In this document: one piece after another, positions 1-64,000 of the stretch | Numbering within the stretch: the first letter of the stretch is position 1 | Layout: each line of letters begins with the position of its first letter | Source of the DNA: Actinomycetota bacterium | GTDB lineage: Bacteria; Actinomycetota; Acidimicrobiia; Acidimicrobiales; JAJPHD01 | Direction of reading: 5' to 3' | Assembly: GCA_021325455.1 (NCBI GenBank) | Contig: JAJPHD010000017.1 | Location: 62,001-126,000, forward strand | Length of the DNA stretch: 64,000 nucleotides | The notes under the pieces: model-generated | The model's database searches: none | Told to the model about the DNA's origin: nothing | Seen by the model: the letters and a program-made list of their open reading frames with translations, nothing else | Program-made: the position numbers and the translations under genes

Positions 1-879
1 GGGCGGGGGCGCGCCCGGCCTCGCCCGGGCCCAAGGAGGCGGGGCCGGCACCGGTGCCGGGAGGGACGGGACCGGGGCGGCCCCGGGCCGGGGGCGGTGG
101 GCGAGGAGGTGGCCAGCTCCCCTCGAGAGGGAGGCCGGGAGCTCCAGGACCCAGCCGGGGTAGAGGAGGTTGGGGTCCGTGAACCGGATCCCCCCACCCA
201 TGTCCCGCCCCCGGTTCAGGGCCCAGATCTGCTTCCAGTGCCCGCTTATGGCTTGCAGGGTGGCGCCGGGACCGAGGTGGTCGGCGGCGATGTCCCACAG
301 GCTGTCCCCCCTTCGCACGACGTAACGAGAACCTGGCGGCTTGCCCCCGTCCCCTCCCTGGCCCGGGAGTCCCGGGTGGAGGGGCGGGAGAGCCTCAGCG
401 GGCTCACCCGGCGCCGGGGCCCGGGCACCCCCCCGGTCCTCGCCGGCCGGCAGCGGTCCGGCGCCGGCCGGCGGGGCGAGCGAGCGGCTGAGGCTGGACG
501 GCGCCGGCGCAGCCAGGGCCACAGTCCTCGGCAAGGCACTCCACAGCCCCGCCACGGCCGTCGCCACCAGCCAGGCGGCAGGCGATGCCCGGTGCCGCGG
601 CTCGTAGGCCCGCCGGCTCCTGTGGGCCACCCAGGCGGACGCCGCCTCCGAGCTGGCGACCCAGGCCAACCGGGCCCACGCCGCCCAGAGCACCAGGGCC
701 AGGAGCTTGGTCCACGCCTGAGGGGAGACGTTGCCCGAGGAGATGGCCAGGTGGACCTGCTCCCAGGAGGGAAGGGCGGTGGGGAAGGGGTTGCCCACCG
801 CCACCGCCAGGCCGGCGGGGAGCCCGGCCACCACCGCCAGGAGCAGGGTGCCCGCCAGGGCCGCCTGCAGGCGCCTCAC
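1..879 (-). CDS. LysM-domain membrane protein of the Tad locus (partial, runs off left edge)
   Basis: The frame stays open from a GTG at 879, which overlaps the TGA of the preceding gene (GTGA), to base 1, giving at least 293 residues. There are about three hydrophobic segments: residues ~7-28, one around the AWTKLLALVLW region, and one around AAWLVATAVAGLW. A Pro/Ala/Gly-rich linker follows, then a LysM domain beginning YVVRRGDSLWDIAADHLG and ending near LLYPGWVLELP, then a Pro-rich stretch cut by the window edge. LysM domains bind peptidoglycan glycan. As last visible gene of the operon it could anchor the pilus apparatus to the wall. In actinobacterial tad loci such proteins often continue into a BTAD-type regulator domain; that part lies outside the window and cannot be checked here. 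Confidence 0.8.
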   Translation of the reverse strand, partial: MRRLQAALAGTLLLAVVAGLPAGLAVAVGNPFPTALPSWEQVHLAISSGNVSPQAWTKLLALVLWAAWARLAWVASSEAASAWVAHRSRRAYEPRHRASPAAWLVATAVAGLWSALPRTVALAAPAPSSLSRSLAPPAGAGPLPAGEDRGGARAPAPGEPAEALPPLHPGLPGQGGDGGKPPGSRYVVRRGDSLWDIAADHLGPGATLQAISGHWKQIWALNRGRDMGGGIRFTDPNLLYPGWVLELPASLSRGAGHLLAHRPRPGAAPVPSLPAPVPAPPPWARARPGAPPP

Positions 880-1244
880 GGGGTCACCGGCTGGTCGACG
901 GCCCGGGCCGAGGCGTGGGCGGAGATGGTCACCTGCCTGATTCCGACGACCGACAGGAGGGTGGTGGGCATGGGGAAGGGGTCGATGGTGACGAGCACCT
1001 CGTTGCCCCTAACCGTCGCCGTCCCTGGGTGTCCCCCTCGCGCCATCCACGCCTCGGCGGCGGCGACCGCCTCCCCGGAGGGGGCGAGCGTGCCCCGGCG
1101 AGGGCCGGCGCCAAGGGTGGCGGCCCCCACCCGGGCGGCCTGCTCCGCCTCGTTGAGAGCCGAGATGTGGGCGGACTCCGCCCTGGCCCCGTCCACCACC
1201 AGGCCGGCCACGGTCAGCAGGGCCAGCACCATCACCACCGCCAT
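876..1244 (-). CDS. TadG/TadE-like pilus-assembly minor pilin
   Basis: A 122-residue protein with an N-terminal hydrophobic segment (MAVVMVLALLTVAGLVVDG) followed by a helical, Ala-rich region (SAHISALNEAEQAARVGAATL), the usual layout of TadE/TadG-type pseudopilins exported by the Tad system. A strong GGAGGG ribosome-binding site lies about 12 bases before the ATG at 1244. The codons before this ATG are in the same frame as the preceding TadE-like gene and read on from its TAG stop without another stop, so the real start may lie a few codons upstream at a non-standard codon. Its TGA overlaps the GTG of the LysM gene. Confidence 0.7.
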   Translation of the reverse strand: MAVVMVLALLTVAGLVVDGARAESAHISALNEAEQAARVGAATLGAGPRRGTLAPSGEAVAAAEAWMARGGHPGTATVRGNEVLVTIDPFPMPTTLLSVVGIRQVTISAHASARAVDQPVTP

Positions 1245-1262
1245 TCCGGTCAGGATTCCCTC

Positions 1263-1730
1263 CTAGGTCGGGTTGCGATAGGGGTCGACGGGGCCGGCGC
1301 CGGTGCCGGCCAGGACCACAGAGCCCGGCAGCCCGGGCACTGCGGCCGATGAGAGGGAGACCGTGCAGGCGACGCGGGCCCACACCTCGCCTCCGGGGCG
1401 GAACGAGCTCAGGTCCAGGTGGACCACGGTCGTGGTGCAGGTGACGCCCCCGGCCGCCAGGTCCTGGCGGGCGGCCGCGGAGGCCGCCGACTGGGCTGCC
1501 GATGCAGTGGGCGCCACCACCGCAGCGGAGACGGCCGCTCCCGCCGCATCCTCCACCCGGGAACGGGCCAGGCCCAGGCGGGCCATGGCGAGGATCAGCC
1601 CGGCCACGACGAGGAGGAGGGGAGCCAGCATCACCAGCTCGGCCTCGGCGGCCCCCGACTCCGCCTCGCGCCCGGGTCTGCGCCTCCCGAGCCCGTGCCG
1701 GGCCTCGGACCTAAGCATCGCCTTGTTCAT
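1263..1730 (-). CDS. TadE-like minor pilin
   Basis: A 155-residue protein. After a charged leader (MNKAMLRSEARHGLGRR) comes the motif EAELVMLAPLLLVVAGLILAM, a TadE-type signal/anchor helix with a Glu just before the hydrophobic stretch, as in type IV pilin-like substrates. An Ala-rich helix follows, then a short beta-rich C-terminal part with two Cys (CTTTV and ARVACTV) that could form a disulfide outside the cell. The ATG at 1730 overlaps the TGA of the upstream gene (ATGA). It ends with TAG at 1263-1265. Part of the minus-strand Tad operon. Confidence 0.72.
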   Translation of the reverse strand: MNKAMLRSEARHGLGRRRPGREAESGAAEAELVMLAPLLLVVAGLILAMARLGLARSRVEDAAGAAVSAAVVAPTASAAQSAASAAARQDLAAGGVTCTTTVVHLDLSSFRPGGEVWARVACTVSLSSAAVPGLPGSVVLAGTGAGPVDPYRNPT

Positions 1731-2131
1731 CCGCTGTCCCTGAACCGCTGGGCAGGCCCCGTGCTGGAGGCCGAGACATGCAGGGGCAGCCCGGGCAGGA
1801 CCGGTGCGACCCGCCCGGAGACGGCCACCGTCACCGACCCCCCCGGCCCCTGGGTGACCCGGACGATGGGCTGCTCCAGGGCCGACCCAAGGCCGGCCAG
1901 CACCCGGTCCGCCGCCGCCCGGCCGGCACCAGGCCCTCCCCCGAAGGCCCGGGCGGCCTGCCCTCCTTCGGCCGCCGCCAGCTGGGCGGCATGCGCAGCC
2001 AGGCCCCACAGGGCGAGCTGCAGCGCCAGCCACACCAGCAGCAAGAAGGCGGGGAGCACCACCACGACGGCGGCCAGGCCCTCCTCGCCTCGTCGCCGGC
2101 AGGCGGCGTGCCTCGCCCGGCTGGAGGCCAT
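1727..2131 (-). CDS. TadE/TadG-like minor pilin
   Basis: A 134-residue protein with a basic leader (MASSRARHAACRRR), then GEEGLAAVVVVLPAFLLLVWLAL, a prepilin-like processing region and membrane helix, then an Ala-rich helical region and a beta-rich tail. This is the third of three small TadE/G-like proteins encoded in a row. The start ATG at 2131 shares one base with the stop of the pilin gene upstream (TGATG), and its own stop overlaps the next gene by four bases, so translation is likely coupled. Family assignment rests on layout and context, not on a diagnostic motif. Confidence 0.7.
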   Translation of the reverse strand: MASSRARHAACRRRGEEGLAAVVVVLPAFLLLVWLALQLALWGLAAHAAQLAAAEGGQAARAFGGGPGAGRAAADRVLAGLGSALEQPIVRVTQGPGGSVTVAVSGRVAPVLPGLPLHVSASSTGPAQRFRDSG

Positions 2132-2343
2132 CAGCCCCCTGCGCCGCTGATGGAGTTGGCTATCTGGTGGGCGTGGGTGATCACGGCCGCCACGATTATC
2201 CCGACCACGGCGATGGCTCCGGCGATTATGAGCCCGCGGATGACCGTCTGCTCACCGATGCCGCCCCCCTCGTCCTCGGCGAGTGCCCGCAACCGGGACA
2301 CCAGCAGGGCGAGCGACACCTGCAGTCGTTGCATCTGGCCCAT
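2131..2343 (-). CDS. Flp-like pilin
   Basis: A 70-residue protein. Its C-terminal half holds GEQTVIRGLIIAGAIAVVGIIVAAV, a hydrophobic helix preceded by a Gly-Glu, resembling the processed region of Flp/Fap pilins. These are the main structural subunits of Tad pili. The N-terminal leader (MGQMQRLQVSLALLVSRLRALAEDEGG) is longer than in classic Flp pilins. It sits between tadC and the tadE-like genes, where actinobacterial loci encode the pilin. The 42-base gap to tadC upstream is the largest gap inside the operon and holds an AGGAG-type ribosome-binding site (ggaaaggagaag on the minus strand), fitting higher expression of a pilin. Confidence 0.7.
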   Translation of the reverse strand: MGQMQRLQVSLALLVSRLRALAEDEGGGIGEQTVIRGLIIAGAIAVVGIIVAAVITHAHQIANSISGAGG

Positions 2344-2385
2344 CGGATCTTCTCCTTTCCGGGTTGCGGATGTGGTAGCTGAGGC

Positions 2386-3267
2386 TCAACCCCCTCCCAG
2401 GGCGCTCAGGACCTGGGTCAGGGCCGGGTAGAGGATGAACAGCATGAAGCCGGCGGCGAGCAGGATGGCGGGTAGGAACAGCCGCTCGGTGAGGGCATTG
2501 GCCTTGCCCTCGTTGTCGCTGAGGGCCCGGGTGCGCAACGAACCGGCGGCGGCGGCCAACGAGGCCCGGACGCGGGCGCCCTCGGTTCCGGCCAGGGACA
2601 GGCTGGCTGCCACCCGGGCCAGGTCCTCCACCCCCACCTCCGCCCCCAGCGCCCGCAGGCCCTCCCACGGCCCGATGCCCGCCCCCCGGCCGGCAGCCAG
2701 CGCCCCCGCTATCCGCCTCAGGGCCCAGTCGTCGCCCAGCTCGCAGGCGGCGGCCATCGCCCCCTCCACGCCGGCGCCAGCCGCCTGGCCCAGCGTCACC
2801 AGCTCCAGCCAGGTCACGAAGACCTGCCGGAAGTGCTCCCGGGCCCGTCCCGCCCGGGAATGGGCGTCCTGGACCGGCAGGACCACCCCGAGGACCCCCA
2901 GGAGGACCACGGTCCCGGCGGCCATGCTCGGGGGAAGCCGGAGGCCGAGCAGGGCCAGGCCCCCCGCGCCCAGGGCACCGATCGCCGCGAGGGTCAGCGA
3001 CCCCAGCACCACCTGGGTCCCCCAGGACCCCAGGTCCCGCCCGGCGATGGCCAGGTCGGCTCGCAGCCACCCCGGCACCATCCCCCACTGGTCCAGCTGC
3101 GTGGTGAGGGCTCTGGCCCCTGCGAGGCGGTGCCCGCGGCCTCGGTGACCGGGGCCTTCGAGGCGGGCCAGCTCGATGCCAAGGGGCCTTGGCAGCGGGC
3201 GAAGCAGCGTCCATGCGGCGGCCAGCCCCGTGCCCACCAGGGCCCCGCAAAGGGCGAGGGAGATCAT
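2386..3267 (-). CDS. tadC: TadC-like inner-membrane platform protein
   Basis: A 293-residue protein of the T2SS F-domain type. It has an N-terminal membrane helix (ISLALCGALVGTGLAAAW), two more in the middle (GTQVVLGSLTLAAIGALGAGGLALLG and AAGTVVLLGVLGVVLP), a cytoplasmic helical domain with the typical FVTWLELVTLGQAAGAGVEGAM, and a C-terminal helix (FLPAILLAAGFMLFILYPAL). TadB and TadC form the membrane platform on which the TadA ATPase acts. The ATG at 3267 overlaps the TGA of tadB (ATGA), which selects this start over an upstream one. Confidence 0.85.
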   Translation of the reverse strand: MISLALCGALVGTGLAAAWTLLRPLPRPLGIELARLEGPGHRGRGHRLAGARALTTQLDQWGMVPGWLRADLAIAGRDLGSWGTQVVLGSLTLAAIGALGAGGLALLGLRLPPSMAAGTVVLLGVLGVVLPVQDAHSRAGRAREHFRQVFVTWLELVTLGQAAGAGVEGAMAAACELGDDWALRRIAGALAAGRGAGIGPWEGLRALGAEVGVEDLARVAASLSLAGTEGARVRASLAAAAGSLRTRALSDNEGKANALTERLFLPAILLAAGFMLFILYPALTQVLSALGGG

Positions 3268-4091
3268 CCCTCGCTCCCCCGGAGGAAGCGCTCGGGCCGT
3301 CGGGGCCTGACCATCGAGGCCATGAGCCACAGTCCGGCGGCGAAGACGGCCCCCACGACCAGGAGGACGGCCTGGCCGGCGACGGTCCCGTAGGGCTGCA
3401 GGAAGCGGTGGGCAGCCAGGGCTGCCATCACCACGAAGCCGATCGACACCCCCGCCACCGTCCTGGTGGCGGACCAGGCCCGGGCCCGGCTGGCCTCCAC
3501 CCGCTGGCGCATGGCCACCTCCTCCCTGGTGGAGCGGGCCAGCTCGGAGAGGACCTCCCCCAGCTGGCCGGCCCGGGCCTCGGCCGCCAGCACGAGGGCC
3601 GCCACCACCGCGTCGGCTGCGGGGTCGTCCAGCTCGTCGGCCAGCTGGCGGAGGGCCGTCGCCAGCGGCACCCGCCCCGCCAGGCGCCCCGCCAGGCGGT
3701 CCAGCTCGGCCCCCATCCCGGCCGGGGCCACCTCGGCGCTGGCCATGATGGCCTGCACCAGGCCGGCTGCTCCGGCCATGGTGTCACGCAGCATCTCGGT
3801 CCAGGCCGCCAAGGCCTCCAGCCGCCCTATGACGTCACGGGCCTGCCTGCCGCCGCCAAGAAGCACCGGCAGCCCGAGCACCGCCCCCGCGGCGAGCACC
3901 CCGGCCATGGGCCATGTCGTGGCCAGGCCGGCGGCCAGGCCCACCGCCAGTGCGGCGACGGCCCGTCGGGCTGGCACGGGTGAGCCCGAGGCCCGAGGCA
4001 GGCGGGGCTGGGGAGGGCCAGGCACCAGGGCTCCCAAGGCGGCAGCGAGGGACGCCCCGACCAGGGCACCCAGCGCTGCTCCCACCAGCAT
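3264..4091 (-). CDS. tadB: TadB-like inner-membrane platform protein
   Basis: A 275-residue T2SS F-domain protein. It has an N-terminal pair of hydrophobic segments (MLVGAALGALVGASLAAALG and AVAALAVGLAAGLATTWPMAGVLAAG), a helical cytoplasmic domain with LEALAAWTEMLRDTMAGAAGL, and a C-terminal membrane segment pair. TadB partners TadC as platform of the Tad pilus machine. The ATG at 4091 sits in a TGATG overlap with the tadA stop; a GTG one codon earlier is possible. Confidence 0.85.
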   Translation of the reverse strand: MLVGAALGALVGASLAAALGALVPGPPQPRLPRASGSPVPARRAVAALAVGLAAGLATTWPMAGVLAAGAVLGLPVLLGGGRQARDVIGRLEALAAWTEMLRDTMAGAAGLVQAIMASAEVAPAGMGAELDRLAGRLAGRVPLATALRQLADELDDPAADAVVAALVLAAEARAGQLGEVLSELARSTREEVAMRQRVEASRARAWSATRTVAGVSIGFVVMAALAAHRFLQPYGTVAGQAVLLVVGAVFAAGLWLMASMVRPRRPERFLRGSEG

Positions 4092-5419
4092 CACCAGCGC
4101 CTCCCTCCCCGCACGGCGGCGGGGGCCTCGTAGCCCACGGACCCGAGCTGAGCCAGGCGGCGATCGGAGAGGGGGACGCCGGGCATGGCCCTGCCATCGG
4201 GGCCGGGACGCCAGACCTCGTTGGAATGGACCATGCGGCCGTCGGCGTCCATGACCTCGCGCACGGAAGAGACGAAGCGCTCCGTGCGGGGGCCCGCCGG
4301 TTCGCACCGCCGGGTGCGGAGCTGGACGTGCACCACGAAGTCAAGTGCCTGGGCGGCGGCCATGGCCGTGGCTTCGGGGCTCAGGCGCTCGGGAGCCTGG
4401 ATGGCGTAGGTGGCCAGTCGGGAGAACACCGCCTCGGACGAGTCGGCGTGGATGGTGACGAGGGAGCCCCGGCTGCCCTGGGAGAGGACATTGAGGAGGT
4501 CCACCACCTCGGGCCCCATGGCCTCGCCCAGGATCACCCGGTCCGGCGTCATGCGCCGGGTCCGGCTCACCAGGCTGGCCACGGTCACTTCGCCCACCCC
4601 CTCCACGTTGGGCGGCCGGGCTTCCAGGGCCACGCAGTCAGGGTGGCGGTCTGCCTGCTTGTCGAGGCCCAGCTCGAAGGCGGTCTCGATCGTGACGATG
4701 CGCTCCTCGGGGGGGATGGCCGCCGCCATGGCGCGAAGGAGCGTGGTCTTGCCGGCGTTTGTCTCCCCGGAGATGGCGACGTTCTGCCTGCTCTTGACCA
4801 GGGCGGCCAGGAAGGCCCCCAGGTCCTCGGACACCATGCCGAGCGCCCCCAGGTCCTCGAGGGTCCGGTCCGGGTGGCGGTGGCGGCGGATAGAGACGCT
4901 GGGCCGCTCGCACACCGCCATCACGGCCGAGAGCCGGCTCCCGTCGGGCAGGCGCAGGTCGAGCTGGGGGGACGCCAGGTCGAAGCGGCGCTCGTGCTGG
5001 CCCAGCCGGGCGGCGGCGGCACGGATCAGCTCCACCAGCTGCTCGTCCGAGTCGGCCACCGGGGCGGCTCGCTCCTTGGTGCCGTCGGCGTGGGTGACCC
5101 AGACCACATCGCAGCCATTGACGTTGATGTTCTCCACGGAGGGGTCGTCCACGAGGACCTGGAGCCGGCCCAGCCCCCACAGGTGGGCCGCCACCTGGGC
5201 CGCCACCTCGTCCTCCTCCTCGGGGCTGAGGAGGAGATGGCCGCCCCGCGCCGACCGTCTGGCCTCCTCGGCCAGCGCCCGGCGCACCAGGGAGGCGCCG
5301 TAGGCACGGCGGTCCTCCTCGTCCAGCCCCGCCTCGGCCGCCTCGGCCAGCCCGGCCGCCACCACCCCTGTCACCCTGCCCACCAGGGCCGGGTCGACCA
5401 GCGGACGGGGGATCACCAC
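4091..5419 (-). CDS. tadA: Tad pilus secretion ATPase TadA/CpaF
   Basis: A 442-residue hexameric secretion ATPase of the VirB11/GspE family that powers pilus assembly. Visible motifs: Walker A GETNAGKTT at ~218-226, Asp box IVTIET at ~241-246, Walker B RVILGE at ~294-299, and His box GSLVTIHADS at ~318-327. The N-terminal part (VDDPSVENINVNG at ~90-102) matches the CpaF signature region. The start is set at the GTG-GTG pair at 5419, overlapping the stop of the cpaE-like gene; the longer open frame upstream is just an antisense extension. Confidence 0.93.
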   Translation of the reverse strand: MVIPRPLVDPALVGRVTGVVAAGLAEAAEAGLDEEDRRAYGASLVRRALAEEARRSARGGHLLLSPEEEDEVAAQVAAHLWGLGRLQVLVDDPSVENINVNGCDVVWVTHADGTKERAAPVADSDEQLVELIRAAAARLGQHERRFDLASPQLDLRLPDGSRLSAVMAVCERPSVSIRRHRHPDRTLEDLGALGMVSEDLGAFLAALVKSRQNVAISGETNAGKTTLLRAMAAAIPPEERIVTIETAFELGLDKQADRHPDCVALEARPPNVEGVGEVTVASLVSRTRRMTPDRVILGEAMGPEVVDLLNVLSQGSRGSLVTIHADSSEAVFSRLATYAIQAPERLSPEATAMAAAQALDFVVHVQLRTRRCEPAGPRTERFVSSVREVMDADGRMVHSNEVWRPGPDGRAMPGVPLSDRRLAQLGSVGYEAPAAVRGGRRW

Positions 5420-6210
5420 TCGGCCTCCCCGGACAGCAGAGGGGCGCCCTCGGTGGCCCGGGCGTCCCCCGGCAAGGGGCCGTCTTCCCCAGAGCCCCCC
5501 AGCGCCATGAGCGAGAGGGCCCGGGACAGCCGCTCGGCCCCCCGGCGGAGGGCACGGGCTCCAGGGGACCACTGGCCGGCGAGTGCCGCCTCGGCGGCCT
5601 GGCGATCGCAGGGCAGGGCTCCCAGGAGCTCCAGGCCGACGGCGGTGGCCACCTCGCTCGGGTGATAGGGAGCCGAGCCCACCATCACCAGCACGGGGCG
5701 GGGGCCCGCCGGCCAGGAGCGGGCCAGGGCCCGGGCGTGGCTGGTCGATGCCAGGTCGGCTCGGCAGACGAGCACGGACACGGTGGCCAGGGCCGCCACC
5801 TCCTCGAAGGGTGGTTCGCCCGCCGAGGCTCGGCCGGCGTCCACGATGACGGTGTCAGGCACCGCCGCCAGCAGGGTGACCAGCGCCGCCCAGGCCGGGC
5901 GGAGCGAGCGTCCTCCTGCCGACCCCACCGGGCCCACCACCACTCCGGCTCCGGTTCCCCCTGACCTCCTTCCTCCGGTCAGGGCCTGGGCGTGGTCCCA
6001 GACCCGTCCGGGCTCCAGGCCGGAGCGGGCCCCGATGGCGAGCGAGAGGAGGTTGGGCTCCCCCGCCAGGCCCAGCCGGGCGCCCAGGTCTCCCCCGGCC
6101 GGATCGGCCTCCACCACCAGAGCCGGCCCCGGCCAGGCCCTGGCCAGGAGGACCGCCAGGGTGGAGACCCCGGGCGAGCCCTTGGCGGAGGCCAGGAGGA
6201 CCAGGGCCAT
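5413..6210 (-). CDS. CpaE-like ParA/MinD-family protein of the Tad locus
   Basis: A 265-residue P-loop protein of the ParA/MinD type, as found next to cpaF in tad loci, where CpaE proteins position or regulate pilus assembly. The nucleotide-binding loop is SAKGSPGVSTLAV near residue 8. The first (signature) Lys is present but the Lys normally just before Ser/Thr is Val, so canonical ATP hydrolysis is doubtful. The central strand DTVIVDAGRAS corresponds to the switch region. Start ATG 6210 overlaps the cpaB stop. Confidence 0.75.
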   Translation of the reverse strand: MALVLLASAKGSPGVSTLAVLLARAWPGPALVVEADPAGGDLGARLGLAGEPNLLSLAIGARSGLEPGRVWDHAQALTGGRRSGGTGAGVVVGPVGSAGGRSLRPAWAALVTLLAAVPDTVIVDAGRASAGEPPFEEVAALATVSVLVCRADLASTSHARALARSWPAGPRPVLVMVGSAPYHPSEVATAVGLELLGALPCDRQAAEAALAGQWSPGARALRRGAERLSRALSLMALGGSGEDGPLPGDARATEGAPLLSGEAEW

Positions 6211-6917
6211 CAGTGCCCCTGGTGCTCCTGCGGGAGCAGGACGAGGGCCACCCGCCCAGCCGAGGAGGCCGTGGCCGCCGCAGGGGCCGCCTGCCGGGAG
6301 ACGGCTAGAACCACCTCGATGTCGCCGGAGGAGCTGGACACGGCCGGAGGCCCGGTCAGGATGCCGGTGGTGAGGACCTGGCCCCCGGGGAGGCCCAGCA
6401 CCCCCCTCACCTGCTCCTGGCCGCCGGTGAGCACCACCTCCACCCGGTCCCCGGCCACCAGGGCCCCCAGAGGCAGCTCGCCACTGCGCAACGAGAAGCC
6501 CACCTCAGCCTGGCGACTGGAGAGCAGGGGCCCGCGGGCGAGGGCGCCGTCCGTGAGCAGCTCGCCGGGAACCAGGCCCACACCGGCCCGGCGTCCGGTC
6601 ACCTGGGCCTCCCTGTCAGCGGGGACCGGGCTCAGGCTGGCGGACCGGGTGATCCTGGTGACCACCAGATCGCTGGCCTGGATCGGCTGGCCGGCCTCGA
6701 CCCTACGGCGAACGGCGAGGACCGGCACCTTGTGGCCGGCAGCCTGGTAGGCAAGAGCCCCGGCCAGGGCGAAGGCCGCTACCAAGGCCAGGGACAGGGC
6801 GGCGCGAAGCGGCCGCCGGCGCCATGGTTGGGCCGGACCGGGCAGGGGCGCCGTGGCGCCCCGGCGCCCTTCGCCGTCGGGACGGGCGAGAGTGGCCAGC
6901 CTCCTGTCAGCCGCCAC
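6210..6917 (-). CDS. cpaB: CpaB/RcpC-like SAF-domain pilus protein
   Basis: A 235-residue protein: a basic N-terminus, one membrane helix (LRAALSLALVAAFALAGALAYQAAG at ~38-62), then a SAF domain (VLAVRRRVEAGQPIQASDLVVTRI) and an RcpC/CpaB-type periplasmic region (GELPLGALVAGDRVEVVLTG). CpaB proteins work on the outer side of the membrane in Tad pilus biogenesis. The GTG at 6917 is preceded by GGAGGTGA, which lies inside a hairpin (see 6919-6938). First gene of the minus-strand tad operon. Confidence 0.82.
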   Translation of the reverse strand: MAADRRLATLARPDGEGRRGATAPLPGPAQPWRRRPLRAALSLALVAAFALAGALAYQAAGHKVPVLAVRRRVEAGQPIQASDLVVTRITRSASLSPVPADREAQVTGRRAGVGLVPGELLTDGALARGPLLSSRQAEVGFSLRSGELPLGALVAGDRVEVVLTGGQEQVRGVLGLPGGQVLTTGILTGPPAVSSSSGDIEVVLAVSRQAAPAAATASSAGRVALVLLPQEHQGH

Positions 6918-6918
6918 C

Positions 6919-6938
6919 GGTCACCTCCAAGGGTGACC
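6919..6938 (-). promoter_or_regulatory. Hairpin covering the ribosome-binding site of the tad operon
   Basis: On the minus strand the perfect 7-base arms GGTCACC and GGTGACC flank the loop CTTGGA. The Shine-Dalgarno sequence GGAGGTGA uses the loop's last bases and the 3' arm, and the GTG start follows two bases after the stem. In the mRNA this would hide the ribosome-binding site of the first tad gene. The structure is seen; the control role is inferred. Confidence 0.5.
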
Positions 6939-6941
6939 GGT

Positions 6942-7438
6942 CCCCACCAGCAGCAGTCACTCCTCCCCCTTCGGTTCTCCCCGCAACCTTCGCCGCACAA
7001 TAGCCACGGATGACCGGGCGCGCACCGGACTGACGGCGCGCCACTCATGACCCAATGGTGCAGCACGAGGGCCCCCGGGAAGTCCTGCCTGGGGGTCGAA
7101 GACAGCCTGCCCGCCGCAGCTCGCCTGTGCGAGGCCACCTGCGGCCGCACCGAGGCTCCCTCCGGAGGCCCGGGGCGGTCCCAGGTTAATCCCCGCCCGT
7201 CTCGTCCCGCCAGGCGGGAGATGGTGGCCAAAGGCCCAAGGGTCCCCCCGGTCGCCCTCATATGACCGGGTCAGGGGCAAAAGACCGTCATATGACCAGG
7301 TCAGGCGGGAAAGGAGAGGAGCCGGTCAAACCTTGTCGCTGACGCCCTGGCAGTGACGATCCCCGTGACGCCAGCCGAGGAACCTGCCCGTGCGGTGCTC
7401 CAGAGGAGGACGCCGGCGAGGGACGAGGAGGTGTCGAG
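6942..7438. other. Intergenic control region between the tad operon and the next gene
   Basis: About 500 bases without a convincing gene. On the minus strand a -10-like TATTGT (6997-7002) could start tad transcription about 75 bases before cpaB. The right half holds the duplicated palindrome at 7258-7305. Short open frames here are Arg/Pro/Gly-rich shadows with no recognisable feature. Confidence 0.4.
7258..7305. repeat. Two direct copies of a palindromic operator-like site
   Basis: The 18-base unit TCATATGACCnGGTCAGG occurs at 7258-7275 and 7288-7305, identical except for one base and exactly 30 bases apart. Each contains the perfect inverted repeat TGACC-n-GGTCA (7263-7273 and 7293-7303). 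Thirty bases is close to three helical turns, so two dimers of a regulator would sit on the same DNA face. Probably a tandem operator for the divergent tad operon and/or the gene at 7439. Confidence 0.6.
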
Positions 7439-8170
7439 GTGGGCATAGAGGTGAGCGCCAGGACGGCGAGGCCCGGTCAGGCCAGCGGGGGACTGAGCCC
7501 GGTGAGGTCCCGTCAGGTCACCGGGGGTCGGGCGCCCTTGAGCCCCGGGCGGGCGGGGACGGAGGGAGGGCCCCTCCCCGCCGGCCCTGGAGCCGGCGAG
7601 GGGGAGCGCGGTGGGGAGCGGCCGGTGCTGGTCATCCGGGCCTGGTTGGGGCCCGAGCCCGGGGGTGGCCTCTGGCACGGTCCTGACGACGACTACGTGC
7701 TCGAGTGCTGGGTCGGGACGTTGGGGCCGAGCGCCACTCTCGCCTGGTGGCACCTGGCCCGGCGCCTGCGCCAGGGCGGCACCCAGGTGCTGGACCTGGC
7801 TGACCTGGCCCGGGCTCTGGGCCTGGGGGGCCGCATGGGGCGGTCAGGCCCGCTGTGGCGGGCGCTGGGGCGCCTGGTCCGCTTCGGGGCCGCCCGCTTC
7901 GTAGGGCCCGTGATGGAGGTGCGCCTGGTCCTGGCCGACCTCTCGGCTCAGGCTCTGGCCCGCTCGTCCGGGTCGGCCCGCCGTTACCACGCCGCCACCC
8001 TGGCCCGCCGCTCAGGTGCCCCCGGTGGGCTCGGTAGGCCGGGCCGGGCCGGCCCTGGGGCTCCGCCCCCCACGGCAGCCGGGGGCGGGCCGCCTGTCGC
8101 GGCCCTTCAGGCCCGGGCCGAGGCGCTGCGGGCCCGGGCAACCGGCAGCAGGATTGGACGCCCGGGCTGA
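7439..8170 (+). CDS. Hypothetical protein, actinobacterial
   Basis: No family recognised. The open frame gives 243 residues, but the first ~60 are low-complexity (Gly/Arg/Pro). A likely alternative start is the GTG at 7624 (VLVIRAWLGPEP), preceded by a GGGGAG-like site. From there the sequence looks like a folded domain: an IRAWLG strand, a region rich in Trp (ECWVGTLGPSATLAWWHLARRLRQGG), and Leu-rich helices (VLDLADLARALGLGG, LWRALGRLVRFGAARFVG) that could be a small helical or winged-helix unit. The tail is Gly/Pro-rich. It is followed in the same direction by two more unknown genes and prfA. Confidence 0.55.
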   Translation: MGIEVSARTARPGQASGGLSPVRSRQVTGGRAPLSPGRAGTEGGPLPAGPGAGEGERGGERPVLVIRAWLGPEPGGGLWHGPDDDYVLECWVGTLGPSATLAWWHLARRLRQGGTQVLDLADLARALGLGGRMGRSGPLWRALGRLVRFGAARFVGPVMEVRLVLADLSAQALARSSGSARRYHAATLARRSGAPGGLGRPGRAGPGAPPPTAAGGGPPVAALQARAEALRARATGSRIGRPG

Positions 8171-8255
8171 GCCGGGGCGCTGAGCGGCGTTCCGGTCTCG
8201 GGCCGGATGGAGGCAGGGCGGGCGAAGTCCCCCGGCAAGGGGTAGGTTCCCGGCG

Positions 8256-8978
8256 GTGCAGCCTGGCCCCTGGTCCGCTCCTACGCACAGCACCAGGCCG
8301 CCGCTGGCCCCCCGCTCCCACCCGGGGGGGGCCGGTGCCCCCCCCGCCGGGATCCGTCCCCTGGGCCACGACGACATGTGCTGGGCGACCCGCCTGCTGG
8401 TGGACCGCCTGTCGGCCTCCCCGGGGTGGCGGTTGGTCCTGCCCCCGGGCCTGCGCCGGCCGGTGCTGGGAGCCCACGTGAGGGGGTGCCTGGCCGGCGG
8501 CCAGGGCTGGACCGATGGGCGGGCGGTGGCCCTCCTGGAGCCCCCGGGGGCGAGGTCCCCCTCGGGCGGGTCGGGGCTGGTGGCAGGGGCCTCCCTGGCC
8601 GCCGTGGGGGTGGTGGCCGCTCTCGGGTGCTGGGTGCCTTGGGCGGGGACCGCCCTGGGGATCCTGGCCGCAGCCCTGGCTCTAGCCCGGTGGTGGCCGG
8701 CGTTCCCGGCCCTCCGCCTGGCCCGCCGGTCGCGGCCGGCCGGGTCGGCATGGCTCCACGGGCTGGCCAAACCGGCGGGGGATCCTCACCGGTCCGCCTC
8801 CCCCCTCCTCGAGGGCCTCCTGGGCCTGGCCGACGCCTCGGGCTGGGTGGTGGCGCTGGAGACGGACCACAGGGCGCTGGTCGCGCGCTACGCCGAGATG
8901 GGCTTCCAGGAGTTGGCAACCGCTCGGGCGCCCTGGGGGGAAAGGGTGGTCATGGCCCGCCAGCCCGCGTCCGCCTGA
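8256..8978 (+). CDS. Hypothetical membrane protein with GNAT-like C-terminus
   Basis: A 240-residue open frame. After a variable Pro-rich N-terminus (the true start may be the ATG near residue 41, MCWATRLLVDRL) comes an HDDMCWATRLLVDRLSASPGWRLV region and two hydrophobic helices (GLVAGASLAAVGVVAALGCWVPWAG and TALGILAAALALARWWP). The C-terminal segment, LADASGWVVALETDHRALVARYAEMGF, resembles the last strand-helix of GNAT acetyltransferases, including the YAEMGF end motif. The acetyl-CoA loop is not visible, so activity cannot be claimed. It lies 6 bases before the next gene. Confidence 0.5.
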   Translation: MQPGPWSAPTHSTRPPLAPRSHPGGAGAPPAGIRPLGHDDMCWATRLLVDRLSASPGWRLVLPPGLRRPVLGAHVRGCLAGGQGWTDGRAVALLEPPGARSPSGGSGLVAGASLAAVGVVAALGCWVPWAGTALGILAAALALARWWPAFPALRLARRSRPAGSAWLHGLAKPAGDPHRSASPLLEGLLGLADASGWVVALETDHRALVARYAEMGFQELATARAPWGERVVMARQPASA

Positions 8979-8984
8979 GCGTCG

Positions 8985-10028
8985 ATGGCGCCCCCTTCCC
9001 TGGACCCCGACCGCCGGGCCACCGTCCTCCAGGCCAAGCTGCGGGCCCTGGTGGCAGGGAGGTGGGGCCAGGGGTTGGCCCGGCCGGCAGTGGCCGGCAC
9101 CCTCCCCGGCGGGGCCACCCTGGCCTCGGCCGACCGCAGCGTCGGCTGGGTCCTGGCCGAGGAGCGTCCCGACCGGTCACTGGGGGCGGCCCTGGCCTGG
9201 GGAGAGCAGGCCGGCGTGGGCGAGCTGCACCTGCTCGTGGAGGGGGATCCCGCCATCCCGGCCCGGAGGGCTGCCTGCTTCTCCCCGAGCCCCGCGGTCT
9301 GGGCCGTGAACGGACGCTCGCTGGTGCCGGCTGCCCCGGGGCGCCCCGCCGTGCCTGCGCCTCTCCCGGCGGGAGCCGCTGCCCTGGCTCCAGCCATCAG
9401 GCAGGCGGGGGCGGATGCCGTGGTGGAGCACGGGGCGTTGCGGGCCGAGGTCCTCGGCCTCGAGGTTGGGCGGGTGGTGGAAGCCCAGGGCTGGCACCTG
9501 GAGGTGGGAGTGGGGCGCCACGACCGGGAGGCCCACCGCATGCTGGGGGGTGACGAAGACGAGGGAAGCTCCCTGGCCCGCGCCGTGGCGGAGGTCCGCC
9601 GCCACCGGCGGGCCGGGGCGCCGGCCCATCCAGCCAACCAGCTGGCCAGGGAGCGGTGGCTGCGGGCCGTCCTCCTGCGCCGCCCGGAGCTGGTAGGGGC
9701 TCGGACCCTGGTGCCCGTGGACCCGCCTGAGCCGGTGGTGGACCTGAGGGCGCGCTCGGTGGCGCCGGCCCTCGGCGAGGACGGCGACGGCACCCCGGTG
9801 CTGGTCGTGGCCTCCACCGGAGTGGACCCCGAGCTGGTGCCGGCGGCCGCGGACGCCAGGCAGGCGGAGGAGGGACTGGGGATGGGGCCTCTCCGCCTGG
9901 TGCTGGCCGTGCCCGAAGGTGATGACCACCCTGTGACCCGGGCCCTGGCAGGGCGGCTGTCCCGCCCTGCCGAGGTGAGGCGGGTGCCCAGGGACTGGCG
10001 CCGGGCGGGGATGGACGAGGGAGGTTGA
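8985..10028 (+). CDS. Hypothetical protein upstream of prfA
   Basis: A 347-residue soluble protein, no family recognised. It contains segments looking like alternating strands and helices: GATLASADRSVGWVLAEERPDRSLGAALAWGEQ near residue 45, ELHLLVEGD near 80, LEVGRVVEAQGWHLEVGVGRHDREAHRML near 165, and WLRAVLLRRPELVGARTLVPVDPPEPVVDL near 225. The ELHLLVE and WLRAVLL segments recall nuclease-like folds of unknown proteins, but no catalytic motif can be named. Codon use (G/C at third positions) matches the neighbours, so it is very probably expressed. It follows 8256-8978 closely and ends 42 bases before prfA, which has its own promoter box. Confidence 0.6.
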   Translation: MAPPSLDPDRRATVLQAKLRALVAGRWGQGLARPAVAGTLPGGATLASADRSVGWVLAEERPDRSLGAALAWGEQAGVGELHLLVEGDPAIPARRAACFSPSPAVWAVNGRSLVPAAPGRPAVPAPLPAGAAALAPAIRQAGADAVVEHGALRAEVLGLEVGRVVEAQGWHLEVGVGRHDREAHRMLGGDEDEGSSLARAVAEVRRHRRAGAPAHPANQLARERWLRAVLLRRPELVGARTLVPVDPPEPVVDLRARSVAPALGEDGDGTPVLVVASTGVDPELVPAAADARQAEEGLGMGPLRLVLAVPEGDDHPVTRALAGRLSRPAEVRRVPRDWRRAGMDEGG

Positions 10029-10057
10029 AGGAGAGGAGGCGCCCCGGGGACCACAGG

Positions 10058-10063
10058 TAGCCT
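10058..10063 (+). promoter_or_regulatory. -10 box for leaderless prfA
   Basis: TAGCCT, seven bases before the GTG start of prfA, with no Shine-Dalgarno sequence between. It follows the TAnnnT pattern repeated before many genes in this window. Confidence 0.55.
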
Positions 10064-10070
10064 GGCCGGC

Positions 10071-11135
10071 GTGCTGGACCGCTTCGCCGAGGTCGAGAGG
10101 GAGTACGAGGACGTCCTCCAGCAGCTCTCCGACCCGGGCGTCGTGTCCGACCGGGCCCGGTTCCGGGACCTCTCCCGCCGGCACAAGCAGCTGGAGGCCA
10201 TCGTACGGGCCTACCGGGAGCGTGAAGCGGTGGCCGAGGACCTCGAGGTGGCCCGGGAGATGGTGGCCGAATCGAGCCCGGAGGAGAGGGAGGAGGCAAG
10301 GGCCGAGCTGTCCCGGGCCGAGGCGGAGCTGGAGCGGATGGACAAGGAGCTGGAGCTGCTCCTGGTTCCCCGTGACCCCAACGACGGCAAGGACGTAATA
10401 GTCGAGATCCGGGGGGCCGAGGGGGGAGAGGAGGCCAACCTGTTCGCCAAGGACCTCTTCGACATGTACACCCGCTGGGCCGACAGGAGGGGCTGGAAGG
10501 TCGAGGTGCTGGGGTCGGATCCCTCGGAGAGAGGCGGTTTCAACGAGGTCACCTTCGTGGTGAAGGGGGAGGACGCCTGGCGCCGCCTCCAGCACGAAGG
10601 GGGCCCCCACCGGGTCCAGCGGGTGCCCATCACCGAGTCCCAGGGGCGCATACACACCTCATCGGCCACGGTGACCGTGCTCCCCGAGGCTGAGGAGGTG
10701 GAGGTGGAGATCGACCCCGCCGACCTCAAGATCGACGTCTACCGCTCCACGGGGCCGGGGGGGCAGTCGGTCAACACCACCGACTCCGCCGTGCGCATAA
10801 CCCACCTGCCCACCGGGATCGTGGTGGCCATGCAGGACGAGAAGAGCCAGATCCAGAACCGGGCGAAGGCCATGCAGGTCCTGCGGGCCCGGCTCCTGCG
10901 CGCCGAGCAGGAGCGCCAGGCCGAGCAGCTCTCCCAGCAGCGCCGCAGCCAGGTCGGGGGAGGAGGGCGCTCCGAGAAGGTGAGGACCTACAACTTCAAG
11001 GAGAACCGGGTGACCGACCACCGGGTCCACCTCACCCTGCACCGCCTGGACCAGGTCCTCATGGGCGATCTGGACGAGATCAGCGACGCCCTCGTGCTGG
11101 AGGAGCGGGCCCGCCAACTGGCGGCGGGCGTCTGA
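10071..11135 (+). CDS. prfA: Peptide chain release factor 1
   Basis: A 354-residue class I release factor that ends translation at UAA and UAG. The GGQ motif that triggers peptidyl-tRNA hydrolysis is in STGPGGQSVNTTDSAV near residue 225. The stop-codon tripeptide region reads RVPITESQGRIHTS, so the PxT of RF1 is Pro-Ile-Thr (E. coli has Pro-Ala-Thr); RF2 would show SPF, so this is RF1. The N-terminal coiled region and the C-terminal YNFKENRVTDHR are typical. The GTG start at 10071 lies seven bases after TAGCCT, suggesting a leaderless mRNA. prmC, encoding the enzyme that methylates the GGQ glutamine, follows nine bases later. Confidence 0.97.
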   Translation: MLDRFAEVEREYEDVLQQLSDPGVVSDRARFRDLSRRHKQLEAIVRAYREREAVAEDLEVAREMVAESSPEEREEARAELSRAEAELERMDKELELLLVPRDPNDGKDVIVEIRGAEGGEEANLFAKDLFDMYTRWADRRGWKVEVLGSDPSERGGFNEVTFVVKGEDAWRRLQHEGGPHRVQRVPITESQGRIHTSSATVTVLPEAEEVEVEIDPADLKIDVYRSTGPGGQSVNTTDSAVRITHLPTGIVVAMQDEKSQIQNRAKAMQVLRARLLRAEQERQAEQLSQQRRSQVGGGGRSEKVRTYNFKENRVTDHRVHLTLHRLDQVLMGDLDEISDALVLEERARQLAAGV

Positions 11136-11143
11136 GGGGCACC

Positions 11144-12106
11144 GTGCTGTTGACCTGGGGCGAGCTGCTGGCCGAGACCGGTGAGGCGCTGGGGCGGGGA
11201 AACGAGGCCCGCTGGGTGGTCGAGCAGGTGTCCGGGCAGGACCTCCGTGGCCTCCCGGGCTTCCTGGAGGAGCCGGCCCCGGCGCGGGCGGTGGCCGCCT
11301 GCCGGGCCATGGTCCGGCGCCGGGAGGCGGGCGAGCCGCTGCAGTACGTGCTGGGCAGGTGGCCATTCCGGCGGCTGGAGCTGCTGGTCGACCGCCGGGT
11401 GCTGATCCCGAGGCCGGAGACCGAGCAGGTGGTGGAGGTGGCCAGGCAGGAGCTGGGCGCCCTGGCCGGCCCGGGGCGGCCCAGGCTGGCCGTCGACCTG
11501 GGGACGGGCTCAGGTGCGATCGCCCTTTCCCTGGCCGCCGAGGAGATGGGCCTCACCGTGTGGGCCACCGATGCCTCTGCCGGGGCCCTGGCCGTGGCCA
11601 GGGCCAACCTGGCCGGCCTGGGGGGATGGGCGGCGCCGCGAGTACGCCTGGTGCAGGGGGAGTGGTACGGGGCCTTGCCGGCCGGGGTGCGCGGCCAGGT
11701 GCAGCTGGTCGTGGCGAACCCTCCTTATGTGGCCGAGGCCGAGGTGAAGGGCCTTCCCGACGAGGTGGCCGCCTGGGAGCCGAGGGAGGCCCTGGTCTCG
11801 GGGCCGACGGGCATGGAAGGGGTGGAGGCGGTGGTTTCGGGGGCGCCGGACTGGCTCAGCTCCCCCGGGTCCCTGGTCGTCGAGCTCGCCCCCCACCAGG
11901 CTCCCCATGGCCTGGCCTTGGCCGAGAGGGCCGGCTTCGACGAGGCCTCGGTCCGGGTGGACCTGGCCGGCCGGCCCCGCGTCCTCGTGGCCCGCTGGGG
12001 CTGGCGGGGCGCTGTCAGCCCCGCCGCCGCTGTGGGTTCGGTCGATCAGGCCGGTCCTGGGGCGAGTCCCGGCTCGGCCCTCCCGGCCGGAGAGGTGGGC
12101 CGGTGA
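11144..12106 (+). CDS. prmC: Release factor glutamine methyltransferase
   Basis: A 320-residue SAM-dependent methyltransferase that modifies the GGQ glutamine of release factors. The N-terminal helical domain (LLTWGELLAETGEAL ... GEPLQYVLGRWPF) is followed by RRVLIPRPETE, the SAM-binding DLGTGSGAIALSLA near residue 120, and the catalytic NPPYVAE near residue 198, all diagnostic. The C-terminus has a ~25-residue Ala/Gly/Pro extension after VLVARWGW. GTG start at 11144; the stop overlaps the next gene by four bases (GTGA). Confidence 0.96.
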   Translation: MLLTWGELLAETGEALGRGNEARWVVEQVSGQDLRGLPGFLEEPAPARAVAACRAMVRRREAGEPLQYVLGRWPFRRLELLVDRRVLIPRPETEQVVEVARQELGALAGPGRPRLAVDLGTGSGAIALSLAAEEMGLTVWATDASAGALAVARANLAGLGGWAAPRVRLVQGEWYGALPAGVRGQVQLVVANPPYVAEAEVKGLPDEVAAWEPREALVSGPTGMEGVEAVVSGAPDWLSSPGSLVVELAPHQAPHGLALAERAGFDEASVRVDLAGRPRVLVARWGWRGAVSPAAAVGSVDQAGPGASPGSALPAGEVGR

Positions 12107-12735
12107 CCGTGTTGGTGCCCGCCTCGGGGGACCCCCCTCCCCGGGAGGCCCTGGAAGCGGCGGTCGAGGCCCTGTCCGGCGGCCAGGTGGTGGGCCTGCC
12201 CACGGACACCGTCTACGGCCTGGCCGTCGACCCCGTGCGTCCCGGGGCCACGGACCGGCTCTTCGCCACCAAGTCGCGGCCTCGCACCGTGGAGCTGCCC
12301 GTGCTGGTGGCCGACGTCGACCAGGCCCTGGGCCTGGCCACGGCCGTCCCCGAGACCGCTCGGGCCCTCATGGACCGCTGGTGGCCGGGCGCCCTCACCC
12401 TGGTCCTGCCCCGCCGGCCCGACCTCGCCATGGACCTGGGGAGCGACGAGGCCACCATCGGGATCCGCTGCCCCGACCACGCCGTTCCCCGGGCCCTGGC
12501 CCGCTCCTGCGGGCCGCTCGCCACCACCAGCGCCAACCGCCATGGCGAGCCCCCCATCACCACCGCAGCCGGGGTGGCCGAGGTGCTGGGCGAGGCGGTG
12601 GCGCTGGTCCTGGACGCCGGCACATGCGCCGGCACCCCGTCCACAGTGGTGGACTGCACGGGAGCCGAGCCCCGCTGCCTGCGGGAGGGAAGGCTGGCGT
12701 GGGAGGTGGTCCGAGCCAGTGCCTATGGCGCCTGA
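12103..12735 (+). CDS. tsaC: L-threonylcarbamoyladenylate synthase (Sua5/YwlC/YrdC family)
   Basis: A 210-residue protein making threonylcarbamoyl-AMP from threonine, bicarbonate and ATP, the first step of the t6A37 tRNA modification. Visible: GLPTDTVYGLAVD near residue 30, the K-x-R motif TKSRPRTVELPVLV near residue 60, WWPGALTLVLPRR, IGIRCPDH, and the ATTSANRHGEPP signature near residue 140. Only the YrdC domain is present; there is no Sua5 C-terminal domain. The GTG at 12103 overlaps the prmC stop, indicating coupled translation. Confidence 0.93.
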   Translation: MTVLVPASGDPPPREALEAAVEALSGGQVVGLPTDTVYGLAVDPVRPGATDRLFATKSRPRTVELPVLVADVDQALGLATAVPETARALMDRWWPGALTLVLPRRPDLAMDLGSDEATIGIRCPDHAVPRALARSCGPLATTSANRHGEPPITTAAGVAEVLGEAVALVLDAGTCAGTPSTVVDCTGAEPRCLREGRLAWEVVRASAYGA

Positions 12736-12766
12736 GCGCTCCCCCCGGGCCGCCGGCAGCCCTCGG

Positions 12767-12772
12767 TAGACT
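12767..12772 (+). promoter_or_regulatory. -10 box before the phosphatase gene
   Basis: TAGACT, seven bases before position 12780. Box, spacing and flanks (GGTAG-CTGGCCG-C) closely match those before prfA, arguing that translation begins at 12780 although the codon there is ATC. Confidence 0.45.
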
Positions 12773-12779
12773 GGCCGCC

Positions 12780-13367
12780 ATCGAGGTCCTCGTCCTGTGC
12801 ACCGGCAACGTCTGCCGCTCACCCATGGCGGCCGCCCTCCTGGCCAGGAGGCTGGAGGGGGCTGACGCCAGGGTGCGGTCCGCGGGCTTGCTCGCCGGCG
12901 GTTCCCCCGCTCCCCCGGAGGCCGTGGCGGTCATGGCAGCGAGAGGGATCGACACCAGCCGCCACCGGAGCCGGCGCATGGACCCCGCCGAGGTCCGCTC
13001 CGCCGACCTGGTCGTCGGGATGGCCCGCGAGCACGTGCGGGAAGCGGTGGCGGCTGTCCCTTCGGCCTGGCCCCGGACCTTCACCCTCAAGGAGCTGGTG
13101 CGGCGGGCCGAGCAGACGGGCCCGCGCCGCTCCGGCGAGGACCTGGCCTCGTGGCTGGCCCGCGTGGGGTCGGGCCGGACCCCTGCCGAGCTGCTGGGCA
13201 GCTCGCCGGATGACGACGTGGCTGACCCGCTCGGGGGGTCGCGATCCGACTACGAGCGGGTGGCGAGCGAGCTGGAGGGCCTCACCGACCGCCTGGTCGA
13301 GCTGGCCTTCCCCCACCCGGCCAGCGGCCCACCTCCACAGCCCGCCTCCAGCCGGGCGGCCCTATGA
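12780..13367 (+). CDS. Low-molecular-weight protein-tyrosine phosphatase family protein
   Basis: About 195 residues. The phosphate-binding loop [12 protein letters not shown] (C-x5-R) is only ~7 residues from the start of the homologous region ([12 protein letters not shown]), and a DP pair that could supply the general acid ([18 protein letters not shown]) lies near the C-terminus, as in LMW-PTPs and arsenate-reductase-like phosphatases. No ATG, GTG or TTG lies at the expected start. The codon at the expected position is ATC (12780), with CTG at 12771; the nearest in-frame GTG is ~75 bases upstream inside the previous gene. Its TGA overlaps the glyA ATG. Often it acts on tyrosine-phosphorylated wall/capsule proteins, but the substrate is unknown here. 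Confidence 0.82.
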
Positions 13368-14647
13368 CCGCCCAGAGAGCCCACCGGCCGGCGGAGCTGG
13401 CCGCCTGGGACCCGGAGGTGGCCTCCATCATCGGGAGGGAGGAGGAGCGCCAGCGCACCACCCTCCAGCTCATAGCCTCGGAGAACTTCACCTCGCCGGC
13501 GGTGCTGGCGGCCACGGGCTCGGTCCTCACCAACAAGTACGCCGAGGGCTACCCCTCCCGGCGCTACTACGGGGGTAACCATGTCGTCGACCAGGTCGAG
13601 GACCTGGCCCGCCGCCGGCTGCGGGAGCTCCTCGGGGCCGAGCATGCCAACGTCCAGCCCCATTCCGGCTCGAACGCCAACGCCGCCGCCTACCTGGCCC
13701 TGCTCGAGCCCGGAGACACCGTCCTTGCCATGCGCCTGGACCAGGGGGGGCACCTGACCCACGGGTCGCCGGTGAACTTCAGTGGCCGGCTCTTCCGCTT
13801 CGTCTCCTATGGGGTGTCGGCGAGCGACGAGCGGATCGACCTTGACCAGGTCGAGGAGCTGGCCCTCCGGGAGCGGCCCAAGCTGATCGTGGCCGGCGCC
13901 ACGGCCTACCCCCGGCTCATCGACCCGGCCCCCTTCCGCGCCATCGCCGACCGCGTGGGAGCGGCTTTCCTTTTCGATGCCGCCCACGTCATAGGCCTCA
14001 TCCTGGGCGGTGCCCACCCCAACCCCGTGCCGGAGGCTGACGTCGTCTCCTTCACCACCCACAAGACCCTGCGGGGCCCCCGGGGGGGCGCCCTGGTGTG
14101 CCGGGCCTCCTTGGCCAGGGACATCGACCGGGCCGTCTTCCCCGGGCTCCAGGGAGGCCCGCTCCTGCACGCTATTGCCGCCAAGGCGGTCGCCTTCGGC
14201 GAAGCGGCCCGGCCCTCTTTCGCCTCGTACGCCTCGCAGGTGGTGGCCAACGCCCGGGCCCTGGCCGAGGCCCTGGCCGGCGAGGGGCTGCGCCTGGTGT
14301 CGGGGGGGACGGACAACCACCTGGTGCTGGTGGACCTGCGCAGCTTCGACCCCGACCTCTCGGGCAAGGAGGCCCAGGAGGTGCTGGACCGGGCCGGTAT
14401 CACCTGCAACCGCAACCAGGTCCCGGGAGATCCGAGGTCCGCCTTCGTCACCAGCGGGTTGCGCCTGGGGTCGCCGGCCTGCACCACCTTGGGGATGGGG
14501 GAGGCTGAGATGCACCTGGTGGCCGGCCTGGTAGCCCGGGCCCTGCGCCTACGGGACAGGGAGCGGGAGGTGGCCGCGGTGGCCGAAGAGGTGGCCGTGC
14601 TGTGCTCCAAGTTCCCCCCTCCGGGGGCAGGGGGCGGCTCGCCGTAG
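13364..14647 (+). CDS. glyA: Serine hydroxymethyltransferase
   Basis: A 427-residue PLP enzyme converting serine plus tetrahydrofolate to glycine and 5,10-methylene-THF, the main source of one-carbon units. Recognised by [57 protein letters not shown] and the PLP-lysine motif [16 protein letters not shown] near residue 230. Length matches the family. ATG at 13364 overlaps the upstream TGA (ATGA), and the TAG stop overlaps the GTG of the next gene, so it is translated within a coupled chain. Confidence 0.97.
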
Positions 14648-15921
14648 TGGCGGGCTACCTGGCCGTCCTGGCCGTGGCCGCGGTCGGGAGCTTCCTCCTG
14701 ACCTTCCCGGTGCGGCGGCTGGCGGTGCGCTTCGGCGCCGTGGTGCTCCCCGACGACAGGAGGGTCCACGACCGCCCCACTCCCACGGTGGGGGGAGCGG
14801 CCATGTTCGTGGCCTTCCTGGTGGCCATGGTGCTGGCATCCCGGCTGCCCCAGTTCCGGGACGTCTTCCAGGGGTCGTCCGAGCCCCTGGGGGTGGTCCT
14901 CGGGGCCACCGTCATCTTCGCCACCGGCCTGGTGGACGATCTGAGGGAGGTATCGGCCCCGGCCAAGGTCGCGGGCATGGTGCTCGCCGCCTGCGTCCTC
15001 TACTTCCTCGGTGTCACCATGATCTCCTTCAAGGTGCCCGGGGCCGGGGTGATCGTGCTCTCTCCCTCGATCCTTCCCCTGCTCACGGCTCTGTGGGTGG
15101 TGGGCATGGCCAATGCCATCAACCTGATCGACGGGCTGGACGGCCTGGCGGCAGGGATCGTGGCCATAGCCGCGGGGGCCTTCAGCCTCTACAGCCTCCA
15201 CCTGGTGCACCAGGGGTCTCTGTCAGCCGACAACCTGGGCCCTCTCCTCGCCGTCATCACGTGCGGTATCTGCCTGGGCTTCCTCCCCCACAACTTCCAC
15301 CCGGCGCGGGTCTTCATGGGGGACACGGGGGCCCTGGTGATAGGCCTGCTCATGGCGGCCTCGACCAGCGTGGTGGGGGGCCGCACCACCCATGTGAGCG
15401 GCCAGACCTATTTCTTCTTCGCCCCCCTCTTCATACCTTTCGTGATCCTCGGGGTGCCGATCCTGGACACCGTGCTGGCCATCATCAGGCGGACCGCCCG
15501 GCGCTCGGGGATCTTCTCCGCCGACAAGGAGCACCTCCACCACCGGCTGCTCCAAATGGGCCACGGGCACCGCCGCTCGGTGCTGATCCTCTGGGCCTGG
15601 ACGGCCCTGCTGTCGGCGTTCGTGATCTACCCCGTGTTCACCAGGCAGGGGAACGCCATCATCCCCTTTGCGGCCGCCGGTCTGGGCGTGGCCCTCTACA
15701 CCGTCTTCCGTCCCGGAGGCCGGCGCAGGAGCAGGGCGGCAAGGGTGGCCGAGGCCGGAGCCCATGAGGAGGCCGAGCCCGCCCCCTTGGCCGAGGCGGC
15801 GGGGGAGGGCCCGAGGAGGGGGGGCGGGGGCCGGCTGGCCGAGGTCATCGCCATCGAGGAGGCCAAGGGCGCCGGGGACGCCCCCCGCCGCCCAGGGCGT
15901 GGCCCCGCCGGGCCGGGGTGA
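14647..15921 (+). CDS. WecA/TagO-like undecaprenyl-phosphate sugar-1-phosphate transferase
   Basis: A 424-residue multi-pass membrane enzyme that loads a sugar-1-phosphate (usually GlcNAc-1-P) onto undecaprenyl phosphate for wall polymer or arabinogalactan-linker synthesis. Motifs: PDDRRVHDRPTPTVGGAAMF near 40, the DD pair in GLVDDLREVSAP near 100, NLIDGLDGLAAG near 165 and the HHRLLQMGHGHRR cytoplasmic loop near 305, with about eleven hydrophobic segments. The His-rich last loop and GIFSADKEHLHH distinguish WecA-type proteins from MraY. The last ~55 residues are a charged Arg/Glu/Gly tail. GTG at 14647 overlaps the glyA stop. Confidence 0.9.
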   Translation: MAGYLAVLAVAAVGSFLLTFPVRRLAVRFGAVVLPDDRRVHDRPTPTVGGAAMFVAFLVAMVLASRLPQFRDVFQGSSEPLGVVLGATVIFATGLVDDLREVSAPAKVAGMVLAACVLYFLGVTMISFKVPGAGVIVLSPSILPLLTALWVVGMANAINLIDGLDGLAAGIVAIAAGAFSLYSLHLVHQGSLSADNLGPLLAVITCGICLGFLPHNFHPARVFMGDTGALVIGLLMAASTSVVGGRTTHVSGQTYFFFAPLFIPFVILGVPILDTVLAIIRRTARRSGIFSADKEHLHHRLLQMGHGHRRSVLILWAWTALLSAFVIYPVFTRQGNAIIPFAAAGLGVALYTVFRPGGRRRSRAARVAEAGAHEEAEPAPLAEAAGEGPRRGGGGRLAEVIAIEEAKGAGDAPRRPGRGPAGPG

Positions 15922-15969
15922 ACGGGCCTGCCTGAGAGGAAGGTTGGGCCAGGGTTTGCACCACCGGCG

Positions 15970-15983
15970 CCTGGCATGCCAGG
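15970..15983. promoter_or_regulatory. Perfect 14-base palindrome upstream of the ATP synthase operon
   Basis: CCTGGCATGCCAGG is a perfect palindrome in the 196-base gap between the WecA-like gene and atpI. It lies ~85 bases before a -10-like TAGTCT (near 16068-16073), in a position suited to a dimeric regulator. The symmetry is seen; the binding protein is unknown. Confidence 0.45.
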
Positions 15984-16117
15984 ATGCACGCCTGGGAAGC
16001 CGCGTTCGCTTGCGCTCCCTTACCCCGCCGGTCGGGCCAGTTAACCGGCTCCCGCCACCAGGCTTCTAGTCTCAATAGCGCCTAATCACGAACGCACCAG
16101 GGAGAGAGTCAGCAACC

Positions 16118-16528
16118 GTGGACGCAGGGTACCCGCTGGTCGGTATGGGGGTAGTGAGGGTCATGCGCCGGACCCTGGTGAGCGCCGGGGTGCTGGCTGC
16201 GGCCTGCCTGGCCCTGGCCCTGGCCTTGGGCTACCCGGCTGTCGGCGCCGGGGCGGTGGTGGGCCTCTTCCTCGGGGCTGGCAACGCCTATGGCATGCGC
16301 CGCATGGTGGGGCGGGCAGCCGCCACCGGCGAGACCAGCAAGCGGGCCCTGGCCGGTGCCAGCATCAGCCGCCTGGGGGTGGTCACGGCGGGGGTGTTCA
16401 TCCTCTTCCTCATCGACCAGCACGCCGGCCTGGGCTCGCTGGTCGGCCTGGCGCTGTTCCAGATGTCCATCCTGGCCAACTCCTCCCGGGTCCTGCTCCG
16501 CCAGCTGAGGAGAGAGGCGGGCCTGTGA
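16118..16528 (+). CDS. atpI: ATP synthase subunit I-like membrane protein
   Basis: A 136-residue membrane protein with four hydrophobic segments (TLVSAGVLAAACLALALALG, AVGAGAVVGLFLGAGNAYG, ISRLGVVTAGVFILFLI, GLGSLVGLALFQMSILANS), standing first in the atp operon where AtpI normally lies. AtpI helps assemble the c-ring or supply Mg2+; it is poorly conserved, so the call rests mainly on position and topology. GTG at 16118 follows an AGGGAGAGAG site; an ATG at 16145 is an alternative. The TGA overlaps the atpB GTG. Confidence 0.7.
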   Translation: MDAGYPLVGMGVVRVMRRTLVSAGVLAAACLALALALGYPAVGAGAVVGLFLGAGNAYGMRRMVGRAAATGETSKRALAGASISRLGVVTAGVFILFLIDQHAGLGSLVGLALFQMSILANSSRVLLRQLRREAGL

Positions 16529-17328
16529 TCCACCACGGCGACCTGGTGCTGGCCGCCGCCCAGGCACCCCACCAACTGGTCCACGCTGGCATCCTGCGCC
16601 CCCCCTTCCCCAAGGCGGCCAACTGCGCCAACAACCACGTCTGCGTCACCGACGACGTGGCCATCAAGTTCTTCGGCCAGGAGCTGGACATCAACGACAT
16701 CTGGGCCACCTGCGTGGCGGCCCTCATCGTGGGCGGCCTGGGGATCTACACGGCCCGCAGGGCGACCAGCGGCGTCCCGGGCAAGCTCCAGCTGGCCTGG
16801 GAGGGCCTGATCGGCTGGATCACCGATCAGGTGGAGAGCCGGGTGGGCCCGGCAGGACGCCAGGTCGTGCCCCTGGCGGTGTGCATCTTCGCCTTCATCC
16901 TGATCGCCAACTGGTTCGAGATCTTCTGGCCCGCCGGCCACGCCCCCAACTACATGCCCACCCCCACCTCGAACGTCAACATCGACTACGCCATGGCCCT
17001 CACCGTGTTCGTCTACACGAACTGGGTGGCCATCAAGTCAGCCGGCCTGCGCAAGTACCTTCGCCACTACGCCAACCCCATCAAGGCGGTGGAGGAGCTG
17101 TCCAAGATCCTCTCGCTGTCGCTCCGACTCTTTGGCAACGTGTTCACGGGAGCCCTCATCCTGGCGCTCATCGCCGGCCTGTTCCCCCTGTTCATCATCC
17201 CCTTCGCCGACATTGTCTGGGTCCCCTTCGACCTGTTCATCTTCGCCATACAGGCCTTCATCTTCTCGTTGCTGACGATCATCTACTACACGGAGGCCGT
17301 CAACCTCGGCAAGGAGGGTGCCCACTAG
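16525..17328 (+). CDS. atpB: ATP synthase Fo subunit a
   Basis: A 267-residue membrane subunit that forms the proton half-channels against the c-ring. The essential Arg sits in ELSKILSLSLRLFGNVFTGALIL near residue 195, with the usual IFAIQAFIFSLLTIIYY as last helix. The N-terminal ~40 residues (with CANNHVCV) are outside the membrane and contain two Cys. GTG start overlaps the atpI stop (GTGA). Confidence 0.96.
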   Translation: MIHHGDLVLAAAQAPHQLVHAGILRPPFPKAANCANNHVCVTDDVAIKFFGQELDINDIWATCVAALIVGGLGIYTARRATSGVPGKLQLAWEGLIGWITDQVESRVGPAGRQVVPLAVCIFAFILIANWFEIFWPAGHAPNYMPTPTSNVNIDYAMALTVFVYTNWVAIKSAGLRKYLRHYANPIKAVEELSKILSLSLRLFGNVFTGALILALIAGLFPLFIIPFADIVWVPFDLFIFAIQAFIFSLLTIIYYTEAVNLGKEGAH

Positions 17329-17376
17329 AGCCTGATCCCCGCCGGCATGGCAGGTCCGGGTGACCGAGCCCGATAG

Positions 17377-17784
<408 letters not shown>

Positions 17785-17812
17785 GGGTGCGACCGGCAGG
17801 AGAGGAGCGGCC

Positions 17813-18319
17813 ATGATCGCCACCACAAACAACTTCATCCTCCCCAACGCCACCTTCATCCCCGAGGCCATCACCTTCTTCATCCTCTTGTACCTGCTGG
17901 CCAAGTACGTCCTGCCGCCCATCAAGGCCCGCATGGACGAGCGCCAACAGCAGATCGCCCAGTCCCTCGAGGTCATCGAGCAGGCCAAGGCGGCCGAGGA
18001 GGAGACCAAGGCCAGGGTCGAGGCCATGCTGGAGGAGGCCCGCCGTCAGGCCCGGGCCCAGATCGACCAGGCCACCCGCCTGGGCGAGGAGATGAGGGAG
18101 GAGCTGCGCCGTCGGGGCCAGGAGGAGTACCAGCGGGCCCTGGCCAGAGCCCAGGTCGAGATCGAGAGGGCCACCCAACGCGCCAGTGACGAGCTGCGCA
18201 GGCACGTGGCCGAGCTGGTGGTGACGGCATCGGAGCAGGTCCTCGGCCGGGAGCTGGACATCGACCGGCATCGGGACCTCATCGACGCCGCCATCGGCGA
18301 GGTGGAGACGAGTGCGTGA
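17813..18319 (+). CDS. atpF: ATP synthase Fo subunit b
   Basis: A 168-residue peripheral-stalk subunit: one N-terminal membrane helix (EAITFFILLYLLAKYVLPPI), then a long, highly charged coiled-coil (ARMDERQQQIAQSLEVIEQAKAAEEETKARVEAMLEE ... in pieces) that reaches up to F1. It is a separate gene here, unlike the b-delta fusion of mycobacteria. A strong AGGAGAGGAG site precedes the ATG. It overlaps atpH by 8 bases. Confidence 0.95.
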   Translation: MIATTNNFILPNATFIPEAITFFILLYLLAKYVLPPIKARMDERQQQIAQSLEVIEQAKAAEEETKARVEAMLEEARRQARAQIDQATRLGEEMREELRRRGQEEYQRALARAQVEIERATQRASDELRRHVAELVVTASEQVLGRELDIDRHRDLIDAAIGEVETSA

Positions 18320-19241
18320 GCAGCTGCGGGGCTTTGCGGCCGCGGTGCTGGGGAGCGCCCGGGAGGCAGGCGACCTGGCCCGGGTGAGGGGGGAGCTCCG
18401 GGTCCTGGCCGAGGCTGTCTTCGGCAGCGAGCCCCTCTATGACACCCTCACGGACGGGGCCATCCCGGTGGCCACCCGGCGGGCAGTGGTGGAGGACCTC
18501 CTCTCCGGGGCCGCCCCGGCAACGGTCCAGCTGGCCGGTGAGGCCATAGCCAACGAGCGCTCCGGCGAGGTGCCGCCCACCCTGGAGTGGCTGGTCGAGC
18601 GGGCCGAGGCCGAGGAACGGGCGGCCGAGGCGGGCCAACCGGCCTTCAACGACCCGCCGGCGGGCCGCAGCGCCATCAAGGCCAGGCTGGACGGCTTCGC
18701 CACCGCCTTGTTCCAGTCCCTGGAGGACCGCTCGGAGGTCGACGAGGCGGAGGACGAGCTCTTCCGCTTCGCCCGCACCGTGGAGGGCTCGGCCCCCTTG
18801 CGGGGGGCGCTCACCAACCCTGACGTCCCGGTCGAGGTCCGCCAGGCCGTGGTGACGGACCTGGTGGGAGGCAAGGTCCGGCCGGCCACGGCCCGCCTGA
18901 TCGCCTACACAGTGGGCGCCGCCCGGGCTCGCGGCCTGGTCGACCTGCTCGACTGGCTGGTGGAGAGGGCTGCCGCCGAGCGGGGCCTGCGGGTGGCCGA
19001 CGTGAGAGCGGCGGTGGACCTGGACGAGGGCCAGCGCCAGCGCCTGGCCGCCGCTCTGTCCCGGATGACGGGCCGGCCCGTCGAGCTGCGGGTCAGCGTC
19101 GACCCCTCGTTGCTGGGCGGGCTCAGGGTCCTGGTGGGCGACACCGTCATAGACGGGACCATCAGGAGACGCCTGGAGCGCCTGAGGGTCGAGCTGGCCT
19201 CCGAGGATACACTCGCCCCTCCCTCCCAGGTGGAGGGCTAG
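18312..19241 (+). CDS. atpH: ATP synthase delta subunit with duplicated N-terminal domain
   Basis: A 309-residue protein, much longer than the usual ~180. Residues ~5-105 and ~118-220 are two copies of the delta/OSCP N-terminal helical domain. Shared positions include GFA-A near the start, EL--A--V-GS-PL---LT, PV--R-AVV-DL--G---PAT, and LEWLVERA versus LDWLVERA at the end. The second copy is followed by the normal C-terminal delta domain (GQRQRLAAALSRMTGRPVEL ... GLRVLVGDTVIDGTI). Delta joins the b stalk to the top of F1; the extra domain may make a longer or stiffer stator. GTG start at 18312. Confidence 0.93.
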   Translation: MREQLRGFAAAVLGSAREAGDLARVRGELRVLAEAVFGSEPLYDTLTDGAIPVATRRAVVEDLLSGAAPATVQLAGEAIANERSGEVPPTLEWLVERAEAEERAAEAGQPAFNDPPAGRSAIKARLDGFATALFQSLEDRSEVDEAEDELFRFARTVEGSAPLRGALTNPDVPVEVRQAVVTDLVGGKVRPATARLIAYTVGAARARGLVDLLDWLVERAAAERGLRVADVRAAVDLDEGQRQRLAAALSRMTGRPVELRVSVDPSLLGGLRVLVGDTVIDGTIRRRLERLRVELASEDTLAPPSQVEG

Positions 19242-19331
19242 GTGCCCGCCCAGCCATTGCCCGAGGAGCCCGCCCCCGACCAGGCCCGCCCTCCCGACCA
19301 GCCCGACCAACGGAGCAAGGAACCAGGTTCG

Positions 19332-21002
19332 ATGTCAGAGCTAACCATCAACGCAGACGAGATAGCAGCCGCCCTGCGCCGGCATCTCGAGTCCTACCGG
19401 GCCGGGGTCAGCACCGAGCAGGTGGGCCGGATCACCGAGATCGGGGACGGCATCGCCCGAGTCTCGGGCCTGCCCGGAGCAGCCGTGAACGAGCTGTTGG
19501 AGTTCGAGGGCGGGACCATGGGCCTGGCCCTCAACCTGGACGAGGACACCATCGGCGCCGTCATCCTGGGCGAGACCAGCCACCTGGAGGAGGGAGACCT
19601 AGTCAAGGCCACGGGGCGCATCCTCTCCGTGCCCGTGGGGGACGGGCTGCTGGGCCGGGTGGTCAACGCCATCGGCGAGCCGATAGACGGCAAGGGCCCC
19701 ATAGCCTCCGACGCCTCTCGCCGGCTCGAGGTCCAGGCTCCCGGCATCGTGGACCGCCAACCGGTATCCGAGCCCCTCCAGACCGGCATCAAGGCCATCG
19801 ACACCATGATCCCCATCGGACGGGGTCAGCGCGAGCTCATCATCGGCGACCGCAAGACCGGAAAGACCACGATCTGTGTCGACACCATCCTGAACCAGCG
19901 TGGCCAGGGCGTTAAGTGCATATACGTCGCCATAGGCCAGAAGGGCACGACGGTGGCTTCCACCGTCGATACCCTGGACCGTTACGGCGCTCTCGAGTAC
20001 ACGGTCGTGGTCTCCGCCCCGGCGTCCGACCCTGCCCCCTTCAAGTACCTGGCCCCCTACGCCGGCTGCGCCATGGGTCAGCACTGGCTCGACAACGGCG
20101 AGGCCGCCCTCATCGTCTACGACGACCTCTCCAAGCAGGCCGAGGCCTACCGCCAGCTCTCCCTGCTGCTGCGCCGGCCACCCGGGCGCGAGGCCTACCC
20201 GGGGGATGTCTTCTACCTGCACTCCCGGCTCCTCGAGCGGGCGGCCAAGCTCTCCGACGCCAAGGGGGGCGGATCCCTCACCGCCCTGCCGGTCATCGAG
20301 ACCAAGGCGGGGGACATCTCGGCCTACATCCCCACCAACGTCATCTCCATCACCGACGGCCAGATCTTCCTCGTGACGGACCTCTTCTACTCCGGCGTGC
20401 GGCCCGCCATCGACGTGGGCAACTCCGTGTCCCGGGTGGGTGGGGCGGCCCAGATCAAGGCCATGAAGTCGGTGGTGGGGACGCTCAAGCTGGAGCTGGC
20501 CCAGTTCCGGGAGCTGGAGGCCTTCGCCACGTTCGGGTCCGAGCTGGACAAGGTCTCCCAGGCCCAGCTGGACCGGGGTTACCGCCTAACCGAGCTCCTG
20601 AAGCAGCCCATCAACGCCCCCATGCCCGCCGAGGAGCAGGTCATGGTGGTGTATGCCGGCACCAACGGCTACGTGGACGACGTGGCGGTCGAGGAGGTGC
20701 GCCGCTACGAGAAGGAGATGCTGGACTACCTGCGGGCCCGCCACCAGGACCTGCTGGAGGAGATCCGCACCACCGGGAAGCTGCCCGACGACGAGAGCCG
20801 CATCAAGGAGGCCATGGAAGGCTTCAAGCGCACCTTCTCCCCGCAAGTGGCGGGAGGCGCGCCGGCGAGCGGTGACGGGAGCCGGGCCAGCGGGGACGCC
20901 AGCCGGGCGGCGGGGGAGGAGGAGGCGCCGGGGGACGGGGCCCCGGCGGGCTCGCCGCAGCCGGGCCAGCCCTCCTCCGCCTCCGGGGACCAGGAGGGCT
21001 GA
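19332..21002 (+). CDS. atpA: ATP synthase F1 subunit alpha
   Basis: A 556-residue nucleotide-binding, non-catalytic F1 subunit. P-loop GDRKTGKTT near residue 170, and the conserved [18 protein letters not shown] and [23 protein letters not shown]. After the usual end ([14 protein letters not shown]) there is an extra ~45-residue tail rich in Gly, Ala, Ser and Glu. Actinobacterial (mycobacterial) alpha subunits also carry a C-terminal extension, reported to restrain ATP hydrolysis; this tail looks unrelated in sequence. ATG 19332 chosen over a GTG at 19242 because of the AAGGAACCAGG site and the family N-terminus [11 protein letters not shown]. Confidence 0.97.
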
Positions 21003-21008
21003 GGTCCC

Positions 21009-23467
<2,459 letters not shown>

Positions 23468-23469
23468 CC

Positions 23470-23841
23470 GTGGCGACCTTCCCCTTCGAGCTGGTCACCC
23501 CCGAGCGCACCCTGCTCGAGGGCGAGGCCGAGATGGTCACCCTCCGCTCCGCCGAGGGAGACATCGCCTTCCTGGCCGGCCACGTGCCTTACATCGGTGC
23601 CGTGCAGACCTGCCTGGTGCGGGTCCATCGTGGTGGCGGGCAGGTGGACGCGGCGGCCGTGCACGGAGGATTCGTGGAGGTGGCTGACGGCCGGCTCACC
23701 CTGCTCGCCGGGGTGGCCGAGGTCGAGGGGGAGGTGGACGTGGAGCGGGCCCGGCGGGCGCTGTCCAACGCCGAGTCGTCGGGGGACGAGGCCGCCCGGC
23801 GGCGGGCGGAGGTGAGGCTGGAGCTGGCGGGGGCGTCCTGA
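23470..23841 (+). CDS. atpC: ATP synthase F1 subunit epsilon
   Basis: A 123-residue protein with the N-terminal beta-sandwich (FPFELVTPERTLLEGEAEMVTLRSAEGDIAFLAGHVPYIGA, in parts) and a C-terminal helical pair (DVERARRALSNAESSGDEAARRRAEVRLELA). It couples rotor and F1 and can inhibit hydrolysis through its C-terminal helices. Last gene of the atp operon; GTG start. Confidence 0.95.
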   Translation: MATFPFELVTPERTLLEGEAEMVTLRSAEGDIAFLAGHVPYIGAVQTCLVRVHRGGGQVDAAAVHGGFVEVADGRLTLLAGVAEVEGEVDVERARRALSNAESSGDEAARRRAEVRLELAGAS

Positions 23842-23887
23842 CATCCTGGGGGGCCCCGCCTTCTCGTGGCTCCCGGCCCGGGGCCAG

Positions 23888-24015
23888 TGCTGGCGGGCCC
23901 GGCCTTCGTGGGCCCGCCCCGTGGGATCGCCTGGTGGGGCCGTCCAGTGGGCTTGTGCTGGCGGGCTCGGCCCCTGGGCCCGGTGCTGGCGGGCCCGGCC
24001 TTCGGGGCCCGCTCC
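23888..24015. repeat. Imperfect GC-rich direct repeats after atpC
   Basis: The unit TGCTGGCGGGCCCGGCCTTC (followed by G-GGGCCCG) appears near 23888, in a diverged form near 23956, and again near 23983. The copies are nearly self-complementary (GGGCCCG) and could form hairpins in the atp transcript. An 87-residue open frame across them is repetitive and not believed to be a gene. Confidence 0.45.
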
Positions 24016-24031
24016 GACGGCTTGGGTCTAC

Positions 24032-24072
24032 TTGGTACCGTGACGGTGCTTTTTGAAACGTCACCGTACCAA
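24032..24072. terminator. Probable bidirectional terminator between atpC and glpX
   Basis: A 14-base inverted repeat, TTGGTACCGTGACG and CGTCACCGTACCAA (one mismatch), encloses a 13-base loop containing TTTTT. It lies between the convergent ends of the atp operon and glpX. No U-tract follows the stem, so it may instead be an operator; the position favours a terminator. Confidence 0.5.
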
Positions 24073-24125
24073 CTACGGGTCTATGGCCATTGCGCAACCA
24101 GGGGAAACGTGCTGCGCATCGGGGC

Positions 24126-25202
24126 CTAGCGCTCCGGTACCAGGCCCACCTCCCGCAGCTTGGACATGCGATGGCTGGCGTCAATGCGCCGCACCGTGCC
24201 GGTCTTGGACCGCATGACCAGGGACTGGGTGAGGGCGCCGGCGCTGTGGAAGCGCACGCCTCGCAGCAACTCCCCGTCGGTTATGCCGGTGGCGGCGAAG
24301 AAGCAGTTGTCGCCGCGGACCAGGTCGTCGGTCGTGAGCACGGCCTCCAGGTCATAGCCCCGATCGATGGCCGCCTGACGCTCCGTCTCGTCCCGGGGCC
24401 ACAGACGGCCCTGGATCTCGCCGCCCATGCACTTGAGGGCGGCGGCGGCCAGCACTCCCTCGGGGGTCCCGCCCACGCCGAGCAGCAGGTCCACACCCGA
24501 CTCGGGCCAGGCCGTCGACATGGCACCGGCCACGTCCCCATGGTCGATGAGGCGGATGCGGGCGCCGGCCGCCCTGACCTGGGCGATGAGGTCGGCATGG
24601 CGGGGACGGTCCAGGATCACCACGGTCAGGTCTCCGACCTCGGAACCCTTGACCTTGGCCACCTCGGCCAGGTTCTCCTCCGGAGGGCGGGTGATGTCGA
24701 CATGGCCTGCCGCCTCGGGGCCCACCGCCAGCTTCTCCATGTAGACGCAAGGGCCAGGGTCGAACATCGTCCCCCGCTCGCTCACGGCTATGACTGACAG
24801 CGCCCCGCCCTGGCCGAGCGAGATCAGGGTGGTCCCCTCGATGGGGTCCACGGCGATGTCGGTGAGGGGCGGGTTCCCGTCCCCGATGCGCTCCCCGTTG
24901 TACAGCATGGGAGCCTCGTCCTTCTCACCCTCCCCTATGACCACGACCCCATCCATGGACACCGTGGCCAGGATCAGGCGCATGGCGTCCACGGCGGCCC
25001 CGTCGGCCGCCTCCTTGTCTCCCCGCCCCAGCCACCGGGAGGCGGCGAGGGCCCCGGCCTCGGTCACCCTCACCAGTTCCAGGGCCAGGTTCCGGTCCGG
25101 CGCGATGGGGTGGGTGGCAGCCCTTGCCGGCCGCCCGACGGGGCCCGCGGCACTGACTTGCCCGGTGTCCGGTAGCTGGCCGTGGTGCTGGAGGTCACTC
25201 AC
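24126..25202 (-). CDS. glpX: Class II fructose-1,6-bisphosphatase
   Basis: A 358-residue enzyme of gluconeogenesis, hydrolysing fructose 1,6-bisphosphate. GlpX signatures: [17 protein letters not shown] near 58, [18 protein letters not shown] near 85, the metal-site AVDPIEGTT near 115, and [24 protein letters not shown] near 240. The N-terminal ~30 residues are an extension with no family match, so a later start is possible. GTG at 25202 lies eight bases after TATCGT on the minus strand, suggesting leaderless expression. Divergent from murA. Confidence 0.95.
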
Positions 25203-25210
25203 GGTGGACG

Positions 25211-25216
25211 ACGATA
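25211..25216 (-). promoter_or_regulatory. -10 box for leaderless glpX
   Basis: TATCGT on the minus strand, eight bases before the GTG start; no ribosome-binding site between. Confidence 0.5.
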
Positions 25217-25413
25217 GCCAATGCGGGCAAGGCTGGCAGGGGGCGGGCCCGAAGAGGGTGGTGCGGGGGCCGAGAGGTGGCGAGGGTCAAGGTGGCTCGA
25301 GCTGCAGCCAGGCGGTTCGGGACCTTGCGGAGCCGCAGGTCGGCGGCGGTGGGACCCCAGGGGGCCCGGGGGCCCCGGCGCCACCGATTCGCGGGCTGGG
25401 GGCTGCGGGCGGC

Positions 25414-25419
25414 AATACT
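25414..25419 (+). promoter_or_regulatory. -10 box for leaderless murA
   Basis: AATACT, seven bases before the ATG of murA; the flank GGCCGGC is the same as before prfA. Confidence 0.45.
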
Positions 25420-25426
25420 GGCCGGC

Positions 25427-26824
25427 ATGGATCAGATGGCGGGATCGGATCGCTTCCTCGTCCGGGCCGGCCGGCCCCTCTCGGGCACCGTACGGGTCCA
25501 GGGCGCCAAGAACTCGACGCTGAAGCTCATGGCGGCCTGCCTGCTCGCCCCGGGCCGCCACCGCCTCCACAACGTCCCTGACATCGTCGACGTCGACATA
25601 ATGTCCGAGCTCCTGCGGGCGCTGGGGGCCAGGGTGTGGCGGGCTCCGGCCCCAGGAGGCCCGGAGGGCAGGGCCGACGAGGGGGCGCCCCAGCGGCCCG
25701 GTCCTGGCTCCGGTGGGGGGTCCCGTGGCGTCGCCCGAGGCGCCGCGACCCCGCCTGCTTCCGGGAGAGGCCCGGCCGGGGGCCTGGTCATCGAGGTACC
25801 GGAGGATCTGGGCCACGAGACCCCCTACGAGCTGGTGGAGAGGATGCGGGCCTCCGTTGTGGTGCTGGGCCCGCTCCTCGCCCGCCAGGGTGCGGTGCGG
25901 CTGTCGATGCCCGGTGGTGACGACTTCGGTACCCGCCCCATCGACTACCACCTGCGGGGGCTTGAGGCCATGGGCGCCACCTTCGAGAGCTCCCATGGCT
26001 ACGTGGAGGGGCGATCCGGGCGGCTGGTTGGCAACCGGGTGGTGCTGGAGTACCCCAGCCACACCACTACGGACAATCTTGTGATGGCAGCCTCCCTGGC
26101 CAAGGGCCGGACCGTGATCGAGAATGCCGCCCGGGAGCCCGAGGTGGCGGACCTGGCAGCGTTCCTCAACCAGATGGGCGCCCAGATCGAGGGGGCGGGG
26201 ACCTCCCACATAGAGATCGAGGGCGCGGATCGCCTGGAACCGGCCGAGCACGGTGTCATCCCCGACCGGGTCGAGGCCGCCACCTATCTTGCCGCCGTCG
26301 GGATGGCGGGGGGCGAGATCGTGGTCGAAGGGGCCAGAGCCGAGCACATGGACATGCTGATCGCCAAGATGGGCGCGATGGGCCTACGGATCTCCCCCAT
26401 GTCCGGGGGCCTGTGGGCACAGGCCCCGGGACGCCTTCAAGCCACCGACGTCTCGACGCTGCCATACCCAGGAGTGGCCACGGACTATAAGCCCCTTCTC
26501 GTCACCCTGCTGTCCGTTGCGGAGGGAGCCAGCATCGTCACCGAGAACCTGTACACAGGGAGGTTCCGCTACGTCGACGAGCTCCGGCGCATGGGGGCGG
26601 ACCTCCGCACAGAGGGGCACCACGCCCTGATCCAGGGCGTTCCCCGCCTGTCGGGGGCCCAGGTGAAGGCCTGCGACATCAGGGCGGGGGCGGCCCTGGT
26701 ATTGGCGGGCCTGCGCGCCGAGGGGGAGACCGTTGTGACCCAGGCCCATCACGTGGACCGTGGCTACGAGGACCTGGCGGGCAAGCTGGCCGGCCTTGGT
26801 GCAGACGTCTCGCGCATCCCGTGA
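25427..26824 (+). CDS. murA: UDP-N-acetylglucosamine 1-carboxyvinyltransferase (Asp-type active site)
   Basis: A 465-residue enzyme transferring enolpyruvate from PEP to UDP-GlcNAc, first committed step of peptidoglycan synthesis. GAKNSTLKLMAA near 26 carries the active-site Lys-Asn. The catalytic loop reads MPGGDDFGTRPIDYH, so the residue matching E. coli Cys115 is Asp165; such enzymes are not inactivated by fosfomycin. A ~45-residue Gly/Pro/Ala-rich insert (about residues 72-118) interrupts the first domain just before VIEVPEDLGHE. Later motifs (NLVMAASLAKGRTVIENAAREPEV, RVEAATYLAA, TDYKPLLVTLLSVAEG) are normal. Its TGA overlaps the next GTG. Confidence 0.95.
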   Translation: MDQMAGSDRFLVRAGRPLSGTVRVQGAKNSTLKLMAACLLAPGRHRLHNVPDIVDVDIMSELLRALGARVWRAPAPGGPEGRADEGAPQRPGPGSGGGSRGVARGAATPPASGRGPAGGLVIEVPEDLGHETPYELVERMRASVVVLGPLLARQGAVRLSMPGGDDFGTRPIDYHLRGLEAMGATFESSHGYVEGRSGRLVGNRVVLEYPSHTTTDNLVMAASLAKGRTVIENAAREPEVADLAAFLNQMGAQIEGAGTSHIEIEGADRLEPAEHGVIPDRVEAATYLAAVGMAGGEIVVEGARAEHMDMLIAKMGAMGLRISPMSGGLWAQAPGRLQATDVSTLPYPGVATDYKPLLVTLLSVAEGASIVTENLYTGRFRYVDELRRMGADLRTEGHHALIQGVPRLSGAQVKACDIRAGAALVLAGLRAEGETVVTQAHHVDRGYEDLAGKLAGLGADVSRIP

Positions 26825-27822
26825 CGGCCCGTGTGCCGGCGCGAGGTAGGCCCTCTGTGACGGGTGCTCGCGGCCCCGGGGCCGATCCCGAAAGCCTCCT
26901 CCAGGCCGCGGCACAAGGTGACCGGTTGGCACTGGCCCGCCTGGTCTCGATGGTGGAGAGGGGCGGCGACCCGGCTCGAGAGGTGGGCCGGTTGGCCTTC
27001 CCCCGGGGAGGTCGTGCCTACACGGTGGGCATCACCGGCGCTCCCGGCGCAGGCAAGTCCACCTTGACCAGCCAGTTGATCGGACACCTGAGGTCTGGGG
27101 GCATCCAGGTGGGAGTGCTGGCCGTGGACCCCACCTCACCGTTCTCGGGCGGGGCCCTGCTGGGGGACCGAGTCCGCATGCAGGACCATGCTCTCGACCC
27201 GGGGGTGTTCATTCGGTCGATGGCCACCCGGGGGCACCTGGGAGGGCTGGCTCTGGCCGTCCCCGAAGCAATAAGGGTTCTCGATGCCGCAGGCCTCGAC
27301 ACCGTCCTGGTGGAGACGGTCGGCGTGGGCCAGGTGGAGGTGGAGGTGGCCGGGGCGGCAGACACGACGGTGGTGGTCGTGACCCCCGGCTCAGGGGACA
27401 GCATCCAGGCCAACAAGGCGGGCCTGCTGGAGATGGCCGATGTCTTCGTCATCAACAAGGCGGATCGACCGGGGACCCGGGACCTGAGGAGGGACCTCAA
27501 GCTGATGCTGCAGATGTCCCCTCCCCGGGAATGGCAACCGCCCATCGTGGAGGCGGTGGCCACGACCGGGCAGGGCATCGAGGATGTGTGGGGCGCGGTT
27601 GTCAGTCACCGTGCCTTCCTGGAGGAGGACGGCAGGGTGACGAGGTTGCGCCAGGCCCACCTCGAGGAAGAGCTGCGCCGCATCGTGGCCCGCCGCCTGG
27701 AGGAGCAGGCCAGGCGGGCCCTCTCCGATCCGGACCTGGATGAGGTCCGGGAGGACCTGGCCCAGCGTCGGATGGACCCCTACCAGGCAGCCGAGCGGGT
27801 CCTTGAGCACATGGTGGGTTGA
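26821..27822 (+). CDS. meaB: MeaB/ArgK-family G-protein chaperone
   Basis: A 333-residue SIMIBI GTPase. P-loop GAPGAGKSTLTSQL near 68, VLAVDPTSPFSGGALLGDRVRM near 100, FIRSMATRGHLGGLA near 130, VETVGVGQVEVEVA near 165, and the guanine-specifying NKAD near 212. MeaB proteins load and protect adenosylcobalamin-dependent mutases such as methylmalonyl-CoA mutase. No mutase gene is in the window, but methylmalonate-semialdehyde dehydrogenase at 59250 fits propionyl-CoA metabolism. GTG at 26821 overlaps the murA stop (GTGA). Confidence 0.93.
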   Translation: MTARVPARGRPSVTGARGPGADPESLLQAAAQGDRLALARLVSMVERGGDPAREVGRLAFPRGGRAYTVGITGAPGAGKSTLTSQLIGHLRSGGIQVGVLAVDPTSPFSGGALLGDRVRMQDHALDPGVFIRSMATRGHLGGLALAVPEAIRVLDAAGLDTVLVETVGVGQVEVEVAGAADTTVVVVTPGSGDSIQANKAGLLEMADVFVINKADRPGTRDLRRDLKLMLQMSPPREWQPPIVEAVATTGQGIEDVWGAVVSHRAFLEEDGRVTRLRQAHLEEELRRIVARRLEEQARRALSDPDLDEVREDLAQRRMDPYQAAERVLEHMVG

Positions 27823-27899
27823 CCGGCCAGGCATGGAGCCGCCCCGGGCCGACCGTCCGCCCGCGAGGGGCGCATGGTCCTGATCCCTGGCCTGGTGGC

Positions 27900-28502
27900 T
27901 CAGGCCGGTCCGGCAAGCCTGCGCATGGCACCCGCAGCCAAGGCTGCCATGGCCAGGATGGCCAGGCCCCCCACGATCTCCCACGCTGCCGCCAAGGAGG
28001 ACCCCAGCCCCGTGGTCAGGAAGATGAGTCCACCGAACACGACCGAGCCGAGGAAGGAGACGAGGAGGAGGGCGGCACGGAATGGCCCCAGTGCCGGGTC
28101 CGCCTTGAGCTGCACGCTCACCCGCCGCTCCCCCGCCCAGGCCATCAGCTCGGCGGTGGCCACCAGCACCCCCGCCTCCACCGGGGCCCATGGGTCCAGG
28201 TGGCCACCTCTCAGGAGGGCGAAGGCGCCGTACTCAGCGATCAAGGCAGCAACCCCGAATCCCAGGGCGGGTGGCCACAACCATGCCAGCCCGGTCAGGG
28301 CCATACCGGCCGCGCCCAGTCCTATGACCAGGCCGGCCTGCTCCGGGGTGGCTGCAGCGGGCCGGGCGGCCAGGGCACCAGCCAGCACCAGGCTGGCGAA
28401 CGCCAGCCCAGCCCCCCGCCGCATGAGAAGCGCGCCTCGTCCCCCGCCAGGAGCCACCTCCTCCTGCCGGGTGGTGCCGGATCCGGACTGTCCCGGGCTC
28501 AC
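27900..28502 (-). CDS. Hypothetical integral membrane protein of the MoxR/DUF58 operon
   Basis: A 200-residue protein with five to six hydrophobic segments, for example GLAFASLVLAGALAARPAAA, AGLVIGLGAAGMALTGLAWLWP, ALGFGVAALIAEYGAFALL, ALLLVSFLGSVVFGGLIFLTTGLG and GGLAILAMAALAAGAM. No family recognised. GTG at 28502 overlaps the TGA of the DUF58 gene, tying it to that operon as its last gene; it converges with meaB. Confidence 0.65.
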   Translation of the reverse strand: MSPGQSGSGTTRQEEVAPGGGRGALLMRRGAGLAFASLVLAGALAARPAAATPEQAGLVIGLGAAGMALTGLAWLWPPALGFGVAALIAEYGAFALLRGGHLDPWAPVEAGVLVATAELMAWAGERRVSVQLKADPALGPFRAALLLVSFLGSVVFGGLIFLTTGLGSSLAAAWEIVGGLAILAMAALAAGAMRRLAGPA

Positions 28503-29953
28503 ACCACCCCCCTGCGCTGGATCCGCCTGGTCCCCTCGAGCTGCCTGATGGCCACGTCGGCAGCGGTGGAACGGTCCCACTCCACCACCGCAATCCCTGC
28601 GGACCGATAGGCCTCGTGTAGCTGCCGGCGCTGCAGGGACCACATCCTGCGAGCCAGGGCCGTCACCCTGGTGGCGGGGAGGGGCTCCTGCCTACCCCTG
28701 CGGGTCAGGCGCCCTCGGGAGGGAGCTCTCCCGCCTTCAGGTTGTCCTGAGCTGTAGCCCAGGGGGGACACGTCTATGACAGCCACATCCCAACCTCTGC
28801 GCCTGAGATCGAAGAGCACCTGGATGGCGCGCTCGTCCAGCAGGGGCGTGATGCCAAGCACGAGTGCCCTCGGAGGCAGTCCCCGCACAGGGAGGCTCTG
28901 GATGTCCTTCCAGGCCGTGGTGGGCATGACCACCGAGGCCAGCAGGGCGTCCACGATCCGGTAGAGGGTGGTGGTGCCCATACCCGGCCTCACCCATTCC
29001 AGGTAGCCGCCGAAGCTGATCAGCCCGACCCGGTCCCGTCGGGCGAGGTAGGCCGCCGCCAGCCGAGCGGCCGCTCTGACCGATCGGTCCAGGGTGCCCG
29101 GCCCGGCACTGTCAGAGACCGATTCGAAGAGGTCGAGGAAGAGAACGACATCGGTTGCCTGCTCGAGGTACTGCTCGTTGACCCACAGATCGCCTCTGCG
29201 GGCGCTTACCCGCCAGTTCACCGACCGAGCCCGGTCCCCGGTCTGGTACGGGCGGATGTTGGCGAACTCCAAGCCCTCGCCCGAGCGCCGGGAGAGCTGG
29301 TTGCCGGCCACCGCCCTGGTGGCGGAGGGGGCGATCATGGTGCGCAGGGTGTCGAGGCGAGGGAGCACCCGCACGGGGATCGGGTCGTACGACTCCCCCC
29401 GGGCCTGGACGAGGTGGAGCAGGTCCCAGGAGCGAAGGTGGACCCGACCGAGGTCGTAAGCTCCCCAGTGCTCGCAGCGCAGGCGGAGCGTCAGGTTCCT
29501 GCGCCCCGGGGACAGGAGCAGTGCGAAGCCGTCGGGCTGGTCATGGCCCACGGGGGCCAGGCCCGTCCCGAGCGCCGGCCGGATGTCGATATGGTGGAGG
29601 CCTCTCCCCTTGGCCAAGCCAACGGTCAGGTCCACCTCCTCGCCCTCGACGAGGCGGGCCGAGGAGAGGGAAACTGACACCTCCAGGGCGGGGGTGGGGC
29701 CTATGGCCAGGGCGATCACCACCAGGGCCAGGAAAGGAGCAGCCACGATGACCAGTTCGGGTCGGCCCAAGGCCATGGCGCCGACCATGGAGCCGATGCC
29801 GATCGCCGCATAGGCGGGGAGGCGTGCCGTGGGCCGGGGGCGGCTGAAGACGGCGGGGGCCCAGGTTCCCCCGGCGCCCCCCGCCCGGCCTCCAGCTCCG
29901 GATGTGGCCGCCTGACCGGCGCCCCCCGCCCGGCCTCCGGCTCTGCGGCTCAT
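28499..29953 (-). CDS. DUF58 domain-containing protein
   Basis: A 484-residue protein. A Gly/Ala-rich N-terminus is followed by two hydrophobic helices (YAAIGIGSMVGAMALG, LVIVAAPFLALVVIALAIG), a beta-rich immunoglobulin-like region, then the DUF58 core GEGLEFANIRPYQTGDRARSVNWRVSARRGDLWVNEQ near 230-265, leading into a von Willebrand A-like part (VVLFLDLFESVSDS). DUF58 proteins accompany MoxR ATPases and probably form the scaffold on which the ATPase acts at the membrane. ATG 29953 overlaps the moxR stop. Confidence 0.88.
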   Translation of the reverse strand: MSRRAGGRAGGAGQAATSGAGGRAGGAGGTWAPAVFSRPRPTARLPAYAAIGIGSMVGAMALGRPELVIVAAPFLALVVIALAIGPTPALEVSVSLSSARLVEGEEVDLTVGLAKGRGLHHIDIRPALGTGLAPVGHDQPDGFALLLSPGRRNLTLRLRCEHWGAYDLGRVHLRSWDLLHLVQARGESYDPIPVRVLPRLDTLRTMIAPSATRAVAGNQLSRRSGEGLEFANIRPYQTGDRARSVNWRVSARRGDLWVNEQYLEQATDVVLFLDLFESVSDSAGPGTLDRSVRAAARLAAAYLARRDRVGLISFGGYLEWVRPGMGTTTLYRIVDALLASVVMPTTAWKDIQSLPVRGLPPRALVLGITPLLDERAIQVLFDLRRRGWDVAVIDVSPLGYSSGQPEGGRAPSRGRLTRRGRQEPLPATRVTALARRMWSLQRRQLHEAYRSAGIAVVEWDRSTAADVAIRQLEGTRRIQRRGVV

Positions 29954-30945
29954 GCCATGAGCCCACGCTCGGCAGTGCCGGCCCCCACCGCCGGATCCTC
30001 TGCCGCAGGTGCCGGGACATCAGACAGGATGTCCGCCATGACGTCTTCGGGACGGACCCTGCGCACCCAGAGCTCGGTTCTCAGGATCAGCCGGTGGGCC
30101 AGGGCCGGGACCGCTACCTCCTTGACGTCGTCGGGAACGACGTAGTCCCGCCCCGCCAGGGCGGCGCGGGCCCGGGCCAGCTTGACGACCGCCAGGCTGC
30201 CCCGGGGGCTGGCGCCGACCTCGAGGCGGGAGCTGGTGCGGGTGGCGTTGATGAGGGCCACCACGTAGCCGATGATCCCGGGGTCCACATGGACCTGCTC
30301 CACAGCCTCCTGCATGGCCACCACCATGCCCGCGTCGGCCACCCTGGCCAGGTTCACCTCGTCGGCACCACGCTCGAGACGGCGAGCCACCATGTCCCGC
30401 TCGGCCTCTTCGTCGGGGTAGCCGATGGAGGTCCGGAGCAGGAAGCGGTCCAGCTGCGCCTCGGGCAGCGGGTAGGTGCCCTCGTACTCGATGGGGTTCT
30501 GCGTTGCCAGCACGAGGAAGGGCCGGCCCAGGCGATGGGTGACGCCATCGATGGTGACCTGCCGCTCTCCCATGGCCTCCAGGAGGGCGGCCTGGGTCTT
30601 GGGCGGGGCGCGGTTCACCTCGTCTCCGAGCAGCAGGTCCGTGAACACCGGGCCCCGGCGCAGCTCGAACTCGCCCTCCCGCTGGTTGAACACGACCGAG
30701 CCCGTGACATCGGCGGGCATGAGGTCCGGGGTGAACTGGATGCGGGTGAAGCGCAAGCCCAGCACGTGGGCCAGGGAGCGGGCGATGAGGGTCTTGGCCA
30801 GCCCCGGGTAGTCGTCGATCAGGACGTGCCCATCAGCCAGAAGGCCCAGCAGCACCAACTCGAGGACGGCCCGCTTCCCGACGACCGCCTTCTCGAGCTC
30901 GGAGAGGATGCGCCGGGCCAGGGTCCCCACCTCGTCTGGACGCAC
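29950..30945 (-). CDS. MoxR-family AAA+ ATPase
   Basis: A 331-residue AAA+ chaperone. Walker A is DDYPGLAKTLIA near 43, the variant common in MoxR proteins; Walker B LLLGDEVNRAPPKTQAALLEAMGE near 105; sensor 1 LATQNPIEYEGTYPLPEAQLDRF near 147; and the arginine-finger region follows. MoxR ATPases mature partner proteins or complexes together with DUF58/VWA partners. GTG at 30945 directly follows the TGA of the preceding small membrane protein gene. Confidence 0.93.
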   Translation of the reverse strand: MRPDEVGTLARRILSELEKAVVGKRAVLELVLLGLLADGHVLIDDYPGLAKTLIARSLAHVLGLRFTRIQFTPDLMPADVTGSVVFNQREGEFELRRGPVFTDLLLGDEVNRAPPKTQAALLEAMGERQVTIDGVTHRLGRPFLVLATQNPIEYEGTYPLPEAQLDRFLLRTSIGYPDEEAERDMVARRLERGADEVNLARVADAGMVVAMQEAVEQVHVDPGIIGYVVALINATRTSSRLEVGASPRGSLAVVKLARARAALAGRDYVVPDDVKEVAVPALAHRLILRTELWVRRVRPEDVMADILSDVPAPAAEDPAVGAGTAERGLMA

Positions 30946-31482
30946 TCAGCCCTCCTCCACCAGGCAACGCGTGTGCACAGGATGTGCCGGCTCTTGCTCC
31001 GCCAGGTCTACCAGGGCCTCGAGGGTTGCCAGGTCTATGTGCAGGGGCTGGCGGGGAGATGGGGCCAACTGCCGGAGCTGGCTGGCTCCGCCGCCCGGGT
31101 CGTCTCTTGCCTGCTCGAGGTGGTCGAGGAGCGGCACCAGCCTTCTCCGCGGGTCGCCCGAGCGACCTGCCGTTTCCACCACCACGGCCTCCAGGGAGGC
31201 CAGCTGCTTGGGCTTGGACGGCCGGCTCCGCAGGCGGCGTTGCCTCCATCCCTCGCGGGTGAAGGGATCAGGGACCACCGTCCTCCGTCCGGGCAGGGCC
31301 GGGCCGAACCCGGCCCTGGCCCAATGCAGCAGGGCCTGGGATCCGACCACCGCCACCACGAGGGCCCACATGCCCGTTACCAGGTGGGCATGGGACGGGA
31401 AGAGGCTGAGGGCGATCACCAGGGCCACCGTGGCGGCGACCAGCAAGGCCAGGGCCCTGAGCAACCGGCGGCGTTCGGTCAC
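30946..31482 (-). CDS. Small membrane protein of the MoxR operon
   Basis: A 178-residue protein with two hydrophobic helices near the N-terminus (ALALLVAATVALVIALSLFP and LVTGMWALVVAVVGSQALLHW) and a hydrophilic cytoplasmic tail rich in Arg and Leu. No domain recognised. GTG start overlaps the DUF4129 stop (GTGA) and it abuts moxR, so it belongs to the same translational chain. Confidence 0.7.
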   Translation of the reverse strand: MTERRRLLRALALLVAATVALVIALSLFPSHAHLVTGMWALVVAVVGSQALLHWARAGFGPALPGRRTVVPDPFTREGWRQRRLRSRPSKPKQLASLEAVVVETAGRSGDPRRRLVPLLDHLEQARDDPGGGASQLRQLAPSPRQPLHIDLATLEALVDLAEQEPAHPVHTRCLVEEG

Positions 31483-32381
31483 GCAGCGGCCTCGCCGGCC
31501 AGGCGGCGATCAAGCTCCGCCCTCACCGCTTTCAAGGCAGCTATGGCCTCCCGCCGCATGTCCTCACCCACCTCGTGGCGGCTGAACCGGGCTTCCTCGA
31601 ATAGCCCCGTCAGCCGCTTCACCGCCACATCGGAGAGGGCCAGGCCTCGCAGGGCCCTTTCCACGAACTCCCGCGGAGCCTCCGAGGCCCGGCGGGGGAA
31701 GCCGGACCGCCCAAGGCCGGCCTCCATGGTGGCATAGGCGGCTATTACCGCCTTGCGGGGGTCGGACTCGGCCAAGAGGTCGTCCAGGGAAGCCTCCATC
31801 GCCATGAGGGCAGCTTCGGGGGAGGCCTCCTCGGGCGGGCGGCGCCAGCGTCGGGCGTGTCTCCTGGCCCGGGCCACCCAGAGCCCGGCGGTCACCATCA
31901 AGGCGACGACCACCACTCCCAGGGGGGTCCACTCGAACCGCGACAGGCCGCCTGCCGCCCTGCCCTTCAGTCCACGGGGGAGCCGGGTGTGCGTGCTGGG
32001 CTTGATGCGCAGCGAATGGATGTGAAAGTGGAGGTAGTGGGTGACAAAGTAGATTACCGCCGCCAGGGCCAGGACCCCGAGCACGCTCAGGATGGGCGCC
32101 GTAGCCACCGAGCGGCGCCGGCGCTGCGGCACGTTGGCGGCGGCCCAGGCCGTGGCGAAGATCCCGGCGAGGAGAGCCGCGGCCACCAGCAGGACCAGCG
32201 TCTCGCCCACGGCGGTGGGGAAGTGGCCCACGGCGGCCGGGCGGCGGGCCAGCGAGAAGGCCGAGGTACGGCTGGCCAGGCCGACCAGTATGGCCAGCCC
32301 CAGCACGGCAAGAGCCCCCAGGACGGCGCCGGTCGAGCGGGCCGGAGGGTGCTCCCTGGCTGGCGAACGCTGCCTTCTCAC
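31479..32381 (-). CDS. DUF4129 domain-containing membrane protein
   Basis: About 300 residues with four hydrophobic segments (AVLGALAVLGLAILVGLAS, TLVLLVAAALLAGIFATAWAA, ILSVLGVLALAAVIYFVTHYL, LGVVVVALMVTAGLWVA) and a C-terminal DUF4129 region: DDLLAESDPRKAVIAAYATMEAGLGRSGFPRRASEAPREFVERAL (in parts), where the pattern A.I.AY..ME..L...G..R...E.P.E is diagnostic. DUF4129 genes typically accompany MoxR, DUF58 and transglutaminase genes; no transglutaminase is seen here. The GTG at 32381 is chosen; an upstream Arg-rich open stretch has no family match. First gene of the operon. Confidence 0.82.
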   Translation of the reverse strand: MRRQRSPAREHPPARSTGAVLGALAVLGLAILVGLASRTSAFSLARRPAAVGHFPTAVGETLVLLVAAALLAGIFATAWAAANVPQRRRRSVATAPILSVLGVLALAAVIYFVTHYLHFHIHSLRIKPSTHTRLPRGLKGRAAGGLSRFEWTPLGVVVVALMVTAGLWVARARRHARRWRRPPEEASPEAALMAMEASLDDLLAESDPRKAVIAAYATMEAGLGRSGFPRRASEAPREFVERALRGLALSDVAVKRLTGLFEEARFSRHEVGEDMRREAIAALKAVRAELDRRLAGEAAA

Positions 32382-32517
32382 CAGGCCATGATGGCACCGG
32401 GGCGCCAGGGGCTCCTGCCGGCCCCCGCTGCTGGCTTGCCTCTCCCTGCCACCGAGGGCTCGGTCGGTGCCACTCCTCCGGCACATCCCAGGACAGCCCG
32501 CCAGGAAGCCGGAGCAC

Positions 32518-32523
32518 TACCGT
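32518..32523 (+). promoter_or_regulatory. -10 box for the ArsB-like gene
   Basis: TACCGT, nine bases before the ATG at 32533, with no ribosome-binding site. Confidence 0.35.
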
Positions 32524-32532
32524 GCAGCCCAC

Positions 32533-33870
32533 ATGGCGGTCCTGTCCTTCGTGCTGCTGGGTGCAGGCATAGCCGGTGTCCTGGCGCGCCCCTTGCGCCT
32601 GCCGGCCTGGGCTGTTCCCCTGGGAGCCGTAGCCGCAGCCCTTGGCCTCGGGGTTGTCACGCCCCAGAGGGCGGCTCTGGCCCTGGGGCCGCTGGCCCAG
32701 GCCCTGGGCTTCCTCCTGGCCGCCGTCCCGCTGGCCGTCCTCCTGGACCGCCTGGGTTTCTTCGAGAGCCTCTCCCGCCTGCTGACCGGCAACGGGATGG
32801 CCGGCGATACCCCGCCCACCGACCGGCGTCCCACCAACCGGGTGCCGGGCGATGGGTCAGCAGGCGACCCTCCACCCGTGGCAGGCGGAGCGGTCCCTTC
32901 CCACTCCGCCTCGGCGCCCCTCCTGCCTGCACCCAGGGGGAGGCGCACCGTCGCCGGGCTCTGGGTCCTCGCCGCCTTGGTGACGACGGTCCTCAACCTC
33001 GACGCCTCGGTGGTCCTGCTCACCCCCCTCTACGTTCGGGTGGCCAGGAGGACCGGGATGGCCCCCCTCTCCCTCGCCTTCCAACCCGTCCTCCTGGCCA
33101 CCCTCGCCTCCTCGGCCCTGTCGGTCTCCAACCTCACCAACCTCATCGCTGCCGGTCGCACCGGCGCCACTCCCGTCCAGTTCCTGGCCCACCTGGGCCC
33201 TCCCTCTCTGGCGGCCACCCTCGCCGGCTACTGGTGCTACCGCTGGGCCGTGCGGCCGGGCCGCCCGGAGGTGGCCGAGCCGGCCACGCCGGACCGGCGG
33301 CCCCTAGTGGCCGGTGGGGCTGTGGTGGTGGCCGTGCTGGCTGGGTTCGTGGCCGGGCCCAGCTTCGGGGTCCCCCCCTGGATGGTGGCCGTGGGCGCGG
33401 ATGCGGTGCTCGTGGGCCTGACCTGGAGCCTCCCGCTGCGGACCGTCCCCTGGGGGACGGCGGTGGTCGCCTCCTCCCTTGCGGTCCTGGCCTATGCCGT
33501 CACCGCCCATCTGCCTGTGGCCCGCTACCTCGCGGGCTCAAGCCTGCCGGATCAGGCCCGCACGGTGGGTTTGAGCGCGCTCTCCGCCAACGTGGCCAAC
33601 AATCTCCCCACCCTCCTGGTGGCGGTACAGGCCCTCCCCCCTCACCCCACCTGCCAGTTGTGGCCCGTCCTGGTCGGCGTGAACATCGGCCCTACGGTGC
33701 TGGCCACCGGCACATTGGCCACCCTTCTCTGGCTGGAGTCGGTGAAGCGCCTGGACGTGGAAGCCTCGCCTCTCGACTACGCCAGGGTGGGAGCCAAGGT
33801 GGGGATCCCGGCCCTGGCGGTGGCCACGGCCGTGCTCCTGGGGCTAGCCCCCCTCCTGGGCTGCGGTTGA
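32533..33870 (+). CDS. ArsB/NhaD/SLC13-like permease
   Basis: A 445-residue protein with about eleven hydrophobic segments. The first half ends in LNLDASVVLLTPLYVRVARRTG and the second in LSALSANVANNLPTLLVAV, the paired re-entrant signatures of ion-transporter-superfamily permeases (ArsB has NDGAAL..TP and an NN-P motif). A hydrophilic, Pro-rich loop of ~55 residues (near 95-150) separates the early helices. Substrate is uncertain: arsenite, Na+/H+ or dicarboxylate exchange are all possible; no arsenic genes are nearby. Confidence 0.75.
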   Translation: MAVLSFVLLGAGIAGVLARPLRLPAWAVPLGAVAAALGLGVVTPQRAALALGPLAQALGFLLAAVPLAVLLDRLGFFESLSRLLTGNGMAGDTPPTDRRPTNRVPGDGSAGDPPPVAGGAVPSHSASAPLLPAPRGRRTVAGLWVLAALVTTVLNLDASVVLLTPLYVRVARRTGMAPLSLAFQPVLLATLASSALSVSNLTNLIAAGRTGATPVQFLAHLGPPSLAATLAGYWCYRWAVRPGRPEVAEPATPDRRPLVAGGAVVVAVLAGFVAGPSFGVPPWMVAVGADAVLVGLTWSLPLRTVPWGTAVVASSLAVLAYAVTAHLPVARYLAGSSLPDQARTVGLSALSANVANNLPTLLVAVQALPPHPTCQLWPVLVGVNIGPTVLATGTLATLLWLESVKRLDVEASPLDYARVGAKVGIPALAVATAVLLGLAPLLGCG

Positions 33871-33921
33871 CGGGTCAATGGGCTCCCGCCCCCCCGTGCC
33901 CACGCGCCGGGGGGCGCCCAC

Positions 33922-33927
33922 TAGGCT
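33922..33927 (+). promoter_or_regulatory. -10 box for the penicillin-binding protein gene
   Basis: TAGGCT, nine bases before the GTG at 33937; no ribosome-binding site. Confidence 0.4.
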
Positions 33928-33936
33928 CTGACCGTC

Positions 33937-36168
33937 GTGCGCCTGCTCGCCCGCCTCCTCTCCTTTCCTGCCCGCCTGGTGGCGGTGGTCGGCATCGGCG
34001 GGGCCTGCCTGGCCCTGCTGGTGGTGGCTCTGGTCCCGGCGGGTTCCCCCCTGGGCGGGACCGTGCGCCTCAATCCCCATGCTCCCCCTATAAGGCTGCG
34101 GCCGCTCTCCCTCCCCTCCCACGTCTACGACAGCCAGGGCCATCTCATGGCGGTTCTCGAGGACTCCGACTACCGCAAGCCGGTGAAGTTGTCTCAGGTC
34201 CCCCACGATGTGGTGCGGGCGGTGCTGGACGTCGAGGACCGCAACTTCTACCGGACCGGGGCGGTCAACCTGTCCTCGATCCTCAGGGCCTTCAAGGCCG
34301 ACGTCACCTCCACGAGCGGCCTGCAGGGTGGCTCGACCATCGCCCAGCAACTGGTGAAGGAAGCAGTCCTCACGCCCAGGCGGACCCTGGGACGCAAGAT
34401 AAGGGGAGCCCTCCTCGCCATACGGCTGGAGCACCAGATGTCCAAGAACCAGATCCTCCAGCGCTATCTCAACACCATCTACTTCGGCAACGGCGCCTAC
34501 GGCATACAGGCCGCCTCCTACACCTACTTCAACGAGCCGGTGTGGAAGATCAACGCCGCCCAGGCAGCGCTGCTGGCGGGCATGATCGAGAACCCGAGCC
34601 TCTACGACCCCATTACCGAGCCCCAGAATGCCCGATTCCGGCGCAACCTGGCCCTCGAGGAGATGGTCCGCAACCATGACCTCACCCCGGCCCAGGCTGC
34701 TCAGGCCGAGCGCCAGCCGCTGCCCAAGACCGTGCATGTGAGCACCGGGTACTCCCCTCAGACCACGTACATGGAGGAGGTCATCCACGACCTGCTCAAC
34801 GACCGGCGGCTGGGCAGGACGGCGGCTGCCCGCTACAACGCTGTCTTCCGGGGCGGCCTGAGCATCTACACCACGCTCAACCCCACCATGCAGGCGGAGG
34901 CCGAGACGGCGGTGAAGGACACGCTCCCGGACACCAACGGCAAGTTCACCTCGGCCCTCGTCGCCATCGATCCCAAGAACGGCGAGGTGAGGGCGCTCGT
35001 GCCCGGCAACGGGAACCCCAACGCTCCGGGCTACGACGTGGTCACCGGCCTGGGGGCCGGTGATGGGCGCCAGCCAGGGTCGTCGTTCAAGCTCTTCACG
35101 CTCATGGCGGCCATCGAGAAGGGCTACAGCGTCAAGGACCTGATCGATGGGAGCGGTCCCTGCTATTTCGCCAACCCCACTGGCAGCCCTCCTGTGTACA
35201 GGGCGAACAACGCCGAGCCAGGCAACGGGATCATGACCATCATCAAGGCGACCTACGACTCGGTCAACTGCGCATACCTGCGCCTAGGCCTCGACGTCGG
35301 CCTGCCCTCGGTGGTCCACATGGCCAAGATCATGGGCAACATCACCCTGCCCTATCCCAACGCCCCCTCCCTCATCATCGGCGGCGAGGACGTGCACCCG
35401 ATCAACATGGCGGCGGCCTATGCCACCATGGCCGACGGCGGCATCTACCACCGACCGCGGCTGATCGCCAAGGTGGTGGGACCCCATGGCAAGGTCCTGA
35501 TCGCCCCCCCGGGCCCGGGCAAGCGGGTCGTGCCCAAGAAGGACGTGGAGATAGCCACCTCGGTACTGGAGGACGTCCTCACCGAGGGGACGGCCGCCGG
35601 CAAGGGGATCCCGGGCCATCCCGCAGCAGGGAAGACCGGGACCACCGACAACTACTACAACGCCTGGTTCGATGGCTACACGCCACAGCTGGCGACCGTG
35701 GTGTGGATGGGCGACCCCAACGCCGAGATCTCCATGCAGTACCCGGCCACGCCCATTACCGTGTTCGGCGGGACGTACCCGGCCTCCATATGGCAGGCCT
35801 TCATGACCCAGGCCATGGCCGACCTGCCCTCGGTGGGCTTCCCGCCGCCGCCCCCGGGGTCCATCAAGAAGGGCAAGTACCTTCCCCCGCCCTCCATAGA
35901 CATCTCGGGGCGCTATGGCCATCCGGTCCCCAAGTCCCTCCCCAAGCCCAAGCCCAAGCCCCCTCCCACCACGACCACAGCACCCACCACGACCACAGCA
36001 CCCACCACGACCACCACCACCACGACGACGATGCCAACTACCACCACCACCCGGCCCCCGCCCACTACGACCACGACGTCGTCCACCACGACCACGACAT
36101 CGTCCACCACGACCACGACGGCTCCCACCACCACGACGACGGTGTGCAAGAAGCACTGCCGCCACTAG
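33937..36168 (+). CDS. Bifunctional (class A) penicillin-binding protein with Thr-rich tail
   Basis: A 743-residue membrane-anchored peptidoglycan synthase. The N-terminal membrane helix (residues ~12-35) precedes the GT51 glycosyltransferase domain, with catalytic Glu100 in DVEDRNFYRTG and GGSTIAQQLV at 131-140. The transpeptidase has SSFK (382-385), SVN (442-444) and KTGT (566-569). From ~674 the protein ends in a Pro-Lys stretch and ~65 residues made almost only of Thr and Pro, then VCKKHCRH. The tail would extend outside the cell into the wall and is a target for O-glycosylation in other actinobacteria. GTG start. Confidence 0.95.
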   Translation: MRLLARLLSFPARLVAVVGIGGACLALLVVALVPAGSPLGGTVRLNPHAPPIRLRPLSLPSHVYDSQGHLMAVLEDSDYRKPVKLSQVPHDVVRAVLDVEDRNFYRTGAVNLSSILRAFKADVTSTSGLQGGSTIAQQLVKEAVLTPRRTLGRKIRGALLAIRLEHQMSKNQILQRYLNTIYFGNGAYGIQAASYTYFNEPVWKINAAQAALLAGMIENPSLYDPITEPQNARFRRNLALEEMVRNHDLTPAQAAQAERQPLPKTVHVSTGYSPQTTYMEEVIHDLLNDRRLGRTAAARYNAVFRGGLSIYTTLNPTMQAEAETAVKDTLPDTNGKFTSALVAIDPKNGEVRALVPGNGNPNAPGYDVVTGLGAGDGRQPGSSFKLFTLMAAIEKGYSVKDLIDGSGPCYFANPTGSPPVYRANNAEPGNGIMTIIKATYDSVNCAYLRLGLDVGLPSVVHMAKIMGNITLPYPNAPSLIIGGEDVHPINMAAAYATMADGGIYHRPRLIAKVVGPHGKVLIAPPGPGKRVVPKKDVEIATSVLEDVLTEGTAAGKGIPGHPAAGKTGTTDNYYNAWFDGYTPQLATVVWMGDPNAEISMQYPATPITVFGGTYPASIWQAFMTQAMADLPSVGFPPPPPGSIKKGKYLPPPSIDISGRYGHPVPKSLPKPKPKPPPTTTTAPTTTTAPTTTTTTTTTMPTTTTTRPPPTTTTTSSTTTTTSSTTTTTAPTTTTTVCKKHCRH
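35964..36144 (+). repeat. ACC/ACG simple-sequence repeat encoding the Thr-Pro tail
   Basis: A run of near-identical triplets (mainly ACC and ACG, in blocks such as CACCACGACCACAGC and CGTCCACCACGACCA repeated two or more times) at the 3' end of the penicillin-binding-protein gene. It could change length by slippage in steps of three. Confidence 0.8.
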
Positions 36169-36175
36169 GCCTCAG

Positions 36176-36889
36176 TTGGGCGCCCTCGACACCCTGCTGC
36201 AGGTCCAAGAGCGTGACATCGCCCTGGACCGCCTGCAGCACCGCCGCCAGGCCCTTCCGGAGCGCCAGGAACTGGCCCGGCTGGACGCTGCGCTGGAGGC
36301 CCTGGGCCGGCGGCGGGCCGAGGTGGGGGCGGTGCGCCAGGAGCTGTCGACCCGCCAGGAGGGTCTGGAGGCGGAGGTGGAGGCCATGGTACGCAGGGTT
36401 GGGGAGATCGAGGGTCGCCTCTACGGGGGCCAGGTCTCGGCCTCCCGGGAGCTGTCGGCCATGGCCGGGGAGGTGGAGCACCTGCAGAGCCTGCGCTCGG
36501 ACCGGGAGGACCAGGTCCTCGCCCTCATGGAGGAGATCGAACCGCTCGATGCCGACCTGGCCAGCCTGGACCGGGAGCGCGGGCGGCTCGAGGCTGAGAG
36601 GGCAGAGGTGCTGGAGGCCATCCGCCGAGCCGAAGAGGCCATCGGAGCAGAGGAGGCAGAGGAGCGCCGAGCCAGGCGAGCACTGGCCGCCAGCATCCCT
36701 GCTGACCTCATGGGTCAATACGAGCGGCTCCGGGCCAAGCTGGGGGGGGTGGGTGCCGCCCGTCTCGTGAACGGGTCGTGCACCGGCTGCCACCTGAGCC
36801 TCCCCGCCAGCGAGAGGGAGCGCATACGGCACCTGCCTCCCGAGGAAGTGGTCACCTGCGAGCAGTGCGGGCGCATCCTGGTCCGATGA
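36176..36889 (+). CDS. Coiled-coil protein with C-terminal zinc ribbon
   Basis: About 237 residues. A long charged coiled coil (ALDTLLQVQERDIALDRLQHRRQALPER ... REDQVLALMEEIE, in parts) is followed by NGSCTGCHLSLP and EEVVTCEQCGRILVR, two C-x2-C knuckles of a zinc ribbon. This is the C4-type zinc-ribbon (DUF164/CT398-like) family, often encoded near ribonuclease H or Nif3-like genes; the molecular role is unsettled. A TTG at 36176 is the likely start, eight bases after the previous stop; a later start is possible. Confidence 0.85.
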   Translation: MGALDTLLQVQERDIALDRLQHRRQALPERQELARLDAALEALGRRRAEVGAVRQELSTRQEGLEAEVEAMVRRVGEIEGRLYGGQVSASRELSAMAGEVEHLQSLRSDREDQVLALMEEIEPLDADLASLDRERGRLEAERAEVLEAIRRAEEAIGAEEAEERRARRALAASIPADLMGQYERLRAKLGGVGAARLVNGSCTGCHLSLPASERERIRHLPPEEVVTCEQCGRILVR

Positions 36890-36960
36890 ACAGGACCGCT
36901 CCGAGTCACCAGCCGGGCTCGGCGCCCGTGGCGCTGTCCGGTCCTGCCTGACGCTGCGGG

Positions 36961-36966
36961 TACGTT
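36961..36966 (+). promoter_or_regulatory. -10 box for leaderless MFS gene
   Basis: TACGTT, seven bases before the GTG at 36974; the same hexamer precedes malic enzyme. Confidence 0.55.
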
Positions 36967-36973
36967 GCCCGGC

Positions 36974-38602
36974 GTGAGCCGGCGCACCCTCATACTCATA
37001 GGGCTGTTGCTGACGCTGGCGCTCTCGGCCATGGACTCCACCATCGTGGCCACCGCCATCCCCTCGATCGTCCACGACCTGGGCGGGTTCTCGCTCTTCG
37101 CCTGGGTCTTCTCCGTGTACCTTCTCACTCAGGCCGTGGGGGCGCCGGTGTACGGCAAGCTGGCCGACCTGTACGGGCGCAAGCCGGTTCTGGTCGGCGG
37201 GGTCCTGATCTTCCTCGCCGGCTCCATCCTGTCCGGGCTGTCTTGGGACATGGTGGCCCTCATCGCGTTCAGGGGCCTCCAGGGGATAGGCGCCGGGTCC
37301 ATCCAGCCCATCGCCACCACCATCGTGGGCGACATCTACACCGTGGAGGAGAGGGCCAAGATCCAGGGCTGGCTGTCCAGCGTGTGGGGCTTCTCGGCCA
37401 TCGTCGGTCCGGCCATCGGGGGCTTCTTCTCCGAGTACCTGACCTGGCGGGCCATCTTCTACATCAACCTGCCCATCGGCGCCCTGGCGCTCCTCATGGT
37501 GAGCCGTCATCTGCACGAGCAGGTGGAGAGGAGACGGCACCGCATCGACCTGGCCGGGGCGGGACTGCTCGTGGGTGGCGTGGCCCTCTTGATATTCGGT
37601 CTCCTCGAAGGAGGGGTGTCATGGCCGTGGGGGTCCGCCCAGAGCGTCGCCACCTTCGTCGCGGCAGCCCTGGTGGTCGGAGGTTTCATGGTCTGGGAAC
37701 GAAGGGCCCCTGAACCGATCATCCCGCCCTGGGCCTTCGGCCGCCGCCTGCTCACCGGGGCCAACGCCTCTGCCGGCATCCTTGGCCTGCTCGTGATCGG
37801 CCTCACCACGTTCCTCCCCACCTTCGACCAAGGCGTGCTTGGCGCCAGTGCCGTGGTGGCCGGCTTCGCCCTGGCCGCCATGTCCGTGGGCTGGCCCATC
37901 ATGTCCGGGTTCTCGGGACGGCTCTACCTGCGCATCGGCTTCCGAGACTCGGCTCTCATCGGAGCAGCGGTGGCCCTGGGAGCGTCTTTGGTGTTCGTCT
38001 CCCTGCCCCCCACGGCCCCCGTGGGAGAGACGGCCGGCGCCAGCCTGCTCATGGGGGCGGGGCTGGGGCTCCTCTCCACCCCCATGATCGTGGGCATCCA
38101 GTCCGTGGTGGGGTGGGAGCGCAGGGGGGTGGTCACCGGCGCCTACATGTTCATGAGGGGGGTGGGAAGCGCGGTGGGGGCGGCGATCTTCGGCAGCATC
38201 GCCAATGCCACCCTGGCGGGATGGTTCCGGCACGCCCCGCCGGCGGTAGCGGCCCACCTGCCCCGGTCATTGAACGCCACCGCCACCGTCCTCGGGGCCC
38301 GGACCCGCCTGCCGCCCGTGGCCATCGCCTATGTCCGGCGCGGCCTCTACCTGGGCGTGCACCACATCTACCTGGGCCTGGCGGCAGCCGCCGCCCTGGG
38401 GATCCTCGCGGTGGCCTGCACGCCCCGGCGGTGGCGGACGCTGGCGTTCGGACCTCCTGTCCCCCTTGTCCCCCCCGCCCCCGAGGGCGCTCCCCGGGGG
38501 GAGGCTCAGCCCCGGGCGGAGCGACCTCGGCCGGCCCCCCGGGCGCCGCGCAGCCGCCCTCTGCAGAGGACCCGGCGTCCCGCACCCCGAGGCCCCCGTT
38601 GA
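36974..38602 (+). CDS. MFS drug-exporter-like transporter (DHA2/EmrB type)
   Basis: A 542-residue protein with about fourteen membrane helices, the number typical of the DHA2 family. Motif D1-like LALSAMDSTIVATAIPSI at the start, motif A GKLADLYGRKPVL near 60, and motif C-like GFSAIVGPAIGGFFSEYLTWRAIFYINLPIG near 135. These are H+-coupled efflux pumps. The last ~60 residues are an Arg/Pro-rich cytoplasmic tail. The GTG at 36974 fits the promoter spacing and family N-terminus. Confidence 0.9.
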   Translation: MSRRTLILIGLLLTLALSAMDSTIVATAIPSIVHDLGGFSLFAWVFSVYLLTQAVGAPVYGKLADLYGRKPVLVGGVLIFLAGSILSGLSWDMVALIAFRGLQGIGAGSIQPIATTIVGDIYTVEERAKIQGWLSSVWGFSAIVGPAIGGFFSEYLTWRAIFYINLPIGALALLMVSRHLHEQVERRRHRIDLAGAGLLVGGVALLIFGLLEGGVSWPWGSAQSVATFVAAALVVGGFMVWERRAPEPIIPPWAFGRRLLTGANASAGILGLLVIGLTTFLPTFDQGVLGASAVVAGFALAAMSVGWPIMSGFSGRLYLRIGFRDSALIGAAVALGASLVFVSLPPTAPVGETAGASLLMGAGLGLLSTPMIVGIQSVVGWERRGVVTGAYMFMRGVGSAVGAAIFGSIANATLAGWFRHAPPAVAAHLPRSLNATATVLGARTRLPPVAIAYVRRGLYLGVHHIYLGLAAAAALGILAVACTPRRWRTLAFGPPVPLVPPAPEGAPRGEAQPRAERPRPAPRAPRSRPLQRTRRPAPRGPR

Positions 38603-38724
38603 GACGGGCGGCGTGGCTCTCCCCGCTCGTCGAGGGTCCTCGTGGGCACCTCCTACCGGCGGGGGGCGGCAGGCGGGCACGAGGCCCGGAGGGCCAGAAA
38701 GGGGAATCCCGGCCGGGAGAGCGG

Positions 38725-38730
38725 TACGTT
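38725..38730 (+). promoter_or_regulatory. -10 box for leaderless malic enzyme gene
   Basis: TACGTT, six bases before the ATG at 38737; no ribosome-binding site between. Confidence 0.55.
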
Positions 38731-38736
38731 GCAGTG

Positions 38737-40128
38737 ATGGCTCTTCCCGGATCCGGCTACTCCATCACCATGCGGGTCGAGCTCCCCGCCGACCCCAACG
38801 CCATAGGGCAGGTGACGACGGCCGTGGGGAGCGTCGGCGGCGTGGTGAGCGCCCTGGACGTGGTCGAGTCACGCTCCGACCACCTGGTGGCGGACATCAC
38901 CTGCCACGCCTCCGACGCCGACCACGCCGCCACGATCACCGATGCTGTGGGCGCCCTTCCTGGTGTGAAGGTGCGGAAGGTGAGTGATCGCACCTTCCTG
39001 CTCCACCTGGGGGGCAAGATCGAGGTGAGCTCCAAGCTGGCCCTTCGCACCAGGGACGAGCTGTCGATGGCCTACACACCCGGGGTGGCCCGGGTGGCGT
39101 TGGCCCTGGCGGCGAACCCCGAGGATGCCCGCCGGCTCACGATCAAGCGCAATGCTGTTGCCGTGGTCACCGACGGGTCGGCGGTCCTGGGCCTGGGAAA
39201 CGTCGGGCCGGAGGCCGCCCTTCCCGTCATGGAGGGAAAGGCGGCCCTGTTCAAGCGGCTGGGCGGGGTGGACGCCTGGCCGGTGTGCCTGGCCACCCAG
39301 GACGTGGACGAGATAGTGCGCACCGTGGAGATCATCGCCCCCGTCTACGGGGGAGTGAACCTGGAGGACATAGCTGCGCCCCGGTGCTTCGAGGTGGAGA
39401 GGAGGCTGCGGGAGCGCCTCGATATACCAGTGTTCCACGACGACCAGCACGGGACGGCCATTGTTGTCCTGGCCGCCCTCACCAACGCCCTGCGGGTGGT
39501 GGGCAAGAAGCTCTCCGACGTGCGGGTGGTGGTGTCGGGCGCCGGTGCCGCTGGCATGGCCGTGATCCGGCTCCTCGTGGCCCAGGGCGTGGGCGACGTG
39601 GTGGCCTGCGACAAGCAGGGGGCCATCCACGCCGGGCTGGAGGGGATCTCCGCCTGGGACGAGAGCTGGCAGTGGCTGGCGGCCAATACCAACCGTTCCA
39701 GGATGTCCGGCACCCTGCAGGAGGTGCTCCCTGGGGCCGACGTGTTCATCGGCCTCAGCGTGGGTGGCCTCCTTTCGGGGGACGACATCGCGGCCATGGC
39801 GCCCCGGGCCGTGGTCTTCGCCCTTGCCAACCCCACCCCGGAGGTGGACCCGGCGGCGGCCCGCCAGCATGCCGCCGTGGTGGCGACCGGACGCAGCGAT
39901 GAGCCCAACCAGATAAACAACGTGCTGGCCTTCCCGGGAGTCTTTCGGGGGTTGCTGGACGCCCAGGCCACCGGGGTCACGGTGGGGGTGGAGCTGGCGG
40001 CGGCCCGGGCTCTGGCGGACGTGGTCGGCGCAGAGGAGCTGAACGCCACCTACATCGTCCCTTCCGTCTTCGACCCGGAGGTCGTGAAGGCGGTGGCGGG
40101 GGCGGTGAGGGAGGCAAGCGGGGGATAG
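38737..40128 (+). CDS. Malic enzyme with N-terminal ACT domain
   Basis: A 463-residue enzyme oxidatively decarboxylating malate to pyruvate with NAD(P)+. Residues ~1-90 form an ACT-type regulatory domain ([28 protein letters not shown]). The catalytic part has [19 protein letters not shown] near 110, [29 protein letters not shown] near 140, the metal-site [16 protein letters not shown] near 235, the Rossmann motif [15 protein letters not shown] near 265, and [11 protein letters not shown] and [13 protein letters not shown]. The ACT domain suggests control by a small ligand. ATG 38737 chosen by promoter spacing. Confidence 0.95.
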
Positions 40129-40269
40129 GCGGTGGCAACCGGCCCCTGCGGCCCTGCTCCCGTCCTTTCTCCCTTCGATCTCGTGGCGAGGCCGGCGTAC
40201 CCCGCGTTCAAGGCGCCCTGACGCGGAGGGGAACAGGCCACCACGACAGCTGGTGATGGCCGGCGCCTG

Positions 40270-41175
40270 TCAGGGGCTGCCCCCGGTGGTAGCGCACCGG
40301 GCCCGGGCCTGGGCCAGGACCGGGGACGGCCCCGCTACGATCCGAGCGGCCATGAGAAGGCTCCAGGTGAGGGGCCGGATCACGGCCGGGTCCAGGAGGG
40401 GGGGGCGGCGGATGTCGTGGAGGCGGCGGGCCCACCCAGGGAGCAGATCGGCGGCGGCCTGGGTGATAACGAGGCTCATGGACAAGGTGAGCGGGTCGCG
40501 GCCATAGGGCGTGAGGAGGAAGGACATCGCCTCTCGCGCCTGGTCGCCAGCGTGCAGCTCGGGGCGGACCCGGCTCAGGTAGTCCCGGACCTCGCTGCGA
40601 CTGGCCGGCACCTGCGTCGCCCCGAGGCGCTCGGCCACAACGGCGGTCTCGGCGTAGTAGCGGTCCAGGTCCCTTCCCCGAGCTGGCCACGGATGGTAGC
40701 GCTGGTGCGCACGGAGGAAGCTGAACACCTCGGCCACGTGGATCCAGCGCAGGAGATCGGGATCGGAGGCGGCATAGGGCCGGCCATCGGGGGCCACTCC
40801 CGTCACGCGATCGTGGACGGCTCGGACAGAGGAGATGATCGCCTCTGCCACCGGCGTGGCCGCAAAGGTGGTGGCGGACACGAAGGAGGACGTCCTCGAC
40901 AGCCTCCTGAGGGGATCCCTGCGGTAGTCGGAGTGGTCGGCGACCCCAGCCATGGCCAGGGGGTGCAACGTCTGGAGCATGAGGGCGCTGACCCCACCCA
41001 CCAGCATGGAGAGATCGGCGTGGACCCGCCAGGTGATGCTGTGGGGGCCGAACAGCCCCGGGTCCCCAAGGGGCTCGCGGTATTGCTCCTCGGGGAAGCG
41101 GTCGGTGCCCAGCAACCGGCCCAAACCGGCGGCCATGGCCGAGTGCAGAGGGGCCAGCGGGTTCAGGGTGGGCAT
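40270..41175 (-). CDS. DUF2236 (MpaB/latex-clearing-like) protein
   Basis: A 301-residue protein of the oxygenase-MpaB/DUF2236 family: SITWRVHADLSMLVGGVSALMLQTLHPLAMAGVADHSDY near 45 (with the conserved QxxHP), DPLRRLSRTSSFVSATTFA near 85, and WIHVAEVFSFLRAHQRY near 140. His residues in these motifs resemble the haem-ligating positions of latex-clearing proteins. Function in this family is mostly unknown. It converges with malic enzyme across ~140 bases with no clear terminator. Confidence 0.82.
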   Translation of the reverse strand: MPTLNPLAPLHSAMAAGLGRLLGTDRFPEEQYREPLGDPGLFGPHSITWRVHADLSMLVGGVSALMLQTLHPLAMAGVADHSDYRRDPLRRLSRTSSFVSATTFAATPVAEAIISSVRAVHDRVTGVAPDGRPYAASDPDLLRWIHVAEVFSFLRAHQRYHPWPARGRDLDRYYAETAVVAERLGATQVPASRSEVRDYLSRVRPELHAGDQAREAMSFLLTPYGRDPLTLSMSLVITQAAADLLPGWARRLHDIRRPPLLDPAVIRPLTWSLLMAARIVAGPSPVLAQARARCATTGGSP

Positions 41176-41300
41176 GGTGGCTATGGCCCCAGCGTAGGGA
41201 GCCAGGCCGGGGCGCTGGCCTCTCCAGCCCGCAACAGGACGGGCCCCGGCTGTCGAGGTGGACCGCCTCCCCCTGCCACCAGGTCACGGCGACCAGCCCC

Positions 41301-41306
41301 TAGCGT
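41301..41306 (+). promoter_or_regulatory. -10 box for the small membrane protein gene
   Basis: TAGCGT, six bases before the GTG at 41313, in keeping with the leaderless pattern. Confidence 0.5.
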
Positions 41307-41312
41307 GGCGCC

Positions 41313-41495
41313 GTGGCCCGACGTGCCCTCCCCGCTGCGGCCGTGCTCAACCTGGCCCTGGCGGCCATCGTGTTGGCGGGCGGCACCCTGGCCGTAGTGA
41401 CCCACGAGGTGCTGGGATGGGTCTGGGTGGCCTTCGGGGTGGCCCTCACCGTGCTGGCCCTGCTGTGGGTGGTGCTGAGGCGGGTTGAGCTCTGA
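41313..41495 (+). CDS. Small two-helix membrane protein
   Basis: Sixty residues: RRALPAAAVLNLALAAIVLAGGTLAVV and WVWVAFGVALTVLALLWVVLRR form two membrane helices joined by a short THEVLG turn. No family recognised. The -10 box at the expected distance and the clean topology support it being real in spite of its size. Nothing recognisable follows it up to the GntR gene end at 41648. Confidence 0.6.
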   Translation: MARRALPAAAVLNLALAAIVLAGGTLAVVTHEVLGWVWVAFGVALTVLALLWVVLRRVEL

Positions 41496-41647
41496 GGCAG
41501 CCACCCTCGGTGATGGTGGAACATCGCCGGTGCTGTCAGCGTTGTAGCGATAGAGGGGCCAGCGCCAGCGTCGTTGAGCGCCTGCTTTCCCCCCCAGCAG
41601 GCAGCTCCGGCGCTGGCGGTGGCCCTCCTGGGGGGACGGGTCGTCGT

Positions 41648-42571
41648 TCAGGTCCTCAGGTTCGCCGGCGCTTCCCGGGCCTCACCCGTCCCCAGCAGGT
41701 TGGCTTCCACTCGGCGCAGGTGAGCTTGCATGGCTTCCGTGGCCCGCTCCGTGTCCCTGTTCTTGAGCGCTGCCACCAAGGCCCGGTGGTCTCGCTGGTA
41801 CTCCTCCCGGCGCAGTCCCGAGTCGCCTCGGCGCTTTAGCGCTCCCCACAACGGGCCCCCCCGGGCCGCATCCACCAGAGAGTACATGCGAACCAGCAGA
41901 CGGTTGTGCGTGGCGGCAATGATCGTCCTGTGCAAGGCGGTGTCCCAGGCCTCGAACTCCTCATAGGTCGAGGCCGCATCCCCGCCCCGCAGGCACCGGT
42001 CCATCTCAGCTAGTTCTCGAGGGCTGGCCCAGGCGACTACCAGTGGTATGGCGGATGGCTCGATCAGCAACCGCACCGCCATCACGTCGGCTGGGCCGAT
42101 GTCATCGGGCTCCCCCAGGGCTGTCGGCCGAGGGCCCTGGTCATCCCGGGCCTGGGCAGGCTCACGCACGAAGGTGCCGCGGCCCACTTCTCGGGAGATG
42201 AGACCCTCAGCCTCCAGTAGCGCCAACGTGCGTCTAACCGCAGCCCGGGTAACCCCCAAGTGGTCAGCCAAGGCTCGCTCAGTGGGGAGGCGGTCGTGTG
42301 GACGGAGGTGACCGGACTCGATCTCGAAGCGGATCGCGGCCAGGGCCCTGAGCCCCGTGCCTTCAATGGCCGTCAAGCCCGATGCGGGCGAGCCGGCCAG
42401 GGCCGGCGGAGCACCTTCGGCTCCCATCCCTTCCGGCAGGACGTCTGCCGGTGCCGCGCTCCCCGGATCGGCTGCCCGGGGCTCCCCAGGCTCCGGGTCC
42501 TCTCGCCCCGACGGGGGGGCGCTCGCTTCAGGCAACGGTTCGCCCGACCTCCGGCTCACCCTCGCAACCAT
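41648..42571 (-). CDS. GntR-family (FadR-type) transcriptional regulator
   Basis: A 307-residue regulator. A ~70-residue Pro/Ala-rich N-terminal extension precedes the winged helix RPHDRLPTERALADHLGVTRAAVRRTLALLEAEGLISREVGRGTFV (near 95-140, given in parts: LPTERALADHLGVTRAAVRR). The FCD effector domain follows: DVMAVRLLIEPSAIPLVVAWASP, DTALHRTIIAATHNRLL and YQRDHRALVAALKNRD, with metal-binding-type His residues. Ligands are usually organic acids. It is divergent from the FAA-hydrolase gene and probably binds the palindrome at 42614-42626. Confidence 0.92.
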   Translation of the reverse strand: MVARVSRRSGEPLPEASAPPSGREDPEPGEPRAADPGSAAPADVLPEGMGAEGAPPALAGSPASGLTAIEGTGLRALAAIRFEIESGHLRPHDRLPTERALADHLGVTRAAVRRTLALLEAEGLISREVGRGTFVREPAQARDDQGPRPTALGEPDDIGPADVMAVRLLIEPSAIPLVVAWASPRELAEMDRCLRGGDAASTYEEFEAWDTALHRTIIAATHNRLLVRMYSLVDAARGGPLWGALKRRGDSGLRREEYQRDHRALVAALKNRDTERATEAMQAHLRRVEANLLGTGEAREAPANLRT

Positions 42572-42579
42572 CTTGACCG

Positions 42580-42585
42580 ATTCTA
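42580..42585 (-). promoter_or_regulatory. -10 box for leaderless gntR
   Basis: TAGAAT on the minus strand, eight bases before the ATG at 42571; one of the best -10 matches in the window. Confidence 0.6.
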
Positions 42586-42606
42586 CCAAAGGATTTGACT
42601 TGACGC

Positions 42607-42635
42607 TTGACGTCCATCGCCGATGGTCATAAAGT
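42607..42635 (+). promoter_or_regulatory. Promoter with embedded operator for the FAA-hydrolase operon
   Basis: TTGACG (42607-42612) and TAAAGT (42630-42635) are 17 bases apart, an ideal sigma-70-type promoter. The spacer holds the perfect palindrome CCATCG-C-CGATGG (42614-42626), so a bound dimer would block polymerase. Two more TTGAC copies lie just upstream (near 42597-42604). The GntR protein encoded next door is the natural candidate. The transcript would have a ~110-base leader before the GTG at 42752. Confidence 0.7.
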
Positions 42636-42751
42636 CTCCACAGACAACACCAGACCGGGCTAACCAATACAACCAATCTGTCTCTGGCTGTTGGTCGTAT
42701 CCGTACATCGCCTGCCCGCCGGCTTCGCCAGTTTGAAGGGAGTCGAAGAAC

Positions 42752-43657
42752 GTGAGATTGGCCACCATCGCCACCCCCAGCGGGTTGCGCCTTCATGTCC
42801 GGGGTCGTTCTGGTTATGTGGACGTGGCCGAGGGCACCGGAGAGGCGAGCTATGCCTCCATGACGTCGTTCCTCGAAGGCGGCCCAGCGGCTATGGAGGC
42901 TGCCCGCCGCCTGGAGGACCTTGACGGGAGGGAGTACGGACCCGAGCAACTGGGGCCAGCGGTGCCTACCCCAGGAAGGGTCCTGTGCCTCGGCCTCAAC
43001 TACCGGGAGCACGCCATCGAGGGGGGGCGCAACGTACCCACCTGGCCCGAGTCCTTCCTGCGAGGCCCGGCCACGGTCATTGGGCCTTATGCCGATCTGG
43101 TCCGGCCCGCCCTCACTCAGCGCTTCGACTACGAGGGGGAGCTCGGAGTGGTGATCGGGCAGGGGGGTCGCTACATCCCCGCCGAGAAGGCCCTGGCCGC
43201 TGTGGCCGGCTACGTGGTCCTGAATGATGCCTCGGCCCGTGATTGGCAGCGCGCAGGGACCCAGTGGACGGGCGGCAAGAACTTCGACGGAACCTTGCCG
43301 ATGGGCCCCGAGCTGGTCACCACGGAGGAGGTGGACGTCTCCGACCTCGAGCTGACCACCAGGGTGAATGGTGAGGTCATGCAGTCGGCCAGAACCTCCC
43401 AGATGATCGTTAGCGTCCCGGCCACCATCGAGTTCTTCTCGTCCTTCACCAGGCTGTGCCCCGGGGACGTGCTTGCTACAGGCACTCCTGGCGGGGTCGG
43501 TTTTGCCCGCCAGCCCCCCGTGTGGCTCGAGCCGGGAGACGTCGTGGAGGTTTCGGTCGAGTCGGTGGGAACCATCCGCAACCGGGTGGTCGCCGAGGAT
43601 GGGAACGGGCGGGAGTGGCGGTGGAACCCGCTTGCGACCGCCACTGGGAGCCTATGA
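42752..43657 (+). CDS. Fumarylacetoacetate hydrolase-family protein
   Basis: A 301-residue enzyme with an N-terminal cap domain and the FAH fold: CLGLNYREHAIE near 90, the metal ligands in DYEGELGVVIG near 130 (two Glu) and NDASARDWQ near 160 (Asp), then GKNFDGTLPMGPELV and DVLATGTPGGVGFARQPP. Members act on acylpyruvates, oxaloacetate or hydroxyhepta-dienedioate-type ring-cleavage products, cutting or decarboxylating a beta-dicarbonyl. The exact substrate is unknown. GTG at 42752 with an AAGGGAG site ~10 bases upstream. Confidence 0.88.
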   Translation: MRLATIATPSGLRLHVRGRSGYVDVAEGTGEASYASMTSFLEGGPAAMEAARRLEDLDGREYGPEQLGPAVPTPGRVLCLGLNYREHAIEGGRNVPTWPESFLRGPATVIGPYADLVRPALTQRFDYEGELGVVIGQGGRYIPAEKALAAVAGYVVLNDASARDWQRAGTQWTGGKNFDGTLPMGPELVTTEEVDVSDLELTTRVNGEVMQSARTSQMIVSVPATIEFFSSFTRLCPGDVLATGTPGGVGFARQPPVWLEPGDVVEVSVESVGTIRNRVVAEDGNGREWRWNPLATATGSL

Positions 43658-43698
43658 GTCAGGGGCCGCACAGCCCCGCCACGCCCAAGGGGGTAGGC

Positions 43699-44216
43699 CG
43701 TATGCACGGACCCTTCGCAACACGAGGCAGAGCAGCATCAGGGGTATCGGCAGCAGGGTTGATGACCCGGTCAGGCAGGCAGGGGACTCGTTCCGGGGAG
43801 CAGTGCTGGGCAAGCGGTATTGGGGCGAGAGCGAGGCCCAGGCCATCAGCGAGGCGGAGTCCCTCCTTGAGCGGTTCGGCCTCTCCGACCTCGCTCATGA
43901 GTACGCCGGCGACCTCAGTGGTGGTCAGCGGCGGCTGGTGGAGATCATGAGGGCGCTCATGGCCAGGCCACGGGTCCTGTTGCTGGACGAGCCAATGGCG
44001 GGCGTCCATCCGCGGCTGGCCCGCCGTATCGGTCGCGAGCTGGTGACCCTATGCCGGGAGGGCATGGCCATCCTCATGGTCGAGCACGAGCTGGCCATCA
44101 TGGACGAGTTCTGCGATCCCGTCGTCGTCATGGCCGAAGGCCGGGTCCTGGCCGAGGGCACCATGGCCGAACTGAGGGGCCGTACGGAGGTGGTGGAGGC
44201 CTACCTTGTCGGCTGA
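43699..44216 (+). pseudogene. livG: Truncated LivG-type ABC ATPase
   Basis: The recognisable part begins near PYARTLRNTR, which lines up with the Q-loop segment (ARTFQNT) of LivG, and continues to the end: LSGGQRRLVEIMRALMARP signature, Walker B VLLLDEPMAGVHPRLA, H-loop MVEHELAIMDEFCD, and the C-terminal EGTMAELRGRTEVVEAYLVG. The first ~80-90 residues, with the Walker A P-loop, are missing, and the stretch between Q-loop and signature is diverged. The open frame has no clear start (a GTG at 43803 is possible). It begins ~40 bases after the FAA gene, which suggests a deletion joined the two. Not able to hydrolyse ATP alone. Confidence 0.75.
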
Positions 44217-45015
44217 GGGCGCCAGCGCCACTGTCCGTTCCGGCCCTCCGTCCCCCGCCTCCTCCATCAGGGGAGTGTCCCTGCAGGCGCGGGACGTCGT
44301 GGCCGGCTACGGCGGAGCCCCGGTGATCCACGGCGTGTCTGTGGATGTGGACCCCGGCCGGATCGTCTCCCTCGTGGGCCCAAACGGTTCGGGGAAGAGC
44401 ACCCTCCTCAAGGCCCTCGTTGGCGTCATCCGAGTCTCGTCAGGACAGGTGCTCTTGGGTGGGTCGGACGTCACCAACCGCCGGCCCGAGGACATGGCCC
44501 GATCGGGTGTGGGCTACGTGCCACAGGTGGATGACGTCTTCGCTCCTCTCACCGTGAAGGAGAACCTGGAGATGGGGGGATACCTCCTCCGGCCCAGAGA
44601 GGTGGCGGCGCATGTGGAGCGGGTGATCGAGGTCTTTCCCCGCCTCGGCACGATGCTGGGCAGGCGGGCCGGCAAGCTGAGCGGAGGGGAGCGCAAGATG
44701 CTCGCCATGGCCAGGGTGCTCATGCTGGAGCCGAGCGTCGTCGTGCTGGACGAGCCCACCGCCAACCTTGCCCCGGCACTGGCCCAATCCCTGCTCCATG
44801 AGCAGGTTACCCGCCTGGCTGGGACCGGCTCATCGGTCCTCATCGTGGAGCAGCGGGCCAAGGCCGTCCTGGAGATATCACACCGGACCTACGTGCTGGG
44901 AGGGGGGCGGACCCAGATGGAGGGCACGCCAGCTGAGCTCTCGGCCAATCCCGAGTTCATCGAGTCCTTCCTCGGCGGCGGCCGTGGCACTGCGCTTCGG
45001 GTCGACGGCGACTAG
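44206..45015 (+). CDS. livF: LivF-type branched-chain amino-acid ABC transporter ATPase
   Basis: A 269-residue, apparently intact ATPase. Walker A GPNGSGKSTLLKAL near 60, Q-loop YVPQVDDVFAPLTVKENLEMGGYL near 102, signature LSGGERKMLAMARVLM near 158, Walker B VVVLDEPTANLAPAL near 177 and H-loop IVEQRAK. LivF drives uptake of branched-chain or other hydrophobic amino acids with LivG, LivH, LivM and LivK, none of which is present intact here. A TTG at 44206 overlaps the livG end; a later start (VSLQARDVVAGYGG) is possible. Confidence 0.85.
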   Translation: MSAEGASATVRSGPPSPASSIRGVSLQARDVVAGYGGAPVIHGVSVDVDPGRIVSLVGPNGSGKSTLLKALVGVIRVSSGQVLLGGSDVTNRRPEDMARSGVGYVPQVDDVFAPLTVKENLEMGGYLLRPREVAAHVERVIEVFPRLGTMLGRRAGKLSGGERKMLAMARVLMLEPSVVVLDEPTANLAPALAQSLLHEQVTRLAGTGSSVLIVEQRAKAVLEISHRTYVLGGGRTQMEGTPAELSANPEFIESFLGGGRGTALRVDGD

Positions 45016-45111
45016 CTCGGCTGGGGGGAAGGGGCGGATGGGGAGCCTCTCCGCCGGGAGCCCCGAAAGGGCGCCTTGCCGGCCGGCCCCCCGGAGGGGG
45101 ACCATGGGTGC

Positions 45112-47130
45112 ATGAGCAAGCCGTACACGAGGTTGACGGAGCCCTTGGTCCGAGAGGGGGGGGAGCTGCGGCCGGTGTCGTGGGAAGAGGCGCTGGACCG
45201 GGCGGCCGAGGGGTTGGATCGGGCCCGCCGGCATCCTGCCGGGGCCACCAGCACCTACGGGATGTTCTCCTGCTCCAAGGCCACGAACGAGATGAACTAC
45301 GTGGCTCAGAAGTTCGCCCGGGTGGTGATGGGCTCCAACAACGTCGACTCCTGCAACCGCACCTGACACGCCCCCTCGGTCGCCGGTCTGGCGGCAGTGT
45401 TCGGGGCGGGGGGAGGGACCACCTCCTACAAGGAGGTCGAGGACACCGATCTCATAATCCTCTGGGGCTCCAACGCCCGGGAGACCCACCCGATCTTCTT
45501 CCACCATGTCCTGAAGGCCCTTCACCGCGGCGCCCGCCTCTACGTGGTGGACCCGAGGCGCACATCCTCCGCCCAGTGGGCTGACGCCTGGCTGGGGATA
45601 GACGTGGGGTCCGACATCGCCCTGGCCCACACCCTTGCCCGAGAGATCGTGCACGCTGGCCTGGCCAACCGGCGCTTCGTCGATCACGCCACTACGGGGT
45701 TCGACGACTACCTGGGCCTGATCGAGCCCTGGACCCTGGAGCGGGGAGAGGCCGAGACGGGGGTGCCGGCCGACCTGATCAAGGAGCTGGCCCACGCCTA
45801 CGCCCGGGCGGACCGGGCCGTGCTGTGCTGGACGCTCGGTATCACCGAGCACCACAACGGCACCGACAACGTGCTGGCTCTCATAAACCTGGCCCTGCTC
45901 ACCGGCCACGTGGGCCGCTACGGGTCGGGTCTCTCACCCCTCCGGGGCCAGAACAACGTCCAGGGCGGAGGGGATATGGGCGCCATCCCCAACAAGCTGC
46001 CCGGCTTCCAGGAGATCACCGATCCTGCGGTGCGAGCCAAGTTCGAGACCGCCTGGGGTGTGACGATCCCTCCCGAGCACGGCTGGCACCTGTCCGAGAT
46101 GTTCGAGGCCATGGAGCGGGGCGAGCTCACCACCGCCTACTGCATAGGGGAGAACCCGGCCCAGTCGGAGGCCGACACCATCCGCACCGAGAGGCTGCTC
46201 CAGGGGCTCGACCTGCTGGTGGTGCAAGACATCTTCCTCACCCGCACGGGCCGGCTGGCCGACGTGGTGCTGCCTGCCACTGCGGCTTGGTGCGAGGCCG
46301 AGGGCACGGTCACCTCCTCGGAGCGCCGGGTGCAGAGGGTACGCAAGGCCGTGGATCCGCCCCCCGGCGCCCGGGACGACATCGAGATCATCTACGAGCT
46401 GGCCCGCCGGTTGGGCCACGACTGGGGGGAGCCTTCGGCCGAGGCCGCATGGGACGAGCTGCGCAGCCTCTCGCCGATGCACGCCGGCATGAGCTATGCC
46501 CGCCTGGAGGCGATGGGTGGGATCCCCTGGCCGTGCTGGAGCGAGGACCACCCGGGCGAGCTGTACCTGCACTCCCGGCTGTGGGAGGACCCTCGGCGGG
46601 GCCGGCCCGCACCGTTCTCGATGGTGGAGCACGAGCCGCCGGTGGACGTCCTCGACGAGCGCTTCCCGATCCGCCTCACCACGGGCCGACGCCTGGACTC
46701 CTACAACACCGGTGTGCAGACGGGGGGCTACTCCTCGCCCATGCGCCGGGGCGAGACCATCGACCTCGCCCCCGAGGACGCCCTGCGCTACGGCGTCGGC
46801 CCCGGCGAGAGGGTCCTGGTCAGCTCCCGGCGGGGCCAGGTGGAGGTCCCCGTGCGTGTGGATCCCTCGCTGCGGCCCGGCCTGGCGTTCATGACCCTTC
46901 ACTTCCAGGACGACGTCAGGACGAACTTCCTGACCATCGACGCCACCGATCCCAAGGCGGGCACCGCCGAGTTCAAGGCCACGGCAATCCGGGTGGACAA
47001 GCTCCCGGCCCCGGCCCGAGCTGAGGCAGCTGGGGAGAAGGAGCCCCATGGCACGGCTCCACCCCGTCCCGCCTCCGTCCCGGAACCTGCCGCGGCCGTG
47101 GCTCCCGGGAGGGGTGGCTCATGGACCTGA
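45112..47130 (+). CDS. fdhA: Selenocysteine-containing formate dehydrogenase, molybdenum catalytic subunit
   Basis: A 672-residue molybdopterin oxidoreductase oxidising formate to CO2. TGA at 45364-45366 (residue 85) lies in frame inside SCNRT-U-HAPSVAGL, the exact place of the Sec or Cys that ligates Mo in formate dehydrogenases, followed by the essential His. The frame continues without break through LTGHVGRYGSGLSPLRGQNNVQGGGDMG, FEAMERGELTTAYCIGENPAQSE and the C-terminal VLVSSRRGQVEVPV domain. The usual N-terminal [4Fe-4S] domain is absent; it is encoded at 48981-49970. The protein begins exactly after that domain boundary (YTRLTEPLVREGGELRPVSWEEAL). ATG 45112 chosen; SelB-dependent decoding is required. 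Confidence 0.92.
45364..45403 (+). promoter_or_regulatory. Selenocysteine UGA and bacterial SECIS hairpin
   Basis: Eighteen bases after the TGA, CGCC (45381-45384) pairs with GGCG (45390-45393) around the loop GGTCT. E. coli fdhF has the same GGUCU apical loop at the same 18-base distance from its UGA (known from that system). The loop GU is the SelB contact. Further G-C and G-U pairs extend the stem. Confidence 0.85.
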
Positions 47131-48980
47131 AGCCCGTTGGGGCGCTGGCCACCCGGGCGGAGCAGGAGGCAGTGGATGACCTGCTGGCTTCCTTGGAGGG
47201 GGCAGTCCTGGAGCGGGATGGCGACGGCGTCCATGGTGGGCACGGAGCCCGGGGTGGGCTGGCCGCCGCCTCCAGTCGGCGGCACCTGCTCCTGCCCGTG
47301 CTCCACGCTGTGCAATCCCGGGTGGGCTGGATCAGCGAGGGAGCCCTCGGTTACGTGTGCCGGCGCCTGCACATCCCCCCCGCCGAGGCCTACGGAATGG
47401 CCAGCTTCTACGCCCTCTTCGACCTGGAGCCCAGGCCCCCGGTCGTAGCCCATGTCTGCGACGACATCGCCTGCATGGGCTCTGCACTATCCGCCTCGCT
47501 GGCAGGGTCTCCGCTGCCCGATGGGACGGCCTGGGTCCCGAGCCCCTGCTTGGGCCAGTGCGACCGGGCCCCCGCCGCCTTGGTGCTCCGGGCCGGCCGG
47601 CACCCGATGGAGAGGGCCCTGACGGGGCTGTCCTCGGCCGGCGAGGTGGTGGAGACGTTGGCCTCCGCAGCAGGCTCCGCCGACGGGGTGGCCCCCGCAG
47701 GCCGCAGCCTGCCGCCCTTGGTCCCCCAGCGCGACCAGCCTGGGGCGCCCGAGCTGCTCCTGTTGGAGCGGGTGGGTCGCGTCGACCCCACCAGCCTCGA
47801 CGATTACCGGGCCCATGGGGGTTACCAGGCCCTGCGCCGGGCCTTGGCCCTCGGCCCCGAGGGGGTCATCCGCGAGGTCACCGAGTCCGGGCTCCTGGGC
47901 CGGGGAGGCGCGGCCTTCCCTACCGGGCGCAAGTGGGAGGCGGTGGCCAGGGCTCCCGAGCGCCCCCACTACCTGGTCTGCAATGCGGACGAGTCCGAGC
48001 CGGGCACCTTCAAGGACCGGGTCCTCATGGAGCACGACCCCTTTGCCGTGATCGAGGCCATGACCATCGCCGCCCTGGCCACGGGCTGCGAAAAGGGCTA
48101 TCTCTACGTCCGGGGCGAGTATCCCCTGGCTGCAGCCCGCCTGGAGTCTGCGCTGGAGGAGCTGCGCCGCCACGGGTTCCTGGGCGAGGACATATGGGGG
48201 AGGGGGGCCCGTTTCGATGTCGAGGTGCGCCGGGGCGCCGGCGCCTACATCTGCGGGGAGGAGACCGCCCTGTTCAACTCCCTGGAGGGCTATCGGGGCG
48301 AGCCGCGCAACAAGCCACCCTTCCCGGTGCGGTCGGGCCTGTTCGGCCGGCCCACGGTGGTGAACAACGTGGAGACCCTGGTGAACGTGCTGCCCATCCT
48401 GAGTGGCGGCGCAGCCTGGTACTCGGGCCTGGGCACCCCACAGTCGACAGGGACCCGCCTGCTCTGCCTGTCAGGGGCCGTGGCCCGTCCCGGTCTCTAC
48501 GAGGTTCCCCACGGGATGAGGCTGGGGGACGTGGTGGAGCTGGCCGGAGGGGTGGCGGGTGGCAGGCGACTACGGGCAGTGCTGCTGGGCGGGGCGGCGG
48601 GCGCCTTTGTCGGGCCTTCCGAGCTGGACCTCGAGCTCAGCTTCGAAGGGACCCGGGCGGCCGGTGTGACCCTGGGCTCGGGGGTGGTGATGGTCTTCGA
48701 CGAGACGGCCGACCTCGGGGCCGTCCTGGCCCGGATAGCCCGGTTCTTCCGGGACGAGTCCTGCGGCCAGTGCGTGCCCTGCCGGGTGGGCACGGTGCGC
48801 CAGGAGGAGCTGCTCCAACGGTTGATGGCCGGGCGGTCCCTCGGGTCTCCGGAGGAGGAGCTGCAACTGCTCTCCGAGGTGGCGGCCGTGATGCGGGATG
48901 CCTCCATCTGCGGGCTGGGCCAGACCGCGGCCTCGGCCATCACCTCGGCGTTGGAGCGACGCCTGTGGGAGGCGAACTAG
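47121..48980 (+). CDS. NuoE-NuoF fusion: NAD-reducing diaphorase subunit of the formate dehydrogenase
   Basis: A 619-residue fusion. Residues ~50-190 form a NuoE-type thioredoxin-like domain with [2Fe-2S] ligands Cys113, Cys118, Cys143 and Cys147 (HVCDDIAC and SPCLGQC). From ~210 it is NuoF/HoxF: FMN/NAD-binding GLLGRGGAAFPTGRKW and GAGAYICGEETALFNSLEG, then the N3-type [4Fe-4S] site ESCGQCVPC (Cys548, 551, 554) with Cys597 in SICGLGQ. It passes electrons from the Fe-S subunit to NAD+. ATG overlaps the fdhA end by 10 bases. No complex I genes follow, so this is the formate-dehydrogenase module. Confidence 0.93.
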   Translation: MDLKPVGALATRAEQEAVDDLLASLEGAVLERDGDGVHGGHGARGGLAAASSRRHLLLPVLHAVQSRVGWISEGALGYVCRRLHIPPAEAYGMASFYALFDLEPRPPVVAHVCDDIACMGSALSASLAGSPLPDGTAWVPSPCLGQCDRAPAALVLRAGRHPMERALTGLSSAGEVVETLASAAGSADGVAPAGRSLPPLVPQRDQPGAPELLLLERVGRVDPTSLDDYRAHGGYQALRRALALGPEGVIREVTESGLLGRGGAAFPTGRKWEAVARAPERPHYLVCNADESEPGTFKDRVLMEHDPFAVIEAMTIAALATGCEKGYLYVRGEYPLAAARLESALEELRRHGFLGEDIWGRGARFDVEVRRGAGAYICGEETALFNSLEGYRGEPRNKPPFPVRSGLFGRPTVVNNVETLVNVLPILSGGAAWYSGLGTPQSTGTRLLCLSGAVARPGLYEVPHGMRLGDVVELAGGVAGGRRLRAVLLGGAAGAFVGPSELDLELSFEGTRAAGVTLGSGVVMVFDETADLGAVLARIARFFRDESCGQCVPCRVGTVRQEELLQRLMAGRSLGSPEEELQLLSEVAAVMRDASICGLGQTAASAITSALERRLWEAN

Positions 48981-49970
48981 ATGGCGACCTCGACCGTTCC
49001 CGCCCCGCCCCCCGTCCCGGTCGCCCCGCCCGCCCGCCGGGTCGGGCTGTCCGTGGACGGCCAGGCGGTGAAGGTCCCGGAGGGCTCCACGATCCTCGAC
49101 GCCTGTAGCGCCCTGGGCATCGACACCCCGACGCTGTGCTTCCTTCCGACCCTGACGCCCGTCAATGTCTGCCGGGTGTGCGTGGTGGAGCTGGAGGGCT
49201 CCCGGGCCCTGGTCCCGGCCTGCTCCCGCAAGGTGGAGGAGGGGATGGTGGTGCGCACTGACTCACGCCGGGTGAGGCTGTCGCGCAAGATGGTGCTCGA
49301 GCTGCTCGGCTCCTCGGTGGACATGTCGCTGTCGCCGGAGTTCGCCTCCTACGCGGCTCGCTACGGGGCCGACCCCGGGCGCCACGGGCCTATGGCCCCG
49401 CCGGCCCCGGCGGGCGAGAGGGACCGGGCCCACGCTGGTCACCACCGTCCCTCCCCGCCCGGCACGGCCGCCACGGTGGGCCAGCCGGTGAAGGTCGACA
49501 ATGACCTCTACGTCAGGGACTACGCCCGCTGCATCCTCTGCTACAAGTGCGTCGAGGCTTGCGGGGTGGACGCTCAGAACACCTTTGCCATCGCGGTGGC
49601 CGGCCGGGGCTTCGAGGCCCGCATCGCCACGGAGTTCGACGTGGCGCTTCCTGGATCGGCCTGTGTCTACTGCGGCAACTGCATAGGCGTGTGCCCTACG
49701 GGCGCGCTCATGTTCAAGTCCGAGCACGACATGCGGGAGCGGGGGGAGTGGCACGAGGAACGCCATTCCACCACCGACACGATCTGCCCCTACTGCGGGG
49801 TGGGGTGCACCCTCACCCTGCACGTGCAGGACGGGGACATCGTGAAGGTCACCTCGCCGCTCGAAGGGGACGTCACCAGTGGGCATCTGTGCATCAAGGG
49901 GCGCTTCGGCTGGCAGTTCGTGCAGAACAGGGCTGAAGGGGAAGGACGGGGGGCCCGGGACCCGGACTAG
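48981..49970 (+). CDS. Iron-sulfur subunit carrying the N-terminal domains of a formate dehydrogenase alpha chain
   Basis: A 329-residue protein with, in order: a plant-type [2Fe-2S] ferredoxin domain (PTLCFLPTLTPVNVCRVCVVE ... VPACSRK, in parts), a NuoG-like linker, two [4Fe-4S] motifs (ARCILCYKCVEACGVD and CVYCGNCIGVCPTGAL), then the molybdopterin-oxidoreductase [4Fe-4S] domain ICPYCGVGCTLTLHV ... GHLCIKGRFGWQF. It stops there. In normal FdhA/FdhF proteins the chain would continue into the Mo domain, which here is the separate gene at 45112. It must dock on that subunit to relay electrons to the NuoEF-like protein. It begins directly after the preceding stop. Confidence 0.92.
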   Translation: MATSTVPAPPPVPVAPPARRVGLSVDGQAVKVPEGSTILDACSALGIDTPTLCFLPTLTPVNVCRVCVVELEGSRALVPACSRKVEEGMVVRTDSRRVRLSRKMVLELLGSSVDMSLSPEFASYAARYGADPGRHGPMAPPAPAGERDRAHAGHHRPSPPGTAATVGQPVKVDNDLYVRDYARCILCYKCVEACGVDAQNTFAIAVAGRGFEARIATEFDVALPGSACVYCGNCIGVCPTGALMFKSEHDMRERGEWHEERHSTTDTICPYCGVGCTLTLHVQDGDIVKVTSPLEGDVTSGHLCIKGRFGWQFVQNRAEGEGRGARDPD

Positions 49971-50134
49971 GCCGTTCCTCCGGGGGTGCTCTCCCTCTTC
50001 GCCCGGTTCGGCGGCAGCCCTCCCCCCGGTGGGCGGCGGCAGCCATGGGCTGGGGCGAGAGCCGGATACCCCGGGGGCCGAGGGCGGTGCCGGGGGCCGA
50101 TCGCCGCCTTGAGCCGGGAGCAGCGCGGGAACTG

Positions 50135-50156
50135 TGGTATACCTTACACCAGGAGG
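50135..50156 (+). promoter_or_regulatory. Extended -10 promoter and strong RBS of the ThDP-enzyme gene
   Basis: TG-G-TATACC (50135-50143) reads as an extended -10 element, and AGGAGGT (50150-50156) lies four bases before the ATG at 50161. GGTATACC is also an 8-base palindrome that could be an operator. The preceding ~160 bases after the Fe-S gene show nothing else. Confidence 0.5.
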
Positions 50157-50160
50157 TCCA

Positions 50161-51903
50161 ATGACTGAAACCCTGGCGTCGAGCAAGCAGGAGCGGGCAA
50201 GTGGGGAGGAGCTGGTGTCGGGCGGGCACCTCGTGGCCAAGGCCCTACGTGCCGAGGGGATCGACACGATCTTCACGCTGTGCGGGGGACACATCATCGA
50301 CATTTACGACGGGTGCCTCGACGAGGGCATCAAGATCGTGGACGTGCGCCACGAGCAGGTGGCGGCCCATGCCGCCGACGGGTACGCCCGGCTCACCGGC
50401 CGGCCGGGGTGCGCAGTGGTCACGGCTGGACCGGGCACGACCGACGCCGTGACGGGCGTCGCCAACGCCTGGCGGGCCGAGAGCCCGATGCTCCTCATAG
50501 GTGGCCAGGGGGCCCTCATCCAGCACCGGATGGGGTCGCTGCAGGACCTTCCCCACGTGGAGATGCTCGCCCCCATAACCAAGTTCGCCGCCTCGGTGCC
50601 CGCCACCGAGCGGGTCGCTGACATGGTGGCGATGGCCTTCAGGGAGTGCCTGGCCGGCGCTCCCGGTCCCGCCTTCCTGGAGATACCGAGGGATGTGCTG
50701 GACCGGCGCATTCCGCTGGAGCAGGCCGTCGTCCCTCAGGCCGGGCACTACCGGGCCTCGACCCGCAGCCTGGGGGACCCCGCCGGGATCGAGGAGCTGG
50801 CCCGAATCCTCGCCACCAGCGAGCGGCCTTGCGTCCTCCTCGGTTCCCAGGTCTGGACCTGCCGTGCCGCCGGCGCCGCCGAGGCGCTGTGCCGGGCCTA
50901 CGACATTCCCGCCTACATGAACGGTGCTGCTCGGGGCACCCTGCCTCCGGGGCACCCCTACCAGTTCCAGCTGACCCGGCGCTATGCGTTCGGGCGGGCC
51001 GACGTGATCCTGGTCGTGGGCACGCCCTTCGATTTCCGCATGGGCTACGGCAAGCGCTTGCCGGCCGGGGCCACGGTGGTCCAAGTGGACATGGACTACC
51101 GCACCGTGGGCAAGAACCGGGACGTGAGCCTGGGGCTGGTGGGTGACGTGGGGATGATCATGGCAGCGGTGGCGGACGCCGCCACCGGGTCGGCGGCCTC
51201 AGCTGGTCGGCCGGTGAGCACCTTCTCCGCAGCAGCAGCGAGCAGGCGGGCCTGGCTGGAGGAGCTGAGGACCGAGGAGCAGCGCCTCCTCGAGGAGCGG
51301 CTGCCGAGCCAGCTCTCGGGCGCTACCCCCATCCACCCCCTTCGCCTGGCTCACGAGATCAACGAGTTCCTGACCGAGGACACGGTGTTCATCGGCGACG
51401 GTGGGGACATTGTGACCTCGGCGGGAGGGGTGGTCCAGCCTCGCCGGCCAGGCCACTGGATGGACCCCGGGCCGCTCGGCACGCTGGGCGTGGGGGTTCC
51501 CTTCGCCATGGCCTCCAAGCTGGCCTGGCCTGACCAGGAGGTGGTGGCGCTCTTCGGGGACGGGTCGTTCTCCCTCACGGGCTGGGACTTCCAGACCATG
51601 GTGCGCCAAGGGCTTCCCTTCATCGGGGTGGTGGGCAACAACTCCTACATGAACCAGATCCGCTACGGGCAGATCCAGCGCTACGGGCCGGAGCGGGGCG
51701 AGGTGGGCAACTACCTCGGGGATGTCAGGTACGACCTGTTCGCCAAGATGCTCGATGGCTACGGGGAAGAGGTGCGGGACCCCGAGCAGATCGGCCCGGC
51801 CCTCAGACGGGCCCGGGACTCGGGCCGGCCCGCCCTCATCAACGTCTGGGTTGACCCGGACGCCTTTGCCCCAGGAACCTTGAACCAGACCATGTACAAG
51901 TAG
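50161..51903 (+). CDS. ThDP-dependent 2-hydroxyacyl-CoA lyase/oxalyl-CoA decarboxylase-like enzyme
   Basis: A 580-residue enzyme of the acetolactate synthase superfamily. The catalytic Glu is in VDVRHEQVAAHAADGYARLTG (Glu65), and the ThDP/Mg site is GDGSFSLTGWDFQTMV ... VVGNNSYM near 466-495. The segment SLQDLPHVEMLAPITKF resembles 2-hydroxyacyl-CoA lyases more than the corresponding region of oxalyl-CoA decarboxylase. Such lyases split a 2-hydroxyacyl-CoA into an aldehyde or ketone and formyl-CoA; oxalyl-CoA decarboxylase also makes formyl-CoA. The CoA-transferase next door and the formate dehydrogenase before it support a formyl-CoA product. Plain acetolactate-synthase-like activity cannot be excluded. 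Confidence 0.75.
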   Translation: MTETLASSKQERASGEELVSGGHLVAKALRAEGIDTIFTLCGGHIIDIYDGCLDEGIKIVDVRHEQVAAHAADGYARLTGRPGCAVVTAGPGTTDAVTGVANAWRAESPMLLIGGQGALIQHRMGSLQDLPHVEMLAPITKFAASVPATERVADMVAMAFRECLAGAPGPAFLEIPRDVLDRRIPLEQAVVPQAGHYRASTRSLGDPAGIEELARILATSERPCVLLGSQVWTCRAAGAAEALCRAYDIPAYMNGAARGTLPPGHPYQFQLTRRYAFGRADVILVVGTPFDFRMGYGKRLPAGATVVQVDMDYRTVGKNRDVSLGLVGDVGMIMAAVADAATGSAASAGRPVSTFSAAAASRRAWLEELRTEEQRLLEERLPSQLSGATPIHPLRLAHEINEFLTEDTVFIGDGGDIVTSAGGVVQPRRPGHWMDPGPLGTLGVGVPFAMASKLAWPDQEVVALFGDGSFSLTGWDFQTMVRQGLPFIGVVGNNSYMNQIRYGQIQRYGPERGEVGNYLGDVRYDLFAKMLDGYGEEVRDPEQIGPALRRARDSGRPALINVWVDPDAFAPGTLNQTMYK

Positions 51904-51919
51904 GGAGGAGGACGCCCAC

Positions 51920-53173
51920 GTGAGCATGGACAGCGCTGACGGCCCCAAGGCCCTCTCGGGGGTGACGGTTGTGGACCTCACCCATGTCCAGTCGGGGCCG
52001 GTATGCACCCAGTTCCTGGCCTGGCTGGGTGCCGATGTGATCAAGGTCGAGCCTCCGGGCCGGGGCGACGTGACCAGGGTCCAGCTGCGGGATGTCCCCG
52101 ACGTGGACAGCTTGTACTTCACGATGCTCAACGCCAACAAGCGCAGCCTCACCCTCGACCTGAAGACCGACGGGGGCAAGGAGGTCTTCACGAGGCTGGT
52201 GGCCAGGGCCGATGTGCTGGCCGAGAACTTCGCTCCCGGGGCCCTGGACCGCATGGGGTTCACCTGGGAGAGGCTCCAGGGGATCAACCCCCGTCTCATC
52301 TACGCCTCCATCAAGGGTTTCGGGGAGGGGCGCTTCGCCACCGCCAAGGCCTACGAGACCATCGCCCAGGCCATGGGCGGGGCCATGAGCACCACCGGCT
52401 TCGAGGACGGTCCCCCGACCAGCACGGGCGCTCAGATCGGGGACTCGGGGACCAGCATCCATGCGCTGGCTGCCATCCTGGCCGCCCTCTACCAGCGCAC
52501 CCGCACGGGCAGGGGCCAGCGGGTGGAGGTGGCCATGCGCCACTCGGTCCTGAACCTGTGCCGGGTGAAGCTCCGGGACCACCAGCGCCTCTACCACGGC
52601 CCCCTGGCCGAGTACCCGAACGCCAGCTTCGCCGACTTCGTCCCCCGCTCGGGCAACGCCTCCGGTGGGGGGCAGCCGGGTTCGGCCCTGCGCTGCGCCC
52701 CCGGAGGGCCCAACGACTACATCTACGTGATCATCCAGCCCCAGGTCTGGAAGGCCCTCGCCCACCTCGTGGGCCGCCCCGACCTGGCCGACCATCCCGA
52801 CTACGCCACGCCCGAGGCCCGCCTTCCCCGGCTGGGCGAGGTATGGGACATGATCGAGGCCTGGACCATGACCCGCACCAAGTGGGAGGTGTTCGAAGAG
52901 CTCAATGCCCTCAACGTCCCGTGCGGGCCCATCTTCGACACCAAGGACCTCATGTCGGACCAGTCGCTCGTGGACAACGGCATGATCGTGGAGGTGGACC
53001 ACCCCAAGAGGGGTGCCTACCGGACGGTCGGCTCGCCTCTCCGGCTGTCGGACTCATCTGTCGAGGTCGGTCGGGCTCCGCTGCTCGGGGAGCACAGTGC
53101 CGAGGTGCTGACCGGGCTCTGCGGCTACACCGCCGAAGAGGTGGAGGCGCTCAGCCGGAGAGGTGTGATCTAG
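51920..53173 (+). CDS. frc: Formyl-CoA:oxalate CoA-transferase-like protein (class III)
   Basis: A 417-residue CaiB/BaiF-family transferase that is close to Frc in its details. DGPPTSTGAQIGDSGTSIHAL holds the catalytic Asp175 (Asp169 in Frc), VLNLCRVKLRDHQRL is the Frc helix, and GNASGGGQPG corresponds to the mobile glycine loop that covers the active site. It moves CoA from formyl-CoA to oxalate or another acid, releasing formate. A GGGAGGAGG site precedes the GTG at 51920 (ATG 51926 is an alternative). It is 16 bases after the ThDP gene, so the two are co-expressed. Confidence 0.85.
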   Translation: MSMDSADGPKALSGVTVVDLTHVQSGPVCTQFLAWLGADVIKVEPPGRGDVTRVQLRDVPDVDSLYFTMLNANKRSLTLDLKTDGGKEVFTRLVARADVLAENFAPGALDRMGFTWERLQGINPRLIYASIKGFGEGRFATAKAYETIAQAMGGAMSTTGFEDGPPTSTGAQIGDSGTSIHALAAILAALYQRTRTGRGQRVEVAMRHSVLNLCRVKLRDHQRLYHGPLAEYPNASFADFVPRSGNASGGGQPGSALRCAPGGPNDYIYVIIQPQVWKALAHLVGRPDLADHPDYATPEARLPRLGEVWDMIEAWTMTRTKWEVFEELNALNVPCGPIFDTKDLMSDQSLVDNGMIVEVDHPKRGAYRTVGSPLRLSDSSVEVGRAPLLGEHSAEVLTGLCGYTAEEVEALSRRGVI

Positions 53174-53193
53174 GCTCGCTGCCTCCCAGCGAA

Positions 53194-54363
53194 ATGATGG
53201 CGGCGAGACCAGGCGCAGGGATCAGCCTTCTGTTTTATGGAGTGAAAAGGGCTCTACTGGGCAGTAGGCTCAGCCTGGTGGAGCCTTCGCCCTTCCCGTA
53301 CCAGGGTCCCCTGGAGCCCTTCCAGGTGCAGGGCCGCGACGAGATCCTGAGGGACCTGCTGCAGCGGGTGGAGGGCCGGCGGGTCACCGCTCTTCTCGGC
53401 CCCCGGCGATACGGCAAGACAAGCCTGCTGCGCCGGTTGGCGGCCGACCTCCCCCACATGACCACGGTGTGGGTCGACCTCTACGAGGTGAGCTCCCTCC
53501 CCGATGTGGCGGTGCGCTTCGACGAGGCCCTGGGCAGCACGACCGGCCGCTTCGTCTCCATGGCCAGGGACCTGGCCGCCTCCCTCTCGCTCAACCTGGG
53601 CCTGGTCAAGATCGAGCTCACCGGCCCAGCCCGGGGCCGCCCTGATCCCTCCCTCACGTTCCGCTCCCTGCTGGAGGTGCTGGTGAGGACGGCCGTTCGC
53701 CACCCCACCTTGCTGGTCCTGGACGAGTTCTCGTCCATAGGGCGGGTGTCCGGGGCGGCTGGGGCCCTTCGCACCGCGGTCCAGCACCACTATCAGGAGC
53801 TCGGCATCATCTTCGCCGGCTCTCACCCCTCGATGATGCGGGCCCTGTTCAGCGCCCGGCCCCAGCCCTTCTACGGGCAGGCCGACCTGGTGGAGGTCGG
53901 GCCGCTGTCGGCCGGGGCCGTGGAGGAGATGGTGCGCCAAGGGTTCGCCTCGACAGGGCGCGACTCGGGCCGCGCCGGGGGCCTCATCGCCCGCTTCACC
54001 GGCGGGCACCCCCAGAGGTCGATGCAGCTGGCCGATGCCTGCTGGCGCCACACCCCCCCGGGCGAGACCTGCGACGAGCACCGCTGGTCCCGAGCGCTGA
54101 CCGAGGTCCGCCAGGCCACCTCCGAGTCCATGGAGAGGCTGTACTCGGCCTTCGAGCGTGGTGAGCGGGCCGTGCTGCGAGCCGTCGCTCGGTCCGGCAG
54201 CATCTACGGGGCCGAGGCGGGCCTGCTGGACCTGTCCTCGGGCACTGCCACCCACGCCCGCCAGGCCCTTCTCGGCAGCGGGGACCTGATGGAGACCGGG
54301 TCGGGCCTGGCCGTGGTGGACCCTCTCCTGGCGGACTGGCTGCGCCAGCGGTTCCCCGTCTGA
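53194..54363 (+). CDS. AAA-type (archaeal-ATPase-like) P-loop ATPase
   Basis: A 389-residue protein of the STAND/ATPase_2-like kind. An N-terminal lead (ISLLFYGVKRALLG) is followed by PFQVQGRDEILRDLLQRVEG, Walker A GPRRYGKTSLLRRL near 69, Walker B TLLVLDEFSSIGRVSG near 172, sensor-like IIFAGSHPSMMRAL near 210, and LVEVGPLSAGAVEEMVRQGF. The last ~80 residues look like a winged helix (GERAVLRAVARSGSIYG, ATHARQALLGSGDL). Members often regulate or partner unknown systems. It starts 20 bases after frc, but the AT-richer start region may carry its own promoter. ATG-ATG at 53194/53197. Confidence 0.8.
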   Translation: MMAARPGAGISLLFYGVKRALLGSRLSLVEPSPFPYQGPLEPFQVQGRDEILRDLLQRVEGRRVTALLGPRRYGKTSLLRRLAADLPHMTTVWVDLYEVSSLPDVAVRFDEALGSTTGRFVSMARDLAASLSLNLGLVKIELTGPARGRPDPSLTFRSLLEVLVRTAVRHPTLLVLDEFSSIGRVSGAAGALRTAVQHHYQELGIIFAGSHPSMMRALFSARPQPFYGQADLVEVGPLSAGAVEEMVRQGFASTGRDSGRAGGLIARFTGGHPQRSMQLADACWRHTPPGETCDEHRWSRALTEVRQATSESMERLYSAFERGERAVLRAVARSGSIYGAEAGLLDLSSGTATHARQALLGSGDLMETGSGLAVVDPLLADWLRQRFPV

Positions 54364-54371
54364 CCAGACCC

Positions 54372-54728
54372 CTAGCCCCCGGCCACGGCAGGGATGATGT
54401 AGACACACCCCCCCTCGGGGACGGGTGTCTGCAGCCCGGCGGCATCCCGGATGTTGGTGTCCCCGACAAAGATCTGGACGTGGCGGCGGACCATGCCCTG
54501 CTCGTCACGCAGGCGCCATTCCAGCTGGGGGACGGAGAGAGCCAGCCCATCGAGCATCTCGCCCACCGTGGCGCCCTCCAGGGAGAGGCTTGACCGCCCC
54601 CCCGCCCAGGGCTGCAGGGCGCCGGGCAGGAACAACGTGGCCGGGCGCCCCGGCGTCTCTGGCCCGACGTCCCTGGCCTCTCCCTCCACCTCGGGCCGTC
54701 GGCCGCCCTCGCCGGCCACGGCCGTCAC
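54372..54728 (-). CDS. MoaD/ThiS-like ubiquitin-fold small protein
   Basis: A 118-residue protein. After a ~30-residue variable N-terminus comes a beta-grasp domain: PATLFLPGALQPWAG, LSLEGATVGEMLDGLALSVPQLEWRL, QIFVGDTNIRDAAGLQTPVPEGGCVYIIPAVAGG. It ends in Gly-Gly, the tail that is adenylated or thiocarboxylated in MoaD, ThiS and archaeal SAMP modifiers. The GTG at 54728 overlaps the stop of the BNR-repeat gene (GTGA), so the two are coupled. Role unknown: sulfur carrier or protein modifier. Confidence 0.8.
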   Translation of the reverse strand: MTAVAGEGGRRPEVEGEARDVGPETPGRPATLFLPGALQPWAGGRSSLSLEGATVGEMLDGLALSVPQLEWRLRDEQGMVRRHVQIFVGDTNIRDAAGLQTPVPEGGCVYIIPAVAGG

Positions 54729-55822
54729 TCCAGCACCGCGGCTCGCACGGACAGGACGTCGGGGAGGTGCTCGGACACGAGATGCCAAGAATCCCCGTCG
54801 TCGCTGCTGGCGTAGACCTCGCCGGCCCGCGTCCCGAAGTAGATGCCTGCCGGGTCGCCACCGTCAGTGCACATGGCGTCGCGCAGCACAGGGGCGTGGT
54901 AGCCCTCCTGGGGCAGGCCCTCGTTGAGGGGCTCCCAGTGCCCGCCGGCATCCTCGCTCCGGTAGACGCGGCACTTGCGCTCCGGCGGCATCCTCTCGGC
55001 GTCGGCCACCAACGGGAAGAGGTACAGCGTCTCGGGCCGGGAGGGGTGCACCACCAGGGGGAAGCCGAAGGTGGAGGGAAGGCCGGACTCGATGGGCTCC
55101 CACGACCCTCCCCAGTCCTCCGAGCGGTACACGCCGAAGTGGTTCTGCGCGAACAGCCTCTCGGGCCGGGTGGGGTGGCTGGCCACCTTGTGCACGCACT
55201 GCCCGAACTCAGGGAAGCGCTGGTCCTCGGGCAGCCAGTAGGCCTGGATGCCCTTGTTCCCCGGGTTCCAGGTGACCCCCCCGTCAGTCGTGCGGTAGAC
55301 GCCTCCTGCCGACATGGCCACGAGCATCTGGGCCGGGTCGTCGGGATGGGGGACGATGGTGTGAAGGCAGGCCCCGCCTCCTCCCGGCTCCCACCTCTCC
55401 CGGTGAGGGTGGGAGTAGAGCCCCTCCACCAGCGAGAAAGTGATGCCCCCGTCCTCGGAGCGGAAGAGGGCATGAGGCTCCACCCCGGCGTAGACCACCC
55501 CCGGCTGGTTGGCCGGCGCGGGCTGCACCTGCCACACCCGGGCAAGGCTGGCCCCGGTCTCCTCCGGGAACCGGATGGGAGCCTGGTCCGGCTCCAACCA
55601 GGTCGCACCCAGGTCGTCGGAATGGTGCAGCGACGGCCCCCAGTGCTCGCTCATGGCGGTGGCGAACAGCCGGGGCGTCTCGGGGCGGGTGTCGATCCCC
55701 ACCCCGTATACCGCGTTCATCATGAGCTGGAGGGGCTGCAGCTCGAAGTGCCGCCGCCCCTGCCGGCTCCGCCCCACCACCACCCCCTTGCGGGTGCCGA
55801 TCAGAAGGACCGCCTCACTCAT
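54725..55822 (-). CDS. BNR/Asp-box beta-propeller protein
   Basis: A 365-residue protein with at least five Asp-box-like repeats: SEDGGITFSLVEG, TTDGGVTWNPGNKG, SEDWGGSWEPIESGLP, SEDAGGHWEPLNEGLP and SSDDGDSWHLVSEHLP. This predicts a sialidase/sortilin-like beta-propeller. The sialidase FRIP and Arg-triad motifs are not seen, and there is no signal peptide (MSEAVLLIGTRKGVVV is the first strand), so it is probably cytoplasmic and not a true sialidase. ATG 55822 follows a GGGGGCG site. Divergent from padR. Confidence 0.82.
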   Translation of the reverse strand: MSEAVLLIGTRKGVVVGRSRQGRRHFELQPLQLMMNAVYGVGIDTRPETPRLFATAMSEHWGPSLHHSDDLGATWLEPDQAPIRFPEETGASLARVWQVQPAPANQPGVVYAGVEPHALFRSEDGGITFSLVEGLYSHPHRERWEPGGGGACLHTIVPHPDDPAQMLVAMSAGGVYRTTDGGVTWNPGNKGIQAYWLPEDQRFPEFGQCVHKVASHPTRPERLFAQNHFGVYRSEDWGGSWEPIESGLPSTFGFPLVVHPSRPETLYLFPLVADAERMPPERKCRVYRSEDAGGHWEPLNEGLPQEGYHAPVLRDAMCTDGGDPAGIYFGTRAGEVYASSDDGDSWHLVSEHLPDVLSVRAAVLE

Positions 55823-55846
55823 TGCCCACGCCCCCTTGGTCCGATG

Positions 55847-55859
55847 TTCCAAATAGGAA
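55847..55859. promoter_or_regulatory. Inverted repeat in the BNR/padR divergent promoter
   Basis: TTCC-AAATA-GGAA lies between the divergent starts and just upstream of the padR -10 box. A likely site for PadR self-control and control of the BNR-MoaD pair; inferred from position. Confidence 0.4.
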
Positions 55860-55862
55860 TAG

Positions 55863-55868
55863 TACGCT
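55863..55868 (+). promoter_or_regulatory. -10 box for leaderless padR
   Basis: TACGCT, seven bases before the GTG at 55876. Confidence 0.5.
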
Positions 55869-55875
55869 GAGGAGC

Positions 55876-56430
55876 GTGCGTCAAGGGCAGATCTCGACCA
55901 CCGGCCATGCCCTGCTGGGACTGCTCTCCTTCGCCGGCGAGGTGTCGGGCTACGAGCTCAAGCAGCTTGCCGACCGGACCCTGCGCTTCTTCTGGGTCTC
56001 GCCCGCCATGAGCCAGGTCTACTCCGAGCTGGGCACCCTGGACCGGGCCGGGCTTGTCGAGGCCCGAGAGGAGGCAGCCAACGGCCCACGGCCTGCCCGC
56101 CGCTACCGGCTCACGCCCGCCGGGGAGGAGGAGCTGCGCCGCTGGTTGGCCCAGAGCGATGTGGGCTTCCCGGTCATCAAGCACGGTGTGGCCCTCAGGC
56201 TGTTCCTTGGCCACATGGTCAGCCCGGACCGGATGGAGGAGATGCTCCAGCGGTACACCGAGCAGCTGGAGGGGCGAACGGCGGAACTGGCCCAGATCCG
56301 GGAGGGCCTCGGGGACGACCCCGCCTACCGCTACGCCGCCCTGGTGGCCGAGTGGGGCCAGCGCTACTACCGGGAGGAGGCCGAAGCCGTCCAGGTCGTG
56401 CTGGAGGCGCTGTCCCGTCCCCGCACCTAG
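55876..56430 (+). CDS. PadR-family transcriptional regulator
   Basis: A 184-residue winged-helix regulator: ISTTGHALLGLLSFAGEVSGYELKQLADRTLRFFW (in parts) is the HTH with the PadR-type GYEL, SQVYSELGTLDRAGLVEAR the wing helix, RRYRLTPAGEEELRRWL the beta-wing, and a C-terminal helical dimerisation arm (PDRMEEMLQRYTEQLEGRTAEL). GTG 55876 fits both the promoter spacing and the family N-terminus. It probably controls the divergent BNR-MoaD genes. Confidence 0.9.
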   Translation: MRQGQISTTGHALLGLLSFAGEVSGYELKQLADRTLRFFWVSPAMSQVYSELGTLDRAGLVEAREEAANGPRPARRYRLTPAGEEELRRWLAQSDVGFPVIKHGVALRLFLGHMVSPDRMEEMLQRYTEQLEGRTAELAQIREGLGDDPAYRYAALVAEWGQRYYREEAEAVQVVLEALSRPRT

Positions 56431-56433
56431 GCT
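56428..56433 (+). promoter_or_regulatory. -10 box for the threonine-dehydratase-like gene
   Basis: TAGGCT, seven bases before the GTG at 56441; its TAG is also the padR stop codon. Confidence 0.5.
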
Positions 56434-56440
56434 CGCCCCG

Positions 56441-57421
56441 GTGGAAGCCCCCCTGGTCACCCTGGAGGACATCCGGGCGGCCGCCGGCCGCCTCCAGGGT
56501 TCTGTCTTCCGCACCCCCCTTGTCCCCTATGCCCCTGCCGACCCGGGGCGGCCCCTCTGGCTCAAGGCCGAGTCGCTGCAGCCCACGGGGGCCTTCAAGC
56601 TGAGAGGTGCCTTCAACAAGATCGCGGCGGTCCTCGACCAGGCCAAGCGCTCGGGGATAGTCACCCATTCCAGCGGCAACCACGCCCGGGCCGTGGCCTG
56701 GGTGGCCCGGGAGCTCGGCCTGCGAGCGGTGGTCGTCATGCCGGATGCGGCACCTGTCGAGAAAGTGGAGGCGGTGCGGGCTCTCGGGGCCGAGGTGGTC
56801 ATCGTCCCCCCCGAGCGCCGGGACACCGAGGCGGAGCGGCTGGCCGGGGAGGAGGGCTACGTGCTGGTCCCGCCTTACGACGATCCCGCCATCATCGCCG
56901 GCCAGGGGACCGCTGGCCTCGAGATCATGGAGGACCTCCCCGACCTTGATGTGGTCCTGGTCCCGGTGAGCGGGGGCGGCCTGATCTCCGGTGTGGCCAC
57001 TGCCGTCAAGTCCCTGCGCCCTGAGGTCCAAGTGGTGGGGGTGGAGCCGGAGCTGGCCGGTGACGCTGCCGAGAGCCTGCGATCAGGACGCCTGGTCGCT
57101 TGGGACGTCGGCCGCACCTACCGGACCATGGCCGACGGGCTGCGCACGACCAGCGTGGGCCGGCTTCCCTGGGAGCACATCCGCCGGTACGTGGACGACA
57201 TCCTGTTGGTCAGCGAAGAGGAGATCGGTGCCGCCTCCAGGGCCCTGGTTGCCGACGCCCGGCTGGTCGCCGAGCCCTCCGGGGCGGTGACTCTGGCTGC
57301 CTACCTCAACCGCCGGGACTCCCTACCCCCCCAGGGACGCTATGTGGCCGTGGTTAGCGGGGGATCGGTGTCGCCCCGGCTCCTGGCCCGGCTGCTCACC
57401 GGGGACGGGACCGAGCCGTGA
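56441..57421 (+). CDS. Threonine/serine dehydratase-like PLP enzyme
   Basis: A 326-residue fold-type II PLP enzyme. The PLP lysine is in LKAESLQPTGAFKLRGAFNK near 48, phosphate-contacting SSGNHARAVAW near 72, and the glycine loop VSGGGLISG near 175. There is no C-terminal ACT domain, so it matches catabolic threonine dehydratase or serine racemase rather than the biosynthetic IlvA. The product would be 2-oxobutyrate or pyruvate plus ammonia. It overlaps the following LysR gene by four bases (GTGA), implying that the regulator serves this pathway. Confidence 0.87.
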   Translation: MEAPLVTLEDIRAAAGRLQGSVFRTPLVPYAPADPGRPLWLKAESLQPTGAFKLRGAFNKIAAVLDQAKRSGIVTHSSGNHARAVAWVARELGLRAVVVMPDAAPVEKVEAVRALGAEVVIVPPERRDTEAERLAGEEGYVLVPPYDDPAIIAGQGTAGLEIMEDLPDLDVVLVPVSGGGLISGVATAVKSLRPEVQVVGVEPELAGDAAESLRSGRLVAWDVGRTYRTMADGLRTTSVGRLPWEHIRRYVDDILLVSEEEIGAASRALVADARLVAEPSGAVTLAAYLNRRDSLPPQGRYVAVVSGGSVSPRLLARLLTGDGTEP

Positions 57422-58365
57422 GGCTGGCTGAGAGGGCTGCCCGGTCGGGCCTGGCGGCGGGAGGCACCCCCGACGTGGCCTCGCTCGAGCTGCTGGTCCT
57501 GGCGGCCAGGCGGGGCAGCCTGTCCAGGGCGGCAGCCGAATGTGGGCTCTCGCAGCCCTCGGCCTCGGCCCGCATCCGCCAGTTGGAGCGCCAGCTGGGG
57601 CTGCGCCTCCTGGAGCGGGGCCCGAGCGGCTCCCGCCCCAGCCCGGCCGGAAGGCTGGTGGTGGAGTGGGCTGGGAACGTGCTCGAAGCCATGGCCGGCC
57701 TGCGCCAGGCCGCCGCTGCCCTGCGCAGCGAGGCCCAGACCCACCTCCGGGTGGCAGCCAGCTACACCGTCGCCGAATACCTGCTACCCGGTTGGCTGGC
57801 CGCCTTCCACCGCCTGCGCCCCGACGTGGCCGTCTCCGTCGACGTGGTCAACTCGGCCCAGGTGGGGGAGCGGGCCAGGGCGAGGCAGATCGACCTCGGC
57901 TTCGTTGAATGCCACGACGCCCCCGCCGGTCTCCGGGCCGAGGTGGTGGCGACCGACGAGCTGGTCGTGGTGGTGGCTCCCGACCACCCCTGGGCCCGCC
58001 GGCGCCGGCCTCTGGAGGCCGCCGCCCTGGGCCAGGCGGAGCTGGTGGCGAGGGAGCCTGGCTCCGGCACCCGGGACTCGTTCGAAGCGGCCCTTCGGGC
58101 GGCGGTGGCCTCCGACGATGTCGCTGGCCTGCACCCCTCCATAGAGCTGGGCTCCACCTCTGCCATCAAGGCCGCCGTGGCCGATGGCATGGGCCCCGCC
58201 GTGCTCAGCCGGCTGGCCGTGGCCGCTGAGCTGGCTTCGGGGGCCATGGTCGAGGTGGAGGTCAGGGGCGTGGACCTCTCCCGCCGGCTCCGGGCGGTCT
58301 GGGCTGGAGGGGCCTACCCGCCCGAGCCCACGGCGTCGCTGTTGCGCTCGCTCGGCGGGTCATAG
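57418..58365 (+). CDS. LysR-family transcriptional regulator
   Basis: A 315-residue regulator. HTH: LELLVLAARRGSLSRAAAECGLSQPSASARIRQLERQLGLRLLER (in parts) near residues 20-65. The effector domain follows: LRVAASYTVAEYLLPGWLAAF, QIDLGFVE, AREPGSGTRDSFEAAL and ELGSTSAIKAAVADGMGPAVLS, the last typical of CysB/CbbR-type ligand domains that sense small anions. GTG start overlaps the upstream gene. Target genes are probably in the same operon. Confidence 0.92.
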   Translation: MRLAERAARSGLAAGGTPDVASLELLVLAARRGSLSRAAAECGLSQPSASARIRQLERQLGLRLLERGPSGSRPSPAGRLVVEWAGNVLEAMAGLRQAAAALRSEAQTHLRVAASYTVAEYLLPGWLAAFHRLRPDVAVSVDVVNSAQVGERARARQIDLGFVECHDAPAGLRAEVVATDELVVVVAPDHPWARRRRPLEAAALGQAELVAREPGSGTRDSFEAALRAAVASDDVAGLHPSIELGSTSAIKAAVADGMGPAVLSRLAVAAELASGAMVEVEVRGVDLSRRLRAVWAGGAYPPEPTASLLRSLGGS

Positions 58366-58421
58366 CCTGGGCCTATCACCTGATCGACAACGGGGGCCTA
58401 GCCGGTCCGGGTCCCCGGCCT

Positions 58422-58427
58422 TAGGGT
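58422..58427 (+). promoter_or_regulatory. -10 box for the TorD-like gene
   Basis: TAGGGT, seven bases before the ATG at 58435; no ribosome-binding site. Confidence 0.5.
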
Positions 58428-58434
58428 CGATCCA

Positions 58435-59223
58435 ATGGCGGGCGTCGGGTCGGCGTCAGTTCTCCAGCGCTACCGCGTCCTGCGGGTCTTGGCTGTCCTC
58501 GGCCAGGAGCCGGGGCCGGCGCACGCCCGGCTGGCCGTGGCCATGGGCCTGGGGCCCGTCCCCCCTGCCGGCGAGTACGCCGAGGTGATGGAGCATCAGT
58601 GCCCTCCCTATGGCGGCCACTACCTGGGCCAGCCCCCCTCTGCCGGGGTCGTTGACCACCTGTGCTCGCTGCTCTTCTTCTATGCCGGCTTGAGCGAAGG
58701 GGGAGACCGGGAGGACCGGCCAGGCTTCCTGATGGAGAGGCTTGCCTCCTGGGCCCCGGCCTGCCTGGCCGCCGTGGCCGAGGTGGGCCATCCCTGGTAC
58801 TGGGCCTGGGCCGGCCTGGTGCGTGAGGCGCTGGTCGAGGAGGTGGCGGAGCTGGGGCCCGCCCACCGCCTGCCCCGGTGCCTGCGGGAGGCCCCACCAC
58901 CCCTGGGCACGGGCGGGGACGTGCTCGGCGCTCTGAGCTGCCCGGCGCGAAGTGGGCTGGTGCTCACGCCGGCGAGGGTGGCTGCCCTGGCCGCCGAGCT
59001 GGACCGGCCCGGTCCCGGTGGCCTTGGGGGCCTGCTGGCCCGGGAGCCGGGCGGGACCCTCGAGCTGCTGGCCCTGGAGGCACGGACCTGGGTGGAGAGG
59101 CACCGGGCCTGGGGGGTGCCGGCCGGAGGGGTAGCCGGCTGGTGGGCGGGCCGGGCAGCCCGTACAGCCGAGGTGCTGGAGGCCCTGGCCGAGGCCTGCC
59201 CGACCGGCCACTCCTGGCTTTAG
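58435..59223 (+). CDS. Putative TorD/DmsD/NarJ-like molybdoenzyme chaperone
   Basis: A 262-residue, mostly helical, soluble protein. The pattern AEVMEHQCPPYGGHYLG, VVDHLCSLLFFYAGLSE and FLMERLASWAPACLAAVAEVGHPWYWAWAGLVREAL matches TorD-family chaperones: a Y-P-E-type early segment, DH-L--LL-F---L, then FL--HL--W---F and the late Y-LA-L. These fold and load molybdopterin enzymes such as formate dehydrogenase. About 60 C-terminal residues (GGLLAREPGGTLELL ...) have no match. The formate dehydrogenase at 45112 is a natural client. The call is tentative because the similarity is weak. Confidence 0.55.
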   Translation: MAGVGSASVLQRYRVLRVLAVLGQEPGPAHARLAVAMGLGPVPPAGEYAEVMEHQCPPYGGHYLGQPPSAGVVDHLCSLLFFYAGLSEGGDREDRPGFLMERLASWAPACLAAVAEVGHPWYWAWAGLVREALVEEVAELGPAHRLPRCLREAPPPLGTGGDVLGALSCPARSGLVLTPARVAALAAELDRPGPGGLGGLLAREPGGTLELLALEARTWVERHRAWGVPAGGVAGWWAGRAARTAEVLEALAEACPTGHSWL

Positions 59224-59249
59224 GCAGGGCGGTAGGCAGGGGCGGCCTC

Positions 59250-60745
<1,496 letters not shown>

Positions 60746-60749
<4 letters not shown>

Positions 60750-62040
60750 GGCACGGGCTCCTTCTCGGCCTCGGCTATGGCGTCGGTGAGGATCCTCAAG
60801 CCCTCCTCGGCCTCGCCCTCGGTGAGCGTGAGGGGGGGGCGATGCGAAGGACGTTCCCGTACAGGCCGCCCTTGCCTATGAGCAGCCCCCGCCGGCGAGC
60901 CCCCTCCATGACCCGGGCGGCGGCGGCGGGGTCGGGCCGGCGCCCTGCCGACACCAGCTCCACCCCGATCATGAGGCCCTTGCCCCGCACCTCCCCCACC
61001 GGGCCGCCGGCGCCAGCCCGCAAGCCGTCGATGAGCCGGGACCCCACCTTCAAGGCGTTGGCCTGGAGGTCGTGGTCCACCACGTAGGCCAGGGTGGCCC
61101 GAGCGGCCCGGGTGGAGAGGGGGTTGCCCCCGAAGGTGGAGATGGAGTTGGCCCCGATGGCGTCCATGAGGTCGCCTCTGGCCACCACTCCTCCGATGGA
61201 GAGCCCGTTGCCCAGGCCCTTGGCGAAGGTCATGACGTCGGGGACGAAGCCGTGGGCCCCGATCCCCCAGAAGTGCTCGCCCGTCCGCCCCCACCCCGTC
61301 TGGACCTCGTCGGATATGAAGGGGATCCCGTATTGGTCCAGCACCTCCTTCATGGCCCCGAAGAAGCCGTCAGGGGGGACGGTGAAGCCGCCCACGCCCT
61401 GGATCGGCTCGGCGATCATGGCCGCCACGTCTCCCGACGTGGTGGTGTCTATGACCGTCCTCAGGTCCTCCACGCACACGGCGGTGTACTCGTCGTCAGG
61501 AAGGTGGGCGAAGGGGGAGCGGTACCTGTAGCCGCCCTGGACGTAGCTGACCTGCAGAGGGGAGAGGCCCGAGGCCGACCACGAGCGGTTGCCGGTCACT
61601 CCCATGGCGGCGTAGGAGCGCCCGTGGTAGCTGCCCCGCAGGGCGATGACCTGGTTGGAGCGCCGGAGGCTGGTGCACAGGAGGAGGGCCGCCTCGTTGG
61701 CCTCGGTCCCCGAGGTGGTGAAGAAGACCTTGGCATCGGGGATCCCCGACAGGCGGGCGATCTCCTCGGCCAGGGCCACCTGCTCCTCGATCAGGTAGAC
61801 GGTCGAGGTGTGCAGGATGCGCCCGGCCTGGTCCCGGATGGCCTCCACCACCTCGGGTACGTTGTGGCCGACCATGGTGGTGAGGATGCCGCCGAAGAAG
61901 TCCAGGTACTCGTGGCCCTCGGCGTCCGTGACCCGGCAGCCGTGGCCCTCCACCAGGGCGATGGGCTGGTCGTAGTAGAGGGACAGCCAACTCGGCATGA
62001 CGGCCCGGTGGCGGGCCAGGAGATCGGCATGGCTGCTCAT
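60746..62040 (-). CDS. Class III aminotransferase (AGXT2-like), with a one-base frameshift
   Basis: About 431 residues once corrected. Substrate/PLP motifs: LDFFGGILTTMVGHNVPEVV near 47, FFTTSGTEANEAALLL near 100, GSYHGRSYAAMGVTG near 130, the Asp of FISDEVQTGWGRTG near 225 and the PLP lysine in VMTFAKGLGNGLSIGG near 260. Near the end, after GNVLRIAPP, the frame breaks in a run of eight C (60832-60839); one more C would restore LTLTEGEAEEGLRILTDAI and the stop at 60746, which overlaps mmsA. Probably transfers the amino group of beta-alanine or beta-aminoisobutyrate to pyruvate or glyoxylate. Confidence 0.88.
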
Positions 62041-62119
62041 CCCCCCATTGGAAGCCTTGCCACCGTCGTGCCGGCAACCCCCAAGCTGTCCGGAACTACC
62101 TTTGGGGCCGGACGACCTG

Positions 62120-62125
62120 TATGGT
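62120..62125 (+). promoter_or_regulatory. -10 box for leaderless pucR-like gene
   Basis: TATGGT, eight bases before the GTG at 62134; lies in the divergent region with the aminotransferase gene. Confidence 0.45.
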
Positions 62126-62133
62126 CCACCCCG

Positions 62134-63744
62134 GTGCTGCCCTCGCTGGCCGAAGTGCTCGGGATGGACGTGGTGCGCCGGGGCCGTCCTGAGGTCGTGG
62201 CCGGTGCTGGCGGCCTTTCTAACCAGGTGCGCTGGGTGCATGTGAGCGAGCTGGCCGACATCGCCCACCTCCTGAAGGGCGGTGAGCTGGTCCTCACCAC
62301 GGGGGTGGCCCTTCCTCCCGACAGTGCAGGTCTCGGGGGCTATGTGAAGGACCTGGCCGGGGTGGGGGTGGCCGGGCTCATGGTCGAGCTGGGCCGGCGC
62401 TTCGTTGGCTCCCTTCCTCCCGCCCTGGCCCGCCCCGCCGAGCGAGCCGGCCTGCCCTTGGTCGCCCTTCGCAAGGAGGTCCGCTTCGTGGAGGTGACCG
62501 AGGCAGTCCATGCCCGCATCGTCGACGCCCACCTGGAGGAGCTGCGCCGGTCGGAGCGTCTGCACGCCGTGTTCACCGAGCTCTCCCTGGAGGGAGCGAG
62601 CGTGGCCGAGGTGATCCACCAGGTGGCCCGCTTGGGCGGGATGCCCGTGGTCCTGGAGGACCTCACTCACCAAGTGGTGGCGGTTGACCCCGCCGGCGAG
62701 GACCCCGAGGCAGTGCTGGAGGGGTGGGAGGGGCGCTCCCGGGCCGCCGTATCGACCGAGAGGGTCGCCTACGTCCCCGAGAGCGGCCTCCTGGTGGCCA
62801 GGGTGGGCGCCAGGGGGGAGGATTGGGGCCGGTTGGCGCTGGTATGCGAGGAGGAGCCCGGCGGCGCCCAGAGGATGCTCATCGAGCGGGCCACCACCGC
62901 CCTGGCCCTGGGCAGGCTCATCGAGCGTGACCGTTCCGGGCTTCGCCGCCAGGCCGAGCGTACCCTCCTCGCCGCCATCTTGGACCACGAGGTCGCCGAC
63001 CATGAGGTCACTGCCCGGGCCCGGGCTCTTGGGGTCCCGGTCACCGGTCGCCAGCTGGTGGGGGTGACGGCCCGCCTGCCCGCCGGCTGGGCTGTGGGGG
63101 ATCCCCAGGCCATCACCCGAGCGCTGGCGGAATCGGTGGCCGGCTCCGCCCGGCGCTCCGGGCTTCCCGTCCTGGTGGGCGTGCTGGAGGAGGGGGTGGT
63201 GACGGCCTTGCTGTCCATGCCGGCCGGGGTAGGGGTGGAGGCGGTCCTGACCCGCCTGGCAGGCGCCTGCGCCGAGGCATTGCCGGCCGCGCCGGTGGTG
63301 GGGGTGGGTTCGGTGGGGCACACCGTGGCCGAGGCGCGCCGGTCGTTGCGGGAGTCCCGGCAGGTGGCTGACCTGGTCCGGGACCAGCCCGGCACCAGGC
63401 CCTACCACGAGCTCGGAGACCTGGGCATCCTGGGGCTGGTCCACCTGCTGAGGGATGACCCACGTCTGCAGAGCTTCGTCGAGCGCCAACTGGGACGACT
63501 CCTGTCCCGGGAGCGGCGCGAGCAGACGGGGCTGCTGGAGGCCCTGTCGGCCTACTTCCGGGCGGGGGGCAACAAGTCCACCGCCGCCCGTCTGGCCCAC
63601 CTGTCCCGCAGCGTCTTCTACCAGCGCCTGTCCCGGCTGGAGGAGATCCTCGGGGTCAGCCTGGCTGACCCTGGTCAGGCCGTGTCCCTCCATGTGGCCG
63701 TGCTGGCCCTGGAGGACCTGCGGAGGGCCCGGGGCCGGGGGTAG
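62134..63744 (+). CDS. PucR-family transcriptional regulator
   Basis: A 536-residue regulator. N-terminal PucR domain LPSLAEVLGMDVVRRGRPEVVAGAGGLSNQVRWVHVSE (in parts), with HLLKGGELVLTTGVAL near 50, a long middle domain, and the C-terminal PucR-type HTH: LLEALSAYFRAGGNKSTAARLAHLSRSVFYQRLSRLEEILG (in parts: NKSTAARLAHLSRSVFYQRL). PucR proteins control purine, GABA or beta-alanine breakdown genes, here the divergent aminotransferase-mmsA pair. GTG 62134 matches the family N-terminus. Confidence 0.93.
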   Translation: MLPSLAEVLGMDVVRRGRPEVVAGAGGLSNQVRWVHVSELADIAHLLKGGELVLTTGVALPPDSAGLGGYVKDLAGVGVAGLMVELGRRFVGSLPPALARPAERAGLPLVALRKEVRFVEVTEAVHARIVDAHLEELRRSERLHAVFTELSLEGASVAEVIHQVARLGGMPVVLEDLTHQVVAVDPAGEDPEAVLEGWEGRSRAAVSTERVAYVPESGLLVARVGARGEDWGRLALVCEEEPGGAQRMLIERATTALALGRLIERDRSGLRRQAERTLLAAILDHEVADHEVTARARALGVPVTGRQLVGVTARLPAGWAVGDPQAITRALAESVAGSARRSGLPVLVGVLEEGVVTALLSMPAGVGVEAVLTRLAGACAEALPAAPVVGVGSVGHTVAEARRSLRESRQVADLVRDQPGTRPYHELGDLGILGLVHLLRDDPRLQSFVERQLGRLLSRERREQTGLLEALSAYFRAGGNKSTAARLAHLSRSVFYQRLSRLEEILGVSLADPGQAVSLHVAVLALEDLRRARGRG

Positions 63745-63747
63745 GCG

Positions 63748-64000
63748 ATGCTCGAGTGCCTTGGGCTGGATCACGTCCAAGAGGCGCTGTACCTGACGCT
63801 CCTGGAGCGCCGATCGGCCACGCCAGCCCAGCTGGCCCGGCGCCACCCGGAGATCGCCCGGGAGCAGGTGGAGGGTGCTCTCGCCGTCCTCGAGGCCCGG
63901 GGCTGGTTGCGACCCGGCCCGGCCCGTCGGGCCGCTACCTGGCCTTGCCGCCCGACGTCGCCCTGTCGGGCTGGTTGCAGGCCCAGGCTCGCCGCCTACG
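63748..64000 (+). CDS. TrmB-like helix-turn-helix regulator (partial, frameshifted)
   Basis: Begins MLECLGLDHVQEALYLTLLERR and SATPAQLARRHPEIAREQVEGALAVLEARGWLR, a TrmB/winged-helix N-terminus. After about residue 58 the frame turns into Cys/Arg-rich nonsense, while another frame reads SGRYLALPPDVALSGWLQAQARRL, which is the expected continuation in such regulators. A one-base deletion between about 63908 and 63930, in a G/C-rich run, would explain this. The gene runs off the right edge. It starts 3 bases after the pucR stop. Confidence 0.6.
   Translation, partial: MLECLGLDHVQEALYLTLLERRSATPAQLARRHPEIAREQVEGALAVLEARGWLRPGPARRAATWPCRPTSPCRAGCRPRLAAY

Follow-up and report, generated by a model that had tools for sequence, protein, structure and literature searches.

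The N-terminal domain of the delta subunit of F-type ATP synthases caps the F1 crown, and the C-terminal domain joins the b dimer. The canonical bacterial delta and mitochondrial OSCP (Pfam PF00213; structures 1abv, 6OQR and 6YY0) have one N-domain. In the mycobacterial b-delta protein (AtpFH; M. smegmatis structures 7NJK, 7JG5 and others), two tandem delta-like N-domains and one C-domain are fused behind a b domain. The available text of the 2021 structure paper by Montgomery and others (PMC8617483) reports that the linking domain of M. smegmatis b-delta (helices 4–8) fits onto the delta domain after a rotation of approximately 120 degrees, gives gene duplication as the origin of the two copies, which are about 20 % identical, and describes each copy as holding one alpha N-terminus in a similar manner. 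The same text terms b-delta unique to mycobacteria, presents the duplicated domain as previously unremarked, and calls the benefit of the matching attachment to two alphas unclear (PMC8617483). An unfused delta of 271 residues with an extra N-terminal domain is represented by the NCBIfam model NF009967 (PRK13430). The architecture itself is already known, both from the duplicated domain of b-delta (PMC8617483, available text) and from the unfused duplicated delta that is common in Actinomycetes (NF009967). A search of freely accessible literature found no paper on duplication in an unfused delta or in Acidimicrobiia.

The DNA analysed here, referred to as the window, is a 64,000 nucleotide stretch from a member of the Acidimicrobiales, and contains a complete atp operon with the gene order I-a-c-b-delta-alpha-gamma-beta-epsilon. 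The genes, all on the forward strand, are:

16118–16528, +, AtpI-like gene at the operon head (23.5 bits, slightly under the Pfam cut-off of 25.1)
16525–17328, +, atpB, subunit a (profile match; the real start may be farther downstream)
17428–17784, +, atpE, subunit c (profile match; the real start is probably farther downstream)
17813–18319, +, atpF, subunit b, 168 aa (PF00430; its own gene, in another frame than atpH)
18312–19241, +, atpH, F1 delta (OSCP), 309 aa (PF00213, 144.5 bits against a cut-off of 22.3; NF009967, 200.4 bits)
19332–21002, +, atpA, alpha (ATG probably at 19332; presumed to be the subunit that the delta N-domains bind)
21009–21938, +, atpG, gamma (profile match)
22007–23467, +, atpD, beta (profile match)
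23470–23841, +, atpC, epsilon (profile match)

The atpH frame runs from a GTG start to a TAG stop and sits between the b and alpha genes. It encodes the delta (OSCP) subunit of the F-type ATP synthase of this cell, and the operon around it is normal. The source genome (2.9 Mb, 96 % complete) contains a single gene of the OSCP family and a single b gene identified with confidence. The atpF and atpH genes overlap by 8 bases in different frames, with b ending within the first codons of delta, and b and delta are thus two polypeptides, not the single one that characterises mycobacterial b-delta. An earlier reading of this DNA from its letters, here the sequence-only reading, had also described delta as separate from b. 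By eye, the frame opposite the end of the operon (24126–25202, −, 358 aa) resembles a class II fructose-1,6-bisphosphatase (GlpX), and the frame after it (25277–26824, +) resembles MurA.

The 309-residue product contains two complete tandem N-domains followed by one normal C-domain. Its parts are:

18312–18629, +, first N-domain copy (N1), residues 1–106, six helices (self-alignment, delta profile, model)
18630–18665, +, linker between the copies, residues 107–118 (delta profile, model)
18666–18986, +, second, canonical N-domain copy (N2), residues 119–225, helix-2 motif EDELFRF-R kept
18987–19208, +, delta C-terminal domain, residues 226–299, containing the GG...GDTVIDGTI region

Local alignment of residues 1–112 with residues 113–225 gave a score of 160 with 39 of 101 positions identical (approximately 39 %) and one gap. 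None of 2000 shuffled pairs reached this score (mean 32.3, SD 6.1, maximum 64; z 20.9). The C-terminal part scored 35 and 38 against the two copies, which is the level of shuffled sequences, and no likeness to either was seen. The Pfam OSCP model matches two separate stretches of the protein, and a delta profile derived from 56 single-domain deltas has matches at residues 1–107 (59.0 bits) and at 124–296, over N2 and the C-domain (183.8 bits). The copies end in LEWLVERA (residues 91–98) and LDWLVERA (residues 213–220). The tandem N-terminal domain, the copies of about 100 residues sharing more than a dozen positions and the L-WLVERA that closes each of them had all been noted in the sequence-only reading, and are borne out here.

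An AlphaFold2 model of the full protein was made from 15 sequences, of which only four span the first copy, and has a mean pLDDT of 84, about 90 in N1. The relative placement of the domains is uncertain because the pTM is 0.59. In the model, N1 has helices at residues 2–18, 22–38, 40–47, 53–63, 69–81 and 87–106, which are matched by the six of N2 at 119–136, 140–159, 161–168, 174–185, 191–203 and 206–222. The usual strand-helix C-domain follows, and pLDDT falls below 50 only at linker residues 113–117. The best solved matches to the model in Foldseek were mycobacterial b-delta chains. Modelled N1 superposed on the N-domain of Escherichia coli delta (1abv) with Z 12.5 and 2.2 Å over 102 residues and on bovine OSCP with Z 12.9; helical bundles may reach comparable Z values by chance, and weight is placed on sequence and structure jointly. 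When N1 was modelled alone, from two sequences, the helix pattern was nearly unchanged and pLDDT was 54, so the high confidence for N1 in the full model may partly reflect its likeness to N2. Searching the solved structures with N1 by itself returned nothing significant, the best match being a chloroplast delta (E 0.77). Both copies are modelled as six-helix OSCP N-domains, and not as one such domain preceded by an unrelated helical extension, the outcome that had been named as fatal to the tandem reading.

Compared with the canonical delta, which has one N-domain and about 175–180 aa and is the form in most families of the window's order, the N2 and C-domain of the window protein are the same, and N1 has the N-domain fold. 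Two tandem delta-like N-domains and one C-domain are shared with mycobacterial b-delta; its extra delta-like domain had been named in the sequence-only reading, in agreement with the available text of PMC8617483. The window delta is unfused, and its copies are about 39 % identical compared with about 20 % in b-delta (PMC8617483, available text). The linker between the copies is shorter in b-delta, and profile comparison found no specific kinship between the b-delta N1 and that of the window. NF009967 resembles the window delta in being unfused with an extra N-terminal domain. However, the window protein is longer (309 aa, compared with 271 residues in the model), its copies are separated by about 12 linker residues, the first helix of its N2 is complete, and the protein barely passes the NF009967 cut-off of 200 bits. 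In the genome search, its N2-C stretch alone gave 164.5 bits, and the cut-off was passed by only one of the 198 genomes of the window's order and by 53 of 347 genomes of the phylum. What is new is the distribution of single and duplicated delta in the window's order and a probably independent origin; the architecture of b-delta occurs here without b fusion, in another class and with single-delta relatives alongside. Our explanation of it, to which we assign a probability of about 0.7, is a canonical delta (N2 and the C-domain) with an N1 that would have been born within Acidimicrobiia and would serve as a second alpha clamp.

A delta match was found in 195 of the 198 genomes of the order and, by hand count, about 56 of the 195 have at least two N-domain matches in one frame. 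The genome search and the fetched loci together give 18 duplicated family codes (f1, f9, f16, f21, f22, f23, f29, f32, f33, f34, f37, f40, f44, f46, f48, f50, f125 and f126). The other families of the order have one match each, except G550 (f41) with two separate delta places, and most families of the order have a single delta. Thirteen odd genomes were re-examined. A double delta is consistent with the frames of 311–366 aa in G039, G344, G355, G480, G504 and G527, six genomes of the duplicated families, and with that of 301 aa in G466, and the 197-aa frame in G460 (f46, L256) looks single in an otherwise duplicated family. One of the two places in G550 (L249 and L259) lies within a 288-aa frame, the delta of G513 is cut by contig ends, and the remaining three have no delta match. 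Other orders of the class have one match each in 13 genomes of the phylum sample, and all seven that were fetched are single.

For comparison of the domains, 110 loci picked to cover both delta forms were fetched. By length, the deltas form two groups, 56 singles (173–190 aa) and 54 doubles (at least 262 aa), the latter comprising 34 acidimicrobial loci, 19 Actinomycete loci (including the divergent L231) and L178. Three of the doubles are b-delta fusions. The acidimicrobial label rests on named sequence neighbours (L004 and L006) and kinship codes. Locus L011, from Balneolales, had a match extending into N1 and was considered as a double delta, but it encodes an ordinary 181-aa delta and was rejected. 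Two b-type genes (b and probably b') were counted, using one profile at E < 1e-5, in 10 of the 20 single-delta loci of the same order (L189–L208) versus two (L173 and L174) of the 34 duplicated loci (the window, L003, L149–L177 and L246–L248).

N1 is conserved across the families of the order. Among the 34 acidimicrobial copies, R56 (window numbering) is found in 100 %, L42 and L63 in 97 %, G7 in 94 % and D48 in 91 %. Helix 1 (GYA..V), the block L..ALTD..VP..R.AVL.DLL and, in helices 5 and 6, the ERA-E stretch are all retained in N1. The helix-2 motif EDELFRF, kept in N2, is lost in both the acidimicrobial and the Actinomycete N1 families, and N1 is therefore not doing everything that N2 does. 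There are 12 positions at which the N2 of both lineages have a common residue that neither N1 family shares. The alpha N-terminus (MxELTIxxxEI) is alike in single and double lineages in nine of the 10 rows printed; a change accompanying the duplication was not seen in these rows, with single-delta L195 slightly off. N2 and the C-domain would act as a canonical delta, N2 on the F1 crown and the C-domain on the b dimer. N1 would lie beside N2 on the crown, most likely clasping a further alpha by its N-terminal helix. A single delta chain would then grip two alphas, and N1 might in this way stiffen the stator. We infer the second grip because both domains of M. smegmatis b-delta hold an alpha N-terminus (PMC8617483, available text).

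N1 could instead act passively, as a spacer, or serve in assembly or regulation, for example by touching b or the beta subunits of the crown. The loss of the helix-2 motif would suit duties unlike those of N2, the linker between the copies is modelled with low confidence at residues 113–117, and single-delta families of the same order manage without N1, with two b-type genes in half of those fetched (10 of 20) compared with two of 34 duplicated loci. Nevertheless, we think such a role rather unlikely, as much of N1 helices 1, 4, 5 and 6 is conserved, as a binding groove would be. In N1, such a groove would run between helices 1 and 5. Moreover, the extra domain of the mycobacterial relatives with solved structures binds an alpha N-terminus (PMC8617483, available text), and a second grip on an alpha N-terminus remains the most likely role for N1 by this analogy.

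The acidimicrobial N1 resembles the N-domains of its own class. Its mean identity is 27.2 % to acidimicrobial N2, 26.6 % to singles of the same order and 27.1 % to singles of the same class, compared with 22.8 % to Actinomycete N1 and 21.7 % to Actinomycete N2; Actinomycete N1 and N2 share 22.5 %. In hhalign, it scored 145 with acidimicrobial N2, 133 with order singles, 124 with class singles and 114 with other singles, and 81 and 78 with Actinomycete N2 and N1, respectively. Actinomycete N1 scored 57–93 against every group. The junctions also differ, N2 starting at profile positions 1–7 in 33 of the 34 acidimicrobial proteins (at 22 in L169) and at positions 7–23, with little or no linker, in the Actinomycete ones. 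Residues specific to pairs of groups favour neither relationship, with two positions common to acidimicrobial N1 and N2 only and three to the two N1 families only. In a domain tree of 164 rows, acidimicrobial N1 forms one clade (support 99) with Actinomycete N1 placed elsewhere, and 33 of the 34 acidimicrobial N2 form another (support 100) that groups with Acidimicrobiia singles (support 98). With these separate clades, ongoing gene conversion between the copies was not seen. Acquisition of the duplicated delta from an Actinomycete, conceivable in that the architecture is common there, is contradicted by this placement of N2, by the grouping of the window alpha, beta and gamma with their own order (support 100) and by the lack of Actinomycete affinity in N1. 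The two placements led us to reject it as highly improbable.

Tree tests used 81 of the 164 domains and 105 columns, a short alignment in which the N1 branches are long. The free maximum-likelihood optimum has acidimicrobial N1 and N2 in a single clade (lnL −14006.26), compared with −14009.17 when each lineage has its own N1 and N2 clade and −14016.33 when all N1 are together. The AU test did not reject the own-lineage tree, nor the all-N1 tree (p 0.25–0.33), and the latter was the better tree in a quick treekit test (p 0.81). Tried on 132 branches of the best backbone, acidimicrobial N1 preferred the stem of acidimicrobial N2, the Actinomycete-N1 stem being 26 lnL worse (p 0.046; 0.018–0.021 in another run). 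When the backbone of the all-N1 tree was used instead, the best position was the Actinomycete-N1 stem, by 2.5 lnL over the acidimicrobial-N2 stem, and when all N1 were forced into one clade and tried on 102 branches, the acidimicrobial-N2 stem was again preferred. A single duplication before the split of the lineages, with N1 outside both N2 groups, was 28.8 lnL worse (AU p 0.002, LG+F+G4) or 26.8 lnL worse (p 0.005, C20); these tests were run on the best tree's own backbone and are thereby biased towards it. It was also rejected in a constrained search (−14048.39, 42.1 worse, p 0.029), where the own-lineage arrangement under a comparable species constraint was not (−14030.05, 23.8 worse, p 0.19).

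These results bear on whether one ancient duplication, in an ancestor of Acidimicrobiia and Actinomycetes, was followed by many losses of N1, which would make the mycobacterial linking domain orthologous to the N1 of the window, a history implied by the sequence-only reading. The AU and treekit results for the all-N1 tree are compatible with this history, as are the absence of EDELFRF from both N1 families and the four-group mean-identity sums, a rough measure that gives 51.3 for an N1/N2 split and 49.7 for a split by lineage. Losses are conceivable too, in that single and double states alternate, with four changes on the 95 rows of an alpha, beta and gamma tree (15 of the 110 loci, without separate full alpha and beta, were dropped). 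However, losses would be required in several single lineages between the duplicated groups, the pre-split duplication was rejected as described above, and profiles, junctions and the best trees all speak against orthology of the two N1 families. We regard a single ancient event as unlikely. The origin of the extra copy in Acidimicrobiia, separate from the Actinomycete and mycobacterial one, is supported but not proven; from the domain comparisons, we think it likely that N1 was copied from an acidimicrobial N-domain. The sequence-only reading had proposed that the window protein represents the state before b joined. As acidimicrobial N1 lies next to its own N2, is no nearer to Actinomycete N1 than to unrelated groups and has a different junction, the window is probably a parallel case and not a pre-fusion state. 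Acidimicrobial N1 and N2 both date back far enough to cover all 18 families. Single-delta families of the order appear nested among the duplicated ones in the alpha, beta and gamma tree, but a tree that holds the duplicated rows together was not rejected (AU p 0.144). The extra copy may thus have been gained on one stem, or earlier with one subsequent loss.

Duplication before fusion does hold among the Actinomycetes. There, 16 of the 19 fetched loci (among them L231 of a divergent family) have a duplicated, unfused delta and three are fused. The fused loci (L187, L234 and L235) form one clade within family f90, beside four unfused duplicated loci of that family, so the duplication predates the fusion there. 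Unfused duplication is not rare, and is the usual state in the sampled Actinomycete families. The order of events put forward in the sequence-only reading is thus retained for this group, but not with the window protein as the precursor; its reading of the sequence was right and its evolutionary story probably was not. On balance, we lean towards at least two independent duplications of the delta head in Actinomycetota, in Acidimicrobiales and in Actinomycetes before b fusion, and perhaps a third near f80 and f68, with the helix-2 motif then lost in each upstream copy. If the duplications were independent, Acidimicrobiales, together with their sister families that have one copy, would amount to a natural experiment on the benefit of a second clamp. 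The advantage of the second copy becomes testable via natural pairs with double and single delta and via removal of N1, and a mycobacterial feature that is a proposed drug target gains a wider setting.

The possible third case involves L178 (G113, f68) and L231 (G086, f80), with a double delta, and L240 (G065, f74), with a single one. Alpha, beta and gamma together are 73–79 % identical for the pairs L178–L231 and L231–L240, yet their delta differs. L231 N1 scores 132 with the single domain of L240, 118 with the N1 of L179 and 90 with its own N2. The delta of G113 is unlike that of other f68 members and misbinning is possible. A third duplication may lie behind the pattern, or else a recent loss.

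The mycobacterial gamma insertion is absent from the window gamma. The window alpha has a 49-residue C-terminal tail rich in Gly, Ala, Ser and Pro (20850–21002), and alpha tails range from 0 to 73 residues among the sampled loci; long tails on alpha are thus not peculiar to mycobacteria.
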